A DNA stretch of 64,000 bases from Aliarcobacter faecis. Its GTDB lineage: Bacteria > Campylobacterota > Campylobacteria > Campylobacterales > Arcobacteraceae. Position 1 is the first letter of the stretch; every line of letters starts with the position of its first letter. The DNA is taken from positions 372,001 to 436,000 of the forward strand of contig NZ_CP053837.1 of NCBI RefSeq assembly GCF_013201705.1, given 5' to 3'. The translations under genes were made by a program, and so were the position numbers. The notes under the pieces are model-generated. The model saw only the letters and a program-made list of their open reading frames with translations, did no database searches and was not told the origin of the DNA. This document shows positions 1-64,000 of the stretch, piece by piece.

Positions 1-2
1 TT

Positions 3-632
3 GATCAGATTATTGCTCTAATAAATGCAGATCCTAACCTATCAAAATATGTTGAAGCTAGATATGTGAATGGAAATTTAGTAATTCAAACAAGAGATGA
101 TAACTATGATGTTGAATTTAGTGGAAATTTAATGTCAGGAACAACTCCAATAGAAGTAAATAAGAATTATTCAGGAAGAGAGGGAGCAGGGGCTGAATTT
201 TTAGAGATAAAAACAATAGTAGATCAAACAGCATCACAAGGAAGTATTCAATTAAGACTAGATACTTTAAATATATCTGATTCTCCATTTGGTACATTTT
301 CTGTAGATAGTACAGGGTTAATTACTATGAAACAAGATGGAGCAGAGTTTGCAATAGGGCAAGTAGCAATAGCAAGATTTAATAATAATAGAGGATTAGA
401 GGCACAAGGAAATAACCTTTTTGCAAAAACAACAGAATCAGGTGATCCAATTTATAATTTAAATAATAATAAAACAGCAGAAGTAAGAGGTGGAGCACTA
501 GAGCTTTCAAATGCAGATTTAAGTGATAGCTTAGTAAATCTTATGATATTTCAAAGAGCATTTGAAGCAAATGCAAAATCTATTACAACAGCAGATGAGT
601 TATTAAATACTCTTATTAATTTAAAGAGATAG
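3..632 (+). CDS. flgE: Flagellar hook protein FlgE, C-terminal part (5' end outside window)
   Basis: This is the C-terminal part of the hook protein, which polymerises outside the cell to join the rod to the filament. The reading frame is open from base 3, so the start lies upstream of the window; the first internal ATG at 66 is not the true start. The last ~45 residues are the diagnostic FlgE tail: a GALELSN-type segment, an LVNLMIFQRAFEAN helix, and a terminal TADELLNTLINLKR helix that forms the D0 coiled coil. Middle residues (NNRGLEAQGNNLFAKTTESG) match the FlgE/FlgG loop. FlgG or FlgF are alternatives, but the LINLKR ending favours FlgE. Confidence 0.88.
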   Translation, partial: DQIIALINADPNLSKYVEARYVNGNLVIQTRDDNYDVEFSGNLMSGTTPIEVNKNYSGREGAGAEFLEIKTIVDQTASQGSIQLRLDTLNISDSPFGTFSVDSTGLITMKQDGAEFAIGQVAIARFNNNRGLEAQGNNLFAKTTESGDPIYNLNNNKTAEVRGGALELSNADLSDSLVNLMIFQRAFEANAKSITTADELLNTLINLKR

Positions 633-640
633 TTAAAAGT

Positions 641-669
641 TTAATAGAAGAGATTTTCTCTTCTATTAA
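641..669 (+). terminator. Perfect hairpin after flgE
   Basis: Arms at 641-652 and 658-669 are perfectly complementary over 12 bp. One more A-T pair leaves a 3-nt loop. The run that follows is only moderately T-rich (ATTATTTT at 673-680), and the next ribosome binding site begins at 681, so this may be a leaky terminator or an mRNA-stabilising hairpin. Confidence 0.6.
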
Positions 670-692
670 GAAATTATTTTAGGAAGAGGTTT

Positions 693-1022
693 TTGGAAAA
701 TTTTTTATTAATAGCAGTTTTGGGTATATTATTACTCTATTTCTTTTCAACAGCAAGTATTTATAAATCTTTATATAAAAAAGTAAATGAAGAAAAAAAT
801 ATTATACAAGAAGATATGGCAAGGCTTGAAAGTATCATTGATAGATATGAAAAACAGGTAAAAATTAGTGCTAATACATTAAAAAATAGTCAAGGAAATC
901 TTGAAGTTGCAAGAAATGATTTACAAGAAGTACGAGTTGAAAATATGAACTTAAAAAATAGGGTAGATGAGTTAGAAAGACGAAATGAAGAGTTGTATGC
1001 TCAAGTAAATGTTATGGTTTAG
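693..1022 (+). CDS. Small membrane-anchored coiled-coil protein, function unknown
   Basis: A 109-residue protein with one N-terminal membrane segment (residues ~3-20), followed by an almost continuous charged helix (~28-109) rich in E, K, R and N with heptad-like spacing, so a membrane-anchored coiled coil is likely. The start is TTG at 693, chosen because AGGAAGAGG at 681-689 sits just upstream. It lies between flgE and a secreted TPR protein, with only 8 bp to the next gene, so it is probably co-transcribed. I do not recognise a family. A role in the flagellar motor or envelope is inferred from position only. Confidence 0.7.
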   Translation: MENFLLIAVLGILLLYFFSTASIYKSLYKKVNEEKNIIQEDMARLESIIDRYEKQVKISANTLKNSQGNLEVARNDLQEVRVENMNLKNRVDELERRNEELYAQVNVMV

Positions 1023-1030
1023 GTTTTTTT

Positions 1031-3028
1031 ATGAAATTTATATATAAAATAGTTCTAAGTTTTTTTTTCTTTATAAATATTTTATATGCAAATAATGATT
1101 TAATAGAGTCTCAACCTGAGATTTTGTTTCAGTTTGAGAAATTAAAAAAATCTCAAGAAAATTTAGCTTTACAAGTGGATTTTAATAAAGCTGTTTTACA
1201 CTTAAATAAAAAAGAGTATGAAGAGGCTATTCGGCTTTTTTTAAAAACTGCAAAAATTCTTGAAGTACCCTCTTATTTAAATATGGGAATTGCATATTTT
1301 AAACTAAATCATATAGATAAAGCGATTTTATACCTTAATAAGATTTATGAAAATGAAAATATTTCAAAGACTCAAAGCTTCTCTTATTTATCGGCTTGTT
1401 ATTATCTTTACCAAATTTCAAAAGATAATAAGTATTTAGATACTATAGTAAGAGTTGCAAGAAAAGATAAAAATTTATCAAGTCATTCAAAAAGAATGCT
1501 AGCAGATACTTATGTAATTTTAAAGGATTATGAAGCTGCTTTAGAAGTTTTAAATACAATTGATTTTAATGTTGATTTAAAAAAGGCACTTTTAAATATA
1601 AAGTTAAAAAATTATGAAAAAGCATCTTTACTATTAAATCAAGCAAAAGAGAAGACTCAAAACCCAAATACAATTGATAAGATATTGTGGATTAGTTCTT
1701 TTGTTGATTTAAAATTAAATAGGCTTGATAAATTAAAAGAGACTTTAGACCAGATTAATAGTAGAAGATTAACTTTTAAAGCAAATTTGGAGTTACCTTT
1801 GGAGATGTATTTTAATCAAAGTAAATTTACATCAAATGAATATTTGAACTCTGTTTTAACTTTTGATAATGATAGAAAAGTTGATTTCCTTTTCTACTTT
1901 GCCCCTTTCGTATTTTCTGATTCTCAGGAGATTATTTATGATAGTATAAAGGGATTTATATATAATGATAAGGATAATATTTTAAATTTAGAGGGAATGG
2001 TTGAGTATAATGCAAAATTTTTAGCTTTAGTAAAAGGTGATCCCATCTTAAGAGTTGTAAAGTTAAAAGAGATGTTAAAAGATGATACAAAATCATATAT
2101 TTATTATAATTTAGCTCTTTCATATGCTCAAATAAATGATTATAATAATGCTTACAAATATTTTGAAAAAGCATATAAACTTAATCCAGGAAATAAATTA
2201 TATTTAGCACTTTATTTAGTATCTGCTAATAAAATAAATGCAACAATAAAAGACAAAGAATATATAGAAAATTCTATGAAATCAAATAGTGGAATGTATA
2301 ATTATTTTGGAAAAGAGGTTTATAAACAATTTATAAACTCCCAATTTGTTTTTAATGATGGGGCAGAAAATTTTGAAAATACAATTTTTTTCCAAGCATT
2401 AGATTTTTTAAAAGCTATGAATGATAAAAAAAATTTAGTTGCACATCCACTTTTAAATGAGTATATAAAAGACCCCCTTACTCTTTTAATAAGACTTGTT
2501 CAAAGAAAACCAAAAGAGAGTGATTTTGATTATTACGCAAGGCTTCAAGATACAATACCACTTACGCTAAATAACTATTTTTTAGAAGGACCTTTGGTAG
2601 TTACAAAATATTATATGGATATTTTGAAATCTTTGGGAATATTTAATAAGGCAGATATGAAAATAATTGGGGGAAAATCTCCTTCTTATTTAAGAACAAA
2701 AGCTATTAGAGATCTACATTACAATCTTCCAAATGAGACAATTAAAACTTTGGAATATTTACAAAATGAGTATAATTTAGAAGATAAATATACTATGTAT
2801 TTAATTGTTGCTGCTTTACTTGAGGCAGGAAGATATAATGATGCTTCTATTCAAATAACGCTTATAAAATCACTTTTAAATGACCAAGATGCAGATTTCT
2901 TAACTGCAATACAACTTATTCAAGATTTAAAAATTTTTAGTGCAAAACAGTTTTTAAATAAACCATATTTAGACTCTTTAATTGATTTTAGATTAGTTGG
3001 ATTTGATGAGTATTTAGAATCTTTATAA
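1031..3028 (+). CDS. Secreted TPR-repeat protein 1 in the flagellar block
   Basis: A 665-residue protein with an N-terminal signal peptide (residues ~1-20, ending ILYAN), so it is probably periplasmic. Several tetratricopeptide-like helix pairs are visible: residues ~50-110 (EYEEAIRLFLKTAKILE, HIDKAILYLNKIYE) and ~355-390 (DYNNAYKYFEKAYKLNPGN, a good TPR consensus). More degenerate helical repeats fill the rest. Its place between hook and switch genes suggests a flagellar role. Campylobacter motors use the periplasmic TPR proteins PflA and PflB as stator scaffolds, and this protein fits that description by architecture, though I cannot show homology. It has exactly the same length as the TPR protein at 12393. 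Confidence 0.75.
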   Translation: MKFIYKIVLSFFFFINILYANNDLIESQPEILFQFEKLKKSQENLALQVDFNKAVLHLNKKEYEEAIRLFLKTAKILEVPSYLNMGIAYFKLNHIDKAILYLNKIYENENISKTQSFSYLSACYYLYQISKDNKYLDTIVRVARKDKNLSSHSKRMLADTYVILKDYEAALEVLNTIDFNVDLKKALLNIKLKNYEKASLLLNQAKEKTQNPNTIDKILWISSFVDLKLNRLDKLKETLDQINSRRLTFKANLELPLEMYFNQSKFTSNEYLNSVLTFDNDRKVDFLFYFAPFVFSDSQEIIYDSIKGFIYNDKDNILNLEGMVEYNAKFLALVKGDPILRVVKLKEMLKDDTKSYIYYNLALSYAQINDYNNAYKYFEKAYKLNPGNKLYLALYLVSANKINATIKDKEYIENSMKSNSGMYNYFGKEVYKQFINSQFVFNDGAENFENTIFFQALDFLKAMNDKKNLVAHPLLNEYIKDPLTLLIRLVQRKPKESDFDYYARLQDTIPLTLNNYFLEGPLVVTKYYMDILKSLGIFNKADMKIIGGKSPSYLRTKAIRDLHYNLPNETIKTLEYLQNEYNLEDKYTMYLIVAALLEAGRYNDASIQITLIKSLLNDQDADFLTAIQLIQDLKIFSAKQFLNKPYLDSLIDFRLVGFDEYLESL

Positions 3029-3058
3029 AATAGCTAAATTTATTTAATAATTTTTAGA

Positions 3059-3074
3059 TATAATAACCTATAAT
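3059..3074 (+). promoter_or_regulatory. Candidate promoter -10 elements upstream of the flaG-like gene
   Basis: Two TATAAT hexamers (3059-3064 and 3069-3074) lie in a 67-bp gap before the flaG-like gene, one of the larger gaps in the flagellar block. No -35 is obvious, which is common in this phylum. This could be an internal promoter. Confidence 0.4.
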
Positions 3075-3095
3075 CGTTATTTTTGGAGGTTTATT

Positions 3096-3404
3096 ATGCA
3101 AATTGGGAAGATAGCATCTATAGATAATGCAAAAGAAAATGTAATAGAAAAAAGTCAAAAAGTACAAGAGATAAAAACAGAGACAAAACTTATTGACAAA
3201 GATGAGTATAAAAAAGGTATATCAGAAAAAGTAGCTGATAAAAATGAGGTTATTTTAGACAATATTATGTTTGGTTATAACAAAGAATCAAAAGATTTTT
3301 TTGTAAAAGTAACTAGAGGTGATATTGAAAGAAAATTTCCAACAGAGGATATGATGAGATTAAAAGCATATTTACTAGAAGAGCTTGAAAAAAATAATAT
3401 ATAA
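3096..3404 (+). CDS. FlaG-like flagellar protein
   Basis: A 102-residue soluble protein. The N-terminal half is charged and low in complexity. The C-terminal half (residues ~50-100) has the FlaG pattern: a beta strand, a segment like KDFFVKVTRGDIERKFP, then an EDMMRLKAYLLEEL helix, resembling the Vkv-D-etgevIRqIPpEe core. FlaG proteins influence filament length in Campylobacter and Helicobacter. The match is by pattern only and the first half is unlike typical FlaG. A good ribosome binding site (GGAGG at 3084-3088) precedes the ATG. Gene order (next is fliY) supports a flagellar role. Confidence 0.55.
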   Translation: MQIGKIASIDNAKENVIEKSQKVQEIKTETKLIDKDEYKKGISEKVADKNEVILDNIMFGYNKESKDFFVKVTRGDIERKFPTEDMMRLKAYLLEELEKNNI

Positions 3405-3413
3405 GGCACAAAT

Positions 3414-4280
3414 TTGGCATCAGATTTATCAAATATCTTAAAAGAAGAGTTATCAAATACTTTAGAACAATTATTGGGTAAAAAAGCAAAAGTTAGTAAT
3501 ATTAATCCTTTTGAAATTTCAAATTTTGAAGGGCAACAAGTAATATTTTGTGAAACAAAATTTGATTTTAAAAATATTTCATCTTTTATAAAGTTTTTTA
3601 TTCCAACAAAAAGTGCAACAAACTTTGAATTTTTAATGCTAGGTGGAATGGGAGATTTAAAAGATAATTTAGATGATGAGACTTTAGATGCCCTAAATGA
3701 AATAGTTTCAAATGTTTGTGGAAGTTTTTGTACAGTTACAAATGCACAAGGATTTTCTGATATTGGAAGTATAAAATTTGAGATAAAAAATAAAGATATT
3801 AGTGAATTAAATATAGTTCCTAAGTCAAATAGTTTTGATTTTATTATGGATTTAGAGGGTTCAAATTATTCTATAATAATATCTTTTGAAGATGAAATTT
3901 CTCCATATTTTTCACAAATTACAGGAGCTTCTTCTAAAGCTATAGTAGAAGAAGAACCAAAAATAAAAGCACCTGTTCATACACTAGCACCAACTCATAA
4001 TTCAATCCCTTATGTTTCAAAAAATCTTGAACTTTTGCAAAATGTAAAATTAAAACTAAGTGTAAGGTTGGGAACGAAAGTAGTTTTACTAAAAGATATT
4101 TTAAGATGGGATGTTGGAGAGATTATAGAGTTAGAACAGATGGTAAATGAGCCTTTAGAAGTTTTAGTAAATGGTGTAAAAATAGGGGAAGGTGAAGCTG
4201 TGATTGTTGAAGGTAAATTTGGTTTAAAGATTAAAAGAATTGGAAATGAAGAGTTAAAACTTGCTCAAATAGGATTGTGA
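3414..4280 (+). CDS. fliY: Flagellar motor switch protein FliY/FliN type
   Basis: A 288-residue cytoplasmic C-ring protein. The C-terminal ~80 residues (from LLQNVKLKLSVRLG to FGLKI) are a clear FliN/SpoA domain, with the IIELEQMVNEPLEVLVNG core and a GEAVIVEGKFG strand. The N-terminal ~180 residues look like the CheC/FliM-middle region of FliY, as found in Campylobacterota, but the CheC phosphatase motifs are not evident. A TTG start at 3414 is supported by AAGG just upstream at the end of the previous gene. It ends one base before the flgJ start codon, so the two are translationally coupled. A separate fliN may exist elsewhere. Confidence 0.85.
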   Translation: MASDLSNILKEELSNTLEQLLGKKAKVSNINPFEISNFEGQQVIFCETKFDFKNISSFIKFFIPTKSATNFEFLMLGGMGDLKDNLDDETLDALNEIVSNVCGSFCTVTNAQGFSDIGSIKFEIKNKDISELNIVPKSNSFDFIMDLEGSNYSIIISFEDEISPYFSQITGASSKAIVEEEPKIKAPVHTLAPTHNSIPYVSKNLELLQNVKLKLSVRLGTKVVLLKDILRWDVGEIIELEQMVNEPLEVLVNGVKIGEGEAVIVEGKFGLKIKRIGNEELKLAQIGL

Positions 4281-4281
4281 A

Positions 4282-4581
4282 ATGGAAATAAATAGTAATA
4301 ATTTAATTAATAAAGACATTTTAAATACTAAGAAATTTGATGATTTAAAAACTGATGGCATAGATGATGAGAAAAAACTAAGAGAGATTAGTAATGATTT
4401 TGAGTCATTTTTTATAAATCAAATTATGGATGTATCTTTAAGAAATACAAATATAGCAGGAGAAGAAGCAGGAAGTGATATTGTAAAAAGTATGTATATT
4501 CAAGCTATTTCTGATGCCTCTTCTGGAACTTTTGGAATTAGTGATATGTTGTTTGAATTTTTAAGTAAGAATAATAAATAA
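4282..4581 (+). CDS. flgJ: Rod-binding protein, FlgJ N-terminal domain only
   Basis: A 99-residue single-domain protein. Residues ~34-95 match the rod-binding domain: DFESFFINQIMDVSLRNT, a G-E-GSDIVKSMYIQAIS helix, and an SSGTFGISDMLFEFL ending. It caps or scaffolds rod assembly in the periplasm. The muramidase domain of enterobacterial FlgJ is absent, as is usual in this phylum, where a separate lytic enzyme is expected. It starts one base after fliY ends, and the flgN-like gene follows after 8 bp. Confidence 0.82.
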   Translation: MEINSNNLINKDILNTKKFDDLKTDGIDDEKKLREISNDFESFFINQIMDVSLRNTNIAGEEAGSDIVKSMYIQAISDASSGTFGISDMLFEFLSKNNK

Positions 4582-4589
4582 GGAAAAAT

Positions 4590-4967
4590 ATGATAGAAAA
4601 TGTTATTTTACAAATGAATTCAAAAATAGATAGTTTAAAGCAATCTATAAATGAAGATATACAAGATATCAAAGATGCAAAACATGAAAATCTTTTAAAA
4701 AGAAATGATATAAAACAGACTTTAATTGATGATATTATTTCTTATAAAGCAGAATTAAATAAAGAGCTAATAAAAGAGTTAGAAAAAGGGGTTGATGTAA
4801 ATATTTATAGAGCAGAAGTTGATAAATTAGAAAATAATCTTAAAGATTTATATGAATTAAATAGAAAACTTTCAGTTATTATTTTACCTATTCAAAATAT
4901 GTATAAAGAGCTTGTAGCTGAGTTTAGTAGTGTAAATGGAGGAAGAATATTTGATATTAAAGCTTAG
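4590..4967 (+). CDS. Helical protein, possible FlgN-type export chaperone
   Basis: A 125-residue, almost entirely helical cytoplasmic protein with many K, E, D, L and I residues and no membrane segment. Size, helical character and position right after flgJ suit FlgN, the export chaperone of the hook-filament junction proteins FlgK and FlgL. Sequence identity to FlgN is too weak for me to assert this. AAGGA at 4580-4584 supports the ATG at 4590. Its last ~17 bases overlap the start of the next gene, whose ribosome binding site lies inside this coding region. Confidence 0.5.
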   Translation: MIENVILQMNSKIDSLKQSINEDIQDIKDAKHENLLKRNDIKQTLIDDIISYKAELNKELIKELEKGVDVNIYRAEVDKLENNLKDLYELNRKLSVIILPIQNMYKELVAEFSSVNGGRIFDIKA

Positions 4968-5346
4968 TTTATTAACTATACTATTAAATATCACACTATT
5001 GGCTACTAGTGTTGTTGTATCTAAAGAGGCTATTAAACTTGATGAACAAATTGTTGCTACAAAATTAAGAGTACAAAATATATCAAATGTAAATAAATCA
5101 TGTGAGCCAATAACTTTAAAAGAGATACAAACTGAGGTTTATGTAGCAACTCATTATATAAATAAAAATACAATAATTTGTAAAAAAGATATAAAAAAGT
5201 TTCAAGATGAGACTATAGTTTTTAGTTTTGGTGGTCTTGAAATAGAAAAAAAAGGAAAAATAATCTATGAAAATAGTGAATTTATTAGATTTAAAAACCT
5301 TGATGGCACAATTGAGCAAATATATAAAGATGGAAGATTAAAATGA
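4951..5346 (+). CDS. Small exported protein with a FlgA/SAF-like C-terminus
   Basis: 131 residues with a hydrophobic signal segment (residues ~1-19, ending LLATS). I choose TTG at 4951 because GGAGGAA at 4938-4944 sits 6 bp upstream; an in-frame ATG at 4936 would swallow that site. Residues ~62-75 (a YINKNTIICKKDIK segment) resemble the SAF motif in which FlgA has a G-x-I-T-x-D-I pattern. The following FGGLEIEKKGKIIYENSEF and FIRFKNLDGTIEQ segments mimic the FlgA end, where a GkaL-nGa-Gd-IrVrN pattern occurs. FlgA is the P-ring chaperone and is usually over 200 residues, so this would be a reduced version. It overlaps the gene before by 17 bp and flhF by 4 bp. Confidence 0.5.
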   Translation: MILKLSLLTILLNITLLATSVVVSKEAIKLDEQIVATKLRVQNISNVNKSCEPITLKEIQTEVYVATHYINKNTIICKKDIKKFQDETIVFSFGGLEIEKKGKIIYENSEFIRFKNLDGTIEQIYKDGRLK

Positions 5347-6488
5347 ATATGCTCTCTTTCTTAGGAGAAACACCTACAATTGCACTAGGACTTGCACAAA
5401 AAGAGTGTGGAGAAGATGCTATAGTGTTATCAACAAAAAAGGTATCAAATGCTCTGGAGAATGGGCAAGATATGTATGAAATAGTTGTTGCAGTTGAAGA
5501 TAATTTTAAGAAAAAAGAGATAAAAGATAAGCCAGTAATTAGTAAAAAAAGTGTCGAAACTTATGGTGGTGGGAAAGTATACGATTTTAAAGAAGAGATT
5601 TTAAAAATGCAATCAGCTTTAGAGCAGGTTCAAAAATCTATTTGGAATCCAAAAAGTCAACTTTATGATTTGACAATTCCTCCTGAATTTGCATCTATGT
5701 ATAATATTTTTGAGCAAAATGAGTTTGATGCTGAGATGACTTATACAATTATGAAAAAGACTATAAAACAACTTCCTTTAGCTTTTAAATCAAATCCAAA
5801 GAAAATAGATGATTTTTTTAGATTAATTTTACGAAGAGTAATTCCTATAAAACATGAAGTTCCATTAAGAAAATTTCAAAGAAAAGTTATTATGATGGTA
5901 GGACCAACAGGAGTTGGAAAAACTACAACTATCTCAAAATTAGCTGCTAGGTATGCTTATAAATTAGGACAAAATTATAAAGTTGGAGTTATAACTTTGG
6001 ATTCTTATAGAGTTGGTGCAATAGAACAACTTCAAGCATATACAAATATTATGAGACTTCCTTTAGAGATAGTAAGAAACCCAGAAGATTTCTCAGAAGC
6101 ACTTTTAAGATTAAAAGATTGTAACTATATTTTTATAGATACAGCAGGTTCAAGTCAATATGATATTGATAAAATTGAACTTATAAATGAGTATCAAAAA
6201 AGAGTAGAAGAGTTGAATATTGAAAAAATACTGGTGCTTCCTGCAAATGTAAAATATAGTGATTTATTAGAGATTTATAAAACTTATACAAGATTGGGAA
6301 TTGATTATTTGACATTTACAAAGCTTGATGAAACGAAAAGTTTTGGTAATTTAATCTCATTTTCACATAAAACAAAAAAATCTATTACATATTTTTCTAT
6401 TGGGCAAAATGTTCCTGATGATTTAATAGTATCTGATTCAAATTTTTTGATAGATTGTTTTATGAATAATAGATGTATAAGAAGATAG
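5343..6488 (+). CDS. flhF: Flagellar placement GTPase FlhF
   Basis: A 381-residue SRP-type GTPase that marks the pole where the flagellum is built, and in Campylobacterota also affects flagellar gene expression. The P-loop GPTGVGKTT starts at residue ~187. The later LDSYRVGAIEQLQAY, FIDTAGSSQYD and TFTKLDET segments are the G2-G4 motifs typical of SRP54/FtsY/FlhF. The N-terminal ~100 residues begin with the usual ALGLAQKECGEDAIVLSTK block. The ATG overlaps the preceding stop by 4 bp, and flhG follows after 3 bp. Confidence 0.95.
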   Translation: MNMLSFLGETPTIALGLAQKECGEDAIVLSTKKVSNALENGQDMYEIVVAVEDNFKKKEIKDKPVISKKSVETYGGGKVYDFKEEILKMQSALEQVQKSIWNPKSQLYDLTIPPEFASMYNIFEQNEFDAEMTYTIMKKTIKQLPLAFKSNPKKIDDFFRLILRRVIPIKHEVPLRKFQRKVIMMVGPTGVGKTTTISKLAARYAYKLGQNYKVGVITLDSYRVGAIEQLQAYTNIMRLPLEIVRNPEDFSEALLRLKDCNYIFIDTAGSSQYDIDKIELINEYQKRVEELNIEKILVLPANVKYSDLLEIYKTYTRLGIDYLTFTKLDETKSFGNLISFSHKTKKSITYFSIGQNVPDDLIVSDSNFLIDCFMNNRCIRR

Positions 6489-6491
6489 GTT

Positions 6492-7310
6492 TTGTATAAT
6501 AATATCTCATTACAAGCAAGTAAGCTTGTAGAATTGGCTAATAGAGTAAAAAAAAACTCTTATAAGACAAAAATAGTAACAATAACTTCTGGAAAAGGTG
6601 GAGTTGGGAAATCTACAATTACATCAAATTTAGCAATATTACTTAGTAAAAAGGGGTATAAAGTTGCTGTTTTAGATGCTGATATTGGTTTAGCAAATTT
6701 ACAAGTTTTATTTGATGTAAAACCACAAAATAGTTTTTTTGACTATATCGAGGGAAAGTGTTCTTTACAGCAGACTATTACAAAAACTCCTTATGAAAAT
6801 ATCTATTTATTTGCTGGAATTAGCTCATTTGAATATAGTTCTTTTAAAAATAGTTTTGTTTTCTCAAATTTTGTAAAAGATATTTTATCTTTAGATAGTT
6901 TTGATTTTTTATTGGTTGATACAGGGGCTGGATTAAATGATTATGTAAAAGAGTTTTTAGCGATTTCTGATAATATTTTGGCTATTACTTCAACAGATCC
7001 AAGTGCTTTAACAGATGTTTATGCTTTAATGAAAATGCTCTCTTTAAATAAAAGAAAGTTAATGCTATGTTTTAATCATACAAAAAACTATCAAATAGGA
7101 GAGAATATTTGTAACTCTCTAATAACTTTAGCAAAAAAAAATAGTTTAAAATCAGATTTTATGGTAAAATATTTAGGAAATATTTCAAGTTGTTCAAATA
7201 TTGCAACAACAAGTAGGCTTAGAAAAGTATTTGTAAATGAGTTTAGAAATGATGAAATTAGTTTACAAATGGAATTAGTGCTTAGAAATTTATTATTAAA
7301 TATTGAATGA
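6492..7310 (+). CDS. flhG: Flagellar number regulator FlhG (MinD-like ATPase)
   Basis: A 272-residue ParA/MinD-family ATPase that works with FlhF to limit flagellar number. The deviant Walker A motif KGGVGKST (residues ~35-42) is near the N-terminus, followed by a VLDADIGLANLQVLF switch segment and a DFLLVDTGAGL segment. The short basic N-terminal stretch (residues 1-30) matches the FleN/FlhG extension. TTG at 6492 is used, with AGATAGG overlapping the flhF stop as a weak ribosome binding site. It is co-transcribed with flhF. Confidence 0.92.
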   Translation: MYNNISLQASKLVELANRVKKNSYKTKIVTITSGKGGVGKSTITSNLAILLSKKGYKVAVLDADIGLANLQVLFDVKPQNSFFDYIEGKCSLQQTITKTPYENIYLFAGISSFEYSSFKNSFVFSNFVKDILSLDSFDFLLVDTGAGLNDYVKEFLAISDNILAITSTDPSALTDVYALMKMLSLNKRKLMLCFNHTKNYQIGENICNSLITLAKKNSLKSDFMVKYLGNISSCSNIATTSRLRKVFVNEFRNDEISLQMELVLRNLLLNIE

Positions 7311-7363
7311 AGGTTTGTTTTGTTTAAAAATATTTTTTATTATTTTTATATTGTTGGTAAAAA

Positions 7364-7693
7364 ATGGTAATAGAGAGATTTTCACAAAACTTAATAAACA
7401 GTGGACTATTTAAGACATATATAGCTACTGGTTTTTTTGCAACTTTATTATTTTTTCTTTTTAATTCTGAACTTTTTACTCCAATTGAAATGATAGTTGG
7501 AATAGTATTTATAACTTTACTTTTAAAAGGTTTGAGTAATATTATGATATCATTAATCATTAGTTTATTTAGTTTAGAGAATAAGAGAAAAGAGTTTGAA
7601 TTTAAATATAATGAAGATAAGATAAATGCAATGCTAAATGAACTTGTAGTCAAAGATGTTATTGATTCAAATGAAAAAGATAGTAAGAAATAG
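7364..7693 (+). CDS. Small two-segment membrane protein, function unknown
   Basis: A 109-residue protein with two strong membrane segments (residues ~17-35 and ~40-68) and a charged C-terminal tail. It lies between flhG and fliE in the same direction; fliE starts 9 bp after it ends. I do not recognise a family. The ATG at 7364 has a poor ribosome binding site. A 16-codon frame starting with TTG at 7320, behind a GAAGG, runs across this ATG and ends at 7370. It could be a leader peptide, or a sign that the true N-terminus is reached by a frameshift. Confidence 0.6.
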   Translation: MVIERFSQNLINSGLFKTYIATGFFATLLFFLFNSELFTPIEMIVGIVFITLLLKGLSNIMISLIISLFSLENKRKEFEFKYNEDKINAMLNELVVKDVIDSNEKDSKK

Positions 7694-7702
7694 GAGTAAA
7701 AT

Positions 7703-8008
7703 ATGAATATATCATCAATTATAAACTCTTTAAATGATGTAAAATTAGATCAAGCAAATAAAATAAGTGAACCAATTTCAAGTAATTCAAAATCTTTCCA
7801 AGAGTTGTTAAATGACTCACTAGAAGAGCTAAACAATGAACAAATTGAAGGATATAATGCTATGCAAGGAATAGCAACAGGGAAGGTTACAAATCTTCAA
7901 GAAGCTGTTCAGAGAATTGAAGAAGCAGAACTTTCTTTAAAACTTGCACTAGAAGTTAAAAATAAAGCAATAAGTGCATATAGAGAAATTACAAGAATGC
8001 AAATTTAG
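7703..8008 (+). CDS. fliE: Hook-basal body protein FliE
   Basis: A 101-residue rod adaptor linking the MS ring and export gate to the rod. It has the FliE ending, an AVQRIEEAELSLKLALEVKNKAISAYREI helix followed by TRMQI, and the usual SFQELLNDSLEELNNEQ segment before it. AGGAG at 7692-7696 supports the ATG. It is directly followed by flgC, the partner usually found with fliE. Confidence 0.94.
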   Translation: MNISSIINSLNDVKLDQANKISEPISSNSKSFQELLNDSLEELNNEQIEGYNAMQGIATGKVTNLQEAVQRIEEAELSLKLALEVKNKAISAYREITRMQI

Positions 8009-8023
8009 TAAAAGGAGCAAATT

Positions 8024-8488
8024 ATGGGTTTTTTTGATGGATATAATGTTTCAAGCTCAGGAATGACGGCTCAAAGAACAAGAATAAATGTAGTAAGTGC
8101 AAATATTGCAAATGCAAAAACAACACATACACAAGAGGGTGGTCCATATAAAAAACAACAAGTTGTTTTTCATGATATTTTACTTGCTAACTCTAAACAA
8201 AAAACAAATTCAAATGATGTTGAAACTACAAATAATAAAAGTTCAGATATATCTTTAAGAGGTGTAGGTGTTAAATCTATTATTGAAAGTGATGCAAAAC
8301 CAGTTTTAAGATATGACCCAACTCATCCAGATGCAAATGAAAATGGTTATGTTGCATATCCAGATATAAATCCTGTTATTGAAATGGTTGATTTAATAGA
8401 AGCTATGAGATCTTATGAAGCAAATGTTAGTGCTTTTAATACTCATAAAGCAATTGACTCTAAAACTTTAGAGATATTAAATTCTTAA
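8024..8488 (+). CDS. flgC: Proximal rod protein FlgC
   Basis: A 154-residue rod subunit. The N-terminal YNVSSSGMTAQRTRINVVSANIANAKT block is the conserved FlgB/C rod motif. The C-terminal VEMVDLIEAMRSYEANVSAFNTHKAI helix is typical of FlgC. The middle segment YDPTHPDANENGYVAYPDIN is also FlgC-specific. AAGGAG at 8010-8015 supports the ATG. The usual partner flgB is not in this window and may lie upstream. Confidence 0.95.
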   Translation: MGFFDGYNVSSSGMTAQRTRINVVSANIANAKTTHTQEGGPYKKQQVVFHDILLANSKQKTNSNDVETTNNKSSDISLRGVGVKSIIESDAKPVLRYDPTHPDANENGYVAYPDINPVIEMVDLIEAMRSYEANVSAFNTHKAIDSKTLEILNS

Positions 8489-8497
8489 GAGTAAAAG

Positions 8498-10579
8498 ATG
8501 AATGCAATAGATATTTTTACACAAGAGGGCTCTTCTCTTGAGAGTGGCACTTCACTTTTAGGTGGGCAAAAAGATCAAAAAAATGGGGCTTCTCTTTTTG
8601 ATTCAATATTAAAAAGTAGTATAGAGTTAAAAAATGGTTTAGATGTAAAAGTTGAAAATTCAATTCCAAATACAACAAAAATGGTAACAAATAGTATGGA
8701 AAATATAGCTACAGCAATAGGTTCAAATTCACTTTTGGATAGATTAATTGTTGAAGCAAAAGAGATAATAGCCGAAAACCCAGTTATTGAATCACAAAAT
8801 AAAAATACTTTAGAAGATAGTTCTAAATTTATAGATACTTTAAAAGATTCAATTTTAAGTGAAAAGATAAATAGTAGTGAAAAAGCTGACTTAAAATTGG
8901 ACTTGAAAAGTGAAACAAATTCAGAAGTAAAAGAAGAGATAAAGGGTGAAATAAAAGTACAAAACAACTCTTCAATTTCACTTTTAGATAAGTTAATAGT
9001 TGATGCAAAACAAGATATTTTATCAAAAGATGTAGCACAAAAAATACAAACTAATTTAAGTGAAAAGATTATAGAAAATCCAATAGTAACAAATGAGTTA
9101 GTAGATGAGGTAAAAGAAGAGATAAAGGGTGAAATAAAAGTACAAAGTAACTCTCCAACTTCACTTTTAGATAAATTAATAGTTGATGCAAAACAAGATA
9201 TTTTATCAAAAGATGTAGCACAAAAAACACAAACTAATTTAAGTGAAAAGATTATAGAAAATCCAATAGTAACAAATGAGTTAGTAGATGAGGTGAAAGA
9301 AGAGACAAAAGGTGAAATAAAAGTACAAAACAACTCTCCAACTTCACTTTTAGATAAATTAATAGTTGATGCGAAAAATAAAATAATTGAAGATAAAAAT
9401 AGCTTAAAAGAGCAACAAAATATACAAACTTCTAGGAGTGTGGAGCAAACAGTAATAAAAGATGTACTTATAACAGATATTGTTAAAAGTGATATTATTA
9501 CTGATGAGTCAAATAATATAATCAAAGAACAAGTTTTTACAAAGACTCAAGAAAAGGTTATTATTGTAAATCAAAATCCAATTGAAACTACAAACTTTTT
9601 AGAAAATAGTAATTTAGAGAGTATTGATGAAAAAGCTATTGTTGAAAAGCCAAAATCTCTTATGGATGCATTAATACAAAATAGTATAAAAAAACAAGAA
9701 GAGTTTACATCTAAAAATTTTGATTTAACACAAATTGATACAAAAGCAAAAGAGATTGTTTCAAATATATATTTAGGTGAGCAAAAAAACCAGTTAAATA
9801 CTCAACTTAATTTTAATAAAACAGAAGCTATGAAACTTCTAAAAGAGGGTGCAAGTTTAGAAGATATTCAAAAAAGTGCAAAAATTCTAGATTTAGGTTT
9901 AGATGATGTTAATGTTGAACAAACTTCTAGCTTAGATGAACTAACTAAAAAAAATAATTTAAGAGATTTAAATGATAGAAAACAGATTTTGGATAGTTTA
10001 TTAAATGAAAAAAATATAAGAAGTGTTGATGTAAGAAATTTGATAACAAAATCTGTAGAAGCAAGTACTGCTTTGTTTGAAAATAAACTAAATTTTGAAG
10101 AAGATAAGCTTGTAAGTGTTAATTCTCCACTATCTTTTAATATTCAAACAAAAATTATTGGTGCAAGACAACAGATGTCAAATATGATGTCTGATATTGC
10201 AAAACAGATGTATGAAAACTATAAGCCACCAGTTACTGTATTTAGAATTAATTTACATCCTGAGCATTTAGGAACTATTGCTATTATGATGAAGAGTGAG
10301 AAAAATAGTGATGTTTCTATTAGTATGAGTGTTTCAAGTCAAGCTACTCTTGATGCTTTAATTGAGAATCAAAGTTTACTTAGAAATTCACTAAATAAAA
10401 CTTTTGATGAAAATACAAAATTTAACTTAGATTTTAACTCTAGTGATAGAAATCCTGACTCGAATCAACAACAAAAACAAGAAGAACAACGAAATCAAGA
10501 TGAACATATTGATACACAAACAATTTTAAAACTTCAAGAAGAGAATAAAGAAATTGATGATAAATTTGATTATATGTAA
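8498..10579 (+). CDS. fliK: Flagellar hook-length control protein FliK
   Basis: A 693-residue secreted ruler protein that sets hook length and switches export specificity through FlhB. Residues ~570-650 carry the Flg_hook C-terminal domain, with a VTVFRINLHPEHLGTIAI core followed by the SISMSVSSQATLDALIENQSLL segment. The tail is Q/E/N-rich. The N-terminal two thirds is low in complexity and contains a nearly perfect 183-bp (61-residue) tandem repeat starting at residue ~144. Flanking genes (flgC, fliR) fit. Its stop codon overlaps the first base of fliR. A long opposite-strand frame here is a by-product of the repeat composition. Confidence 0.88.
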   Translation: MNAIDIFTQEGSSLESGTSLLGGQKDQKNGASLFDSILKSSIELKNGLDVKVENSIPNTTKMVTNSMENIATAIGSNSLLDRLIVEAKEIIAENPVIESQNKNTLEDSSKFIDTLKDSILSEKINSSEKADLKLDLKSETNSEVKEEIKGEIKVQNNSSISLLDKLIVDAKQDILSKDVAQKIQTNLSEKIIENPIVTNELVDEVKEEIKGEIKVQSNSPTSLLDKLIVDAKQDILSKDVAQKTQTNLSEKIIENPIVTNELVDEVKEETKGEIKVQNNSPTSLLDKLIVDAKNKIIEDKNSLKEQQNIQTSRSVEQTVIKDVLITDIVKSDIITDESNNIIKEQVFTKTQEKVIIVNQNPIETTNFLENSNLESIDEKAIVEKPKSLMDALIQNSIKKQEEFTSKNFDLTQIDTKAKEIVSNIYLGEQKNQLNTQLNFNKTEAMKLLKEGASLEDIQKSAKILDLGLDDVNVEQTSSLDELTKKNNLRDLNDRKQILDSLLNEKNIRSVDVRNLITKSVEASTALFENKLNFEEDKLVSVNSPLSFNIQTKIIGARQQMSNMMSDIAKQMYENYKPPVTVFRINLHPEHLGTIAIMMKSEKNSDVSISMSVSSQATLDALIENQSLLRNSLNKTFDENTKFNLDFNSSDRNPDSNQQQKQEEQRNQDEHIDTQTILKLQEENKEIDDKFDYM
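8927..9372 (+). repeat. 183-bp in-frame tandem repeat inside fliK
   Basis: Copy 1 starts at 8927, copy 2 at 9110 and a partial third at 9293, giving an exact period of 183 bp (61 codons). By eye, copies 1 and 2 differ at about seven positions. The third copy continues to about 9372, past the LLDKLIVDAK segment. An older, diverged version of that segment lies at about 8735-8770. The reading frame is kept throughout. Confidence 0.9.
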
Positions 10580-11328
10580 TGGAAGCTTTACTATCATTAT
10601 TAAATGAGACTGTATTATTTCAGTTTCTACTTCTTTTTGCTAGAGTTTTAGCTTTTTTGGCATTTATGCCAGTTTTTGGACATACTGCAATAAGTGCAAC
10701 AATTAGAGTCTCTTTAGCCCTATATTTTACCTTTTTTATATACCCTTTAGTTGATATACAAAATAGTATAAATCAAGATAATTTTTTATTATCTCTATTT
10801 TCAGAAATTACTTTAGGTTTAGTTGCTGCTATGTTTGTAAATATTATTTTTTCAGCAGTTAAAATAATTGGTGAGTTTGTTGAGTATTCAACAGCTTTAT
10901 CTATGGCTGCAATGTTTGATCCATCAACTGGAACTCAAGAGGGTTTAGTAGCAAAGATGCTATTTTGGATAGCAATTGTTCTATTTTTCCAAACAGGAAT
11001 GTATGAGATGACTTTGGTTATTTTAGTAAAAAGTTTTTCTATGATACATTTAGGTACTTTTGATATTTTTTCATATCATGGAATTCAATTAGCTATTGAT
11101 GAGATAAAAAGAATGTTTGCTTTTGCTTTTGCTTTTGCTTTACCTCTATTTTTTATAGGTTTTATAATGGATGTTTATTATGGATATGGTACAAAATCTA
11201 TGCCAGCATTTTCACCTTTTATAATAACTTTTCAGCTTAAATTTGCACTTATTTTTATATTTTTAATTTTGGGAATGGAGATTTTTACAGACGCTTTTAC
11301 TAACTATTTTATAGATAAATTTCAATAA
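10579..11328 (+). CDS. fliR: Flagellar export gate protein FliR
   Basis: A 249-residue inner membrane protein of the type III export gate (FliP/FliQ/FliR). Six hydrophobic segments are visible. It has the FliR features LFARVLAFLAFMPVFG near the N-terminus, a PVFG-type loop, and a GTQEGLVAKMLFW segment in the middle. The ATG at 10579 overlaps the fliK stop (TAATG), so the two are translationally coupled. flhB follows 10 bp later, the normal FliR-FlhB order. Confidence 0.92.
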   Translation: MEALLSLLNETVLFQFLLLFARVLAFLAFMPVFGHTAISATIRVSLALYFTFFIYPLVDIQNSINQDNFLLSLFSEITLGLVAAMFVNIIFSAVKIIGEFVEYSTALSMAAMFDPSTGTQEGLVAKMLFWIAIVLFFQTGMYEMTLVILVKSFSMIHLGTFDIFSYHGIQLAIDEIKRMFAFAFAFALPLFFIGFIMDVYYGYGTKSMPAFSPFIITFQLKFALIFIFLILGMEIFTDAFTNYFIDKFQ

Positions 11329-11338
11329 GGGCTAAAAT

Positions 11339-12388
11339 ATGGCTGATGATGAAGAAAAAACCGAAGAACCCACATCCAAAAAAATAGAAGATGCTAAAAA
11401 TGAAGGAAATGTTGGTAAATCAACAGAGGTTGTTGGTGCATCTATTTTACTTTTTGGTTCAATTTATTTACTATTTTTTTCATCATTTTCTCTTATTGAG
11501 ATAAAAAAACTTATGCTTTTTTCTTATAGTTTCATAGGAGAAGAGATAGATTCAAATTTATATTTTACTATTGTTTATACAGTTGGAATGACTCTTTTAA
11601 AAGCTTTAGCACCTCTTTTTATATTAGTATTTGTTTTGGTTTTGGCTAGTAATTGGATGCAATTTGGTTTTGTATCAGTTCCTTTAAAAATTGATTTACA
11701 AAAACTAGACCCAATAAAAGGATTTAAAAATATTTTTAGTTTAAAAAAACTTTTGGAAGCTTTAAAATTAACAGCTAAATTAACAATAATTGTAGCTGTA
11801 ATGTTTTTACTATTTTCTCTTACATATAAAGATATTTTATATATGATGAATCAAGATACAAATGCAACTTTACAAACAATAATTAGTTTGAGCATATATT
11901 TTATTTTGACAATTCTTTTTATTATTATTGTTTTTGCTATAATGGATTTTTACTTTAGCAAATTTTATTATATGAAATCTTTAAGAATGAGTAAACAAGA
12001 GATTAAAGATGAGTATAAAAATATGGAGGGAGATCCTCAAGTAAAGGGAAGAATTAGAAGAATTCAGATGCAAATGGCACAAAAAAGAATGATGAGTAAT
12101 GTTCCTAATGCAGATGTTATTATTACAAACCCAACGCATTATGCAGTTGCTTTAAGTTATGATAATGTAAAAAATAAAGCTCCTTTAGTTATTGCGAAAG
12201 GGATAGATTTTATAGCCCTTAGAATAAAAGAAGTAGGAAGAGAGAATAATATTCCTATTATTGAAAACCCTGCACTTGCAAGAAGTTTATATGAACAAAT
12301 AGAACTTGATAGAGAGATTCCAAATGAATTTTATAAGGCTATGGCTGAAATTTTCTCTTATGTTTATGAATTAAAAAGAAAAAGGTAG
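11339..12388 (+). CDS. flhB: Flagellar export switch protein FlhB
   Basis: A 349-residue export gate protein with four membrane segments and a cytoplasmic domain. The N-terminus starts with the typical acidic/basic EEKTEEPTSKKIEDAKNEG motif. The self-cleavage site NPTH is at residues 264-267, followed by YAVALSY and an APLVIAKGIDFIALRIKE block. Cleavage there switches export from hook to filament substrates, acting with FliK. All expected catalytic residues are present. It sits 10 bp after fliR and 4 bp before the second TPR protein. Confidence 0.95.
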   Translation: MADDEEKTEEPTSKKIEDAKNEGNVGKSTEVVGASILLFGSIYLLFFSSFSLIEIKKLMLFSYSFIGEEIDSNLYFTIVYTVGMTLLKALAPLFILVFVLVLASNWMQFGFVSVPLKIDLQKLDPIKGFKNIFSLKKLLEALKLTAKLTIIVAVMFLLFSLTYKDILYMMNQDTNATLQTIISLSIYFILTILFIIIVFAIMDFYFSKFYYMKSLRMSKQEIKDEYKNMEGDPQVKGRIRRIQMQMAQKRMMSNVPNADVIITNPTHYAVALSYDNVKNKAPLVIAKGIDFIALRIKEVGRENNIPIIENPALARSLYEQIELDREIPNEFYKAMAEIFSYVYELKRKR

Positions 12389-12392
12389 AAAT

Positions 12393-14390
12393 TTGAAAAT
12401 ATTATTAATTTTAACTGTTTTTTTAAATATTTTAAATGCACAAAAAGATTTTTATTATAGTTTTATTGATTCAAATGGTAAACAGATTTCAGAAGAGACA
12501 AAGCAGACAATAAAAGATGGTTTTGATATTTTAGAAAATATAAGATACCTTTCAAGAAATGATAAAATTGATGAGGCTTTTGCACAGATAAAAGAGTTAA
12601 AAGAGAAAAATAAACTTAAGATATTAACTTCGGATATTATTATTTTATACTCTGAATTGGTTTTAAAAAAAGATTCAAAAAGAGTTCTTTTAGAAGCTAG
12701 TGATGAGTTAGAAAAAGCTATAAACTCCTCACAAATAAATGAAGCTGATTTGGCAAAAGCTTATATGCTTTTAGTTGATTTAAAACTATCTATAAATAAG
12801 ATAAATGATGCAAAATATTTTGCGCAAATTATAATTGATAATTTTGATAATACTTTTACAAAAACTTATGGGAAAATAGCTCTTGCAAAAGTTTTTAAAT
12901 ATCAAAAAGATTATACAAAATCAGCCTCATATTTACTTGAAATATTATCAACAACAAAGGATAAAACTATTGCCACTCTTGTAGCAGACGAGCTTTTTGA
13001 TATCTATATTTTAGCTGGAGATACAAAAAAAGCAAATGAACTTATAAGTCAAGTATTAAAAACAAATATTGAATTTTATGCTGTTGATACATATCTTGCA
13101 AATAAAAAAATAAATAAACTTCTAAATTCAAATATGCCAGAACATGCTGCTGAGATTTTAATTGAACTATTAAATACTACTACAAAAGAGGAACAAATAG
13201 AAGATTATAAATATAAATTAGCAAATACTTATATGAGAATGTATGATAAAACAAACTACTATTTAGAAAAAGCAAAAGAGCTTTACAAAGAGATTTTAGA
13301 TGATTATGAAAATGGTTTATACTCAAAAAGCTCAGCTATGTTTTTAGATGAGATTTTAATGAGACAAGGTAGTATCTCTCCTGCTGTAATTGCTGAAAAA
13401 TATAAAGATAGTGAAGAGATGCAACAAAAAGCTTTGATGCAAGAGTTAATGATTGATAAAAGAGATAAAAAATATGAAAATATTTTAAAAACTCAATCTA
13501 TTTATAAAAAGATATCGAATGAGGTTGTTAGAAGATTTGGATATAAGAATCTAGATGAAGTTTTTAGCGAAATTGATTTAGAGATAATTAAAGATAAGAT
13601 AAAAACTCAAGAGTGTTCAGAATTAAGTACAATTTTGCAAAATGCTACAAATGAAACTTTTGAAAAAATAATAGAAGATGAGTCTTTGAAATATAGTTTT
13701 TTTGAATGTTTAGTTGAGACTTCAAGTGATAAAATATATTATCAGTTAAAAGAGATTTTTAACTCAAGTAAAGATGCAAATATATATTTATATCTCGAAA
13801 GAATGGCATTAGCCTTAAATAAACTTGATGATGCTTTAGATTTTTCGGCAAAAGTTGAGATGATAAATGACAAAAAGGCTTTGGCAAATGAGTTTATAGT
13901 AAGATACCAAATCTATAAAGCAAAAGATAATCCAAATTTGATGGAAAAGCTTTTTATTTATGCAAACTATAATCCAGAATTACTTAAACAAAGTGAAAAT
14001 AATCCAGCTATTATAGATTTCTATCATGATTACTATTTATATTTGCTCTCAAAAAATGATGAAAAAAAGGCAAATGAGATTTTAGAAAAACTATATTTAA
14101 AGCAGAAAGATTTTAAGGCTTTTATATATACACCTTTTGTAGAACTTGAGCTAGCAAAAATTGCAAAAGATAAGAATGATAAAGAAAAAGCTTTAGGTTT
14201 ACTTTTAAATGCCTTAAATAATGCTAGAAAAATAGTTCCAAATGATGAGGTGAAAATTTACTATGATATTTTAAATCTATATGATAGTTTAGGAAATAAA
14301 TCTAAAAAGGAAGAGTATATAAATAAGTGTAAGAAAGTAGAAAATACTCAAGATAGTTTATATAAAAAAATGTGTGATGAGATGAAATGA
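12393..14390 (+). CDS. Secreted TPR-repeat protein 2 in the flagellar block
   Basis: A 665-residue protein with a signal peptide (residues 1-16, cleaved near LNAQK). The rest is all-helical with degenerate TPR units, for example residues ~160-200 (a KVFKYQKDYTKSASYLLEIL segment) and ~590-640 (DKEKALGLLLNALNNARK). TTG at 12393 follows AAAGG at the flhB end. It overlaps the fliI start by 4 bp, so it is certainly in the flagellar operon. It may be a periplasmic motor scaffold of the PflA/PflB type known in Campylobacter; that is inferred from architecture and position, not homology. It shares length but no obvious sequence with the TPR protein at 1031. Confidence 0.75.
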   Translation: MKILLILTVFLNILNAQKDFYYSFIDSNGKQISEETKQTIKDGFDILENIRYLSRNDKIDEAFAQIKELKEKNKLKILTSDIIILYSELVLKKDSKRVLLEASDELEKAINSSQINEADLAKAYMLLVDLKLSINKINDAKYFAQIIIDNFDNTFTKTYGKIALAKVFKYQKDYTKSASYLLEILSTTKDKTIATLVADELFDIYILAGDTKKANELISQVLKTNIEFYAVDTYLANKKINKLLNSNMPEHAAEILIELLNTTTKEEQIEDYKYKLANTYMRMYDKTNYYLEKAKELYKEILDDYENGLYSKSSAMFLDEILMRQGSISPAVIAEKYKDSEEMQQKALMQELMIDKRDKKYENILKTQSIYKKISNEVVRRFGYKNLDEVFSEIDLEIIKDKIKTQECSELSTILQNATNETFEKIIEDESLKYSFFECLVETSSDKIYYQLKEIFNSSKDANIYLYLERMALALNKLDDALDFSAKVEMINDKKALANEFIVRYQIYKAKDNPNLMEKLFIYANYNPELLKQSENNPAIIDFYHDYYLYLLSKNDEKKANEILEKLYLKQKDFKAFIYTPFVELELAKIAKDKNDKEKALGLLLNALNNARKIVPNDEVKIYYDILNLYDSLGNKSKKEEYINKCKKVENTQDSLYKKMCDEMK

Positions 14391-15691
14391 ATATAGATGA
14401 TATTTTAAATAAAATTGATCCAACAAATCTTACTATTGCTTTTGGTAAAATTACACATATTTCAGCTATTACACTAACAGGAACAGGACTTGAAGTAGCA
14501 GTTGGAGATATTGTTAGAATTGAATCAGTTCAAAAATTATATAGTGTATTAGGAATGGTTACAACAATAGATGGAGCTTTTTTTACAATAGTACCTTTTT
14601 CTTTTATTGATGGATTTAAGATAAATGATAAAATATTTTTGCAAAGAGATGGACTTACTGTTAAGTGTGGATATGGGCTATTAGGAAGAGTTATAAATGC
14701 TTTAGGTGAGCCAATTGATGATAAAGGAAAGATAAGAGATATAGAAGGATATACTTCTATAAATAAATTATCAATGTCTCCATTAGAACGAGGAATTATA
14801 GATAAAAAGTTTGCAACAGGAGTAAAAGCAATTGATTCTATGCTTACTTGTGGAAAAGGTCAAAAAGTAGGTATTTTTGCAGGAAGTGGAGTTGGAAAAT
14901 CTACTTTAATGGGAATGATTGTAAAAGGGTGTGAAGCTCAAATAAAAGTTGTTGCATTAATTGGAGAGAGGGGAAGGGAAATTCCTGAGTTTATTCACTA
15001 TAACCTTGGAGGAAACTTAGAAAATACTGTACTTGTAACAGCAACTTCAGATGAATCAGCTTTGATGAGAAAATATGGAGCATTTACTGCTATGAGTATA
15101 GCGGAGTATTTTAGAGATAAAGGTCATGATGTACTTCTTATGATGGATAGTGTTACAAGATTTGCGATGGCTCAAAGAGAGATAGGATTAAGTACAGGAG
15201 AACCTCCTGTTAGTAGAGGATATCCACCTTCTGTTTTTGCTCTTTTGCCACAATTAATGGAGAGAGCTGGAAATAATCAATTAGGTTCAATTACAGCATT
15301 TTTTACAGTTTTGGTTGATGGAGATGACTTAAATGACCCAATTGCTGATCAAAGTAGATCTATCCTAGATGGTCATATTGTTTTAACAAGAGATTTAACA
15401 GAACAAGGATTTTATCCACCTGTAAATATCTTAAAATCGGCTTCAAGGGTTATTGATAAGGTAATTACAAAAGAACAATATAATGATTTTTTAAAGTTAA
15501 AAAGAGTATTATCATTAATAAAAGAGAATGAAGTTTTAGTAAGAGTTGGTGCATACAAAGCGGGTATGGACTTGGAATTAGATGCAGCTATGTCAAAAAA
15601 AGAGAAGATTAGAGATTTTTTAACACAAGATTCTCAGGAGATAGTACCTTATGATGATATGTTGCAAAGATTTAAAAAGGCTTTAGAATGA
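14387..15691 (+). CDS. fliI: Flagellum-specific ATPase FliI
   Basis: A 434-residue ATPase of the flagellar type III export apparatus, related to the F1 beta subunit. Walker A GSGVGKST is at residues ~166-173, and LLMMDSVTRFAMAQREIGL (Walker B region) follows at ~245. The GEPPVSRGYPPSVF and DDLNDPIADQSRSILDGHI segments are family signatures. The ATG overlaps the TPR gene stop by 4 bp, and the FliI stop overlaps the flgL start by 4 bp. The regulator FliH is not in this window. Confidence 0.96.
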   Translation: MNIDDILNKIDPTNLTIAFGKITHISAITLTGTGLEVAVGDIVRIESVQKLYSVLGMVTTIDGAFFTIVPFSFIDGFKINDKIFLQRDGLTVKCGYGLLGRVINALGEPIDDKGKIRDIEGYTSINKLSMSPLERGIIDKKFATGVKAIDSMLTCGKGQKVGIFAGSGVGKSTLMGMIVKGCEAQIKVVALIGERGREIPEFIHYNLGGNLENTVLVTATSDESALMRKYGAFTAMSIAEYFRDKGHDVLLMMDSVTRFAMAQREIGLSTGEPPVSRGYPPSVFALLPQLMERAGNNQLGSITAFFTVLVDGDDLNDPIADQSRSILDGHIVLTRDLTEQGFYPPVNILKSASRVIDKVITKEQYNDFLKLKRVLSLIKENEVLVRVGAYKAGMDLELDAAMSKKEKIRDFLTQDSQEIVPYDDMLQRFKKALE

Positions 15692-16821
15692 TTAGTCAAA
15701 TTGAACAAACAATGTATAGATTAAATAATCTTGATAAAACCCAACAAAAATTAAATTATCAACTTAGTTCAAAACAACAGCTTGAATATGGAAGTGATGA
15801 TTCTATTTTATTTGGAAGAATAACTTCAGCTCAGGATAAAGTTAGAACTTATGAAGGTATTAAAACTTCAGTTGAAAGAACAGAAGTTCAAAACAATATG
15901 TCTGATTCAAGTTTAAAAGAGGCAAAAACTCTTTTAGAATATGTAAAATCAGAGTTGATGAAAGCAAATACAGATACAACAGGAGATGCTGATCTTAAAT
16001 CAATAGCAGTTGCACTAGCAGGAACTAGAGAAAATCTATTTAGTTTGGCAAATACTCAAGTAGAAGGAGAGTATCTATTTAGTGGAAGTGATTCCTCTGT
16101 TAAACCATTTGTAAAAGATGCTGATGGAAAAATATCTTATGTTGGAGATAATAAGTTAAGAAAAATAGCAGTTGAAGAGGGTTCTTATAGAGAAAGAGGA
16201 GTAAATGGTTTTGATGCTATGATGTTTACATCTTCTCTTGCTTATAAAGGAGAGAGTTTTACTTTTTCTCAAAGTGATAGAATTTTAGATCAAGATGGAA
16301 ATGAGTGGAAGCTTGATAGTGCTACAAATGTTTTAACAAAATATGATTTAGATGGAAATATAACAAGTGATACAATGTCAGCTTCATTTGATAGTGCGAC
16401 ACAAACTTATAGTTTTACTGTTCCAAATACAAATGGGGCAAGATTTGAAGCAAAATCAAATATTTTTGATTTGATGGATAATATTATTAATACTCTAAAT
16501 ATGGTTGATGACTCTGGAAATCAAATAACAAGAGAAGATGTAAGAGCAAATTTATCAAAACAGATTGATTCTATTGATAAATCTTTTGATAGTTTAAATA
16601 TAACACATGCTGATTTAGGAGCTAAAAATAAGGTATTTGAAACATCTTTAGAATCTTTAAATTCTAAATTAACTCAATATAAGAAACTTGAAGAAACATT
16701 AAGTAGTGCTGATTTAACAGAAGTTTCAATTAAAATAAAAGCCTTAGAGCTTACATATACAGCAATGTATTCAACTATTGCAAAAACTAATGAATTATCA
16801 TTAGTTAATTTTATGAAATAA
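15688..16821 (+). CDS. flgL: Hook-filament junction protein FlgL
   Basis: A 377-residue hook-associated protein 3, exported and placed between hook and filament. The N-terminal region (QIEQTMYRLNNLDKTQQKLNYQLSSKQQ) and the C-terminal LTYTAMYSTIAKTNELSLVNFM helix are the flagellin-like D0 ends. ANTQVEGEYLFSGSDSSVKPF is a FlgL signature. The usual partner FlgK is not in this window. It overlaps fliI by 4 bp, an unusual placement inside an export-apparatus run. Confidence 0.88.
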   Translation: MISQIEQTMYRLNNLDKTQQKLNYQLSSKQQLEYGSDDSILFGRITSAQDKVRTYEGIKTSVERTEVQNNMSDSSLKEAKTLLEYVKSELMKANTDTTGDADLKSIAVALAGTRENLFSLANTQVEGEYLFSGSDSSVKPFVKDADGKISYVGDNKLRKIAVEEGSYRERGVNGFDAMMFTSSLAYKGESFTFSQSDRILDQDGNEWKLDSATNVLTKYDLDGNITSDTMSASFDSATQTYSFTVPNTNGARFEAKSNIFDLMDNIINTLNMVDDSGNQITREDVRANLSKQIDSIDKSFDSLNITHADLGAKNKVFETSLESLNSKLTQYKKLEETLSSADLTEVSIKIKALELTYTAMYSTIAKTNELSLVNFMK

Positions 16822-16841
16822 AATAAAGTTTTAAATATTTT

Positions 16842-18956
16842 ATGAAGTTTGATTTAAGGAGCTTTTTTTCTAGAGATTTAATAGCAGTTGCGCTATTTTT
16901 AGCAATGCTTGCTATTATTATTGTTCCTTTAAATCAAACTGCAATCGACTTTTTCATTTCTCTTTCGCTGGCAATTTCATTTTTAATTCTTTTAATCTCT
17001 TTATATATTCAAAAACCAGCAGATTTAACCACATTTCCAACTTTACTTCTAATTTTGGTTATTTTTAGATTATCTCTTAGTATTGCAACAACAAGGTCAA
17101 TTTTGAGCGAAGGACATAATGGACCAGATGCTGTAAGTACCATTATTTCAGCTTTTGGGGAGTTTGTTGTTGGTGGAAATATGGTTATAGGGGTTATTAT
17201 CTTTATAATTTTAGTTTTGATAAACTTTATGGTTGTAACAAAAGGTGCTACAAGAGTTGCTGAGGTAACTGCAAGGTTTACACTTGATTCTATGCCTGGA
17301 AAACAAATGGCAATTGATGCAGATTTAAATGCTGGATTTATTGATGATAAAGAGGCACAAGAGAGAAGAAAAGCACTTATTACTGAAGCAAACTTTTATG
17401 GAGCTATGGATGGATCTTCTAAGTTTGTAAAAGGTGATGCAATTGCAGGTATTATTATTACTGCTGTAAATATTGTAGGTGGACTTTTAGTTGGTATTTT
17501 TCAGCATGATTTATCTATAAATGAAGCAGGAGAAATTTATACAATTCTTACTATTGGTGATGGTCTTGTTACTCAAATTCCAGCTCTTTTAACTTCAACT
17601 GCAACTGCAATTATAATAACAAGGTCAAATACAGATGACGAGAAATTTGCTTCAAAAGCTGTTAATCAGCTTATTAAAGATAGTAAATCTTTAATTCTTG
17701 TTGGTATTGGTTTAATATTATTTGGTTTTGTTCCTGGTTTCCCAACAGGAATATTAAGTACTATGGGTATTATGATGATGGCTATGGGGTACACAATTGT
17801 AATGATTGAAAAAGGAGAGGATAACTCTATTACAAGATTGTTTAAATCTAAAGAGGCTAAATCTAAAGTTAGTGGAAAACCTGAGGAGTTAAGAGATAGG
17901 AAAAAAGCAGCTACTGTTCCTGATGAGAGTCAAAATATTGAAAATATTATGAGACTTGAAGTTCTTGAACTTAAACTTGGAATTAGGCTTTTACAGCTTG
18001 TTCAAGGAAATTCTGAACTTTTAGATAAAATTAAAGCTATTAGAAAAACTATTGCAGCTGAGCTAGGATTTATTATTCCTCAAATTAGAATTTCAGATGA
18101 TTCAGCTTTGGGTGCAAATGAGTATGTATTTAATCTAAAAAGAATTCCAATAGCAAAAGGAAGAGTTGAAGTTGATAAACTTCTTGCTATGGGTGGTTTT
18201 GGAGAGAATTTGGCTGGTCAAAAAGTAAAAGAACCAGTATTTAATATTGATGCTATTTGGATAAATCCTGACCAAAAAGATGATGCTTTAATGAAAGGAT
18301 TTACAGTAGTAGATGTTCCTTCTATTATTTCAACTCATATTTCAGAGATTATTAGAAGACATGCTGAAGATATTATAACTAGACAAGATATTGTTGATAT
18401 TGTTGATAGATTGAAAAAAGATTTCCCAATTGTTGTGGAAGAGGCTATGAAAGTTACTTCTTATGGAAGTTTATTAAAAGTGTGTAAAGATCTGCTTCAT
18501 GAAAAAATTCCAATTGTTGATATGCTAACAATTATTGAAGCAATAGCGGATATAGCAGAGTTTACAAAAGCCCCTGAAATACTTCTTGAACATGTAAGAT
18601 CAAAATTGTATAGATTAATTACTCAAAAATTTAAAGATACAGATGGGGTTTTACATATTTTAACTATAAAACCAGAGTTGGAACAGCAATTTATGAGTAA
18701 GCTTCAAGAACATCATGGAGTTTCTCAACTAATGCTAAGTATTTCAGAGATAAATAGTCTTGTAACAAAAACAAAACATCTTTTAGATGAAGTTGAGAAA
18801 AAAGGATTTACAAAAGTTTGTATGGTTGTAGATCCAGTTTTAAGAAAAAGAATATCTGAAATATACGAGAAATTTGGTTTATCTATGCCTGTTTTATCTC
18901 ATGCTGAACTTGATTCAAAAGCAAATTTTGCAATTGAAGGAACTTTAGAGTTCTAA
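16842..18956 (+). CDS. flhA: Flagellar export gate protein FlhA
   Basis: A 704-residue export gate component with ~8 N-terminal membrane segments and a large cytoplasmic domain from residue ~330. The conserved FHIPEP loop region is recognisable as FTLDSMPGKQMAIDADLNAG at residues ~145-165, followed by a DGSSKFVKGDAIAG segment. The cytoplasmic domain receives export chaperones. The ATG at 16842 has a weak ribosome binding site and follows flgL by 20 bp. It is the last gene of the flagellar block. Confidence 0.95.
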   Translation: MKFDLRSFFSRDLIAVALFLAMLAIIIVPLNQTAIDFFISLSLAISFLILLISLYIQKPADLTTFPTLLLILVIFRLSLSIATTRSILSEGHNGPDAVSTIISAFGEFVVGGNMVIGVIIFIILVLINFMVVTKGATRVAEVTARFTLDSMPGKQMAIDADLNAGFIDDKEAQERRKALITEANFYGAMDGSSKFVKGDAIAGIIITAVNIVGGLLVGIFQHDLSINEAGEIYTILTIGDGLVTQIPALLTSTATAIIITRSNTDDEKFASKAVNQLIKDSKSLILVGIGLILFGFVPGFPTGILSTMGIMMMAMGYTIVMIEKGEDNSITRLFKSKEAKSKVSGKPEELRDRKKAATVPDESQNIENIMRLEVLELKLGIRLLQLVQGNSELLDKIKAIRKTIAAELGFIIPQIRISDDSALGANEYVFNLKRIPIAKGRVEVDKLLAMGGFGENLAGQKVKEPVFNIDAIWINPDQKDDALMKGFTVVDVPSIISTHISEIIRRHAEDIITRQDIVDIVDRLKKDFPIVVEEAMKVTSYGSLLKVCKDLLHEKIPIVDMLTIIEAIADIAEFTKAPEILLEHVRSKLYRLITQKFKDTDGVLHILTIKPELEQQFMSKLQEHHGVSQLMLSISEINSLVTKTKHLLDEVEKKGFTKVCMVVDPVLRKRISEIYEKFGLSMPVLSHAELDSKANFAIEGTLEF

Positions 18957-19031
18957 CACTAAATTTTAATTTTATACTTTTTAAAGACTGTTTTTTAACT
19001 AATTTATTTTATATATTTTATAAGGATTTTT

Positions 19032-20216
19032 TTGAAATATTATTACTTTTTTTTAAGAGACAATCCTACAATTAGAGGTTTGTCTTTAGTAAATTTTATA
19101 GCATCTTTTGGTGCTTGGTTTTCGACTGTTGCAATTTATACAATGATTGTAGATTTTGGTTCAAGTGAGTTAGCAATTTCAATAGTTACTGCTATGCACT
19201 TTATTCCAGCAATTATAATAGCTCCTTTTAGTGGAGCAATTATTGATAGAATGAAAATAAAGCCTTTAATGGTCTCTCTTCTTTTTATTGAACTTCTTAT
19301 GACAGCTTGTTTTTTACTAATTTCAAGTGTTAATGATATGTGGCTACTTCTACTTTTTATTTTTATTAGAATGAGTGCAGCTTCTATGTTTTTTTCAAGT
19401 GAAATGTCACTCTTAGCAAAGTTATCAAGTGGAAAAGAGCTTCAAACAGCAAATGAGATACAATCAATTATTTGGTCTTTTACTTATGCTGTTGGTATGG
19501 CTATTAGTGGATTTGTTGTAAATTTATATGGAGCAAAAACTGCAATTTTAATTGATGTTATTATCTTTATAGTTGCTTTTTTAGTTTTTGTACAAATAAA
19601 AATAGATCTTGAATACAAAAAAGTAGAAGAGAAGATTTTAGAGCTTATGTTTGATGGTTTAAGATATATTAAAAATAATAAGATAATTTTACATCTAATC
19701 TTTTTGCATGCTAGTGTAGGGCTTACAAGTTATGATGCACTTATTACTATTTTGGCAAAAAATGAGTATAAAGAACTAATTGCAGTTCCACTTGCTATTG
19801 GACTTTCAAACTCTGTTAGAGCAGTTGCCCTAATGATTGGACCGTTAATATTAAATAGAATAATAAAAAAAGAGAATCTTCAATATCTTTTAGTTTTTCA
19901 AGGAGTTACAATAATTATTTGGGCATTTGTTCAAAGTAATTTTTATGCTTCTTTAGTAGCTCTATTTTTTGTAGGATTTAGTACAGCATTTTTATGGTCA
20001 TACACTTATGCCCTTTTACAAAATAGGTGTGAAAAGAGATATATTGGAAGAGTAATATCATATAATGATATGTTTTTTATGTTTGCAAATGTAGCAACGA
20101 CTCTGTTTATTGGAACTATGGCACATATTACTACTACAACAGTTATAACAATATCTCTTGGAGTTGCATTTTTGCTATATGCTTTTTATTATACAAAAGT
20201 TTATACAAAATTTTAA
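19032..20216 (+). CDS. Major facilitator superfamily transporter
   Basis: A 394-residue inner membrane protein with about 12 hydrophobic segments. Residues ~60-80 carry a PFSGAIIDRMKIKPLM loop, the MFS motif A position between segments 2 and 3. The shape resembles EntS/macrolide-type exporters, but the substrate cannot be told. TTG at 19032 is preceded by AAGGA (19022-19026). It stands alone after the flagellar block, with a promoter-containing gap before the next gene. Confidence 0.8.
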   Translation: MKYYYFFLRDNPTIRGLSLVNFIASFGAWFSTVAIYTMIVDFGSSELAISIVTAMHFIPAIIIAPFSGAIIDRMKIKPLMVSLLFIELLMTACFLLISSVNDMWLLLLFIFIRMSAASMFFSSEMSLLAKLSSGKELQTANEIQSIIWSFTYAVGMAISGFVVNLYGAKTAILIDVIIFIVAFLVFVQIKIDLEYKKVEEKILELMFDGLRYIKNNKIILHLIFLHASVGLTSYDALITILAKNEYKELIAVPLAIGLSNSVRAVALMIGPLILNRIIKKENLQYLLVFQGVTIIIWAFVQSNFYASLVALFFVGFSTAFLWSYTYALLQNRCEKRYIGRVISYNDMFFMFANVATTLFIGTMAHITTTTVITISLGVAFLLYAFYYTKVYTKF

Positions 20217-20230
20217 AAATAGCTTTATGG

Positions 20231-20236
20231 TATAAT
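20231..20236 (+). promoter_or_regulatory. Extended -10 promoter for the flavin-reductase-like gene
   Basis: TATAAT at 20231-20236 is preceded by ATGG, giving an extended -10. An A/T-rich stretch replaces the -35. The start codon at 20296 lies about 60 bp downstream. Confidence 0.55.
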
Positions 20237-20295
20237 CCTTCAAAATTTATATGATAAAGTTCCTCTTTAATGGGAATGATTTAAAAGGAGAAAAA

Positions 20296-20859
20296 ATGAT
20301 ACTTGATTATAAAGATATAAATGATTTAGATAGATATAAAATAATGTCAGGGAGTATAGTCCCAAGACCAATTGCATGGATAGTAACAGATGATGATGGA
20401 GTTTTAAATGCCGCTCCTTTTTCATATTTTATTCCAATTTCTACAAATCCAGCACTTGTAATTGTAGCTATTGGAAAAAAAGATGACGGAAGCCCTAAAG
20501 ATAGTTTGGTAAATATTTTAAAAACAAAAAAAGCAACAATTTGTTTTCCAAATCAAAATAATGTTGAGCAAGTTCAAAAGTGTGCAGCTCAACTTCCAAA
20601 AAATCAAAGTGAAATAGAAAAATTTGAAATAGATGTAAAAAAAGAGTTAGCTGATTATCCACCAATTATTAGTTCAACTCAAACAGCACTATTTTGTGAA
20701 TATTATGATACTTATAAAGTTGAAGGTGATACAACACCAGTTATTTTAAAAATAAATTTTCAATATATTGAAGATGGTAGAATAAATGAGAGAAATCATA
20801 CAAAAATAGAGAGTATTGGAAGAGTAGGAGTTACTTTTAAAGCTATGGTTGATTTATAA
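20296..20859 (+). CDS. Flavin reductase-like domain protein
   Basis: A 187-residue split-barrel flavoprotein of the flavin reductase-like family (FMN-binding). It has the typical SGSIVPRPIAWIVTDDDG start, NAAPFSYFIPISTNPALV, and KDSLVNI segments that line the FMN site. ATG at 20296 is chosen because AAAGGAG at 20283-20289 lies just upstream; a longer frame from 20251 would put that site inside the gene. The substrate is unknown. The next small gene begins 4 bp after it. Confidence 0.78.
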   Translation: MILDYKDINDLDRYKIMSGSIVPRPIAWIVTDDDGVLNAAPFSYFIPISTNPALVIVAIGKKDDGSPKDSLVNILKTKKATICFPNQNNVEQVQKCAAQLPKNQSEIEKFEIDVKKELADYPPIISSTQTALFCEYYDTYKVEGDTTPVILKINFQYIEDGRINERNHTKIESIGRVGVTFKAMVDL

Positions 20860-20863
20860 GAGT

Positions 20864-21061
20864 ATGAAAAAAATATATGGAAGTTTAATAATCTTTTTCT
20901 ATTTTTTTAAATATCCAATATTTATATATACACTTTTTTATCAATTTTATTTAAAAGTAGAAGTTGGATATATCATGTTGGTTTTAACTCTTATTTCAGT
21001 AGTTTTAATAGTAAAAGATATATCTGTTTTTGTAAGAAAAAAGCTTAAGAAGAACTCTTAA
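20864..21061 (+). CDS. Small membrane protein, function unknown
   Basis: A 65-residue protein with two hydrophobic segments (residues ~5-27 and ~33-52) and a basic tail (VRKKLKKNS). The ATG at 20864 is taken rather than an in-frame TTG at 20849, which would overlap the gene before. No family is recognised. Its stop codon lies inside the hairpin shared with mscL. Confidence 0.5.
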   Translation: MKKIYGSLIIFFYFFKYPIFIYTLFYQFYLKVEVGYIMLVLTLISVVLIVKDISVFVRKKLKKNS

Positions 21062-21066
21062 GCTTT
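21040..21066. terminator. Bidirectional terminator between small ORF and mscL
   Basis: Arms at 21040-21050 and 21056-21066 pair perfectly over 11 bp with a 5-nt loop. On the - strand the stem is followed by six T residues, so it ends mscL well. On the + strand the T run is weak. Confidence 0.8.
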
Positions 21067-21069
21067 AAA

Positions 21070-21498
21070 TTAAACTGCTGTATTTCCGCAATGTCCACAT
21101 TTTTTTGCAGGAACTGGAATATCCATAGCACAATCTGAGCAAGTTTTTGTTAGAGGAGCAGGAGCTTTTTCACCTTTTAGTTTATTGTAAGATTTTATAA
21201 ACATAAATACTACAAACCCTAAGATTATAAATGAAATTGTATCATTTAGAAAAACTCCAAGTTTTATTGCAGGTGCTCCCACTTTTTCCAAATCAGCTAA
21301 AGTTGCATAACTATTACCATCTAAAGGAATAAATAGTTGTGAAAAATCTACTTTTCCAAGTAATAAACCAATCGGAGGCATAACAACATTTTCTACAAGA
21401 GATTTTACAAATGTTGCAAAAGCTGCACCAAATATAAAACCAATTGCCATATCTACAACATTTCCAGATATTAGAAACTTTTTAAACTCTTTTAACAT
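21070..21498 (-). CDS. mscL: Large-conductance mechanosensitive channel MscL with a Cys4 tail
   Basis: A 142-residue inner membrane channel that opens under hypo-osmotic stress. The N-terminal amphipathic helix and TM1 (FKKFLISGNVVDMAIGFIFG) and the ENVVMPPIGLLLGKVDFS loop are canonical. TM2 is at residues ~87-103. Instead of the usual C-terminal helix bundle ending, residues 120-137 hold C-SDC and C-GHC pairs (C120, C123, C134, C137), which look like a small zinc ribbon. AAGGAC upstream of the ATG is the ribosome binding site. It is monocistronic and ended by a strong terminator. Confidence 0.95.
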   Translation of the reverse strand: MLKEFKKFLISGNVVDMAIGFIFGAAFATFVKSLVENVVMPPIGLLLGKVDFSQLFIPLDGNSYATLADLEKVGAPAIKLGVFLNDTISFIILGFVVFMFIKSYNKLKGEKAPAPLTKTCSDCAMDIPVPAKKCGHCGNTAV

Positions 21499-21523
21499 AA
21501 TTTTGTCCTTGATTTTTTTTCGT

Positions 21524-21529
21524 ATTATA
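21524..21529 (-). promoter_or_regulatory. Candidate -10 element for mscL
   Basis: TATAAT on the - strand, about 26 bp upstream of the mscL start codon. A T-rich stretch stands in for the -35. Confidence 0.5.
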
Positions 21530-21613
21530 GTTAATTTATCTTTTATAGATAATAAATTAACTTATTTTGTATGAAATAATTAAGAAATAATTCTTAAATT
21601 ACAGTCTAATTAC

Positions 21614-21633
21614 AATTAAGTTACAACTTAATT
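21614..21633. promoter_or_regulatory. Perfect 20-bp palindromic operator-like site upstream of the chemoreceptor
   Basis: AATTAAGTT (21614-21622), an AC spacer, then AACTTAATT (21625-21633) form a perfect palindrome. TTACA occurs four times within 21598-21635 at roughly helical spacing. The site lies ~75-90 bp upstream of the chemoreceptor start, close to a likely -10 (TATATAAC region at ~21646). No known regulator can be named. Confidence 0.55.
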
Positions 21634-21706
21634 ACAAGCTAAAATATATAACTTCTATTTAATTTACAAATAATATATTATCAAAAATATAAATTTAGGA
21701 AAAAGA

Positions 21707-24625
21707 ATGAATAATTTAAGATTAAGAAATAAAATTTTTTTAATATTAGTTCTTCCAATATTAGTAATTTTCATGTTGTCATCTATTTTAATTCTTGAAA
21801 AAATAGAAAAAGTTAAAAATATGAATAGAACATCTAGTTATATTAATTTTACAGTCGAAATATCAAAATTTATAGCAACTTTACAAAAAGAGCGAGAGTT
21901 ATCAATTATATATCTAAATAGTTATGGAAAAATGAAAGAAGATGATTTGAAAAAACAGATAAGTAGTAGCGTAATATCTCAAAAAAATTTGGAGAATTTT
22001 GTAGATAATTTTATATTAATTAAAAATGATAATAATCTTTTAGAGAAACTTGAACTTTTAAAATCTACTATTTTTACAATAGATGAAAAACGAAATAATA
22101 CAATATCTTTAAATATAAATAATAAAGAGTTAGAACAGTTTTATGATGAAATAATTACAAATTTAATCTTATTTTATGATGAATTACTGGTATATTCAAA
22201 TAGTAAAGAGTTATTAAAGGCTTCACAAAATTATATTTCAATAACAAATATAATAGAGAAATCATATAATGAAAAGGATTTAGTAAAAAATATTTTTGAT
22301 TACAATTTGGTTTTAAATGTAGATTATAATAGTTTTATCTCTTTAATAGTATTCCAAGATGCAGATATTTCTGCACTAAGAAAAAATCTAACAAAAGAGC
22401 AGTTAGACTTTTTTAATCTAAAGCTAGATAATATAATTTTTCAAGATATAGAGAATTTTAGAGAGTTGATATTTTTAAAAATAGAGAAAGAGAGACTTTT
22501 AAATAGTATAAAAGAGGCTCTTGGTTATGGGGGTTTAATTCATTTATATAAAGATTTTACTTTAAAAAGTGATGAAAATATTTTAAATCAAATTCAAAAA
22601 AGTCATACAAAAATTTTAAGAGCAATTAAAGATTATAAAAAACTAAAACTTTTAAAAGATGAAGAAGGGCTTTTAGATGATATACAAAATGCCATAGATA
22701 TATATTTATCAAAAGCTTATAGTAAAGAGTATTTAGATGATATTAAAGAACTAGATTTAAAAACTTTAAAAGCTTTAGAACTTTTATCAAAAAATATTTA
22801 TGGTTCAAATAGCCAAAAGTGGGAAGAACTTACTTCAAAGAAAATATCTATATTTGAAGAGATAAAAGAGAAAATAGTGGAAGATACACTTTTATATATT
22901 GATAAAAATGTAAAAGAGTTGGATATTCAAATAATTTTATTTTTTGTTTTACTAATCTTATTGATATTATTAATTTTTATTGTAATTATAATTATGACAA
23001 GTAAAGTTACAAAATCTATTAGAAAGTTTGAAGATAATTTATCTCAATTCTTCTCTTATTCAATGAAAGAGAAAGATGAGATAAAGTTAAACCAACTTGA
23101 AGGAAAAGATGAATTTGCTTTAATGACAAAAAATATGAATGAACAAGTTCTAAAAATAGAAGAGATAACCCAAAATGATAAAAAAGTTATATTAGAGATA
23201 ACAGATATTATAGAAAAGGTAAATAATGGTTTTTTTGAATACTCTATAAAAGAGAAGCCATCTACAAAAGAGTTACAAACTTTAGTTGATATTATAAATA
23301 AAATGATAGATAGAACAAGATTAAAGATAGATAGTTTAAATATGTTGTTAAATAGTTATGCTCAAGGTAATTATCAATTTAAATTAGATGAAACTCATAA
23401 GAAAGGAATGTATGGAGATTTTGGAATATTATGTAATTCTACTACCCTTTTAGGTCAAACTTCTTCACAATTAATTGCAATGATTTCAAATGCTGGAAAA
23501 AATTTGGAAGGTAATACAAAAATATTGACAACTTCATCTTCTGAATTGGCTATTTCTTCTTCAAATCAAGCTGTGTCTTTAAAACAGACTTCAGTTGCAT
23601 TAGAACAAGTAACTCAGAATTTGAAAAATAATAATGAAAATATGAATAAAATGTTACAAATAGCAGATGAATTAAATAGTACAGCTACTATTGGAAGTAA
23701 ATCAGCAACTCAAACTTTTAGTTCTATGGAAGAGATAAGTAAAAAAGTTGATGCTATAAATGAAGCAATAAGTGTAATTGAACAAATAGCATTCCAAACA
23801 AATATATTATCTTTAAATGCAGCAGTTGAAGCAGCAACAGCAGGAGATGCTGGTATTGGGTTTTCTGTTGTTGCTTTAGAGGTTAGAAATCTTGCAACTA
23901 GAAGTGCGAAAGCAGCAAAGCAGATAAAAGATTTAGTTGATAGTGCAAATCTTGAAACAAATAAGGGAAAAAATATTGCAGATACTATGATAAAAGGTTA
24001 TGAAAAATTAGCTTCAAAAATTGTAGAGACAAAAGAGATAATTAATAATGTAACAATCTTTAGTAAAGAGCAAGAATTAGGTATTATAGAGATAAATGAA
24101 ACTGTTTCAAAGCTTGATTCTGAAACTCAAAAAAATGCCCAAACAGCTTTAAATATTGATACTTTGTCAAATGAAGTATCAAAACTATCCAATAAATTAC
24201 TTCAAATTACATCTTCTTCAAAAATAGATGAAAACTATTATGAAATGGTTGAAAATGTTGAATTAATAAAGCAAGTTTCTATTTATAAAAATGACCATAT
24301 AAACTTTAAAAAAAGATATTTTAAAACTTTAGATAGTTTTGAACATTGTATAGTTGATAATTGTAAGAGTTGTAATTTAGGTAAGTGGATAACTCTTTGT
24401 GAAGATAAAAAAGAATTTTTTATAGAAGATATTAAGTGGAAACAATTAAAAGAGAATCATAAAAATGTACATAATAAACTACAAGAGTATATTACGCAAA
24501 ATAGAGATAAAGTTGAAAACCAAACTTTAAGAAAAACAGCAAATCAAATAGAAGATGAAACTATAAAAGTTTTTGATAGTTTAAATGATATTTTATATTT
24601 AGAGTCAAGAAATAAGAAAAAGTAG
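21707..24625 (+). CDS. Chemoreceptor with NIT sensor and zinc-binding CZB tail
   Basis: A 972-residue methyl-accepting chemotaxis protein. A membrane segment (residues ~10-30) is followed by a long helical periplasmic region with the LQKERELSIIYL signature of NIT (nitrate/nitrite-sensing) domains at ~63. A second membrane segment (~405-432) precedes a HAMP-like part and the signalling domain, whose tip IAFQTNILSLNAAVEAA is at ~697. From ~860 a CZB domain is visible: H in NDHINFK, then C-x-LGKW and HKNVHNKL, which would bind zinc with three His and one Cys. AGGAAAAAG precedes the ATG. It is monocistronic. Confidence 0.85.
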   Translation: MNNLRLRNKIFLILVLPILVIFMLSSILILEKIEKVKNMNRTSSYINFTVEISKFIATLQKERELSIIYLNSYGKMKEDDLKKQISSSVISQKNLENFVDNFILIKNDNNLLEKLELLKSTIFTIDEKRNNTISLNINNKELEQFYDEIITNLILFYDELLVYSNSKELLKASQNYISITNIIEKSYNEKDLVKNIFDYNLVLNVDYNSFISLIVFQDADISALRKNLTKEQLDFFNLKLDNIIFQDIENFRELIFLKIEKERLLNSIKEALGYGGLIHLYKDFTLKSDENILNQIQKSHTKILRAIKDYKKLKLLKDEEGLLDDIQNAIDIYLSKAYSKEYLDDIKELDLKTLKALELLSKNIYGSNSQKWEELTSKKISIFEEIKEKIVEDTLLYIDKNVKELDIQIILFFVLLILLILLIFIVIIIMTSKVTKSIRKFEDNLSQFFSYSMKEKDEIKLNQLEGKDEFALMTKNMNEQVLKIEEITQNDKKVILEITDIIEKVNNGFFEYSIKEKPSTKELQTLVDIINKMIDRTRLKIDSLNMLLNSYAQGNYQFKLDETHKKGMYGDFGILCNSTTLLGQTSSQLIAMISNAGKNLEGNTKILTTSSSELAISSSNQAVSLKQTSVALEQVTQNLKNNNENMNKMLQIADELNSTATIGSKSATQTFSSMEEISKKVDAINEAISVIEQIAFQTNILSLNAAVEAATAGDAGIGFSVVALEVRNLATRSAKAAKQIKDLVDSANLETNKGKNIADTMIKGYEKLASKIVETKEIINNVTIFSKEQELGIIEINETVSKLDSETQKNAQTALNIDTLSNEVSKLSNKLLQITSSSKIDENYYEMVENVELIKQVSIYKNDHINFKKRYFKTLDSFEHCIVDNCKSCNLGKWITLCEDKKEFFIEDIKWKQLKENHKNVHNKLQEYITQNRDKVENQTLRKTANQIEDETIKVFDSLNDILYLESRNKKK

Positions 24626-24639
24626 TTGAACTACTTTTT
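24617..24639. terminator. Bidirectional terminator after the chemoreceptor
   Basis: AAAAAGTAGT (24617-24626), a TGA loop, and ACTACTTTTT (24630-24639) form a perfect 10-bp stem with A/T tails on both sides. It contains the chemoreceptor stop codon and reaches the end of the convergent gene. Confidence 0.85.
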
Positions 24640-25474
24640 ACTTAACTATTTGATGAAGTTTTGAACATTGACCTAAATATGTATCCATTCCACACATATC
24701 ATTCATAATATCTTGGAAACTGTGAGCATGTGCATTGTAAACATATACAAAAATTTCATCACCTTTTTTTAGGAAATTTTTCTTCCCAAAATCTGTATAA
24801 GCTGTTGCACCTGCTGCTATTAAAATACCTTTTGCTTTGTGTGCTTCTTTTAAAAATTGCCCTAATTCTTCAAGTGGTCCACAATCTTCTTGACAATTTA
24901 AAATATCAATCATCCAATCTTTTAATTTTTCAAAAAAATAGCTATAAGATTTAACAGCACTTGTTGTTCCATAATCACAAACTATACCATCTCTTTTAAT
25001 AAATGAAGAGATATGATATTTGCTCAAGATTCCTTTTTCACTAAAATCATCTATTGGAATAATATCTTGAGAAATTCCTTTTGTTTTAGCTCCCCAATTC
25101 TTCTTAGTGCTTAGTTTATTTCCATCTTGAACCCTAATTGAGCAGTCATTAAAAGCTGCAAAATATTTTGGAACAATATCAACTACTTTTTCGTTCTCAT
25201 AGACAAAATCACAAATTAGTGCAACTTCGGCTTCAACTTGTAGTTTTTCATCTTCTCTTCCGTGAGTTAAAATAACTTCATCACAAATAGGATAAGTTCC
25301 TAAAAAACTATTATGACCTTTTATATAAAAGGGGAACATACCTTTTGGAGCATCTTTTTCTTTAGTTTTAATTACAGAAAATTCATCAGCCTCTCCAGCT
25401 TCACCTAAGTGATTTGCAAAATTCCCAGCAACTGCAAAACCTAAATAATCTTTTAAATCTTCTATTAAATTCAT
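24638..25474 (-). CDS. FAH-like (fumarylacetoacetate hydrolase fold) protein of unknown function
   Basis: A 278-residue soluble protein. The QVEAEVALICDF segment (residues ~78-90) recalls the acidic metal-binding strand of the FAH fold, and FAAFNDCSIRV the following FAH core. No catalytic activity can be assigned. It resembles a conserved family of unknown function often found singly in proteobacteria. Its 3' end is convergent with the chemoreceptor and shares a terminator. It is separated from the fumarase gene by a terminator-bearing gap, so it is its own unit. Confidence 0.5.
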   Translation of the reverse strand: MNLIEDLKDYLGFAVAGNFANHLGEAGEADEFSVIKTKEKDAPKGMFPFYIKGHNSFLGTYPICDEVILTHGREDEKLQVEAEVALICDFVYENEKVVDIVPKYFAAFNDCSIRVQDGNKLSTKKNWGAKTKGISQDIIPIDDFSEKGILSKYHISSFIKRDGIVCDYGTTSAVKSYSYFFEKLKDWMIDILNCQEDCGPLEELGQFLKEAHKAKGILIAAGATAYTDFGKKNFLKKGDEIFVYVYNAHAHSFQDIMNDMCGMDTYLGQCSKLHQIVK

Positions 25475-25583
25475 AATTATTAAATCCTATTATAATTTGA
25501 AGTGAAATATTATCAAAAAAAGTTATTATAAAAGTCAAAAAAGGAATATAGTTTGTGTAGTTAAGGGTATTTTAAGAAAAATA

Positions 25584-25610
25584 TTTACAAAGAGCAAAGC
25601 CCTTTGTAAA
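25584..25610 (-). terminator. Terminator of the fumarase gene
   Basis: Arms TTTACAAAG (25584-25592) and CTTTGTAAA (25602-25610) flank a 9-nt loop. On the - strand they are followed by TATTTTTCTT. Confidence 0.75.
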
Positions 25611-25617
25611 ATAAAAC

Positions 25618-27117
25618 TTACTTATTAATAGTTCTCCATTTAGCTGGACCTGTTGTATGAATAGAGTTACCTTCTGTATCAACAGCCACAGTTACAGGCA
25701 TATCTTTTACTTCAAACTCGTAAATAGCTTCCATTCCAAGCTCTTCAAATGCTAAAGTTTTTGCACCTTTTATTGATTGAGCGATTAAATATGCAGCCCC
25801 ACCAGTTGCGATTAGATAAATAGATTTGTACTCTTTTATTAAATCAATAGTAGGTTGTTTTCTCTCACCTTTTCCAATCATTCCCATGATACCAATTTCC
25901 ATCATATCTTTTGTGAATTTATCCATTCTTGTAGATGTTGTTGGTCCTGCAGGTCCTACAACTTCATCTCTTACAGGATCAACTGGTCCAACATAGTAGA
26001 TAAATCTATCTTTTAAATCAACACCATTTGGAAGAGGTTTTCCTGCATTTTTGTATTCAACAATTTTTTTATGAGCAGCATCTCTTGCTGTTAGGATTTT
26101 TCCTGATAAAAGTAGAGTATCTCCTGATTTAAATTGAGATAGATTTTCTTTTGTTAAATCTTCAATATTTACTCTTTTTATAGTATCCATTGGAAGTTTA
26201 ATATCTGGCCAAAGGTCTAAATCAGGTTTATCAAACTTAGCTGCTCCATTACCATTTAATTCAAAATGAATATGTCTTGTTGCTGCACAGTTTGGAATCA
26301 TAGCAACAGGTAATGAAGCGGCGTGACATGGATAATCTAAAATTTTAACATCTAAAACTGTTGTAAGTCCTCCTAGTCCTTGAGCTCCAATTCCAAGTTT
26401 ATTGATATCTTCATAAAGTTTTAATCTTAACTCTTCAAGTGGAGTTTGAGCTCCTCTTTCTTTTAGCTCATGAATATCAACATGTCCCATTAAAGACTCT
26501 TTTGCTAGAAGCATAGCTTTTTCAGGGTTTCCACCAATTCCAATTCCTAAAATACCAGGAGGACACCATCCTGCACCCATATCTTTTACATTTGACATAA
26601 CCCAGTCATAAATACTATCACTTGGATTTAAAACAGTAAATTTAGATTTGTTTTCACTTCCTCCACCTTTAGCTGCAACTGTTATTTCAATAGTATCTGA
26701 GTTATCAGTAGTTGTATGAATAACAGCAGGAGTATTGTTTTTTGTATTTGTTCTTTTTCCAGCTGGATCAGCTACAACTGAAAATCTAAGAGTATTATCA
26801 GGGTCTGTATAACCTTTTGCTACACCTTCATTTAAAACATCTTCTAAATTTCTACTTAAATCTAAATTAGCTTTTAGACCAACTTTTACAAAAATATTTA
26901 CACTTCCTGTATCTTGACATAGGGGTCTATGACCCATAGCACACATTTTTGAATTAATTAAAATTTGTCCAATTGCATTTTTTGCAGATTCACTTTGTTC
27001 TTTTTCATATGCCTCAACCATTCCTTTTACGAAATCTTCTGGATGATAAAAAGAGATGTATTGACAGGCTGAAGCAACTGAATCTATAATATCTTGTTCT
27101 GTAATTTTTTTACTCAT
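25618..27117 (-). CDS. fum: Class I fumarate hydratase (single-chain, Fe-S)
   Basis: A 499-residue fumarase interconverting fumarate and malate in the TCA cycle; class I enzymes often also hydrate mesaconate to citramalate. The three cysteine ligands of the 4Fe-4S cluster are visible: C67 (PLCQDTGS), C185 (GAGWCPPGI) and C277 (IPNCAATRH). The alpha and beta parts of two-subunit forms are fused; the beta part begins near residue 300 and contains VGPVDPVRDEVVGPAGPTTSTRMDKF-type elements. AAAGGAAAAAC precedes the ATG. It has its own promoter and terminator and is not in the CoA operon beside it. Confidence 0.93.
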   Translation of the reverse strand: MSKKITEQDIIDSVASACQYISFYHPEDFVKGMVEAYEKEQSESAKNAIGQILINSKMCAMGHRPLCQDTGSVNIFVKVGLKANLDLSRNLEDVLNEGVAKGYTDPDNTLRFSVVADPAGKRTNTKNNTPAVIHTTTDNSDTIEITVAAKGGGSENKSKFTVLNPSDSIYDWVMSNVKDMGAGWCPPGILGIGIGGNPEKAMLLAKESLMGHVDIHELKERGAQTPLEELRLKLYEDINKLGIGAQGLGGLTTVLDVKILDYPCHAASLPVAMIPNCAATRHIHFELNGNGAAKFDKPDLDLWPDIKLPMDTIKRVNIEDLTKENLSQFKSGDTLLLSGKILTARDAAHKKIVEYKNAGKPLPNGVDLKDRFIYYVGPVDPVRDEVVGPAGPTTSTRMDKFTKDMMEIGIMGMIGKGERKQPTIDLIKEYKSIYLIATGGAAYLIAQSIKGAKTLAFEELGMEAIYEFEVKDMPVTVAVDTEGNSIHTTGPAKWRTINK

Positions 27118-27150
27118 AAGTTTTTCCTTTTTTTGTTTAGAAATTCTAAA

Positions 27151-27156
27151 ATTATA
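27151..27156 (-). promoter_or_regulatory. Candidate -10 for fum
   Basis: TATAAT on the - strand, 34 bp upstream of the fumarase start codon, inside the gap after the lyase terminator. Confidence 0.5.
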
Positions 27157-27242
27157 TCAATGCGGTTTTAAAAATAGGCTTTTTGTAAACTAAAAAGATA
27201 GATATTTTAAAAAAATGTTTAGTTTAGAAATAGCTTTTACAT

Positions 27243-27279
27243 AAAAAAAGCTACTCTAAAAAAAAGAGTAGCTTTTTTT
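27243..27279. terminator. Strong bidirectional terminator of the CoA operon
   Basis: A GCTACTCT arm and an AGAGTAGC arm with A-rich and T-rich flanks extend the stem to about 15 bp, around an A-rich loop. On the - strand it ends the malyl-CoA lyase operon before fum. Confidence 0.9.
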
Positions 27280-27292
27280 GAATTCTTAAATA

Positions 27293-28276
27293 TTAAGCAA
27301 AAAATCTTTTTTCTGCTTCATCTTGTAATTTAACACCTGAATATTTAGCTCTTTGAACTAATTCCCAAAAATATCTATAAGTTGCTCTATCGTGTAACTC
27401 TCCATCATATTGAATTGGTCCCCACTCAGCATCTTGAGCTTTGATTAAGATATTTTGTGCAGCTTCAAGTTCTGTAAAATCTGGTCTCATTGCATCAACA
27501 ATAGCTTGAACTTGTGTTGGATAAATTGACCACATTCTCATAAATCCAAACTCATTTCTTGCTCTTTCAGCATCTTTATATGTTTGGTATGGATTTTTTA
27601 AATCTAAAGTTACATTATGTGCTGGGATTACACAATTTTGAATAGCAGCTTGTGCAACTTTTGCTTTTGCAGCTCCGATTAATCTATGGTCAAATTGCCC
27701 AGGACTTCTCATATTTATTGCTGGAATTGCTCCTTGATATCCTGAAACGAAATCCATTAAACCAAAATCTAAAACTTGTAACCAAGGTAAAGTTGCGATT
27801 TTTTCAACATCTTGTAATGCTCCATGAGTTTCAATTAAAACGTGAATTGGAATCTCTTTTTTAATTCCAGCTTTTTTTGCTACTTCTTGAATATACTCAA
27901 TTTGAGTTTTTGCATCTTCATAACAAGTTGATTTTGGTAGAGTAATGTATGCTAAATTTTCTCCAGCACCAGGAACTAAGATATCAACATCTTGTCTCCA
28001 ATCTGGGTGTGAATGATCGTGAATTCTAGTACCAGCCATTTTATATGGATTTGCTTCAGAGTTTACAACTCTTACTATCATTTGAGCATGTTCAACTTCT
28101 TTTCCTGTCTCTGCACCATCTTCACAATCGCAAGTAATGTCAAAAACTGGTCCCAGTTTTTTTTGCATTTCAAAACCTTTTAGGATTAGTTTTTCACTTC
28201 CTGCAAAGTGTTCACAAGTTGGAATAATTGGTAAAGATTTACCAGATTCAAATAAAGCTTCTTTTGGGTGTGTCAT
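27293..28276 (-). CDS. mcl: L-malyl-CoA / beta-methylmalyl-CoA lyase (HpcH/HpaI family)
   Basis: A 327-residue TIM-barrel lyase. Enzymes of this type split L-malyl-CoA into acetyl-CoA and glyoxylate, and beta-methylmalyl-CoA into propionyl-CoA and glyoxylate, reversibly and with Mg2+. The metal ligands are in place: E149 (VLIETHGAL) and D175 (FGLMDFVSG). The conserved FDITCDCEDGAETG and MRMWSIYPTQ segments match the malyl-CoA lyase branch rather than true CitE. It is the last gene of a four-gene operon, 33 bp after the hydratase gene, which makes the C5 substrate likely. Confidence 0.82.
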   Translation of the reverse strand: MTHPKEALFESGKSLPIIPTCEHFAGSEKLILKGFEMQKKLGPVFDITCDCEDGAETGKEVEHAQMIVRVVNSEANPYKMAGTRIHDHSHPDWRQDVDILVPGAGENLAYITLPKSTCYEDAKTQIEYIQEVAKKAGIKKEIPIHVLIETHGALQDVEKIATLPWLQVLDFGLMDFVSGYQGAIPAINMRSPGQFDHRLIGAAKAKVAQAAIQNCVIPAHNVTLDLKNPYQTYKDAERARNEFGFMRMWSIYPTQVQAIVDAMRPDFTELEAAQNILIKAQDAEWGPIQYDGELHDRATYRYFWELVQRAKYSGVKLQDEAEKRFFA

Positions 28277-28309
28277 TTTGTTTTTTCCTTTTTTGTTGAA
28301 TTTAATTTT

Positions 28310-29368
28310 TTATTTTTTTGTAGATTTTTTTGGGATTACAACAGTATAATCTAAATCTAGTACAACATTTGAAAGATATTTACCATCTTCACCTTTTGCA
28401 TTTTCTATCTCTGTTGGATTTTGATTTTTAAGAGCAATAGTTCTTAATCTTAAAAGTCCAATATCCTCTCTTTTATGCTCTATTTTCTCTAAAATTTCTG
28501 TATAAGCATAGATTGTATCCCCCGCATAAGTTGGATTACAATGATTTCCACTATTTATAGCATATACCCATTGAGCATTTTGTAGCCCATTAAAAGAGAT
28601 AGCTCTTGCCATAGAGATGATAATTCCACCATACATTAATCTTTGTCCCATAGGAGTAGATTTCATCATATGCTCATTGAAGTGTACTTTCGCATTATTT
28701 TGATAAAGCTTTGTTGCAAGTGTGTGATCACTATTATCTATTGTAATTCCTTCAGGATGATTTAACCTTTCTCCTACTTCATAATCTTCAAAGAAATACT
28801 CTCCACCACTAGCATTAACATCAATAGCACCAATAGTTGGGATATTGATGTTGTCTAAAATTGGTGTAGTTTTTTCAAAAGTGGGAACAATGTTTATTTC
28901 ACTTAAAGTTGAGAGGTCTTTTTTATGAACCATTACCCATCTTTTAAAGTTTAGAACTTCATTTCCATCTTGATTTATTCCAATAGAGTGAACATAAACA
29001 ACTCCACTTTTTCCATTTGAATTCTCTTTTAATCCAATTACTGTTGAAGTCATACTAACAGTATCTCCAACAAAAACAGGGTTTGGAAAAGATATTTCAG
29101 CATAACCTAAATTTGCAATAGCATTTAAAGATATATCTTGAACACTTTTTCCAAATGTTAAGTGAAACATTAAAATATCATCAATTGGTCTTTTTTTATA
29201 TCCAATCTCTTTTGCCACTATATCACTTGAATGTAGTGAGAATCGCGAACCAGTAAAAGCGATGTATAAAGATACATCACCTTCACTTACTGTTCTAGGG
29301 AGTGGATGGATTATTTTTTGTCCAATACTAAAATCTTCAAAATAGTTACCATAATTTATTTTTGACAA
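28310..29368 (-). CDS. mch: Mesaconyl-CoA hydratase / beta-methylmalyl-CoA dehydratase (double MaoC)
   Basis: A 352-residue double hotdog protein. The N-terminal half contains LTFGKSVQDISLNAIANLGY and a VIGLKENSNGKSGVVYV strand, which closely match known beta-methylmalyl-CoA dehydratases. The second hotdog (from ~residue 190) begins with YFFEDYEVGERLNHPEG and includes a HFNEHMMKSTPMG helix. The enzyme interconverts beta-methylmalyl-CoA and mesaconyl-CoA. It lies 10 bp after the synthetase-fusion gene and 33 bp before the lyase, so the substrate is passed within the operon. Confidence 0.85.
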   Translation of the reverse strand: MSKINYGNYFEDFSIGQKIIHPLPRTVSEGDVSLYIAFTGSRFSLHSSDIVAKEIGYKKRPIDDILMFHLTFGKSVQDISLNAIANLGYAEISFPNPVFVGDTVSMTSTVIGLKENSNGKSGVVYVHSIGINQDGNEVLNFKRWVMVHKKDLSTLSEINIVPTFEKTTPILDNINIPTIGAIDVNASGGEYFFEDYEVGERLNHPEGITIDNSDHTLATKLYQNNAKVHFNEHMMKSTPMGQRLMYGGIIISMARAISFNGLQNAQWVYAINSGNHCNPTYAGDTIYAYTEILEKIEHKREDIGLLRLRTIALKNQNPTEIENAKGEDGKYLSNVVLDLDYTVVIPKKSTKK

Positions 29369-29378
29369 ACAAAACTCC

Positions 29379-31898
29379 TTATTTATTAAATAGATTTTGA
29401 CCTAAAGATTTATAAGTCTCATAAAGTTTTATCATTTTTCTTGCCCATTTAATTCTTGAAGAATCAACAAGTTTATTGTTATGTAGGATTACTTCTTTCC
29501 CTTCTCTTGATGCTTCTTCATATTTTGCAATCATATCTTCATAATCTTCAACTTCAGACTGTTTTGGAGTGAAAATATCATTTATATAATCAATTTGAAT
29601 TGGATGAATAAGTGATTTTCCATCAAATCCAAGATTAAAGGCATCTTTTGTAGAGTCTTCACAAGCAAACTCATCATGAACATCAAAATGTGGACCATCA
29701 ATTACAGTTTTTCCATAAGCTTTTGCAGCAAGTGCTATTTGAGCTAAATATGTAACTATAGCTTTTGAACCTCTTTTTATATCAATTTGAAGTCTATTTG
29801 CTAATTTATTTGAACCAACAACAACAACTTCAACTTTAGGGCTAGCTGCACAAATTTCTTTAATATTAAGTACAGCCATTGGAGTTTCAATCATAATCAT
29901 TAAAGTTAATTTTGGATTTATCTCTTCAATTAATTTAACAGCTTCTAAAACATCCTCTTTTGAGTCAATTTTAGAGAATAATAAACCATCAATTTCAATC
30001 TCTTTTGCTAAAGCTAAATCTTTTTTCAGATCTTCACTTCCAAGATTATTGATTCTTAAAATTCTTTCACTATCTCCAAAACTTGGACCTTGTTCAGTAT
30101 AAATTTCTTTTAAAGTAGCTCTTCCTAACTCTCTTTGATCTTCTAAGATTGCTTCAAAATCAAAAATAACAGTATCAGCTAAAACAGTCTTTGCTTTTTC
30201 TACATTGTGTTTATTGTATGAAGGAACTAATAGCATAGATCTTCTTGCTTTATACTCAACTACTTCTTCACCTTTAGATATAGCTCTTTCTAAATCATGT
30301 AAATCTTTTACAAGTTGTTTTCTAAGAACTTTTCCATTTTTTGTTCTTGGATAATCACTCATTGTAAATATTTTTTTAGGAGCTTTATATTTAGCTAAGT
30401 TTGCTTGAGAGAATTTTAAAATCTCTTCCTCTTTCTCTTTATTTAAAGGAGAATGACCAACAACTGCAATAGCAACAAGAGTTTTGTCTTTTTCAATATC
30501 TAAACCAAAAGCAACACAATCAGCAACATCAGGATGAGTTTTTACAACTCTTTCAATTTCATGTGGACTTACTCTAAATCCAAAAGTATTGATAATATCA
30601 TCTTTTCTTCCAATAAACCAGATATATCCATCTTTATCTTTTCTTGCATAATCTCCTGTAAAGAAATATCCATCATGTCTTGATTTTAAAGTCTCTTCTT
30701 CAAGTTGCCAATACTCTAAAAATAGTCCTGGATCATCTTCTCCAATACAAATCATTCCTTCTTCTTCAACTCCTACTTCTTCTAGTGTTTCAGGGTTTAA
30801 AAGTTTTACAATATGTCCTGGTTGTGGGAAACCAGCACTTCCTGGTCTTATTGGATTGAATTTTGAGTGTGAAATGTAGTATGAACACTCACTCATTCCA
30901 ATAGCTTCAAAAATATCTTGTTTAAATCTCTCTCTCCAAAGTCCTAACATCTCATCACTTAAATGCTCACCAGCACTCATACAATATCTTAGACTTGGGC
31001 AATCATCAAGTGTGAAATCTGTTTTTTGAATAATTTGTCTATATATTGTTGGAACTCCAATAAATATAGTACATTCATGTTTTTTGATTAAATCAATCCA
31101 AGTTGAAGCATCATTTGAACCTTCATAAGCAATAACTGTATGACCATTATATAATGGATCCATAAGTGCAGAACCTAAAACATAAGTCCAGTTAAATTTT
31201 CCAGAGTGCATAATTCTGTCATTCTCTTTAAAATCAAACCAATAATCAGTTGCAGGTTTTCTTCCTACTAGCGATCTATGAGAGTGTAAAACACCTTTTG
31301 GATAACCAGTTGTTCCAGAAGTATATACTAAATATGCAGGTTCTCCTGATTTTGAGTTATAGTGATTTGCTTTAGTGTCTGTATCTTTAAAAATTTGATT
31401 TAAAGAGTAAACATTTATATCTTTTGGTTTTTTTAAATCTTCAACATTATCAACACCCGCAACAACAATTGTTCTTAAATTATCAAGATTTTCTAAATAT
31501 GGAACTAAATTTTCATACATAGAAGCAGATAAAACAATGGCTTTTGCTTGAGAATCTTCAGCTAAATATTTAACTTCACTACCACTTAAAAGTGTTGAAG
31601 TAGGAACAGCAATCATTCCACCTTTCATTACTCCAAAAAACGATATTGGATAAGCTAAAGAGTTTTTTAGACAAACTAAAACTCTATCTCTTGGTTCAAG
31701 TCCAATTCCTCTAAAGAAATTTGCTACTTGATCTGATTTTGTTGATAACTCTTTATAAGTTATTGTATCTGTACCTAATTTATCATCTTCAATAATCATA
31801 GCAACATTATTTTCTTTATTAGTTCCTAACCATGATGAAGTACAAGCAACTCCTATATTTAAAAATTCAGGAACTTCTAGTTTAACTGTTTGACTCAT
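29379..31898 (-). CDS. Acyl-CoA synthetase fused to a degenerate CitE-like domain
   Basis: An 839-residue fusion. Residues 1-540 are an AMP-forming acyl-CoA synthetase: P-loop-like YTSGTTGYPKG at 192-202, GYFFTGDYARKDKDG at 410-424, and catalytic K523 in RTKNGKVLRK. Residues ~552-839 are an HpcH/HpaI (CitE-like) barrel: RRSMLLVPS start, R615 in ILRINN, E671 in IETPMAV, and a HPIQID end. In active lyases an Asp sits three residues after the Gly of the FGxxD motif; here it is K698 (GSNKLA). LED after the first strand is FEA. The barrel may therefore bind CoA esters without lyase activity. The organic acid is not known; mesaconate or a similar C4/C5 acid is suggested by neighbours. AAGGAG precedes the ATG. 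Confidence 0.85.
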   Translation of the reverse strand: MSQTVKLEVPEFLNIGVACTSSWLGTNKENNVAMIIEDDKLGTDTITYKELSTKSDQVANFFRGIGLEPRDRVLVCLKNSLAYPISFFGVMKGGMIAVPTSTLLSGSEVKYLAEDSQAKAIVLSASMYENLVPYLENLDNLRTIVVAGVDNVEDLKKPKDINVYSLNQIFKDTDTKANHYNSKSGEPAYLVYTSGTTGYPKGVLHSHRSLVGRKPATDYWFDFKENDRIMHSGKFNWTYVLGSALMDPLYNGHTVIAYEGSNDASTWIDLIKKHECTIFIGVPTIYRQIIQKTDFTLDDCPSLRYCMSAGEHLSDEMLGLWRERFKQDIFEAIGMSECSYYISHSKFNPIRPGSAGFPQPGHIVKLLNPETLEEVGVEEEGMICIGEDDPGLFLEYWQLEEETLKSRHDGYFFTGDYARKDKDGYIWFIGRKDDIINTFGFRVSPHEIERVVKTHPDVADCVAFGLDIEKDKTLVAIAVVGHSPLNKEKEEEILKFSQANLAKYKAPKKIFTMSDYPRTKNGKVLRKQLVKDLHDLERAISKGEEVVEYKARRSMLLVPSYNKHNVEKAKTVLADTVIFDFEAILEDQRELGRATLKEIYTEQGPSFGDSERILRINNLGSEDLKKDLALAKEIEIDGLLFSKIDSKEDVLEAVKLIEEINPKLTLMIMIETPMAVLNIKEICAASPKVEVVVVGSNKLANRLQIDIKRGSKAIVTYLAQIALAAKAYGKTVIDGPHFDVHDEFACEDSTKDAFNLGFDGKSLIHPIQIDYINDIFTPKQSEVEDYEDMIAKYEEASREGKEVILHNNKLVDSSRIKWARKMIKLYETYKSLGQNLFNK

Positions 31899-31916
31899 TT
31901 TAATCTCCTTAGAATA

Positions 31917-33050
31917 TTACAATTGACCATATGGCCAGTTTTCTTTAAATGTATGTAAAGGCATTTTATTTAACACAGAAAGTGCAAATAACTCATCTTC
32001 TTTTGATAAACTATTTAAGGCATAAGCTCTTAAAATATTTTGTAAAGATTTTCCAAACATTGGTGGATCTAACATCTCTCCTTCATATCTAATAGCCCCA
32101 CTTAAAAGTGCATCAGCTTCAATAGCAGCTTTTAAAATAGCTACATCTTTCTCTATTTCTAAAGGAGATGGAGTAAATGCAACTTTACAGATATTTATAT
32201 GGTTTGGAGTAATAACTTGTTTACCTGTTAATCCCATTGCAGTCTCTCTTAAAGCATGAGCATAAACATGTTTACTAGCTTCATCTCCATGTAAATCTAA
32301 CCATCTTCTAATATCTTTTTTCTCAACACAGCTATCTGGTAGAGAATGTGGTGTTAAAAGAACTTCAACCCCTCCAATTACCCCTTTACCTTTAATTCTA
32401 GCTTCCATTGTAAGAATATTAAAGAAAGTTTCAAGTTCATCAATCCAACCTTTTGGAGTAATTTTATAAGCCATAGCTTTTGAAAAATCGTGAATTCCAA
32501 ATACGATATGTTTAACTGTTGAATGCTCCATTAATCTATCTGCAATTTGAAGTGATTTTGGATGTTCAATAATTGGTTGAATTGTAAGTTTACTTCCAAT
32601 AGAGATTAACCAAGAGCTTAAATCTCTAATCTCTGCACTTCCATAAACTTCTCCAGCTTTAGCTAAAACAATCACATCAATATACTGATGAATTTGTTTT
32701 AACATTTTTAAATCCTCTTCATACTCTTCTGTTCTAAATGGATTTATTCTTATAGCTATTTGAAAATCTCTTTCAGGGAATTTTGGTAATTCTTGAATTA
32801 AAAGTTCTCTACTCATAGCTTTTTGTCTACAACCATCTTCTAAATCAAATAAAACAGTATGAGCTTTTGTTTTATAAGCATGTTTTTGTAGTCTTAGTTT
32901 CGCTTGTTCCATTGTTTCATAAGACCCATCTAGTGGATTATATTTAATTGGTGGATAGTATATTTGAATACCTGGCCAATAACCACCAAGAACTGGTGTT
33001 AAATCGTCATTTGCTGTTAATTTAGATAAATCTATCGCAGAAGTCATCAT
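31917..33050 (-). CDS. CitE-like lyase of the HpcH/HpaI family
   Basis: 377 residues from the chosen start. ATG at 33050 is preferred to one 15 bp upstream because AAAGG lies at the right distance. Metal ligands are present, E162 (PIIEHPKS) and D188 (FGIHDFSK); these are 167 and 193 from the upstream ATG. The LFDLEDGCR start of the barrel and the AIRINPF CoA-binding Arg are also present. It is longer than CitE (~290), with an extra N-terminal arm (a GGYWPGIQIYYPP segment). It is the first gene of the operon and 18 bp before the fusion gene. The substrate could be citramalyl-CoA, malyl-CoA or a related ester. Confidence 0.7.
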   Translation of the reverse strand: MMTSAIDLSKLTANDDLTPVLGGYWPGIQIYYPPIKYNPLDGSYETMEQAKLRLQKHAYKTKAHTVLFDLEDGCRQKAMSRELLIQELPKFPERDFQIAIRINPFRTEEYEEDLKMLKQIHQYIDVIVLAKAGEVYGSAEIRDLSSWLISIGSKLTIQPIIEHPKSLQIADRLMEHSTVKHIVFGIHDFSKAMAYKITPKGWIDELETFFNILTMEARIKGKGVIGGVEVLLTPHSLPDSCVEKKDIRRWLDLHGDEASKHVYAHALRETAMGLTGKQVITPNHINICKVAFTPSPLEIEKDVAILKAAIEADALLSGAIRYEGEMLDPPMFGKSLQNILRAYALNSLSKEDELFALSVLNKMPLHTFKENWPYGQL

Positions 33051-33065
33051 ATTTAAACCTTTCAT

Positions 33066-33332
33066 ATTTTTTTACTTGTTTTATGTACAATGAGTTTATT
33101 ACACATAAAAACTAACAAAGAATTTATACACAAATTAAAATGAATAAATTTTATATCTTTTAATATAGTAAATAAATTTAAGTTTATTATAATAAATGTC
33201 GTACAACTACCAATTTTAGGGAAATAAAACTTAAAAAACATTATAAAGAATGGGATTAACAAGGAAATTGGATAGATAAATTAAGATAAAGTAGGGATGA
33301 TTTTTATAAAAAAAGAGAGTTTTTTCTCTTTT
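33066..33332. other. Intergenic region between the CoA operon and bioD
   Basis: 267 bp without a gene. It holds the bioD terminator (33309-33332). A - strand TATAAT at 33186-33191 is a candidate promoter for the CoA operon, giving a leader of about 130 nt. Two GTACAA elements (33085-33090 and 33201-33206) are present. Otherwise very AT-rich. Confidence 0.4.
33309..33332 (-). terminator. Terminator after bioD
   Basis: An A-run plus GAGAG arm and a CTCTT plus T-run arm form a short stem at about 33309-33332. It has T-rich ends on both strands. Confidence 0.6.
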
Positions 33333-33971
33333 TTATAAATCTTGTAAAAAATTTAGTGTTTCAAAATAGTCTATTAAAAAAGGTTTTGATACTTTTTCAA
33401 AACTATTTATATCCTCATATAAATTTATAAAAAACTCAAAATCTATATTTTTATTTTTTAAAGCTTCAATTGAAAGTAGGGTATCATTTATAGAACCTAA
33501 TTTTGAAGGAGTTATCAAAAAGCATTTTGTCTTGAACTCTTTTATTAAATTAATCATAAAATACTCTTTTTTTATTGGTACCATAAGTCCACCAGCTCCT
33601 TCAATTATTAAAACATCACAAAAATTTTGTAAATACTCTTTCTTCTCTTTTAAAAACTCAATATCTATATATGTGTTTCCTTTTGCAACATAAGGGGAAG
33701 CAGGAAGTGTAAATTGATAAGGAACACAATCATTTATAGATACTTTTTCAAAATCTGGATTTAGTTTTTTTGTAAGTTCAAGCATTCTTGTTCCATCTAA
33801 TGGTGTATTATTTTCTACACCAGTTTCAATAGGTTTAAAATAACCAACTTTTAAATTGGAATTTGAAAAGTAGTTTAAAAATTTTTTACAAGCATAAGTT
33901 TTCCCTACATTTGTATTTGTTGCTGTTATAAAGATTGTTTTTCCTATATACTCTTTTGGGTTAATTTTCAT
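33333..33971 (-). CDS. bioD: Dethiobiotin synthetase BioD
   Basis: A 212-residue ATP-dependent enzyme that closes the ureido ring of dethiobiotin from diaminononanoate and CO2. The P-loop is at residues ~14-24 (ATNTNVGKTYACK), followed by GYFKPIETGV with the substrate-binding Lys, and LIIEGAGGLMVPI (EGAGG motif). Length is typical (~210-230). No other bio genes are adjacent. It is transcribed divergently from clpS. Confidence 0.92.
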   Translation of the reverse strand: MKINPKEYIGKTIFITATNTNVGKTYACKKFLNYFSNSNLKVGYFKPIETGVENNTPLDGTRMLELTKKLNPDFEKVSINDCVPYQFTLPASPYVAKGNTYIDIEFLKEKKEYLQNFCDVLIIEGAGGLMVPIKKEYFMINLIKEFKTKCFLITPSKLGSINDTLLSIEALKNKNIDFEFFINLYEDINSFEKVSKPFLIDYFETLNFLQDL

Positions 33972-33988
33972 AATAATCTCTTTTTGGT

Positions 33989-33994
33989 TATAAT
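33989..33994 (+). promoter_or_regulatory. Promoter -10 for clpSA
   Basis: TATAAT at 33989-33994, preceded by TTGGT, lies about 53 bp upstream of the clpS GTG in the bioD-clpS divergent gap. Confidence 0.55.
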
Positions 33995-34046
33995 TTGTAT
34001 CTTTAAAAAAATGATTTTATCATAGTAAAAATAATAAGGGTTTTAT

Positions 34047-34346
34047 GTGAGTAATGAGATAGAAATAGAACTAAATGAAGATTTAGAAGTACAAGAACCA
34101 AAAAAGTATAATGTTTTTTTATTGAATGATGATTATTCAACTATGGATTTTGTAATTGATGTATTAATAAAAGTATTTAGAAAAACAATAAGTGAAGCGG
34201 AAGCAATAATGTTAAGTGTTCATAATAATGGAAAAGGTCTTTGCGGGGTTTATAGTTTTGAAATTGCAAGTACAAAAGTTGCACAAGTAAAAAGTTTGGC
34301 AAGAGAAAAGGGCTTTCCTTTAAAAGCTATAATGGAAGAAGAGTAA
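34047..34346 (+). CDS. clpS: ClpA adaptor protein ClpS
   Basis: A 99-residue adaptor that delivers N-end rule substrates to ClpAP. Core motifs NVFLLNDDYSTMDFVIDVL (with the N-degron pocket DD and M) and a VHNNGKGLCGVYSFEIASTK segment are conserved. The start is GTG at 34047: the ATG two bases earlier runs straight into a stop. ATAAGGG provides the ribosome binding site. clpA begins 3 bp after the stop. Confidence 0.95.
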   Translation: MSNEIEIELNEDLEVQEPKKYNVFLLNDDYSTMDFVIDVLIKVFRKTISEAEAIMLSVHNNGKGLCGVYSFEIASTKVAQVKSLAREKGFPLKAIMEEE

Positions 34347-34349
34347 AAA

Positions 34350-36560
34350 ATGATTAGTAAAGAGTTAAGACATATTTTTGCACAAGCAATTAGCTATGCA
34401 AAAACAAATAAACATGAATATTTAACATTAGAACATATTTTTTTGATGCTTATAAATGATGTAACAATAGAAAATATGTTTATTGATTTAGGAGTTGATA
34501 CAAAGGTTTTGTTTGAAGATTTAAAAAAATATATTGAAGCAAATACTCCAAGACTTCCAGATGGAATTATAGATGAACCAATAGAGACTTTGGCTCTATC
34601 TTCAACTATTGAGTATATGGTTGCACATACTCAAAGTAGTGGAAAAACAAAGGCAAATGTTGAAGATATGTTTGTTGCAATCTTAAAAGATGAGAAAGCT
34701 TATGCTACATATTTATTGAAAAAATTGGGAATTCAAAGAGTTGATATATTAGAAGAGATTTCTCATAAACCAGAAGAACAAAATGATGAGCAAAAAGATG
34801 ATAAAAGTGATAAGGTTTTAGAAGATAATTCAAGTGAGCTTGTAGGAATTGCTAAAAAATCTCAAATAGACCCAGTTATTGGAAGAGATAAAGAGTTAGA
34901 AAGAGTTATAGAAATTTTAGGAAGAAGAAAGAAAAATAATCCACTTTTAGTTGGAGAGCCAGGAGTTGGGAAAACAGCAATTACTGAAGGATTAGCTTTA
35001 AAAATTGCTAAAAATGAAGTGCCAGATTTTTTACAAGATTCAAAAATATTTTCACTTGATATGGGTTCAATGTTAGCAGGAACTAAATATAGAGGAGATT
35101 TTGAGAAAAAATTAAAATCACTTTTAAAAGAGATTTCAAAAATTCCAAAGGCAATCTTATTTATAGATGAAATTCATACTATTGTTGGAGCTGGAAGTGT
35201 TGGTGGAAGTGCTATGGATGCTTCAAATATATTAAAACCACTTTTAGCAAATGGAAAGTTAAGATGTATAGGAGCTACAACATTTGCAGAGTATAGAAAT
35301 GATTTTGCAAAAGATAAGGCACTTAGTCGAAGATTTGCAAAAGTTGATATAAATGAGCCGTCTATTGAAGATTCTATTTTGATTTTAGAGGGGTTAAAGT
35401 CAAAATATGAAGAGTATCATAAAGTAAAATACTCTAAGAGTGCTATTATAAGTGCAGTTGAATTGAGTAAAAAATATATTCAAGATAGATTTCTACCAGA
35501 TTGTGCAATAGATGTTATAGATGAGGTAGGAGCTAGTAAAAAAATAGAGTTATCTAAAACTTTAAAAGTAAAAAATGATACAAACATTACAATTAGTTCA
35601 AAAGATGTAGAAGAAACTATCTCTAAAATGGCACATATTCCAGCAAGAAGTGCTACAAAATCTGATTTATCTCTTCTGAAAAATTTAGAAAAAAATATGC
35701 AAAAAAGAGTTTTTGGACAAGATAAAGCTATAAATTCAATAGTTCAGGCAATAAAAATAAATAAAGCGGGACTAGGTCTTGATAAAAAACCAATAGGAAG
35801 TTTTTTATTTACTGGACCAACAGGAGTTGGAAAAACTGAAGTGGCAAAAGAGTTGTCTTTACAAATGGGAATTCATTTTGAAAGATTTGATATGAGTGAA
35901 TATATGGAAGCTCATGCTGTTTCAAGACTTATTGGAGCACCTGCTGGATATATTGGATTTGAGCAAGGAGGACTTTTAACTGAAAGTATAAGAAAACATC
36001 CTCATACAGTTTTACTGCTTGATGAGATAGAAAAAGCTCATCCAGATTTAATGTCAATTTTACTTCAAGTTATGGATAATGCAGAATTAACAGATAATAG
36101 TGGAAATAAAGCAGATTTTCAAAATGTTATTTTAATAATGACTTCAAATTTAGGAGTTACTGAAGCAAATGTTATGGGATTTGCAAAAAATGAAAAATTA
36201 AATGAAAATAGGGCTATAAATAAATTTTTTGCTCCAGAGTTTAGAAATAGGCTTGATGCAGTTGTTAGTTTTGATAGTTTAAGTTTAGATATTGTTTCTA
36301 AAGTTGCTGGAAAGTTTATTGAAGATTTAGAAAAGCAATTAGAAACTAAAAAAATTAAAATAGAAATAAGTAAAAAAGCAAAAGATGAATTAGCAAGATT
36401 GGGATACGATAAAACAATGGGAGCAAGACCTTTAAATAGAGTAATATCAGATAAAATCAAAAATCCATTAACAGATGAGATTTTATTTGGAAAGCTTAAA
36501 AAAGGTGGTTTAGTAAAAATAGATTTTAAAGATGAGTTTGTATTTGAATATAGTTTATGA
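34350..36560 (+). CDS. clpA: ATP-dependent Clp protease ATPase subunit ClpA
   Basis: A 736-residue double AAA+ unfoldase that feeds proteins to ClpP. An N-domain (residues 1-140) precedes a charged linker. Walker A motifs are GEPGVGKTA (~residue 203) and GPTGVGKTE (~490). The second AAA module contains FDMSEYMEAHAVSRLIGAPAGYIG and an LLDEIEKAHP Walker B. The C-terminal sensor 2 region is GARPLNRVI. An IGF/IGL-type ClpP loop is not obvious by eye. It is coupled to clpS. A long opposite-strand frame near the 3' end is a shadow. Confidence 0.95.
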   Translation: MISKELRHIFAQAISYAKTNKHEYLTLEHIFLMLINDVTIENMFIDLGVDTKVLFEDLKKYIEANTPRLPDGIIDEPIETLALSSTIEYMVAHTQSSGKTKANVEDMFVAILKDEKAYATYLLKKLGIQRVDILEEISHKPEEQNDEQKDDKSDKVLEDNSSELVGIAKKSQIDPVIGRDKELERVIEILGRRKKNNPLLVGEPGVGKTAITEGLALKIAKNEVPDFLQDSKIFSLDMGSMLAGTKYRGDFEKKLKSLLKEISKIPKAILFIDEIHTIVGAGSVGGSAMDASNILKPLLANGKLRCIGATTFAEYRNDFAKDKALSRRFAKVDINEPSIEDSILILEGLKSKYEEYHKVKYSKSAIISAVELSKKYIQDRFLPDCAIDVIDEVGASKKIELSKTLKVKNDTNITISSKDVEETISKMAHIPARSATKSDLSLLKNLEKNMQKRVFGQDKAINSIVQAIKINKAGLGLDKKPIGSFLFTGPTGVGKTEVAKELSLQMGIHFERFDMSEYMEAHAVSRLIGAPAGYIGFEQGGLLTESIRKHPHTVLLLDEIEKAHPDLMSILLQVMDNAELTDNSGNKADFQNVILIMTSNLGVTEANVMGFAKNEKLNENRAINKFFAPEFRNRLDAVVSFDSLSLDIVSKVAGKFIEDLEKQLETKKIKIEISKKAKDELARLGYDKTMGARPLNRVISDKIKNPLTDEILFGKLKKGGLVKIDFKDEFVFEYSL

Positions 36561-36623
36561 AACACAATTCTTTTACAATCACTTTGATACAATTTTAAAT
36601 TAAATAAAATATAAAGGGAAAAT

Positions 36624-37127
36624 ATGAAAAAGAGTTTAGTTATTACTGCAACTGCACTATTGCTATTTGTTGGCTGTACTGAAGAGAAAAAAGAGCAAAC
36701 GACATCAAAACAAGAGCTTGTTCAAACTAATGAAAAAAAAGCTGAAGAAGTAAAACAAAAAGAGATTAAGGTAGAAGAACAAAAAAAAGTAGAAACTCCA
36801 AAAGATGAAGAAAAAAAGCTAGAAGAAGCAAAAGCTGCTGAAACTAAAAAAGAGGAAGTAACACAAACTATAGCAGTAGTAAATGATAGTGATGGAGAAG
36901 CTTTATTTAAAACATGTACATCTTGTCATGGACAAAAAGCTGAAAAAGAAGCTTTAGGAAAATCTCAAGTAATTGCTGGTTGGGATAAAGATAGAGTAAT
37001 CAAAGCATTAAATGGTTACAAAGATGGAAGTTATGGAGGAGTTATGAAAGGTATTATGAAGCCTCATGTTGAGTCAAAAACTCCTGAACAAATTAGTGCT
37101 TTAGCAGATTTTATCTCAAAACTTTAA
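36624..37127 (+). CDS. Lipoprotein c-type cytochrome, c553-like
   Basis: A 167-residue protein with a lipoprotein signal (LLFVGC, Cys at residue 19), so it is probably lipid-anchored in the periplasm. A K/E-rich, low-complexity spacer follows (residues ~20-85). The C-terminal ~80 residues form a class I cytochrome c domain: a CTSCH haem site at residues ~96-100 and a likely axial Met in VMKGIMKPHV. The domain resembles cytochrome c553 and cbb3 oxidase electron donors. The linker may let the haem domain reach partners. AAAGGG precedes the ATG. It is monocistronic. Confidence 0.88.
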   Translation: MKKSLVITATALLLFVGCTEEKKEQTTSKQELVQTNEKKAEEVKQKEIKVEEQKKVETPKDEEKKLEEAKAAETKKEEVTQTIAVVNDSDGEALFKTCTSCHGQKAEKEALGKSQVIAGWDKDRVIKALNGYKDGSYGGVMKGIMKPHVESKTPEQISALADFISKL

Positions 37128-37140
37128 AATATTTTTAGAA

Positions 37141-37195
37141 CTTGGACTTTCTCAAAGAGAATCTTAAAGCACAAGAGTCCAAGCTCTCTTTTTTC
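37141..37195 (+). terminator. Terminator of the cytochrome gene
   Basis: CTTGGACT (37141-37148) pairs with AGTCCAAG (37176-37183). A T/C-rich run (CTCTCTTTTTTCTTTTC) follows. Confidence 0.65.
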
Positions 37196-37370
37196 TTTTC
37201 TTTATAAAAAACTTATACTTAATACTTAAAATAGAGGATTTATTTTTTAAGTTCCTATTAAATTTTCAATTAATGTAAATAATTTTAAGTGATAAAAGCC
37301 CAAAGAATCGAGTATTTTATGTTAAAAGCGACAAATCCGCAAATTTAAGCTAGATTTAATAAGAAACCTC

Positions 37371-37399
37371 TTGACAAAGTGGAAAAAACCTATTATAAT
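37371..37399 (+). promoter_or_regulatory. Consensus sigma-70 promoter of the rRNA operon
   Basis: TTGACA (37371-37376), a 17-bp spacer and TATAAT (37394-37399) match the sigma-70 consensus exactly. A C/G-rich discriminator (CCCGTCC) follows, as in stringently controlled rRNA promoters. The leader to 16S is about 290 nt. A boxA-like CTTTAAAA lies at ~37438-37445. The 180 bp upstream hold nothing else I can name. Confidence 0.85.
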
Positions 37400-37474
37400 T
37401 CCCGTCCAATTTGACCACAGAGGGTTAAAATTACGATCTTTAAAAGGATAAGTAAGTTTGTAAAGAAGAAGTGA

Positions 37475-37510
37475 AGTAATCTTTGTAAACCGAATATGTT
37501 AAACTTGATA
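37475..37510 (+). other. 5' arm of the 16S rRNA processing stem
   Basis: This leader segment is complementary to 39270-39306 in the spacer after 16S. Pairing is nearly continuous over ~30 bp, for example AAACCGAATAT with ATATTCGGTTT. This is the expected RNase III-type stem that frees pre-16S rRNA. Confidence 0.75.
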
Positions 37511-37698
37511 TTCAAAAAAAATAAAAAAGAACAAGAAGTAAATTCTTGTCTATAAATTTGAGTGATAATTTTGTAACTAACAATAAATTGAGAAATTTAG
37601 AGTAATTATAAAATATGTCAGTTTCAAACACTATAAAAAGATAAAAGATATTTAATTTTTATGTATATAAATACATACTTTAAATATAGAATAAAAAA

Positions 37699-39216
<1,518 letters not shown>

Positions 39217-39269
39217 CAGAGAATAGAATTAAGATTTGTTTCTTAATGATTCAAAAGAGAAAAAAAGAA

Positions 39270-39306
39270 AATCAAGATAATATATTCGGTTTATAAAGAT
39301 TATTTG
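39270..39306 (+). other. 3' arm of the 16S rRNA processing stem
   Basis: This pairs with 37475-37510 in the leader. It lies between 16S and tRNA-Ile. Confidence 0.75.
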
Positions 39307-39321
39307 ATAAATAGGTGAAAT

Positions 39322-39398
39322 GGGCCTATAGCTCAGCTGGCTAGAGCGCTCGACTGATAATCGTGAGGTCTCAGGTTCAAGTCCTGATAGGCCCACCA
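39322..39398 (+). tRNA. tRNA-Ile (GAT)
   Basis: 77 nt including an encoded CCA end. The acceptor arm GGGCCTA pairs with TAGGCCC. The anticodon loop CTGATAA carries GAT. GGTTCAAGTCC is the T arm. It is in the usual 16S-23S spacer position. Confidence 0.97.
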
Positions 39399-39423
39399 TT
39401 AAATAATCTTAAAAGATTAGAGT

Positions 39424-39499
39424 GGGGAATTAGCTCAGCTGGGAGAGCGCCTGCTTTGCACGCAGGAGGTCAGCGGTTCGATCCCGCTATTCTCCACCA
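39424..39499 (+). tRNA. tRNA-Ala (TGC)
   Basis: 76 nt including an encoded CCA end. The acceptor GGGGAAT pairs with ATTCTCC. The anticodon loop CTTTGCA carries TGC. GGTTCGATCCC is the T arm. It is the second spacer tRNA, 25 bp after tRNA-Ile. Confidence 0.97.
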
Positions 39500-39849
39500 C
39501 TAAAGAGAGATTTAATATAAGTTTTATAGAGATATAAGATTTATATTAGAGCTTTAAATAGAAGTTTCTAAAGATATTTAAAAATATAATGTTAAAGTCT
39601 TTTAATTTTTTTCGTAAGGTTAAATAGAAATATTTAATTTTAAAACAAAAAAATTTCATATCTAAAATTTAATAGAGATATTAAATTAACTATAGATAAC
39701 ACAACTAGATTATTAGAGTATATAGAGATATATATGTTTAATAAGATAGTAGCCAAAGAATATTATCAAATTTATAAATATAAGAAATTATATTTATAGG
39801 CAAGAAAAAAGGAACCTGAATAAAATCGTAAGATTTTTTTAGGCTCCGT
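39500..39849 (+). other. Spacer between tRNA-Ala and 23S rRNA
   Basis: 350 bp, very AT-rich, with no gene. The segment at 39733-39760 is complementary to 42768-42796 downstream of 23S and forms the 23S processing stem; TTAATAAGATAGTA is the core of the match. A hairpin of moderate strength (CGTAAGATTTTTTTAGG region) lies just before 23S. Confidence 0.7.
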
Positions 39850-42762
<2,913 letters not shown>

Positions 42763-42962
42763 ATCATTTCTTTGGTTTACTATCTTATTAAGCATATTTT
42801 ACTTATGTTTAATTTGTTGATTTATATGTAGTTATACAAATATGAAAGCATAAAGACTTTAGCATTAGATTCTCAAATATCACAATTTGAGTAGAAAGAG
42901 TTAATCCTTTTAGAATTACAATATTCTTTAAGCATTTATACTTTAACTTTTTTTACTCAAAT
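42763..42962 (+). other. 23S-5S spacer
   Basis: 200 bp. It contains the 3' arm of the 23S processing stem (42768-42796). An AATTTGAGTA segment at about 42880 could pair with TACTCAAATTT just before 5S. No gene. Confidence 0.6.
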
Positions 42963-43081
42963 TTGTTGGTGGTTAAAGAGAAGTGGAAATACCCAGTACC
43001 ATTCCGAACCTGGCAGTCAAGCACTTCATCGCCGATAATACTGCAGGGTCCCCTTGTGGAAACGTAGGTCGCCGCCAGCTC
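42963..43081 (+). rRNA. rrf: 5S ribosomal RNA
   Basis: About 118 nt. Helix I is formed by GTTGGTGG (42965-42972) and CCGCCAGC (43072-43079). CCATTCCGAACCTGGCAGT and the TCGCCGATAATACTGCAGGG loop are diagnostic. The ends are set by this helix and may be off by 1-3 nt. Confidence 0.93.
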
Positions 43082-43104
43082 TTTTGAGTTTTTACATACA
43101 CACA

Positions 43105-43152
43105 AAAGCTTAGCTCTTTATACTATTATCAGTATATCGTGCTAAGCTTTTT
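43105..43152 (+). terminator. Terminator of the rRNA operon
   Basis: AAAGCTTAGC (43105-43114) pairs with GCTAAGCTTT (43141-43150). An inner TATACT/AGTATA stem extends the structure, and a T run follows. Confidence 0.9.
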
Positions 43153-43834
43153 TTTTACCTACTTTTTTTCACATTGCAATTTATCGAAGCTCTAGACAAA
43201 ACTTTATTCTATCCTCTCTTTCTAGTTTAAATCATATTCCTTTTTTATTCATACTTTATATTTCTTAGCTTCCTCCCCCTCCCATCTTCTTTTTGAGTTA
43301 TTAATACATTTCATCTACCTAAATTACTATCTATTCCTTTTTAATGTAATAGCTATTTTAGCTTCTTATCCTTTTTAGCCACCTCTTTTATTGTTATTTT
43401 CTTATCTATTTATTCTTTTATCCATTAAAAGCTCTTTTTCCCTCAATTTAACCTATTTGTAGTAAAAGCTTTTGTATAATTAATCTAATTTTAAGAAATG
43501 TTTTGTAATAATTCTTTTATAGAATAATTTAGGTTTTATTTTTTCTCGATTCCTTTATTATTATGTTTTTAACTTTATCTTTTAGGTTTTTACTCTTTTT
43601 TACTTTCTTAATAGATACTTTTTTCTTTGACTTTTCTATTTTTTAGTTCTTTAAATTGCTCCTATTTTTTACCCCCCCCTTTTTTTTACTATTCTTCTTT
43701 ATTTCTTAGCTTTAATATATTTATTAATTCTTATAAAGTTGAGTTAAATCGAATTTGAGTTAAAAAGAATAAAAAATTTGAAATTGTATTTGAGTCTTGT
43801 AGATATTATAATTGGCTTTTTTAATTTTTATAAG

Positions 43835-43939
43835 TTTAAGTATGAGTTCCAAGGTATTCAAAAAGGAAATATTTTATCTGATTTTTTATTCGAAACTTAA
43901 TCATAATGATAAATAAATACCTTAAAACTCATACTTAAA
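43835..43939. repeat. Long imperfect inverted repeat
   Basis: Arms 43835-43858 and 43916-43939 are 24 nt each and match at 22 of 24 positions when one is reverse-complemented (TTTAAGTATGAGTT core). The 57-bp loop is AT-rich and includes AATCATAATGATAAA. It has no ORF. Confidence 0.75.
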
Positions 43940-43980
43940 GTTATTTTACAATAATGAATATTTAAAGAAATATAATAAAA

Positions 43981-44004
43981 GTTTCAGTAAATACTTACTG
44001 AAAC
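43981..44004 (-). terminator. Terminator of the TonB receptor operon
   Basis: GTTTCAGTAA (43981-43990), an ATAC loop and TTACTGAAAC (43995-44004) form a perfect 10-bp stem, followed on the - strand by TTTTATTATA. Confidence 0.85.
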
Positions 44005-44045
44005 TCTTGTTATTTCAATATTATAGACACTTTTATTAGAAATTT

Positions 44046-44540
44046 TTAATTGTCTTTTTGTTTATTTAAGAGTCTATTTGTATTTTTATTACTATAATAA
44101 ATTGCTATTATAAACATAATCAAACATAAGCTAAAAAACAAGATAGTTAAACTATCCCATTCATCTTCATCATGAGACTCTTTTGAGAGTTTTGCTATAA
44201 CTTCATCTGCTTTTAATTGATGTTCTTGTTTAAATCCCTCTATTGGAGCAATTCCAATTTTTGTTAAAACTTCATCAGTAGTATCAAGAACTACTTGATA
44301 TGGTTCTTTAGGAATAGGAATAGTCATTTTACTATCTTTTGGTAATCTATCTTTAAAAAGAAGTTCTCCTGAAATAAGAGATTCTATTTTTATTAAAGCT
44401 CCTGCAAGTCCTTGATGATGTTCTTCATCTCCTATTATTGTAATAGTATTATCTTTATTATCAACTAGCTCTAAAGTAAGATCTTCGTGAGCTATTAGTG
44501 CTGTAAATGATATTAGTAATATAAGTATTAACTTTTTCAA
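44046..44540 (-). CDS. Exported membrane-anchored protein of the iron-uptake operon
   Basis: A 164-residue protein with a signal peptide (residues 1-17, ending LIAHE), a periplasmic domain and a C-terminal membrane segment (~residues 128-148). The periplasmic part is acidic and His-bearing (an EEHHQG segment near residue 40, a KESHDEDEWD segment before the membrane), which could suit metal contact. I do not recognise a family. It is the last gene of the receptor operon, 13 bp after the PepSY gene, so a role in iron or siderophore handling is inferred. Confidence 0.6.
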   Translation of the reverse strand: MKKLILILLISFTALIAHEDLTLELVDNKDNTITIIGDEEHHQGLAGALIKIESLISGELLFKDRLPKDSKMTIPIPKEPYQVVLDTTDEVLTKIGIAPIEGFKQEHQLKADEVIAKLSKESHDEDEWDSLTILFFSLCLIMFIIAIYYSNKNTNRLLNKQKDN

Positions 44541-44553
44541 TATTTTTCCTTTT

Positions 44554-46137
44554 TTAATTTATCTCTTTTATCCAAAATTTTTGGATTTGTTCTTTATTGA
44601 CAGGTAATTTTTTAGCTATGTAAAGTAAAATTAAACCAAATATAAATAGAGCTATATCAACACCTAAAATAGTATACATTTGCTCTAAATATAACTCTAT
44701 TGGGGTAAATCCACTATTTATAAAGTGAACTATTGGGCTAAGTATAAATAAAAATCCACCTATATACAAAAACTCTTTTGCTGTTTGATATGAGTTTAAT
44801 TTATAAAATGAGTAAGCAAAAGTTCCTACCCAAAAGCAAGCAAAAAGTCCTTTTTGAATTATTACTCTATTTTCCATATCAAAAGGTAATAGCCATTGTA
44901 AAAAGAATAATAAACCTGTTGCAGGAATAACTCCTATCATAACAGCTAAAGATAGTTTTCCGAAACCTTGATAAGTTGGAGTATCACTTGGAAGTTTTCT
45001 AGCTTTTTTCTCTAAAAATAACATTACCCCAAATCCAATAGCAAAAGTAGATAAAATCATTAAAGATAGGATAAAAAATCTAGTAAAGTTATCCACTCCA
45101 AATAAAAAGTGTAAAAAGAAGATACTATCATAAAATAGACCACTCCAATGTTTATCCATAACAGTTTTTTGTGAGATTAAGCTTCCATCAACACCACTTA
45201 AAGTAACACTTGGTTTATTTGAAATACCATTTAAAAATGGCATATAAGGATTGTAACCTTCAAACTTTGCTATTGCACTACTATCATTCCAATTTATAAT
45301 TTTTACTCTTTGGAAATCAATTTGAGGAGCTATTTGTTTTGCTTTTTTTAATAACTCATTTATAGGAAGCATTTGAATATTATCATTTTTTAGTTCGAGT
45401 GTAGGCTCTTTTGGATATAAAACTGGTCCTGTCAAATCAAAAATCTCACTTGTTTCACCTTTTGAAGCAAGATAAGTCATAGGTACTGAACCTTTATATC
45501 CTATATTCATTAAAGCACCAGTTAAGGTAATGATTATAAAAGGTGCAAAAGTGAAGATAAAGATTTTTCTATGATATTTTGAGAAAAATCCTGTTTTAGA
45601 AGTTGTACTATTTTTATATTTTATTTTGAGGATTAATAAAACTCCACCAATAACTAAAAACATAACACCCACAGCCATAAATCCAAAAGTATAAATTCCA
45701 ATTTCTTTAAATGGTCGTCCATAGTGCATAGAGTTTAAAAACCAAGCAAGTTCAGATAAATCATCTTCATTTTGAACTTCTAAATTTGTATTTGGATTAA
45801 AAACTTTTGTTTTTACAAATTGTGTTGATATTTTCAACGCAGGGTCTTGCATATATCCAGGAAAATTTATAGTGATTGGATTTATTTTTGGATAGTCTGG
45901 ATTAGCTAAAACAGGATCTATCATAGCTGTATAGTCAATAGTTGTAATATCAGCCATTTTAAAGTGTCTTGAAGGTTTTTCCCAAACTTGAATATATGGA
46001 AGTAAAATAGCAAACATTCCAAAAAACAGAGCTAAATACATAAGAAGTGAAAAACTTACTCCTGTAGTTGTATGTACTCTTTGAAGTCTTTGATTAAATA
46101 ATTTCTTTTTTTCTTGTTGTGATAATTCTTGATTCAT
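44554..46137 (-). CDS. PepSY-domain inner membrane protein
   Basis: A 527-residue protein of the PepSY-associated transmembrane family (iron-regulated membrane proteins found with siderophore receptors). An N-terminal segment (residues ~24-46) starts with RVHTTTGVSFSLLMYLALFFG, matching the usual H-R-hH-x-G motif. Further membrane segments are at ~150-170, ~195-215, ~345-375 and three near the C-terminus. Members are thought to reduce or release iron from siderophores at the inner membrane. It lies between two small membrane proteins in the operon. Confidence 0.78.
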   Translation of the reverse strand: MNQELSQQEKKKLFNQRLQRVHTTTGVSFSLLMYLALFFGMFAILLPYIQVWEKPSRHFKMADITTIDYTAMIDPVLANPDYPKINPITINFPGYMQDPALKISTQFVKTKVFNPNTNLEVQNEDDLSELAWFLNSMHYGRPFKEIGIYTFGFMAVGVMFLVIGGVLLILKIKYKNSTTSKTGFFSKYHRKIFIFTFAPFIIITLTGALMNIGYKGSVPMTYLASKGETSEIFDLTGPVLYPKEPTLELKNDNIQMLPINELLKKAKQIAPQIDFQRVKIINWNDSSAIAKFEGYNPYMPFLNGISNKPSVTLSGVDGSLISQKTVMDKHWSGLFYDSIFFLHFLFGVDNFTRFFILSLMILSTFAIGFGVMLFLEKKARKLPSDTPTYQGFGKLSLAVMIGVIPATGLLFFLQWLLPFDMENRVIIQKGLFACFWVGTFAYSFYKLNSYQTAKEFLYIGGFLFILSPIVHFINSGFTPIELYLEQMYTILGVDIALFIFGLILLYIAKKLPVNKEQIQKFWIKEIN

Positions 46138-46145
46138 TTTTTTCT

Positions 46146-46451
46146 CTAAATATTATATAAAATAGCTAGTAAGATTGAAAATATAAAAGTTGGTATAACA
46201 ACTCTTAATATCGCACTTAATTTGCTGTAAGCTAAACTAATCCATAAAGCAGTAAATGCCCAAACTAGAGTGTTTAAAAGGAGAGGAACAACTATAGATT
46301 CTCCTGCACTTCCAGGGATTAAGAAAATAAGGGTAGTCATACTTAAGTATGCAACTAATAACCCACCAAAAATAGATAAAATTGTTCTAAATAGACCTAT
46401 TTTTTTACCACTTTGTTCAGGTACACTTAGAATTTTTAACTGTTTTATCAT
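46146..46451 (-). CDS. Small membrane protein of the siderophore operon
   Basis: A 101-residue protein with about three hydrophobic segments (residues ~22-45, ~53-75, ~80-100). Similar small proteins (DUF3649-like) are found between a TonB receptor and a PepSY protein in other proteobacteria, which fits this position, but I identify it by context more than sequence. It starts 53 bp after the receptor gene ends, and the PepSY gene follows after 8 bp. Confidence 0.6.
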   Translation of the reverse strand: MIKQLKILSVPEQSGKKIGLFRTILSIFGGLLVAYLSMTTLIFLIPGSAGESIVVPLLLNTLVWAFTALWISLAYSKLSAILRVVIPTFIFSILLAILYNI

Positions 46452-46504
46452 TTTACTCCTTTTTATTTTTTTGAAGAATAGGGAAATAAATTCCCAGTTC
46501 TAAA

Positions 46505-48634
46505 TTAGAATGAATATTTCATTCCAGCAGTGAAGTTTATAGGGTCTCCATAAACCATACTGTTATCTCCAATACCTTCATAATATTTTTTGTCAAATAG
46601 ATTATTTATATTTAATTGTAAATCTAAGTTTTTAGTTACTTTATATCCAGCCATTAAATCAGCAGTTATAAAAGAATCTTGAGTAATATTTGTGTTAAAC
46701 ATATTTGATTTAATATATTGTTTACTTTTATAATTTAATCCTGCTCCAAATCTATAATCATTAATAGTGTATTTAGCCCATAAATTTGCAGTTGTTCTTG
46801 AAGAGTCTGTATTATATTTACTACCATCAGGATTTTTTGCTTCAAAATTTGCTAATCCAAAATCTAAACTAAAATTATCAGTGATATTTCCAGAAGCTCC
46901 AAGTTCAAAACCTTTACTTACAACACCATCGATTCTTTCATAGGCATTACTAAGATTATTAGGAATTGGTATTCCTGTGTCTCTAAATCCAGTTTGCTCT
47001 ATTCTAAAAATAGATAAATAGGTATTTAAATCTCCATCAAAATACTCTCCTTTAATACCTGCTTCATAAGATTTTCCTTCTGCAGGGTCTAAATATTTAT
47101 TACTTATATCTTTTCTATTTGTTGGTTTAAAGATACTTGTATAACTTGTATAAATTGAGTGATTATCATCTATATCATAAACTAAGCCTGCATAAGGTGT
47201 TATTTCATTGTCAAAATTTCTATTACCATTTCCATTATTAGCTTGATATTCCCAAGAAGAAACTCTAAGTCCAGTTATAAGTTTTAAATCTTCCATTAAA
47301 GAGAATTTTCCTGCTAAATAGTAACCTTTTTGTGTAGTTTTACTAGGAAGTTCTAAAGTAGGAGTATTTGGGCTTAGATTAGGATTTGTAATATTTATAT
47401 TATTAAAGTTTAAAGATGAAGCACTAATATAACCTGTTCCTTCAAAATTATTCTTTTTAAAATCATATTTGTTGTATCCAAAACCAGTAATTATTTCATG
47501 GTCTAGTTTTCCTAATTCAAAAGGTATAGAAGCATAAATATTTAAATTATTTTCTTTTTCTTTTGCTTCACTCTCATAGTTATATAATCCACCACCTGTT
47601 TCAGCCATTAAAGTAGATTTATTAACTGTTCCCCAATAATATGCTAATGCTGTTTTTGAATCCATTGTTCTATTTGAATATGCTAAATTTAAAGAGATAT
47701 TATTATAAACATATTGTTTAAAATCTACAAAATAAGCTTTTGTTTTATTGTTCCAATATGTCCAATCATCTGAAATTGTTTTTTTTCTATCAAAAGTAGC
47801 TCTCGTTCCATCACTATAAAAAGCTGGCATTCCTCCCCATCTAATTCCATCTCTTTGAATATTTTCATAGCTAGCACCTAAAGATAGGTAAGTAGTATCT
47901 GTTAAATCCATATCAACTACACCATAGAAAACATCTGTTTGTTTTTCATAATTATCCATATATGATTTTTTATCTTGATGTTTAGCTACAAATCTTGCTC
48001 TAATTTTTCCATCAGTAGTTAATGGAGTTGAAATATCTACTGAACTACCATAATTATCCCAAGAACCAGCAGATAAATCTATATTTCCAGTAAATACTTT
48101 ACTATTTGCATGTTTTCTAATATAATTTAAACCTAAAGCAGGGTTTCCTGCACCTGTCATAAGTCCATTCGCACCTTTTACTATTTCAACTCTATCATAA
48201 ATTATTAAATCAGTATCATTTGCTCCATAATCAGCTATTGAATAAGTAGGCATTCCATCATATAGATTATAATCTATAGAAAAACCTCTTGCTGTTGGAT
48301 ATACTCTTTCATCCCATTTATTTAGTGTAACTCCTGGAGTTTTTGCTAATAAATCTTGATATGAAGTTATGTTTTGGTCATCTAGTTTTTGTCTAGTGAA
48401 AACTAATGAAGTCTGAGGAGTTTCTCTTGGACTTAATTCTAATTTAGTTGCGGTATTCATACTTTTTGTCGTATATGAGTCTGTGTTTTCTGTAATACCA
48501 TCAGAGAGTAGTACTCCTCCTCTATTTTCTGAAACTGTAATATCATCTAGCTTGATAGTTTCAGCAAAAAGTTGTGTTCCTAAAGCCATTATTACACAAA
48601 GTGATAATGGAATTATTGTTTTTTTGCTTTTCAT
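46505..48634 (-). CDS. TonB-dependent siderophore receptor
   Basis: A 709-residue outer membrane receptor. A signal peptide (residues 1-24, ending LFAET) is followed by a TonB-box-like DDITVSEN. The plug domain includes SPRETPQTSLVFTRQKLDDQ and PGVTLNKWDERVYPTARGF, typical of the FecA/FhuE/FpvA siderophore class. The beta-barrel ends in YSF, the normal outer membrane end. The ligand is unknown, most likely a ferric siderophore. It is first in a four-gene operon with a PepSY protein. A two-component system lies just upstream. Confidence 0.9.
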   Translation of the reverse strand: MKSKKTIIPLSLCVIMALGTQLFAETIKLDDITVSENRGGVLLSDGITENTDSYTTKSMNTATKLELSPRETPQTSLVFTRQKLDDQNITSYQDLLAKTPGVTLNKWDERVYPTARGFSIDYNLYDGMPTYSIADYGANDTDLIIYDRVEIVKGANGLMTGAGNPALGLNYIRKHANSKVFTGNIDLSAGSWDNYGSSVDISTPLTTDGKIRARFVAKHQDKKSYMDNYEKQTDVFYGVVDMDLTDTTYLSLGASYENIQRDGIRWGGMPAFYSDGTRATFDRKKTISDDWTYWNNKTKAYFVDFKQYVYNNISLNLAYSNRTMDSKTALAYYWGTVNKSTLMAETGGGLYNYESEAKEKENNLNIYASIPFELGKLDHEIITGFGYNKYDFKKNNFEGTGYISASSLNFNNINITNPNLSPNTPTLELPSKTTQKGYYLAGKFSLMEDLKLITGLRVSSWEYQANNGNGNRNFDNEITPYAGLVYDIDDNHSIYTSYTSIFKPTNRKDISNKYLDPAEGKSYEAGIKGEYFDGDLNTYLSIFRIEQTGFRDTGIPIPNNLSNAYERIDGVVSKGFELGASGNITDNFSLDFGLANFEAKNPDGSKYNTDSSRTTANLWAKYTINDYRFGAGLNYKSKQYIKSNMFNTNITQDSFITADLMAGYKVTKNLDLQLNINNLFDKKYYEGIGDNSMVYGDPINFTAGMKYSF

Positions 48635-48650
48635 CTCTTTCCTTCTTTTA

Positions 48651-48656
48651 ATTATA
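48651..48656 (-). promoter_or_regulatory. Candidate -10 of the receptor operon
   Basis: TATAAT on the - strand, about 20 bp upstream of the receptor start codon. The adjacent AATAGTTATTATAATTA is AT-rich enough to overlap a Fur-type site, but no clear consensus can be claimed. Confidence 0.4.
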
Positions 48657-48720
48657 ATAACTATTACTAATATAGAATAGAAAAGAATTGTAACAAAAAA
48701 AAATGTCTAAAAAATGTCCT

Positions 48721-49404
48721 CTATATAATATTTATTTTATAACCAACTTTTGAGAAGTTTTCCAAGCAGTTTTCAGGTAGGTTTTTTCTTAGCTTTTTTA
48801 CTACTGCTCTTAGTGCATCTTCACTCATATTAGAGTTTTTCCAAACTAAGGATTGAATAGTTTCATAATCAATTAGGGTATTAGCATTTTCACAAAAGAA
48901 TGTTAAAAAATCTAACTCTTTATTTGATAATTTTATTAACTTTCCATTTTTATATAAATTTTTATTTAATATATCAAAATAGCAATTTTCTGAAAAATAT
49001 TTTTTATTTTTACCTTTATTTTGCAGTTTTTCGACACAACTATTTAAAATAGGGAATAAAGTATCATGACGGATAGGTTTTACTAGATATTTTTCAAGAT
49101 TTAGTTCAACTGCTTCAAGTAGATAATCTGTTTTTGTGTAAGCACTTAAAATTATGATTTTAGTATTACTATCTTTTTGTCTAATCTTTCTTATCATCTC
49201 TAAACCATTTATATTTGGCATATTTATATCTGTTATTATGATATGTGGTCTTTTATCTTCAACTATTTCAAAAGCTTCATAAGCATCTTTTGCTTCATAA
49301 ACTTCATCGAATAACCTTTTTAGATAAGAAATAGCATTTATACGAATGTTATCTTCATCTTCAACAAACAGAACTTTTATATTTTTAAACTCATTTTTAC
49401 TCAT
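48721..49404 (-). CDS. Response regulator, OmpR/PhoB-like
   Basis: A 227-residue two-component regulator. The receiver domain (residues ~8-122) has the acidic pair ED, phospho-acceptor Asp in IIITDINMPNINGLEMI (~residue 59), and Lys in the LVKPI motif. The C-terminal winged helix (~140-227) has KLIKLSNKELDFLTFFCENAN, as in OmpR-type DNA-binding domains. It faces away from the kinase gene at 49482, its likely partner. Being next to the TonB receptor, it may control iron uptake genes. Confidence 0.88.
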   Translation of the reverse strand: MSKNEFKNIKVLFVEDEDNIRINAISYLKRLFDEVYEAKDAYEAFEIVEDKRPHIIITDINMPNINGLEMIRKIRQKDSNTKIIILSAYTKTDYLLEAVELNLEKYLVKPIRHDTLFPILNSCVEKLQNKGKNKKYFSENCYFDILNKNLYKNGKLIKLSNKELDFLTFFCENANTLIDYETIQSLVWKNSNMSEDALRAVVKKLRKNLPENCLENFSKVGYKINII

Positions 49405-49481
49405 AGAAGAATTATACTAAAAAAATGTATAAATCTAATAATTAATATCAGTATTAAATGTTTTATTGATATAATGATAAA

Positions 49482-51185
49482 ATGAAACACCTTATATTTT
49501 TTATTTTATTTATATCAAATCTTTATAGCTATGAATATGAATGGTTTATTAAAGATTATGTAGCAGAAGATCATATACATTTTAAAGAGCTTAGATTTAG
49601 AGATTATCAAGATAAAATCTTAGAAGAATTTACTATCAAGTTTGAGTTAGATTTAGAACGATTAGCAGATGATGTATATTATTTACAAATAGTTTCTAAT
49701 AAAGATAGTTTAGTTTATACAAATGTCAATTATGAGATTATAAATGATATTATATTTGTGAAATTAGATAAATATCAAAAAAATGAGATATTTTTTAAAT
49801 ATAAGTATGAAGAGCCAAAGATTGCTGAGTTTCGTTGGAAATATATAACAGATTTTGAATACAACTATTTATTAAGATATGAGGGTATTTTATATGGAGT
49901 TGCTTATGGGATAATCTTTTGTGCTTTTTTATACTATTTGATTATCTATTTTTCTACAAAAATGAGATGTTTTTTGTATTACTCTTTAATGCAACTTTTT
50001 GTTTTATTATCTTTAGTTGGATTTGTCTATTTTAGTTATAAGTCACACCCTACAATTACAGTTCAAGCTTTAGTTGATATTGCTGAAACTCTTAGTTTCT
50101 TATTTACCCTTTTATTTGCTCAAGCTATTCTAAAAACTAAGGAAAGAGTACCTAATGTTCATATTCTTTTAAATATTTTTATTATATTAAATATTTTAGA
50201 TTTAATAGCAATTTTTATATATAAATATTCTATTTTATATATTTATATGCCTTTTTATATAGGTATTTTAATACCTGCTATTGCTGGAGTAATAACTATA
50301 TTTAAAGGAGATAAAAGTGCAATAATATATACACTTGGCTGGATGGTTGTATCTATTTTTATCTATTTAGCTGAATATTATATAACTCCTATTAGTGGAA
50401 TTTATATTGTACATATTGGAACACCGTTAGAGTCTTTAATTTTTAGTTTTGCTTTGGGGTATATGTTACATAATCTTGTTAAAGAGAAGAATGAGAAAGA
50501 GAAACTTCTAATTCATCAAAGTAAATTAGCTTCTATGGGAGAGATGATAAATAATATTGCTCATCAATGGCGACAACCTTTGACACATTTAGGATTTATA
50601 AATATGAATTTACAATTGGATTTAGAAGATGATAAGTTAGATAAAGATTATATAAGAAATAAGATAGAGGAGTCAAATCTACAATTGGATTTTATGTCAA
50701 AAACTATTGATAATTTTAGAGATTTTTATAAACCAAATAAAGAGAAAGAGCTATTTTATATAAGTATTGCTATACAAAAAGCTATAGATATTATGAAACC
50801 TATTTTTAAAGATAAGAAAATAGATTTTAAGTTTGAAATAAAAAATGATAAAGAGTTAAACTCTTATGAAAATGAATATTCACAAGTTATTTTAAACCTT
50901 TTAACAAATGCAAAGGATGTATTAATAGCAAAAAATATAGAAAACCCAGAAATCAAAATAGTTCTTGATATAAAAGATGAAACTTCAATAGTTTTAGTTA
51001 TGGATAATGGTGGAGGAATAGAGAAAAAGAATATAGATTTAATTTTTGATCCATATTTTACTACAAAACAAAAAGGTAGTGGAATAGGGCTTTATATGTC
51101 AAAAATGATTATAGAGTCTCATTTTAAAGGGAGAATAGAGGTTGAAAATAGAGATTTTGGAGCTACTTTTTTAATAAAGGTTTAA
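49482..51185 (+). CDS. Sensor histidine kinase with 7TM (DISM-like) input domain
   Basis: A 567-residue membrane kinase. A signal peptide (~1-16) is followed by a periplasmic beta-rich domain (to ~130) and about seven membrane segments (~135-330), the 7TMR-DISM layout. The kinase core has an H-box NIAHQWRQPLTHLG (His at ~360), an N-box ILNLLTNAKD, and G-boxes DNGGGI and GSGIGLYMSKMI. Sugar- or ligand-binding is common for this input domain. It is divergent from the response regulator, with 77 bp between them. Confidence 0.88.
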   Translation: MKHLIFFILFISNLYSYEYEWFIKDYVAEDHIHFKELRFRDYQDKILEEFTIKFELDLERLADDVYYLQIVSNKDSLVYTNVNYEIINDIIFVKLDKYQKNEIFFKYKYEEPKIAEFRWKYITDFEYNYLLRYEGILYGVAYGIIFCAFLYYLIIYFSTKMRCFLYYSLMQLFVLLSLVGFVYFSYKSHPTITVQALVDIAETLSFLFTLLFAQAILKTKERVPNVHILLNIFIILNILDLIAIFIYKYSILYIYMPFYIGILIPAIAGVITIFKGDKSAIIYTLGWMVVSIFIYLAEYYITPISGIYIVHIGTPLESLIFSFALGYMLHNLVKEKNEKEKLLIHQSKLASMGEMINNIAHQWRQPLTHLGFINMNLQLDLEDDKLDKDYIRNKIEESNLQLDFMSKTIDNFRDFYKPNKEKELFYISIAIQKAIDIMKPIFKDKKIDFKFEIKNDKELNSYENEYSQVILNLLTNAKDVLIAKNIENPEIKIVLDIKDETSIVLVMDNGGGIEKKNIDLIFDPYFTTKQKGSGIGLYMSKMIIESHFKGRIEVENRDFGATFLIKV

Positions 51186-51186
51186 A

Positions 51187-51966
51187 CTAACTTTTTAGCT
51201 CTTTTAGATTAATTCTATGGCAAATTTTTATTCCATATAAATATATAATCCAAGAGATGTATATCCATAAAAATGTAAATAATAGAGTTGCTAAAGAGCC
51301 ATAAATTGTTGTATATGTTTTGTTATAAACTACATAATAGACAAAAAGATTTTTTGTAATTGAAAGTACAAAAAGAGTTAGAAATGATGAAATTAAAACT
51401 GCTTTTATAGATAATTTTTTATTAATACTTAATTTAAATAGGGCAAAAAACATAAACCACGTAAATACAAAACTAGAGATAAATTTAAAAATATTGTTAT
51501 CATGCAAAGAGTTTGCATAAGTAATGACTACAAAAATAGCTGGAAAAACAATAAAAAGAATTAAGTATATAAAAAATGATTTATAAATTGCTCTTCTTTG
51601 TGTTTTATGGATTTTATTTACTATATAATCATAATCTTTAAAAAACATTATAAATACAAAAAGCATATATAAAATTCCGATAAACCCTAATTTATTTGAG
51701 TTTGAAATATAGTTTTTAAGAGTTTCAACTATTTCGTTAGAGTGAGTTGGATTTAAAAAGTCAAATAAAAAATTCTTAAAAATTTCTAAATAGGAATTAA
51801 ATTCTGGAAAACTTGAAATAATTGCAATTCCAAGCGCAATTATTGGTAAAATTGAGAAAATGGTAAAAAAGCTTAAACTTGCTGCATAATAAGTAGTGTC
51901 ATCATTGAAAAATGAATCTACACTACTTATTATTTTTTTTAAAATTCCAATTTCACCACTTTTCAA
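51187..51966 (-). CDS. YihY/BrkB family inner membrane protein
   Basis: A 259-residue protein with about six membrane segments. The N-terminal FFNDDTTYYAASLSFFTIFSILPIIALGIAI segment and the YGSLATLLFTFLWIYISWIIYLYG ending are family signatures. The function of the family is unclear; it was once misread as ribonuclease BN. It is the last gene of the bcp-pgbA-glcD group, 2 bp after glcD, and its end faces the kinase gene. Confidence 0.85.
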   Translation of the reverse strand: MKSGEIGILKKIISSVDSFFNDDTTYYAASLSFFTIFSILPIIALGIAIISSFPEFNSYLEIFKNFLFDFLNPTHSNEIVETLKNYISNSNKLGFIGILYMLFVFIMFFKDYDYIVNKIHKTQRRAIYKSFFIYLILFIVFPAIFVVITYANSLHDNNIFKFISSFVFTWFMFFALFKLSINKKLSIKAVLISSFLTLFVLSITKNLFVYYVVYNKTYTTIYGSLATLLFTFLWIYISWIIYLYGIKICHRINLKELKS

Positions 51967-51968
51967 GA

Positions 51969-53357
51969 TTATAATCCCATTTTAAAAGGGTTTAGAATAT
52001 TGTTTGGGTCAAAAGCTTTTTTGATATTTCTAAATAGATTCATCTCAGCTTCAGTAAATGCTATATTCATAAATGGAGCTTTTGATATTCCAATACCATG
52101 CTCTCCACTTAAAGTTCCACCCATATCAACAACAAGCTGGAAAATTTCTTCGATAGCTTTATGTCCATCTTCCATTTCTTTTGCATTTGTTTTATCTTTT
52201 ACCATCACATTTACATGGATATTTCCATCTCCTGCATGTCCAAAGCAAGGAACTTGGAAACCATACTTTTCACCGATTTTATAAATCTCATCAAGAGCTT
52301 CTGGAAGCTTACTTCTAGGAACACTTATATCTTCATTTAGTTTTTTTGTTCCAAAAACCATAGTTGCTGGACTTGCATTTCTTCTTGCAAACCATAGTTT
52401 TTTACCTTCTTCCTCATCTTTTGCTACTATAAAATCAATAGAGCCATTTTCTTTAAATGACTCTTTTAAGATATTTAGTTGTTCATCAATTTCAGCAATA
52501 CTACTAGCATCTACATCACCAATTAAAATTCCACCTGCATCTTGGGGTAAACTAATATGAGGAAACTTTTGTTTTAAAGCTTTTATTACTAAAGAGTCTA
52601 AAAACTCCATAGCAACAGGGTTCGCTCCAGCTGCTAAAGATTTAAAAACAGCTGTCATAGCACTATTTACACTAGGAAAAACTCCCATATAAGTCTTTTT
52701 GAATTTTGGTTTTGGAATTAATTTTAAAGTTATTTCAGTAATAACTGCTAAAGTTCCTTCACTTGCTATTAAAATTCCAGCAGTATTGTATCCAGCAACA
52801 TCTTTTATAGTTTTTTTACCAGCAACAATAATATCTCCATTTGGTAAAACAGCTCTTAATGCCATAACATAATCTTTTGTTATTCCATATTTAGCAGCTC
52901 TCATACCACCAGCATTTTCGCTTACATTTCCACCTAATGTTGAGTACTCTTCACTTGCTGGATCTGGTGGATAAAAAAGCCCAACCTCTTCAACTGCTTT
53001 TTGAAATTGCATATTTATAAGTCCTGGTTGAACAACTCCAACCATATTTTGCATATCAATTTCTAAAAGTTTATTCATATGTCGCTCTAAACTTAAAATA
53101 ATTCCACCATTTGATGGTAATGCTCCACCAGTAAAGCCACTTCCTGCTCCTCTTGGAACTATTACAATTTTATGTTCGTTACAATATTTTAAAATATCAC
53201 TTATATCTTGTTCATGTCTTGGAAAAACAACAGCATCTGGTTCAAATCTACTTCTTGTTGCATCATAGCAAAAAGCAATTAAATGAGCTCTATCTGTTTT
53301 TATATTTTCATCTCCAACAATAGAAGTAATATATTCTAAATGTTTTTTATCTATCAT
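51969..53357 (-). CDS. glcD: FAD-linked oxidase, glycolate oxidase subunit GlcD type
   Basis: A 462-residue flavoprotein of the FAD-binding type 4 (VAO) family, oxidising glycolate or D-lactate to the 2-oxo acid. FAD-binding motifs are present: VPRGAGSGFTGGALP and GGNVSENAGGMRAAKYG, plus HAGDGNIHVN near the C-terminal substrate site and GEHGIG. Length is normal for GlcD. The partner GlcE/GlcF genes are not nearby, so D-lactate dehydrogenase is an alternative. The start overlaps the pgbA stop by 4 bp. Its product glyoxylate would be a substrate for the lyase at 27293, but the genes are far apart. Confidence 0.8.
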   Translation of the reverse strand: MIDKKHLEYITSIVGDENIKTDRAHLIAFCYDATRSRFEPDAVVFPRHEQDISDILKYCNEHKIVIVPRGAGSGFTGGALPSNGGIILSLERHMNKLLEIDMQNMVGVVQPGLINMQFQKAVEEVGLFYPPDPASEEYSTLGGNVSENAGGMRAAKYGITKDYVMALRAVLPNGDIIVAGKKTIKDVAGYNTAGILIASEGTLAVITEITLKLIPKPKFKKTYMGVFPSVNSAMTAVFKSLAAGANPVAMEFLDSLVIKALKQKFPHISLPQDAGGILIGDVDASSIAEIDEQLNILKESFKENGSIDFIVAKDEEEGKKLWFARRNASPATMVFGTKKLNEDISVPRSKLPEALDEIYKIGEKYGFQVPCFGHAGDGNIHVNVMVKDKTNAKEMEDGHKAIEEIFQLVVDMGGTLSGEHGIGISKAPFMNIAFTEAEMNLFRNIKKAFDPNNILNPFKMGL

Positions 53358-54337
53358 TTTTTTAATCCTAAAACTTTTTTATAGTAATCGTTGTAAGCTA
53401 ATTTTTCATCTCCAAAGATAAAAGCAATTTGATAAAATGGACTTTCTATATCTTCAACTCTTGTATAAAAAGGGATTTGTTGCTCTTTTTGGTCAAATAC
53501 AAATTTGTACGAGTCTAGAATAGTAAATGTTTTAGAATCAACAACAAAGATTTTCCCATCTAATACAAAGAAAATTGTTCCTAAATTTTGTTCAATTGCA
53601 AACTCTTGAATATCCTCTTTTGATGGATAAGGTCTATTTTTATATTTTAATTTTGCTGCAAAAATATCTGAATGAATAAAGTTATTTTCTTTAAATTCAT
53701 TTCTTACAGCTTGAAAAGTATCAAAGTTTGGAGTAATTAAAAGAGATGAGTTATACATATAGTTTAAAACTAAAACATCATTTAATGCAACTCCTCTATT
53801 TGTCATTGGAAGAGCATCTTGTTTTAAATCATCAAAGCTAAAAAATTCAACAACAGATGAATTTTGATTTGAGCTTATAACTTTTGCATTAGCAACAATA
53901 GATCTTTTATCATTATCGTAAATATGTACAACAATTCCAGTTTGTCCAATAATTAAGTTTCCAATATCAATTGTACTTTTGTTACTCTCTATATTTGTTA
54001 TTTTTGTACCAATTGGTCTTGTTGAAAATTCAGCTTTTTGATTTACTGGACTAATTTCTGGAGTTGCTCTTAAAGAATCTGTTTTATAGAAATAGTATGA
54101 ATAGTTTAATTTTCCATCAACTGTTGCAATTTGAATATCTAAAATATTCCAACCATCTTTTTTCATATCATTTACTGATAATTGATTTTGACAAACAACT
54201 CCATTTAAAGGAGTTGTTTCAATTTCTGAAGGAGAAGTTACTCCATTTTTATAGCATATTGTCTCTTGAGCAAATAAGTTGTTTGCAAATAGTGTGCAAG
54301 CACCAATTAATAAAACTTTATTTAAAAATTTTCTCAT
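53354..54337 (-). CDS. PgbA-like protein (plasminogen-binding N-terminal domain)
   Basis: A 327-residue exported protein with a signal peptide (residues 1-24, ending LFAQE). The N-terminal region (YKNGVTSPSEIETTPLNGVVC, LSVNDMKKDGW) matches the domain named after the Helicobacter plasminogen-binding protein PgbA. The rest is a mixed domain. The actual role in Campylobacterota is not clear; the name should not be read as proof of plasminogen binding. It overlaps bcp by 1 bp and glcD by 4 bp. Confidence 0.7.
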   Translation of the reverse strand: MRKFLNKVLLIGACTLFANNLFAQETICYKNGVTSPSEIETTPLNGVVCQNQLSVNDMKKDGWNILDIQIATVDGKLNYSYYFYKTDSLRATPEISPVNQKAEFSTRPIGTKITNIESNKSTIDIGNLIIGQTGIVVHIYDNDKRSIVANAKVISSNQNSSVVEFFSFDDLKQDALPMTNRGVALNDVLVLNYMYNSSLLITPNFDTFQAVRNEFKENNFIHSDIFAAKLKYKNRPYPSKEDIQEFAIEQNLGTIFFVLDGKIFVVDSKTFTILDSYKFVFDQKEQQIPFYTRVEDIESPFYQIAFIFGDEKLAYNDYYKKVLGLKK

Positions 54338-54849
54338 TATTTTTCCTTTGATTGTAACTCTTCTAATTTTTCTTTTACTTCATCTACATGTAAAACTTCA
54401 ATTTTTTCACCTTTTACACTCTTTGTTTTTCTCACACTTACTTTATCCCAAATATAAGCAATCTCTCCTTTTGGATTTATAATGAAAGTTGTTCTTACAA
54501 CACCCATAAACTCTTTACCCATAAATTTCTTAAGTTGCCAAACTCCATAATCTTGACACATTTTTTTATCAATATCTGCTAAAAGTGTAATTCCTAAATC
54601 ATATTTTTCAATAAATTTTCTATGTTTATCACTATCATCAGGGCTTACACCAATGATTGTTGCATTTAAATTATCAAATAAAAATTGATTATTTGTAAAA
54701 TCACAAGCTTGTGTTGTACAACCTGGTGTTAAATCTTTTGGATAAAAATATAGAACTATCCAATTCCCAACAATATCTCTTAAACAAATCTCTGTATCAT
54801 CTTGGTTTGAAGCACAAAAAGTAGGGGCTTTATCTCCAATTTTTAGCAT
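54337..54849 (-). CDS. bcp: Peroxiredoxin Bcp (thioredoxin-dependent peroxidase)
   Basis: A 170-residue thiol peroxidase that detoxifies H2O2 and organic peroxides. The FYPKDLTPGCTTQACDF motif holds the peroxidatic Cys (~49) and the resolving Cys five residues later. The ATG at 54849 is chosen because GAAAGGAG lies just upstream; a longer frame would start with TTG inside that site. The ribosome binding site is within a 13-bp perfect hairpin, suggesting translational control. It is the first gene of a tight four-gene group. Confidence 0.93.
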   Translation of the reverse strand: MLKIGDKAPTFCASNQDDTEICLRDIVGNWIVLYFYPKDLTPGCTTQACDFTNNQFLFDNLNATIIGVSPDDSDKHRKFIEKYDLGITLLADIDKKMCQDYGVWQLKKFMGKEFMGVVRTTFIINPKGEIAYIWDKVSVRKTKSVKGEKIEVLHVDEVKEKLEELQSKEK

Positions 54850-54856
54850 ATATTCT

Positions 54857-54886
54857 CCTTTCAAATTAGCTCCCTAATTTGAAAGG
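54857..54886 (-). promoter_or_regulatory. Hairpin covering the bcp ribosome binding site
   Basis: Arms 54857-54869 and 54874-54886 pair perfectly over 13 bp with a 4-nt loop. In the - strand mRNA the 3' arm ends in GAAAGG, which is part of the GAAAGGAG ribosome binding site. No T run follows, so it is not an intrinsic terminator. It could hide the site until melted or bound. Confidence 0.7.
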
Positions 54887-54971
54887 GAACTATTATTTTT
54901 TAACTTCTTTAAAAGAAAGAATTTCCTTTTAAAGAGGTAAACTCTAAAGAGCTTTAAAAATAAAGCCTTTG
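54887..54971 (-). other. Intergenic sequence between cmoA and bcp
   Basis: The gap has a second, weaker inverted repeat: CTTTAAAAG at 54907-54915 and CTTTTAAAG at 54926-54934. A promoter for bcp would be expected here, but I see no convincing -10. Confidence 0.4.
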
Positions 54972-55679
54972 TTATTTTATTGCTATAAATGTAGCAAAAT
55001 TTACCCATTTGAAAACCATTTCGCAGTGAGTAAATCCAGCATCTTTTATCATTTTTTTATTTTCATCTTCTGTATATGGGATTAAAACATTTTCCAAAGC
55101 TTCTCTTTTTTGAGATATTTCAAATTCGCTATAACCTTGATTTTTTTTAAAATTATAGTATTCATCAATAAATTGTTTATTTAAAGTACTATTTTGGGAA
55201 ACTAATTTTTCACTAAATATAAAAACTCCACCATCTTCTAAGCTATCATATATTTTTTTTACCAATTTTTCTCTTTGTAGAGGTCTTATAAATTGTAAAG
55301 TATAGTTTGAAAAAACAGCATTTGCACCTTTTAAATCTACATCAAAAATGTCATTACAAACAAAATTGATATCTACTCCAAAGGCTTTTGCTTTTTTACT
55401 TGCTCTTTGAAGCATAGCTTTTGAATTATCAATTCCTATTAGTTTTAAATCTTTATTACAATTTTTTGACAATTCGATTAGAGTTGTACCAGTTGAACAA
55501 CCTAAATCATACACTTTTGAACCATTTTGCAAAAAATTATTTGCAAAAATAATACTTAATCTTTGCATCTCTTTATAAAATGGAACAGAACGGTCTAGCA
55601 TATCATCAAATACTGAAGCCACTTCTTCATCAAATTCGAACTGTTTTGAAATAGTTTTATTAAATACTTTATCAATCAT
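54972..55679 (-). CDS. cmoA: Carboxy-SAM synthase CmoA
   Basis: A 235-residue SAM-fold enzyme that makes carboxy-S-adenosylmethionine for the cmo5U modification of tRNA wobble uridine. The SAM-binding motif [14 protein letters not shown] is at ~residue 57, and the [19 protein letters not shown]-like start ([16 protein letters not shown]) is diagnostic of CmoA. Its partner CmoB is not in this window. It is the last gene of the tlyA-ribF-cmoA group, 20 bp after ribF. Confidence 0.93.
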
Positions 55680-55699
55680 TCTTATATTTTATCTAAAAA

Positions 55700-56542
55700 T
55701 TAATAAAAGTATTTTTTGGCAATATCTATATCATTTAAGATTTGATTTTTTAGTTCAAGAAAGTTATCAAATTTTTTATTGTCTCTTATTTTTTCAATGA
55801 ATTTAATAGATATATGGGGATTTTCAAACTCTATATTTTTTTCTAAAATATGAGTCTCTATTGCAAAATTATTATCTGTTGTTTTTCTATTTCCTATAAA
55901 ACTTACAGAGTTATACTCTATATTATCAATTATAGTATTTGTGATATAAACTCCATCTTTTGGTAATAAAAAGTTATCAACTCTTAAATTTATTGTTGGT
56001 ACAAAATCACTTTTTCCTAAACCTTGACCTTTTATAGAAGTTCCATAAATTTTATAGTTTTTCCCCAAAAATTTGTTAGCTTTTTTTATTTCACCATCTT
56101 TTAAGAACTCTCTTATATATCTTGAATGAACTGGAAAATTATCTATTTTTATCTCTTTTATAATTATAACTTCTCCATCAAAAAGATTTTTTAAATCTTC
56201 TATACAATGTTTTCGATTTTTTCCAAAACAAAAATCAAAACCAACAACTATTTTTTTAAGATTTGGAAACTCTTGTTTTAAAAGTTTTATAAATTCTAAA
56301 CCATCTAGTTTTTTAATGTTTTCTAAAATGTAATAGTATATTGGGTAGTTTGTGTACTCTTGCCTGAAGCTTTTTGGCGTGAGGTTTGCATAGCCTGTTT
56401 CAATACAAACAATTGCTCCAAAACTTTCTAAGTGTTTGAAAAGTTCTTGATGAGCAATATGCATACCATCAAATCCACCAATTGCTATACTTTTAATATT
56501 TTTTTTATCTACTAAAATAGAAGAGTTCTTCATCATTTCCAT
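55700..56542 (-). CDS. ribF: Bifunctional riboflavin kinase / FMN adenylyltransferase RibF
   Basis: A 280-residue enzyme that makes FMN and FAD. The N-terminal nucleotidyltransferase has GGFDGMHIAHQELF at residues ~22-35, with the usual second His. A riboflavin kinase-like C-terminal part includes FVPTINL (the P-T-N motif) and DGVYITN. It is short for RibF (~300+), as usual in this phylum. The start is ATG at 56542, 38 bp inside tlyA; two in-frame ATGs a few codons later are possible, since AAGGA fits either. Confidence 0.85.
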   Translation of the reverse strand: MEMMKNSSILVDKKNIKSIAIGGFDGMHIAHQELFKHLESFGAIVCIETGYANLTPKSFRQEYTNYPIYYYILENIKKLDGLEFIKLLKQEFPNLKKIVVGFDFCFGKNRKHCIEDLKNLFDGEVIIIKEIKIDNFPVHSRYIREFLKDGEIKKANKFLGKNYKIYGTSIKGQGLGKSDFVPTINLRVDNFLLPKDGVYITNTIIDNIEYNSVSFIGNRKTTDNNFAIETHILEKNIEFENPHISIKFIEKIRDNKKFDNFLELKNQILNDIDIAKKYFY

Positions 56543-57212
56543 CTTTTCCTTGCAATTTACTAATGCTATTTTTTTCTAATTTCCAATTTAATTCTAAAGT
56601 TTTACTTAAAAATTTATCTCTTGCTTTTTCTATTGCAAATTTATCTTTAACAACACCTTTTTTATCTCTTTTTATACCAGTTCCAACTTCAAATTGTGGT
56701 TTAAAAAGAATAATTATTCTTTTAAAATTTAAAGAGTTTATAGTTTCAATTATATTTAATATTGAGATAAAAGAGACATCGCAAGTTATAATATCAAAAC
56801 AAATCTCGCTTTTAAAATCTCTTATATCACAGTTTTCAAAAAACTCTATTTTACTATTGTGTTTAATTCTTTCATGAAGTTGATTACTTCCAACATCTAC
56901 ACAAATAACCTTTTTTATTTCATTTTCAAGTAAAATTTGTGTAAAACCACCTGTACTACTTCCTATATCAAGAGCTATAAAATTATTCAAATCTATTTTT
57001 ATTTCATCAAGAAAAAATTTTAATTTATAAGCAGCTCTTGAAACATAAAAATCCTCTTCAAGTAGCTCTATATTCATATCTTCTTCAACTATAAATGAAG
57101 CTTTTGATATAATCTTTCCATCTATTTTTACTTTATTGGATTTTATGAGTTCACTTGCTTTGTTTCTACTTTGAATATTAAAGTTTGTAGTTAAGTATAA
57201 ATCTAATCTCAT
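56505..57212 (-). CDS. tlyA: TlyA-family rRNA 2'-O-methyltransferase
   Basis: A 235-residue protein with an N-terminal S4 RNA-binding domain (RLDLYLTTNFNIQSRNKASELI) and an FtsJ-like methyltransferase domain with IALDIGSSTGGFTQILL. TlyA enzymes 2'-O-methylate 16S and/or 23S rRNA; in Campylobacter the short type modifies 23S. Its older name is hemolysin A. The start overlaps the stop of the preceding gene by 4 bp, and its end overlaps ribF by 38 bp. Confidence 0.93.
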   Translation of the reverse strand: MRLDLYLTTNFNIQSRNKASELIKSNKVKIDGKIISKASFIVEEDMNIELLEEDFYVSRAAYKLKFFLDEIKIDLNNFIALDIGSSTGGFTQILLENEIKKVICVDVGSNQLHERIKHNSKIEFFENCDIRDFKSEICFDIITCDVSFISILNIIETINSLNFKRIIILFKPQFEVGTGIKRDKKGVVKDKFAIEKARDKFLSKTLELNWKLEKNSISKLQGKDGNDEELFYFSR

Positions 57213-57682
57213 ATTTTTTTAAGATTATATAATAATCTTAGCTCTTCATCTATAGTTGGTTTTGCTAAAAGTTCAGTGTTATTATTTTGTTGATTTAAAA
57301 AGCTATTCACAAAATCTTTATCTAACTTTACTTGTTTCCCTGTAGCTTTAAAAATTGCAGTTTGTAAATCATTTTGTAAATCTTTAATATAATCTTCAGG
57401 ATTTTTTGATGTTTGAGTAGATTCTGCTCTACGCTTTTGTAACTCTTCAAAAATCTGTTTTATTAATTCTAGCTCATCTTTAGTAAAACCAGTTTTTGCA
57501 ACAGAATCCAAATTCTCTAAAAGAGCTTCTTGCTCTTTTTCTTCAGTTTTCTTTATTTCTAGTTTTTCTAAGAATAAATCAAAAACATCTTTTTCTTTCT
57601 CTTTTGTTACTGAATCCATATTTTCATAGTTTAAAGTTATATTTGAATTTACAGAAGAGATATTATTTATTGAAATTTCCAT
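57209..57682 (-). CDS. Hypothetical protein with flagellar-type N-terminus
   Basis: A 157-residue soluble, acidic, mostly helical protein. The first ~20 residues (MEISINNISSVNSNITLNY) resemble the N-termini of small flagellar proteins such as FlaG and FliK-like proteins. A charged coil (residues ~25-60, KEKEKDVFDLFLEK) follows. No known domain is recognised. It overlaps tlyA by 4 bp as first gene of that group. AAGG precedes the ATG. Confidence 0.55.
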   Translation of the reverse strand: MEISINNISSVNSNITLNYENMDSVTKEKEKDVFDLFLEKLEIKKTEEKEQEALLENLDSVAKTGFTKDELELIKQIFEELQKRRAESTQTSKNPEDYIKDLQNDLQTAIFKATGKQVKLDKDFVNSFLNQQNNNTELLAKPTIDEELRLLYNLKKI

Positions 57683-57785
57683 AAAATACCTTTTTAATAA
57701 TTAATTAAAATTTTGAAAAATTATAACAATATTAGCTTAAATGTTATAAAATGAATTTAATATAAAAAAAGATAATAGATATAAA

Positions 57786-58358
57786 ATGAAATTTGTAAAT
57801 AGAGAGTTTACTTTTACTATAGAAGAAAAAAAATCAAAATTTATAGCTTATTTGTTTCCTTTTAGTGATTTTTCTAAAACTATGCAAAGATTAAGAGCTG
57901 AATATTTAAAAGCTGTACATTTTGTATATGCTTATAGATATTTAAATGAATTTGAACAAATTGTAGAAAATTCAAGTGATGATGGAGAACCAAAAGGAAC
58001 GAGTGGAAAACCAGCACTGGCAGTTTTAAGTGGTGCCGAGATTATAAATAGTGCAGTTATTATTGTGCGATATTTTGGTGGGGTAAAGCTTGGAACTGGT
58101 GGCTTGGTTCGAGCTTATGGAAATAGTGTAAATGAAGTGATAAAAATTGCAGAGTTTTCTTCTTACAAAAAGCAAGAAGGCTACTCTTTGGAGTGTGAAT
58201 ATAGTTTATTATCACAATTGGAGTACCTATTAAATCAAAATAATATAGCTATTTTAAATAAAGATTTTAACTTAACTGTTAGAGTAGATATTTCTCTTTC
58301 AAAAGATGAATTTATCCATTTAAAAACTTTACTTCCAAGAGAAATTAAGATACTATAA
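57786..58358 (+). CDS. YigZ/IMPACT family protein
   Basis: A 190-residue protein. The N-terminal domain shows the UPF0029/IMPACT motif: FTIEEKKSKFIAYLFP, HFVYAYRY, SDDGEPKGTSGKPAL and VRYFGGVKLGTGGLVRAYG. Such proteins bind translation machinery or nucleic acid in other organisms; the bacterial role is unclear. It is divergent from the gene at 57682 and starts at ATG 57786 with a weak ribosome binding site (GATAATAGAT). Confidence 0.9.
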   Translation: MKFVNREFTFTIEEKKSKFIAYLFPFSDFSKTMQRLRAEYLKAVHFVYAYRYLNEFEQIVENSSDDGEPKGTSGKPALAVLSGAEIINSAVIIVRYFGGVKLGTGGLVRAYGNSVNEVIKIAEFSSYKKQEGYSLECEYSLLSQLEYLLNQNNIAILNKDFNLTVRVDISLSKDEFIHLKTLLPREIKIL

Positions 58359-58388
58359 TAACTTAATAAATTATTATTGAGTTGTTTT

Positions 58389-59885
58389 ATGAAAACTATT
58401 TTTAAACTTCTTTTTTTATTTGTTTTATCTTCAAATCTTTTTTCAAAAGAGTTAATTGATATAAATTTTGAAAATTTAAAATTAGATGAGTTTGTAACAA
58501 TTGTCTCTAAGATTTTAGATAAAAATATTTTTATAAATGAGCCACTTGAAGGTACTATAAATTTCTCTTCCAATAAAAAACTATCAAAAGATGAACTTCT
58601 AAATATTTTAGAGCTTAGTTTAAAACAAAAAGGTTATATATTAAAAGAAGAAAAAGGCTTTTTTAAACTTAGTAAAATCAATGAAATTGAAGAAAAACCA
58701 CTTATTACAGAGATTTTAAATCTAAAAAATGTTGATGGAGTAAATATATTAAAAATTTTAGAAGATTTAGTAAATAAAAGAGTTTATAAAGAGGGAACTC
58801 AAAAACCAATAATAACTTTAGATATAGAGTCAAATTCTCTTGTTTTAATGGGAAGTAAAGAGGAATTAGAAAATTTAATAACTTTGATAAGCAGTTTAGA
58901 TAAAGAGCAATCACAAGTTTATGTACAAGCTAGAATTATTGAGCTAAATGATGAGATGTTAGAAAATATAGGAGTTTCTTATGGAATTTTTGGTGGTAAA
59001 GTTGGAAATCACAATCTTTCTACTTTCTCAGCTAGTTTAAATGGTGGAAGTAATTCAGCAAATGTTGTAAAGGATATTTTAAATCTTAAAATTCCTGATA
59101 TAACTTCTGGTTTGGCTTTGGGAGCAAGTTTAAATTTGTTAAAGCAAAATGGTGCTTTAAATATTGTTTCTGAACCATCTATTTTGGCCATAAATAATAA
59201 AGAGAGTTCAATTTATGTTGGAGAGAAAATCTCTATTCAAACTTCAAGTAGTGTAACAGATGGTGGAACACAAAGAACAAATTTTCAAAGAGAAGATGTT
59301 GGATTAACTTTAAAAGTGAAACCGAGAATTTCTAGTGATACAAAGGTAACTTTAGAGATAAATACTTTACTTGAAGGGATAAAAACAAAATCAGTTGGAG
59401 CAGGTGAAAATCCAGATACTTTGAAAAAAGAGATAAAAACAACGGCTATATTAAATAATGGTGAGAGTGTAATAATTGGAGGTTTAATAGAGAATAAAAA
59501 TGAACAAATAGAACAAAAAGTTCCTATTTTAGGTGATGTTCCAGTTGTTGGGAATATATTTAAGAATGATGCAAATTTGAGTAAAAAGAGTAATTTAGTT
59601 GTAATTGTAACTCCTTATATGATACCAAAATCAAAGGATATAACCTTTGTTCGAAATGAGTTAGCACAGCTTAAAAATCTTGAAGATAAATATCTTCAAG
59701 ATAGTTTAATAAGAGTAAAAGAGGAGGCTTTAAAAAAAGAGCAAGATAGTAAAAAAGCTTCTGAAAAACTAAAAGAGTTGGATAATAAACTAGCAGATAT
59801 AAAAAATAAAGAAGCTACAAAAAAAGTTGGGATATCAGCTGAAAATAGGGCAAAAGAGATTTTTGATAGTCTTAATCCTCAATAA
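58389..59885 (+). CDS. Secretin (GspD/PilQ/MshL-type outer membrane pore protein)
   Basis: About 498 residues. ATG at 58389 is used because it gives a proper signal peptide (MKTIFKLLFLFVLSSNLFS); a TTG 12 bp upstream is also possible. An N-terminal STN/N1-like region (~20-150) precedes the secretin domain (~175-420) with the QVYVQARIIELNDEMLENIGV and VGLTLKVKPRIS motifs and an IIGGLIENKNEQIEQKVPILGDVPVVGNIFK ending. A charged coil follows. It probably forms the pore of a type IV pilus, DNA-uptake or type II system. No partner genes adjoin it. Confidence 0.85.
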   Translation: MKTIFKLLFLFVLSSNLFSKELIDINFENLKLDEFVTIVSKILDKNIFINEPLEGTINFSSNKKLSKDELLNILELSLKQKGYILKEEKGFFKLSKINEIEEKPLITEILNLKNVDGVNILKILEDLVNKRVYKEGTQKPIITLDIESNSLVLMGSKEELENLITLISSLDKEQSQVYVQARIIELNDEMLENIGVSYGIFGGKVGNHNLSTFSASLNGGSNSANVVKDILNLKIPDITSGLALGASLNLLKQNGALNIVSEPSILAINNKESSIYVGEKISIQTSSSVTDGGTQRTNFQREDVGLTLKVKPRISSDTKVTLEINTLLEGIKTKSVGAGENPDTLKKEIKTTAILNNGESVIIGGLIENKNEQIEQKVPILGDVPVVGNIFKNDANLSKKSNLVVIVTPYMIPKSKDITFVRNELAQLKNLEDKYLQDSLIRVKEEALKKEQDSKKASEKLKELDNKLADIKNKEATKKVGISAENRAKEIFDSLNPQ

Positions 59886-60477
59886 ATTTTAGTAAATCAT
59901 CATAAAGCTTTAAAGAATTTATGAGTGATGATTTTTCTAAATTTGAATCTAAAATTTTGTTACAATCACTACAAAGAGTTAAAATATTTTCAAAATTGAA
60001 GCTTCCACCATCTTTTATAGGTCTTACAAAGGAGCTATAAACTTCATTTAAATTTAGTAGATTTTTTCCACATCTTTTACAAGATTTATTATCTCTTGTA
60101 TATGCGAACTCTTTTCTTTGAAGCCAATCATTTGGGTATGAAGAGCATTTGGGATTGTCTATATATGTTGGCCAAAGTTTCTCTTTTGGTATTGGCTCTT
60201 GAGATTTTTTGATAAAATTATAGTTATAAAATTGATTTACAATATCTTGAATAATTAAAGTTTGTCTTATTTTTAAGTTTTTTTCATCTTTTGATAATTC
60301 TACTATTTTATAGTTTATCTCTATTTTGGGATGGTATCTTTTTATATAAAGTTGTATATTTTTTAGGAAAAATTCAAATTTATTATCACTTTTTTTAAGT
60401 TTTTTTGGTTTTTTTAGCAAGAAAAGTATAAAAGCTAATATAGATAAAAAGCTAAGAGTATATATTAAAATTTCCAT
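59872..60477 (-). CDS. Membrane-anchored HNH-like protein lacking the catalytic His
   Basis: A 201-residue protein with one N-terminal membrane segment (residues ~3-21) and a C-terminal zinc-ribbon HNH-like domain. The Cys pairs C133/C136 and C169/C172 are kept, as are the GG (158-159) and N164. The strand normally reading D-H-I-x-P is S149-F150-V151-R152-P153, so the general-base His is missing. Nuclease activity is therefore doubtful. It overlaps the secretin gene tail-to-tail by 14 bp and is the last gene of the murA operon, directly adjacent to the previous stop. Confidence 0.65.
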   Translation of the reverse strand: MEILIYTLSFLSILAFILFLLKKPKKLKKSDNKFEFFLKNIQLYIKRYHPKIEINYKIVELSKDEKNLKIRQTLIIQDIVNQFYNYNFIKKSQEPIPKEKLWPTYIDNPKCSSYPNDWLQRKEFAYTRDNKSCKRCGKNLLNLNEVYSSFVRPIKDGGSFNFENILTLCSDCNKILDSNLEKSSLINSLKLYDDLLKFIED

Positions 60478-61542
60478 TTATATAATCTTTGGATTAATTT
60501 TGTGATTTTTAAAACTTTTTCTTGCTTTTTCAAAATCTTCATTTGCTAACATTTGTAGCTCATTTATATGGATAATTGGAAGAGGGATTTCTCTATTTGA
60601 GATTTTTTCTATCTCTTTTAATTTGTTATTAAAAATAAAAAAATCTTCACTATTAAAAACAACTAAAAAATCAGCTCCACTATCAAAAGCAGTTAATAAA
60701 ATTTGGGAAGCTATAAAATATGTTAATTTAGGATTTATAAAAAAACTATCTTTTGCCAAATCTAAATCAAAGTTTTCTAAAGTTAAAAAATTTGCTTCTA
60801 ATTTCTGTAAAAATATATCAAATTTTAAATCTCTATTAAAACAAGCAATATTAAAATTTTTAAAAGTATATTTTATATTTAAATCTGTTCCAAGTTCTTC
60901 AAAAATTATAGTTCTTTCATTAAAATCTTTTATAAATCCTAACTCTTTTTGAAGTTCCTTGATATCTCTTTCTATTTGCAAATCAAAGTTAAAAACTCTA
61001 TTTTTTAAGCTTGTATGAAAATTAGCTCCATATTTTTGCTCTTTTAAAATTTTAAAAATTTCATCTTTTTTATTTGGAGTATCTTTTATCTTTTTAGATG
61101 CTAAAAGAAGTAGGGCATCACCAATATAAGATTCTTTGTAATTTAGTGTATTTGAAGCATAATAAAATAGTTTTTGATTGTTATAAAAATCTCTATCTTC
61201 TAAAGAACAAAACTCTTTTAAAATTTTAAATTTTGTATAAAAATCATCTTCATTTATCAAAAAATCTTTATATGCTCTTTTTATTGAAATTGGCTCAATT
61301 TTTAAATCTTTTCCAAAACTTTTTATGATATCTTCCAAAAGTGTTGAAGCTTTCATAAAGATATTGTTTACAACAAAAAGGCTATTTTGTGAATCGAAAA
61401 ATGAAAATTTCTCATTTTTATAAATTGTTCTTAAAATATCTAAAAGATTCTTTTCATCTTTTAGATTTATAAAATGTTTTGTATAGTATGGAAGATAATC
61501 GCTATCTTTATCGAACCTAAATAGAGATATCTCTAGTTTCAT
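60478..61542 (-). CDS. Conserved Campylobacterota-type protein of unknown function
   Basis: A 354-residue soluble protein beginning [22 protein letters not shown]. The first ~95 residues look like a ferredoxin/ubiquitin-like fold (FSFFDSQNSLFVVNN). The C-terminal part (~250-350) has an alternating FLVVFNSEDFFIFNN strand and a PLPIIHINELQMLA segment. I believe it belongs to a family with no known role found next to murA in this phylum, but I cannot name it with certainty. It starts overlapping the murA stop by 1 bp, with the HNH-like gene directly after. Confidence 0.6.
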   Translation of the reverse strand: MKLEISLFRFDKDSDYLPYYTKHFINLKDEKNLLDILRTIYKNEKFSFFDSQNSLFVVNNIFMKASTLLEDIIKSFGKDLKIEPISIKRAYKDFLINEDDFYTKFKILKEFCSLEDRDFYNNQKLFYYASNTLNYKESYIGDALLLLASKKIKDTPNKKDEIFKILKEQKYGANFHTSLKNRVFNFDLQIERDIKELQKELGFIKDFNERTIIFEELGTDLNIKYTFKNFNIACFNRDLKFDIFLQKLEANFLTLENFDLDLAKDSFFINPKLTYFIASQILLTAFDSGADFLVVFNSEDFFIFNNKLKEIEKISNREIPLPIIHINELQMLANEDFEKARKSFKNHKINPKII

Positions 61543-62810
61543 TAATTCTCTTTTAATCTTTGAATATTAGCTCCAATTTTTAGAAGTTTTCCTTCTAAAT
61601 CCTCATATCCTCTATCAAGATGATAAATTCTATGTATATTTGTCTCTCCATTGGCTACAAGTGCTGCTAAAACTAATGCAGATGAGGCTCTTAAATCTGT
61701 TGCCATAACATCTGTTCCACTAAGACCACCTTTTTTTCCAATAATTGTTGCGATATTTCCATTTAAATGTATTTCAGCTCCAAGACGATTAAGCTCACTT
61801 GCATGCATAAATCTATTTTCAAAAAGTCTTTCATCTATTGTACTTGTACCTTCTGCTTGAGTTGCAAGAGCCATAAATTGAGCTTGCATATCTGTTGGAA
61901 ATCCTGGAAATTCTGTTGTGATAATATTTACAGGTAAAATTTTTGATGTTGGAAAAATTGTAAGTTCATCTTCTTTTACATCTATTTCAAAATTCATCTC
62001 TTCTAGTTTTGAAGTGATTGCTTCTAAATGAGCAGGGATTATATTTTTTATAGTTAATTTTTGGTTTGTAATTGCTGCTACACACATATAAGTTCCAGCT
62101 TCAATTCTATCAGGAATTACGCTAAAAGGTTTAATATCAAGCAGTTTTCCACCTGTTCCTTCAATGATTATTTTAGATGTTCCAATACCTTCAATTTTTA
62201 CTCCAGCACTTTGAATTACTTCACAAAGTTGTACTATTTCAGGCTCTTTTGCTGCATTTATTATTGTTGTTACACCTGAAGCTAAAGCAGCAGCCATAAC
62301 AATATTTTCAGTTCCCCCAACTGTTACTTTATCAAATACTATTTTTGCACCTTTTAATCCATTTGGTGCAGTTGCTTTTATATACCCTTGTAAAATCTCT
62401 ATTTTTGCACCCATTTGCTCTAGTGCTTTTAGATGTAAATCAACGGGTCTTTGACCTATTGCACAACCACCTGGAAGTGAAACTTCACAATGTCCAAATC
62501 GTGCAAGTAAAGGACCAAGTACTAAAATAGAAGCTCTCATAGTTTTTACAATATCATAAGTTGCAGTTGTATTGTCTATTGAACTAGTATCAATTTTTGC
62601 ACTATTTTGTTCTTTTATGAAACTTCCACCAAGCATTTTTATAAGTTTTAAAAAAGTATTAATATCAGCAACATTTGGAAGATTGTTTATAATAGTCTCA
62701 TTTTTAGCTAATATTGTACTTGCTATCAAAGGAAGAGCTGCATTTTTTGCACCAGAAATAGATATTTCACCACTTAATTTTTTGTTTCCAACAATTTTTA
62801 AATAATCCAT
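61542..62810 (-). CDS. murA: UDP-N-acetylglucosamine enolpyruvyl transferase MurA
   Basis: A 422-residue cytoplasmic enzyme that adds phosphoenolpyruvate to UDP-GlcNAc, the first committed step of peptidoglycan synthesis. The active-site Cys is in [26 protein letters not shown] (the fosfomycin target), and [12 protein letters not shown] is at the N-terminus. The [19 protein letters not shown] segment near the C-terminus is conserved. It is first of a three-gene group. It is divergent from the DMT transporter. Confidence 0.96.
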
Positions 62811-62857
62811 AAATTTCCTAAATAATGTTTTAAAATAGGAAAGATTTTACCTGAAAA

Positions 62858-62886
62858 TTGCTTTATTTTAGTAATCTTACTATACT
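62858..62886 (+). promoter_or_regulatory. Promoter for the DMT transporter
   Basis: TTGCTT (62858-62863), a 17-bp spacer and TATACT (62881-62886), about 27 bp before the TTG start. Confidence 0.55.
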
Positions 62887-62912
62887 ATTGCTTTTTTAAA
62901 AAAGGAGCAAAT

Positions 62913-63791
62913 TTGGAAGAAAATGTAAACAAAGGTATAAAATATATGCTTATTGCTTCATTTTTATTTGCACTTATGGGAATTACAGCAAAAGAGCTTA
63001 GTTCAACTTTAAGTTCAATAGAAATTGTATTCTTTCGAAATGTTTTTGGAGTGTTTTTTATACTTTTTTCTATTTATAAAAGCCCGTTAAATCAAATGGG
63101 AGGAAAGTTTTGGTTACTTATTTTTAGAGGAACTGCTGGATTTATAGCTCTTTTGTTTTTCTTTTATAATATTGCAAATATTCCTTTGGGTGAAGCTATG
63201 ACTTTTTCAAAGACTTCTACTATATTTACTGCCCTTTTAGCATATTTTTTTCTAAAAGAACATATTGGTTTTAAAGGTTGGATTGGAGTATTTATAGGTT
63301 TTATTGGGATTTTATTTATTACTGAATTTGATGGTTCAAGTTTAAAAAAAACAGATTATTTAGGAATCTTATCAGGTGTTGGAGCAGCTTTAGCATATAC
63401 TTCAATTAGAGAATTACGAAAATATTATGATAGTCGGGCGATAGTTTTATCTTTTATGGCTGTTGGAACGATTTGTCCACTAATTTTGATGATAATTAGT
63501 GAATTTTATGTAAATTCTAATTTAGATTTTATGTTGGGAGAGTTTATATTTCCAACAAACAAAGATTGGATTTTTATAGTTTTATTAGGAATTTTTTCAA
63601 CCTATGCACAAATCTATATGACAAAGGCTTACTCTTTTGCAAAAGCTGGAATTATAGGAACTATTTCATATAGTAATATTGTTTTTTCAATAATTCTGGG
63701 CTTATTTATGGGAGATAGTTTTCCTTCGTTTATAATAGTTTTAGGTATAATCTTGATTGTAATTAGTGGAATTTTAGTAAGTAAAAAATAA
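62913..63791 (+). CDS. DMT superfamily (EamA) transporter
   Basis: A 292-residue inner membrane protein with ten hydrophobic segments in two EamA repeats (residues ~8-135 and ~150-290). TTG at 62913 is preceded by AAAAAGGAGC. The family exports metabolites such as amino acids or nucleotides; the substrate is unknown. kdsA follows 10 bp later in the same direction. Confidence 0.85.
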   Translation: MEENVNKGIKYMLIASFLFALMGITAKELSSTLSSIEIVFFRNVFGVFFILFSIYKSPLNQMGGKFWLLIFRGTAGFIALLFFFYNIANIPLGEAMTFSKTSTIFTALLAYFFLKEHIGFKGWIGVFIGFIGILFITEFDGSSLKKTDYLGILSGVGAALAYTSIRELRKYYDSRAIVLSFMAVGTICPLILMIISEFYVNSNLDFMLGEFIFPTNKDWIFIVLLGIFSTYAQIYMTKAYSFAKAGIIGTISYSNIVFSIILGLFMGDSFPSFIIVLGIILIVISGILVSKK

Positions 63792-63801
63792 AGGAATTTA
63801 T

Positions 63802-64000
63802 ATGGTAGTTATGACAGGACCTTGTGTTTTAGAAGATATGGATACAGTTTTAAAAATAGCTGAGAAATTAAAACCTTTAAGCGAAGATAAAAGAGTTGAT
63901 TTTTATTTTAAAGCTAGTTTTGATAAGGCAAATAGAACAAGTTTAAGCTCATTTAGAGGACCTGGACTTGATGAGGGATTAAAAATATTTGAAAAAATAA
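63802..64000 (+). CDS. kdsA: 3-deoxy-8-phosphooctulonate synthase KdsA, N-terminal part (3' end outside window)
   Basis: The frame is open to the window end (66 codons). It shows the KdsA start TGPCVLED, the FKASFDKANRTSLSSFRGPGLDEGL active-site region with the conserved Lys and Asn, and AAGGAATTT before the ATG. KdsA condenses phosphoenolpyruvate with arabinose-5-phosphate for LPS Kdo. It is probably co-transcribed with the transporter gene. Confidence 0.93.
   Translation, partial: MVVMTGPCVLEDMDTVLKIAEKLKPLSEDKRVDFYFKASFDKANRTSLSSFRGPGLDEGLKIFEKI

Follow-up and report, generated by a model that had tools for sequence, protein, structure and literature searches.

The window analysed here, a 64,000-nucleotide stretch of the Aliarcobacter faecis genome, encodes a protein in which an AMP-forming acyl-CoA synthetase is fused to a CitE-type barrel, and metal-site residues of this barrel were found to be lost in all 79 distinct full-length fusions collected. 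The metal ligands in question have been termed absolutely conserved across the CitE-like superfamily (PMC3832036), and the fusion clade has lost them under purifying selection and in the constant company of two unfused lyases, LY1 and LY2. The fused barrel has very probably given up lyase chemistry. As the best-supported reading we infer CoA binding by the barrel and a role in assembly: it would be a pseudo-lyase, retained as a module for CoA-ester binding or assembly through which an active ligase is tied to LY1 and LY2, a proposal that we consider evenly poised between right and wrong. The gene for the fusion, its parts and its neighbours were located as follows.

31917..33065 (-), LY2, CitE-like lyase with seven catalytic or metal residues intact (in all 75 distinct sequences), located upstream of the fusion gene with an 18-bp gap
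29379..31898 (-), fusion protein of 839 aa: AMP-forming acyl-CoA synthetase, CitE-type barrel and lid (open frame, Pfam domains, full-length relatives)
30708..31805 (-), AMP-binding domain, residues 32-397, with SGTTG (194-198) inside (Pfam, 243.9 bits)
30330..30560 (-), AMP-binding_C domain, residues 447-523, with the catalytic Lys K523 (Pfam)
30246..30311 (-), variable linker, residues 530-551 (14.4 changes per site on average, the synthetase N domain having 4.2)
29601..30242 (-), HpcH/HpaI (CitE-type) TIM barrel, residues 553-766, without its metal site (HpcH_HpaI, 102.7 bits, cut-off 25)
30150..30155 (-), E582-A583, former Glu-Asp (E44-D45) pair with the Asp lost (position 583 in the fusions: A 65, G 9, Y 3, M 1, E 1)
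29886..29888 (-), E671, at the site of the Mg2+-binding Glu, E141 (E 71, D 6, A 1, Q 1; n = 79)
29805..29807 (-), K698, at the site of the Mg2+-binding Asp, D168 (K 57, N 9, T 8, R 2, A 1, S 1, Q 1; n = 79)
29394..29570 (-), C-terminal lid, residues 777-835 (aligned with 5ugr and 4l9y)
29463..29465 (-), D812, equivalent of the lid Asp D299 (Asp throughout the 79 fusions, with no change on the tree; aligned with 4l9y without gaps)
28310..29368 (-), MaoC-type double hydratase, mesaconyl-CoA-hydratase-like (PF19315, 77.6 bits, cut-off 26.5)
27293..28276 (-), LY1, CitE-like lyase, intact (seven residues kept in all 58 distinct sequences)
25618..27117 (-), class I fumarase, candidate mesaconase, optional neighbour (Pfam Fumerase and Fumerase_C)
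24638..25474 (-), DUF5718 protein closing the cluster, perhaps another enzyme of the pathway (31 of 50 loci)

Read on the plus strand, 29379-31898 contains stops throughout, so that the open frame is real on the minus strand, a point on which the earlier note was silent; its numbering of SGTTG (194-198), K523, E671, G695 and K698 agrees with the 839-aa protein. Its description of a complete AMP-forming synthetase joined to an HpcH/HpaI barrel held, all Pfam domains of the fusion scoring above their cut-offs. Residues S194-G198, K201 and E337 were unchanged across 31 aligned fusion members, both AMP-binding and AMP-binding_C were matched by 31/31 scanned members (E 0.001), and SGTTG together with the catalytic Lys K523 was present in 52/52; in a second alignment, Lys occupied position 523 in 50 of 51 rows, the remaining row ending before the site. 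The protein thus carries the characters of the ANL family of AMP-forming acyl-CoA synthetases (both Pfam domains over cut-off, SGTTG and the catalytic Lys) as well as those of the CitE-like, or HpcH-HpaI, fold (a barrel followed by a C-terminal lid). The best 25 of its 111 NCBIfam matches all fell under their cut-offs, and the solved structure that best matched the ligase is annotated as a 4-hydroxybutyrate-CoA ligase (199.6 bits). Judging from its intact motifs, the ligase half would be an active AMP-forming CoA ligase, its substrate probably a C4/C5 dicarboxylic acid (mesaconate, citramalate or malate).

The whole-protein AF2 model was shallow (31 rows, mean pLDDT 72.8, pTM 0.50), with pLDDT below 50 at residues 183-219, the stretch that includes SGTTG, and its domain arrangement was for that reason left unused. 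The top 50 Foldseek matches listed for this model carried synthetase-type titles, one being titled acryloyl-CoA lyase PrpE. The lid was predicted as a helix-hairpin-helix in both AF2 models, at a confidence below that of the barrel.

In malyl-CoA lyase of R. sphaeroides, Mg2+ is bound by Glu141 and Asp168, and Glu44 and Asp45 hold the waters of the metal (PMC3832036). By alignment, the counterparts of E141, E44 and D299 in the fusion are E671, E582 and D812, D168 is replaced by K698, and D45 is missing (A583). Neither the Glu/Asp ligand pair of an active lyase nor the Glu-Asp pair for the metal waters is therefore complete, and the equivalents of Arg76 (position 615, Arg in the window protein; R 72, K 7, n = 79) and of the lid Asp299 are present. 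K698 lines up with the Asp of human CLYBL, and the equivalent position was Asp in 7/7 unfused CitE-like proteins compared, a set drawn from six plasmid records (of 281 matched) plus a protein encoded by a genome of the same order, rather than a superfamily-wide sample. The earlier note had pointed to Lys in place of the ligand Asp, with Glu kept, and this is no slip of one genome: an acid at position 698 was found in 0/79 distinct full-length fusions, which were collected by likeness to known fusions, such that one with an intact site might escape. The alignment likewise bears out D175 of the 27293 gene (LY1) and D193 of the 31917 gene (LY2) as the equivalent metal ligands. As for the change of LED to FEA, the loss of Asp stands, whereas a plain D-to-A change does not; a one-residue deletion of the Asp looks likelier, the exact place of the gap depending on the alignment.

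No conserved substitute acid was present in the ligand loop among the 79 fusions, D706 changing at least five times. In two members E671 itself is replaced by Ala or Gln, and both also lack an acid at 698. Elsewhere in the barrel, D734, K761 and H765 are kept in 79/79 fusions and the DGK..HP.Q and IDG motifs are invariant.

Changes per site were counted, as minimum numbers, on a quick-method tree of 79 rows that used only the synthetase domain. For position 698 the count was 13 or more, exceeding that of 77% of barrel sites, and for the nearby G695, N697 and L699 it was zero; three changes were counted at position 671 and none at 812, 734, 761 and 765. Since 698 drifts while its loop neighbours stay fixed, a conserved lysine mechanism is excluded for the family, and lysine-specific chemistry at this position was rejected given seven residue types (K, N, T, R, A, S or Q) and at least 13 changes; the special role that the earlier note's emphasis on K698 might suggest for the lysine accordingly fell away. 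From these patterns the metal site looks released from its former duty, with the shape of the loop kept.

Selection on the barrel is purifying. Comparing the window with six same-genus sequences (Nei-Gojobori), dN/dS was 0.089-0.150 for the barrel in 6/6 pairs and 0.088-0.120 for the synthetase. The barrel was 50-58% identical between the window and one Sulfurospirillum-labelled plus five of the six gamma-labelled members, while these comparisons gave 72-81% for LY1, 77-87% for LY2 and 71-74% for the ligase. Restricted to the five gamma-labelled members, the figures were 50-55% for the barrel, 71-72% for the synthetase, 64-67% for MaoC, 78-80% for LY2 and 72-78% for LY1 (four measured). Having the lowest identity and yet a low dN/dS, the barrel is the loosest part of the unit and is nonetheless kept. 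In a quick barrel tree of 43 rows, flagged for long branches and weak for deep placement, 16 fusion barrels formed one clade (100*) which was joined with four unfused CitE-like sequences (95*). A recent duplication of LY1 or LY2 as the source of the barrel was not favoured, the fusion barrels grouping away from both.

Downstream of the fusion, gaps of 10 bp to the hydratase, 33 bp from there to LY1, 175 bp to the fumarase and 143 bp to the DUF5718 gene separate the members of the cluster. Both unfused lyases were intact, as had been claimed from the window alone, with all seven residues retained in every distinct sequence of LY2 and LY1 listed above. A close solved relative of LY1 is 3qqw (469 bits), whose title, 'putative citrate lyase', names no reaction. 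PF19315 over its cut-off marks the product of 28310-29368 as mesaconyl-CoA-hydratase-like, and its RipB_Ich score was 123.1 bits, under the cut-off of 340. None of the three neighbours reached the NCBIfam equivalogs for RipABC itaconate degradation, LY1 and LY2 scoring 37.2 and 52.1 against a cut-off of 375 and the hydratase also falling below. At L064/L099 the MaoC-type gene appeared as two frames of 207 and 120 aa, reflecting a frameshift, a sequencing error or a real split.

A scan of GTDB species genomes with the barrel alignment and two short peptide patterns returned 61 stretches, and a relative is encoded in 50 of them. The hosts were Arcobacter-, Sulfurospirillum- and Campylobacterales-type records, one 'bacterium' and six metagenome-assembled genomes (MAGs; L098, L113, L118, L119, L121 and L125) labelled Gammaproteobacteria or Chromatiales, labels which are the depositors' own. 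The order LY2-fusion-MaoC-LY1 on one strand was complete in 48/50 loci, the two incomplete ones (L089 and L124) being cut by contig ends and some end genes being partial. A second set of 25 loci, which has genomes in common with the first, contained LY2 in 25/25 and MaoC and LY1 in 24/25 each, the miss lying at a contig end. The fumarase and DUF5718 genes, present in 23 and 31 of 50 loci (counts lowered by contig ends), were for this reason placed outside the conserved core, and DUF5718 was not found in the available stretches of the six gamma-labelled units. Other genes were seen beside the unit: an IclR-family regulator divergent from LY2 in 3/3 scanned Sulfurospirillum-labelled loci (L080:3116-3835, L081:3242-3955, L083:3142-3873), and, in a Chromatiales-labelled MAG (L098:12045-13820), a sodium/solute symporter of the VC_2705 family that more weakly resembles acetate and monocarboxylate symporters.

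The search for the same domain fusion elsewhere, which the earlier note had recommended, yielded 79 distinct full-length homologues. The fusion was present in 30/30 same-genus genomes (split over two contigs in one), in 3/6 other members of the family, and in 38/397 genomes of the phylum (taken to be Campylobacterota), from two families. Separate searches with LY1 and LY2 gave matches in the same 38 of 397 genomes, and LY2 occurred among the 397 only in these 38. With no plasmid relative of LY2 at E 1e-20 in 72,556 records, it appears to be a lyase subfamily tied to this unit. Plasmids also lacked the fusion, 0/265 records matched by the whole protein reaching 80% coverage; the nearest plasmid relatives of the ligase, from Methylobacterium, were 36-38% identical and unannotated, and the list of open reading frames around them gave no clue to function. 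Retention of a dead-looking domain with the same three partner genes across groups suggests a non-catalytic job.

In the pseudo-lyase reading, the ligase half would make the CoA ester of a C4/C5 dicarboxylic acid. The barrel, with its CitE fold, invariant motifs and lid retained, would be unable to bind Mg2+ in the usual way and hence, we propose, would neither cleave nor hydrolyse malyl-CoA-type esters; instead it would couple the ligase to LY2 and LY1, most simply by joining their oligomers, and the CoA ester would be passed on to the real lyases. The metal-site losses in 79/79 members, a ligand position that drifts within a frozen loop, intact ligase motifs, a barrel that diverges fastest at low dN/dS, the invariance of D734, K761, H765 and D812, and the joint presence of fusion, LY1 and LY2 in the same genomes all speak for this account. 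Against it, LY1 and LY2 do not need D812, because each has its own lid Asp; most members retain E671 and E582, as would be expected of a pocket still in use; and identical presence of the three genes is also expected from any shared pathway.

A more specific form of the same idea starts from malyl-CoA lyase, where the lid residue Asp299 extends into the active site of the adjacent subunit (PMC3832036). The fused barrel would be a pseudo-subunit of a mixed lyase assembly, packed on LY2 (or LY1), that lends D812 to the partner site and has given up its own metal, so that the ligase sits on the lyase oligomer as a relay for C4/C5 CoA esters. We offer this only tentatively and regard it as rather doubtful. 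Within the genus the lid was more constrained than the barrel core in 5/6 pairs (dN/dS), whereas over the 79 fusions it was no more conserved than the core (8.0 vs 7.75 changes per site on average; mean entropy, 0.98 vs 0.82), which counts against a strict trans-acting reading of the lid.

The earlier note had proposed a CoA-ester-binding or regulatory module, or altered chemistry; this was the right family of readings, given the loss of the metal-site residues. Were the barrel a regulatory sensor, it would bind a CoA ester or free dicarboxylate and switch the fused ligase on or off, leaving LY1 and LY2 untouched. Invariance of the DGK..HP.Q and IDG motifs though the metal site is lost, the variable linker and fusion of the barrel to the ligase only are all consistent with such a switch, which nevertheless supplies no reason of its own for occurrence in the same 38/397 genomes as LY1 and LY2 (a common pathway could), and we consider it unlikely.

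New chemistry seems to us quite unlikely. Here E671, R615 and D812 would support a metal-independent reaction of CoA esters (e.g. thioester hydrolysis or isomerisation), in keeping with their conservation (71/79, 72/79 and 79/79, respectively) and with the grouping of the fusion barrels with four unfused CitE-like sequences that have a lid Glu, as in the thioesterase subgroup (PMC3832036). However, E671 is Ala or Gln in two members and R615 is Lys in seven, the lid Glu of that subgroup is Asp in 79/79 fusions, and characterised CitE-like members, a thioesterase included, require Mg2+ or Mn2+ (PMC3832036). An ordinary lyase holding Mg2+ by other acids could draw on the largely retained E671 and E582 and on the full fold and lid, but is made very improbable by a ligand loop without a conserved acid, where even D706 changes at least five times, and by the two members that lack E671 as well as an acid at 698. 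Least credible, and by our estimate extremely improbable, is a decaying remnant of a once bifunctional ligase-lyase: the barrel is the fastest-evolving part of the unit, yet it is full length in 79 distinct sequences from two bacterial groups, at dN/dS of 0.089-0.150.

The host genome (2.45 Mb) gave no match to malate synthase (PF01274), and its only isocitrate-lyase-family match covered 97/526 positions in an open frame of 298 aa, a short match which could fit the methylcitrate-pathway enzyme 2-methylisocitrate lyase; that pathway has been reported for A. butzleri, which does not grow on acetate or propionate (PMC2147049). The organisms hosting the proposed relay appear to lack a glyoxylate shunt. 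Fifteen plasmid records, mostly of Burkholderiales, encode proteins with 46-62% identity to LY1; in five plasmid regions that were opened (Cupriavidus, Sphingobium, Azoarcus, Variovorax) the LY1 relatives were 53-62% identical. MaoC adjoined the LY1 relative in 2/5 of these regions; an annotated CoA-transferase lay within 3/5, a fourth contained an alpha-methylacyl-CoA racemase, and the Azoarcus region had neither. Because CoA-transferase-type genes occur near the plasmid LY1 relatives, the ligase plausibly takes the role of such an enzyme. By analogy with mesaconate utilisation, which proceeds through mesaconase, CoA-transferase and citramalyl-CoA lyase (PMC4682846), the AMP-forming ligase would plausibly stand in for the CoA-transferase.

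The earlier note knew of no such arrangement from a described pathway; the fusion and its neighbours are in fact already in the 2007 genome paper on A. butzleri (PMC2147049), where AB1918 combines a synthetase domain with a CitE domain, AB1917 and AB1920 are CitE, AB1919 is a hydratase and AB1921 a fumarase. A citramalate/3-hydroxypropionate-like pathway was proposed there for AB1917-AB1921, interconverting glyoxylate plus propionyl-CoA and pyruvate plus acetyl-CoA, and this has stood since 2007 as a sequence-based proposal. An open-access literature search returned no mention of the lost metal site, 'metal' and 'magnesium' occurring in the available text of PMC2147049 only in unrelated places, and the accessible portions of PMC3832036, PMC4682846 and PMC6593406 do not describe the fusion.

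If the barrel is indeed an assembly or sensing module, the unit would show coupling of a ligase to C-C lyases in a pathway of central carbon metabolism. As a warning for annotation, the fused barrel should not be counted as a third lyase.

Compared with known systems, the unit in the window is closest to AB1917-AB1921 of A. butzleri, which by order and description can be equated with LY2, the fusion, the hydratase, LY1 and the class I fumarase. It differs from that account in that all three CitE proteins were taken as possible lyases (PMC2147049) while the fused one here is without its metal site, and in that the unit extends to Sulfurospirillum and to gamma-labelled MAGs. Relative to malyl-CoA and citramalyl-CoA lyases (5ugr, 4l9y/4l9z, human CLYBL 5vxc/5vxs), the fused barrel lacks two metal-site Asp residues and is joined to a CoA ligase. 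In the malyl-CoA thioesterase subgroup, Glu replaces Asp at the lid position (PMC3832036), a feature shared by the four nearest unfused sequences in our small tree, in contrast to the fusions, which have the lid Asp throughout and no metal site. Finally, mesaconate utilisation (PMC4682846) resembles the present cluster in combining a class I fumarase with CitE-type lyases nearby, whereas here an AMP-forming ligase takes the place of the CoA-transferase and the fumarase lies outside the conserved core.
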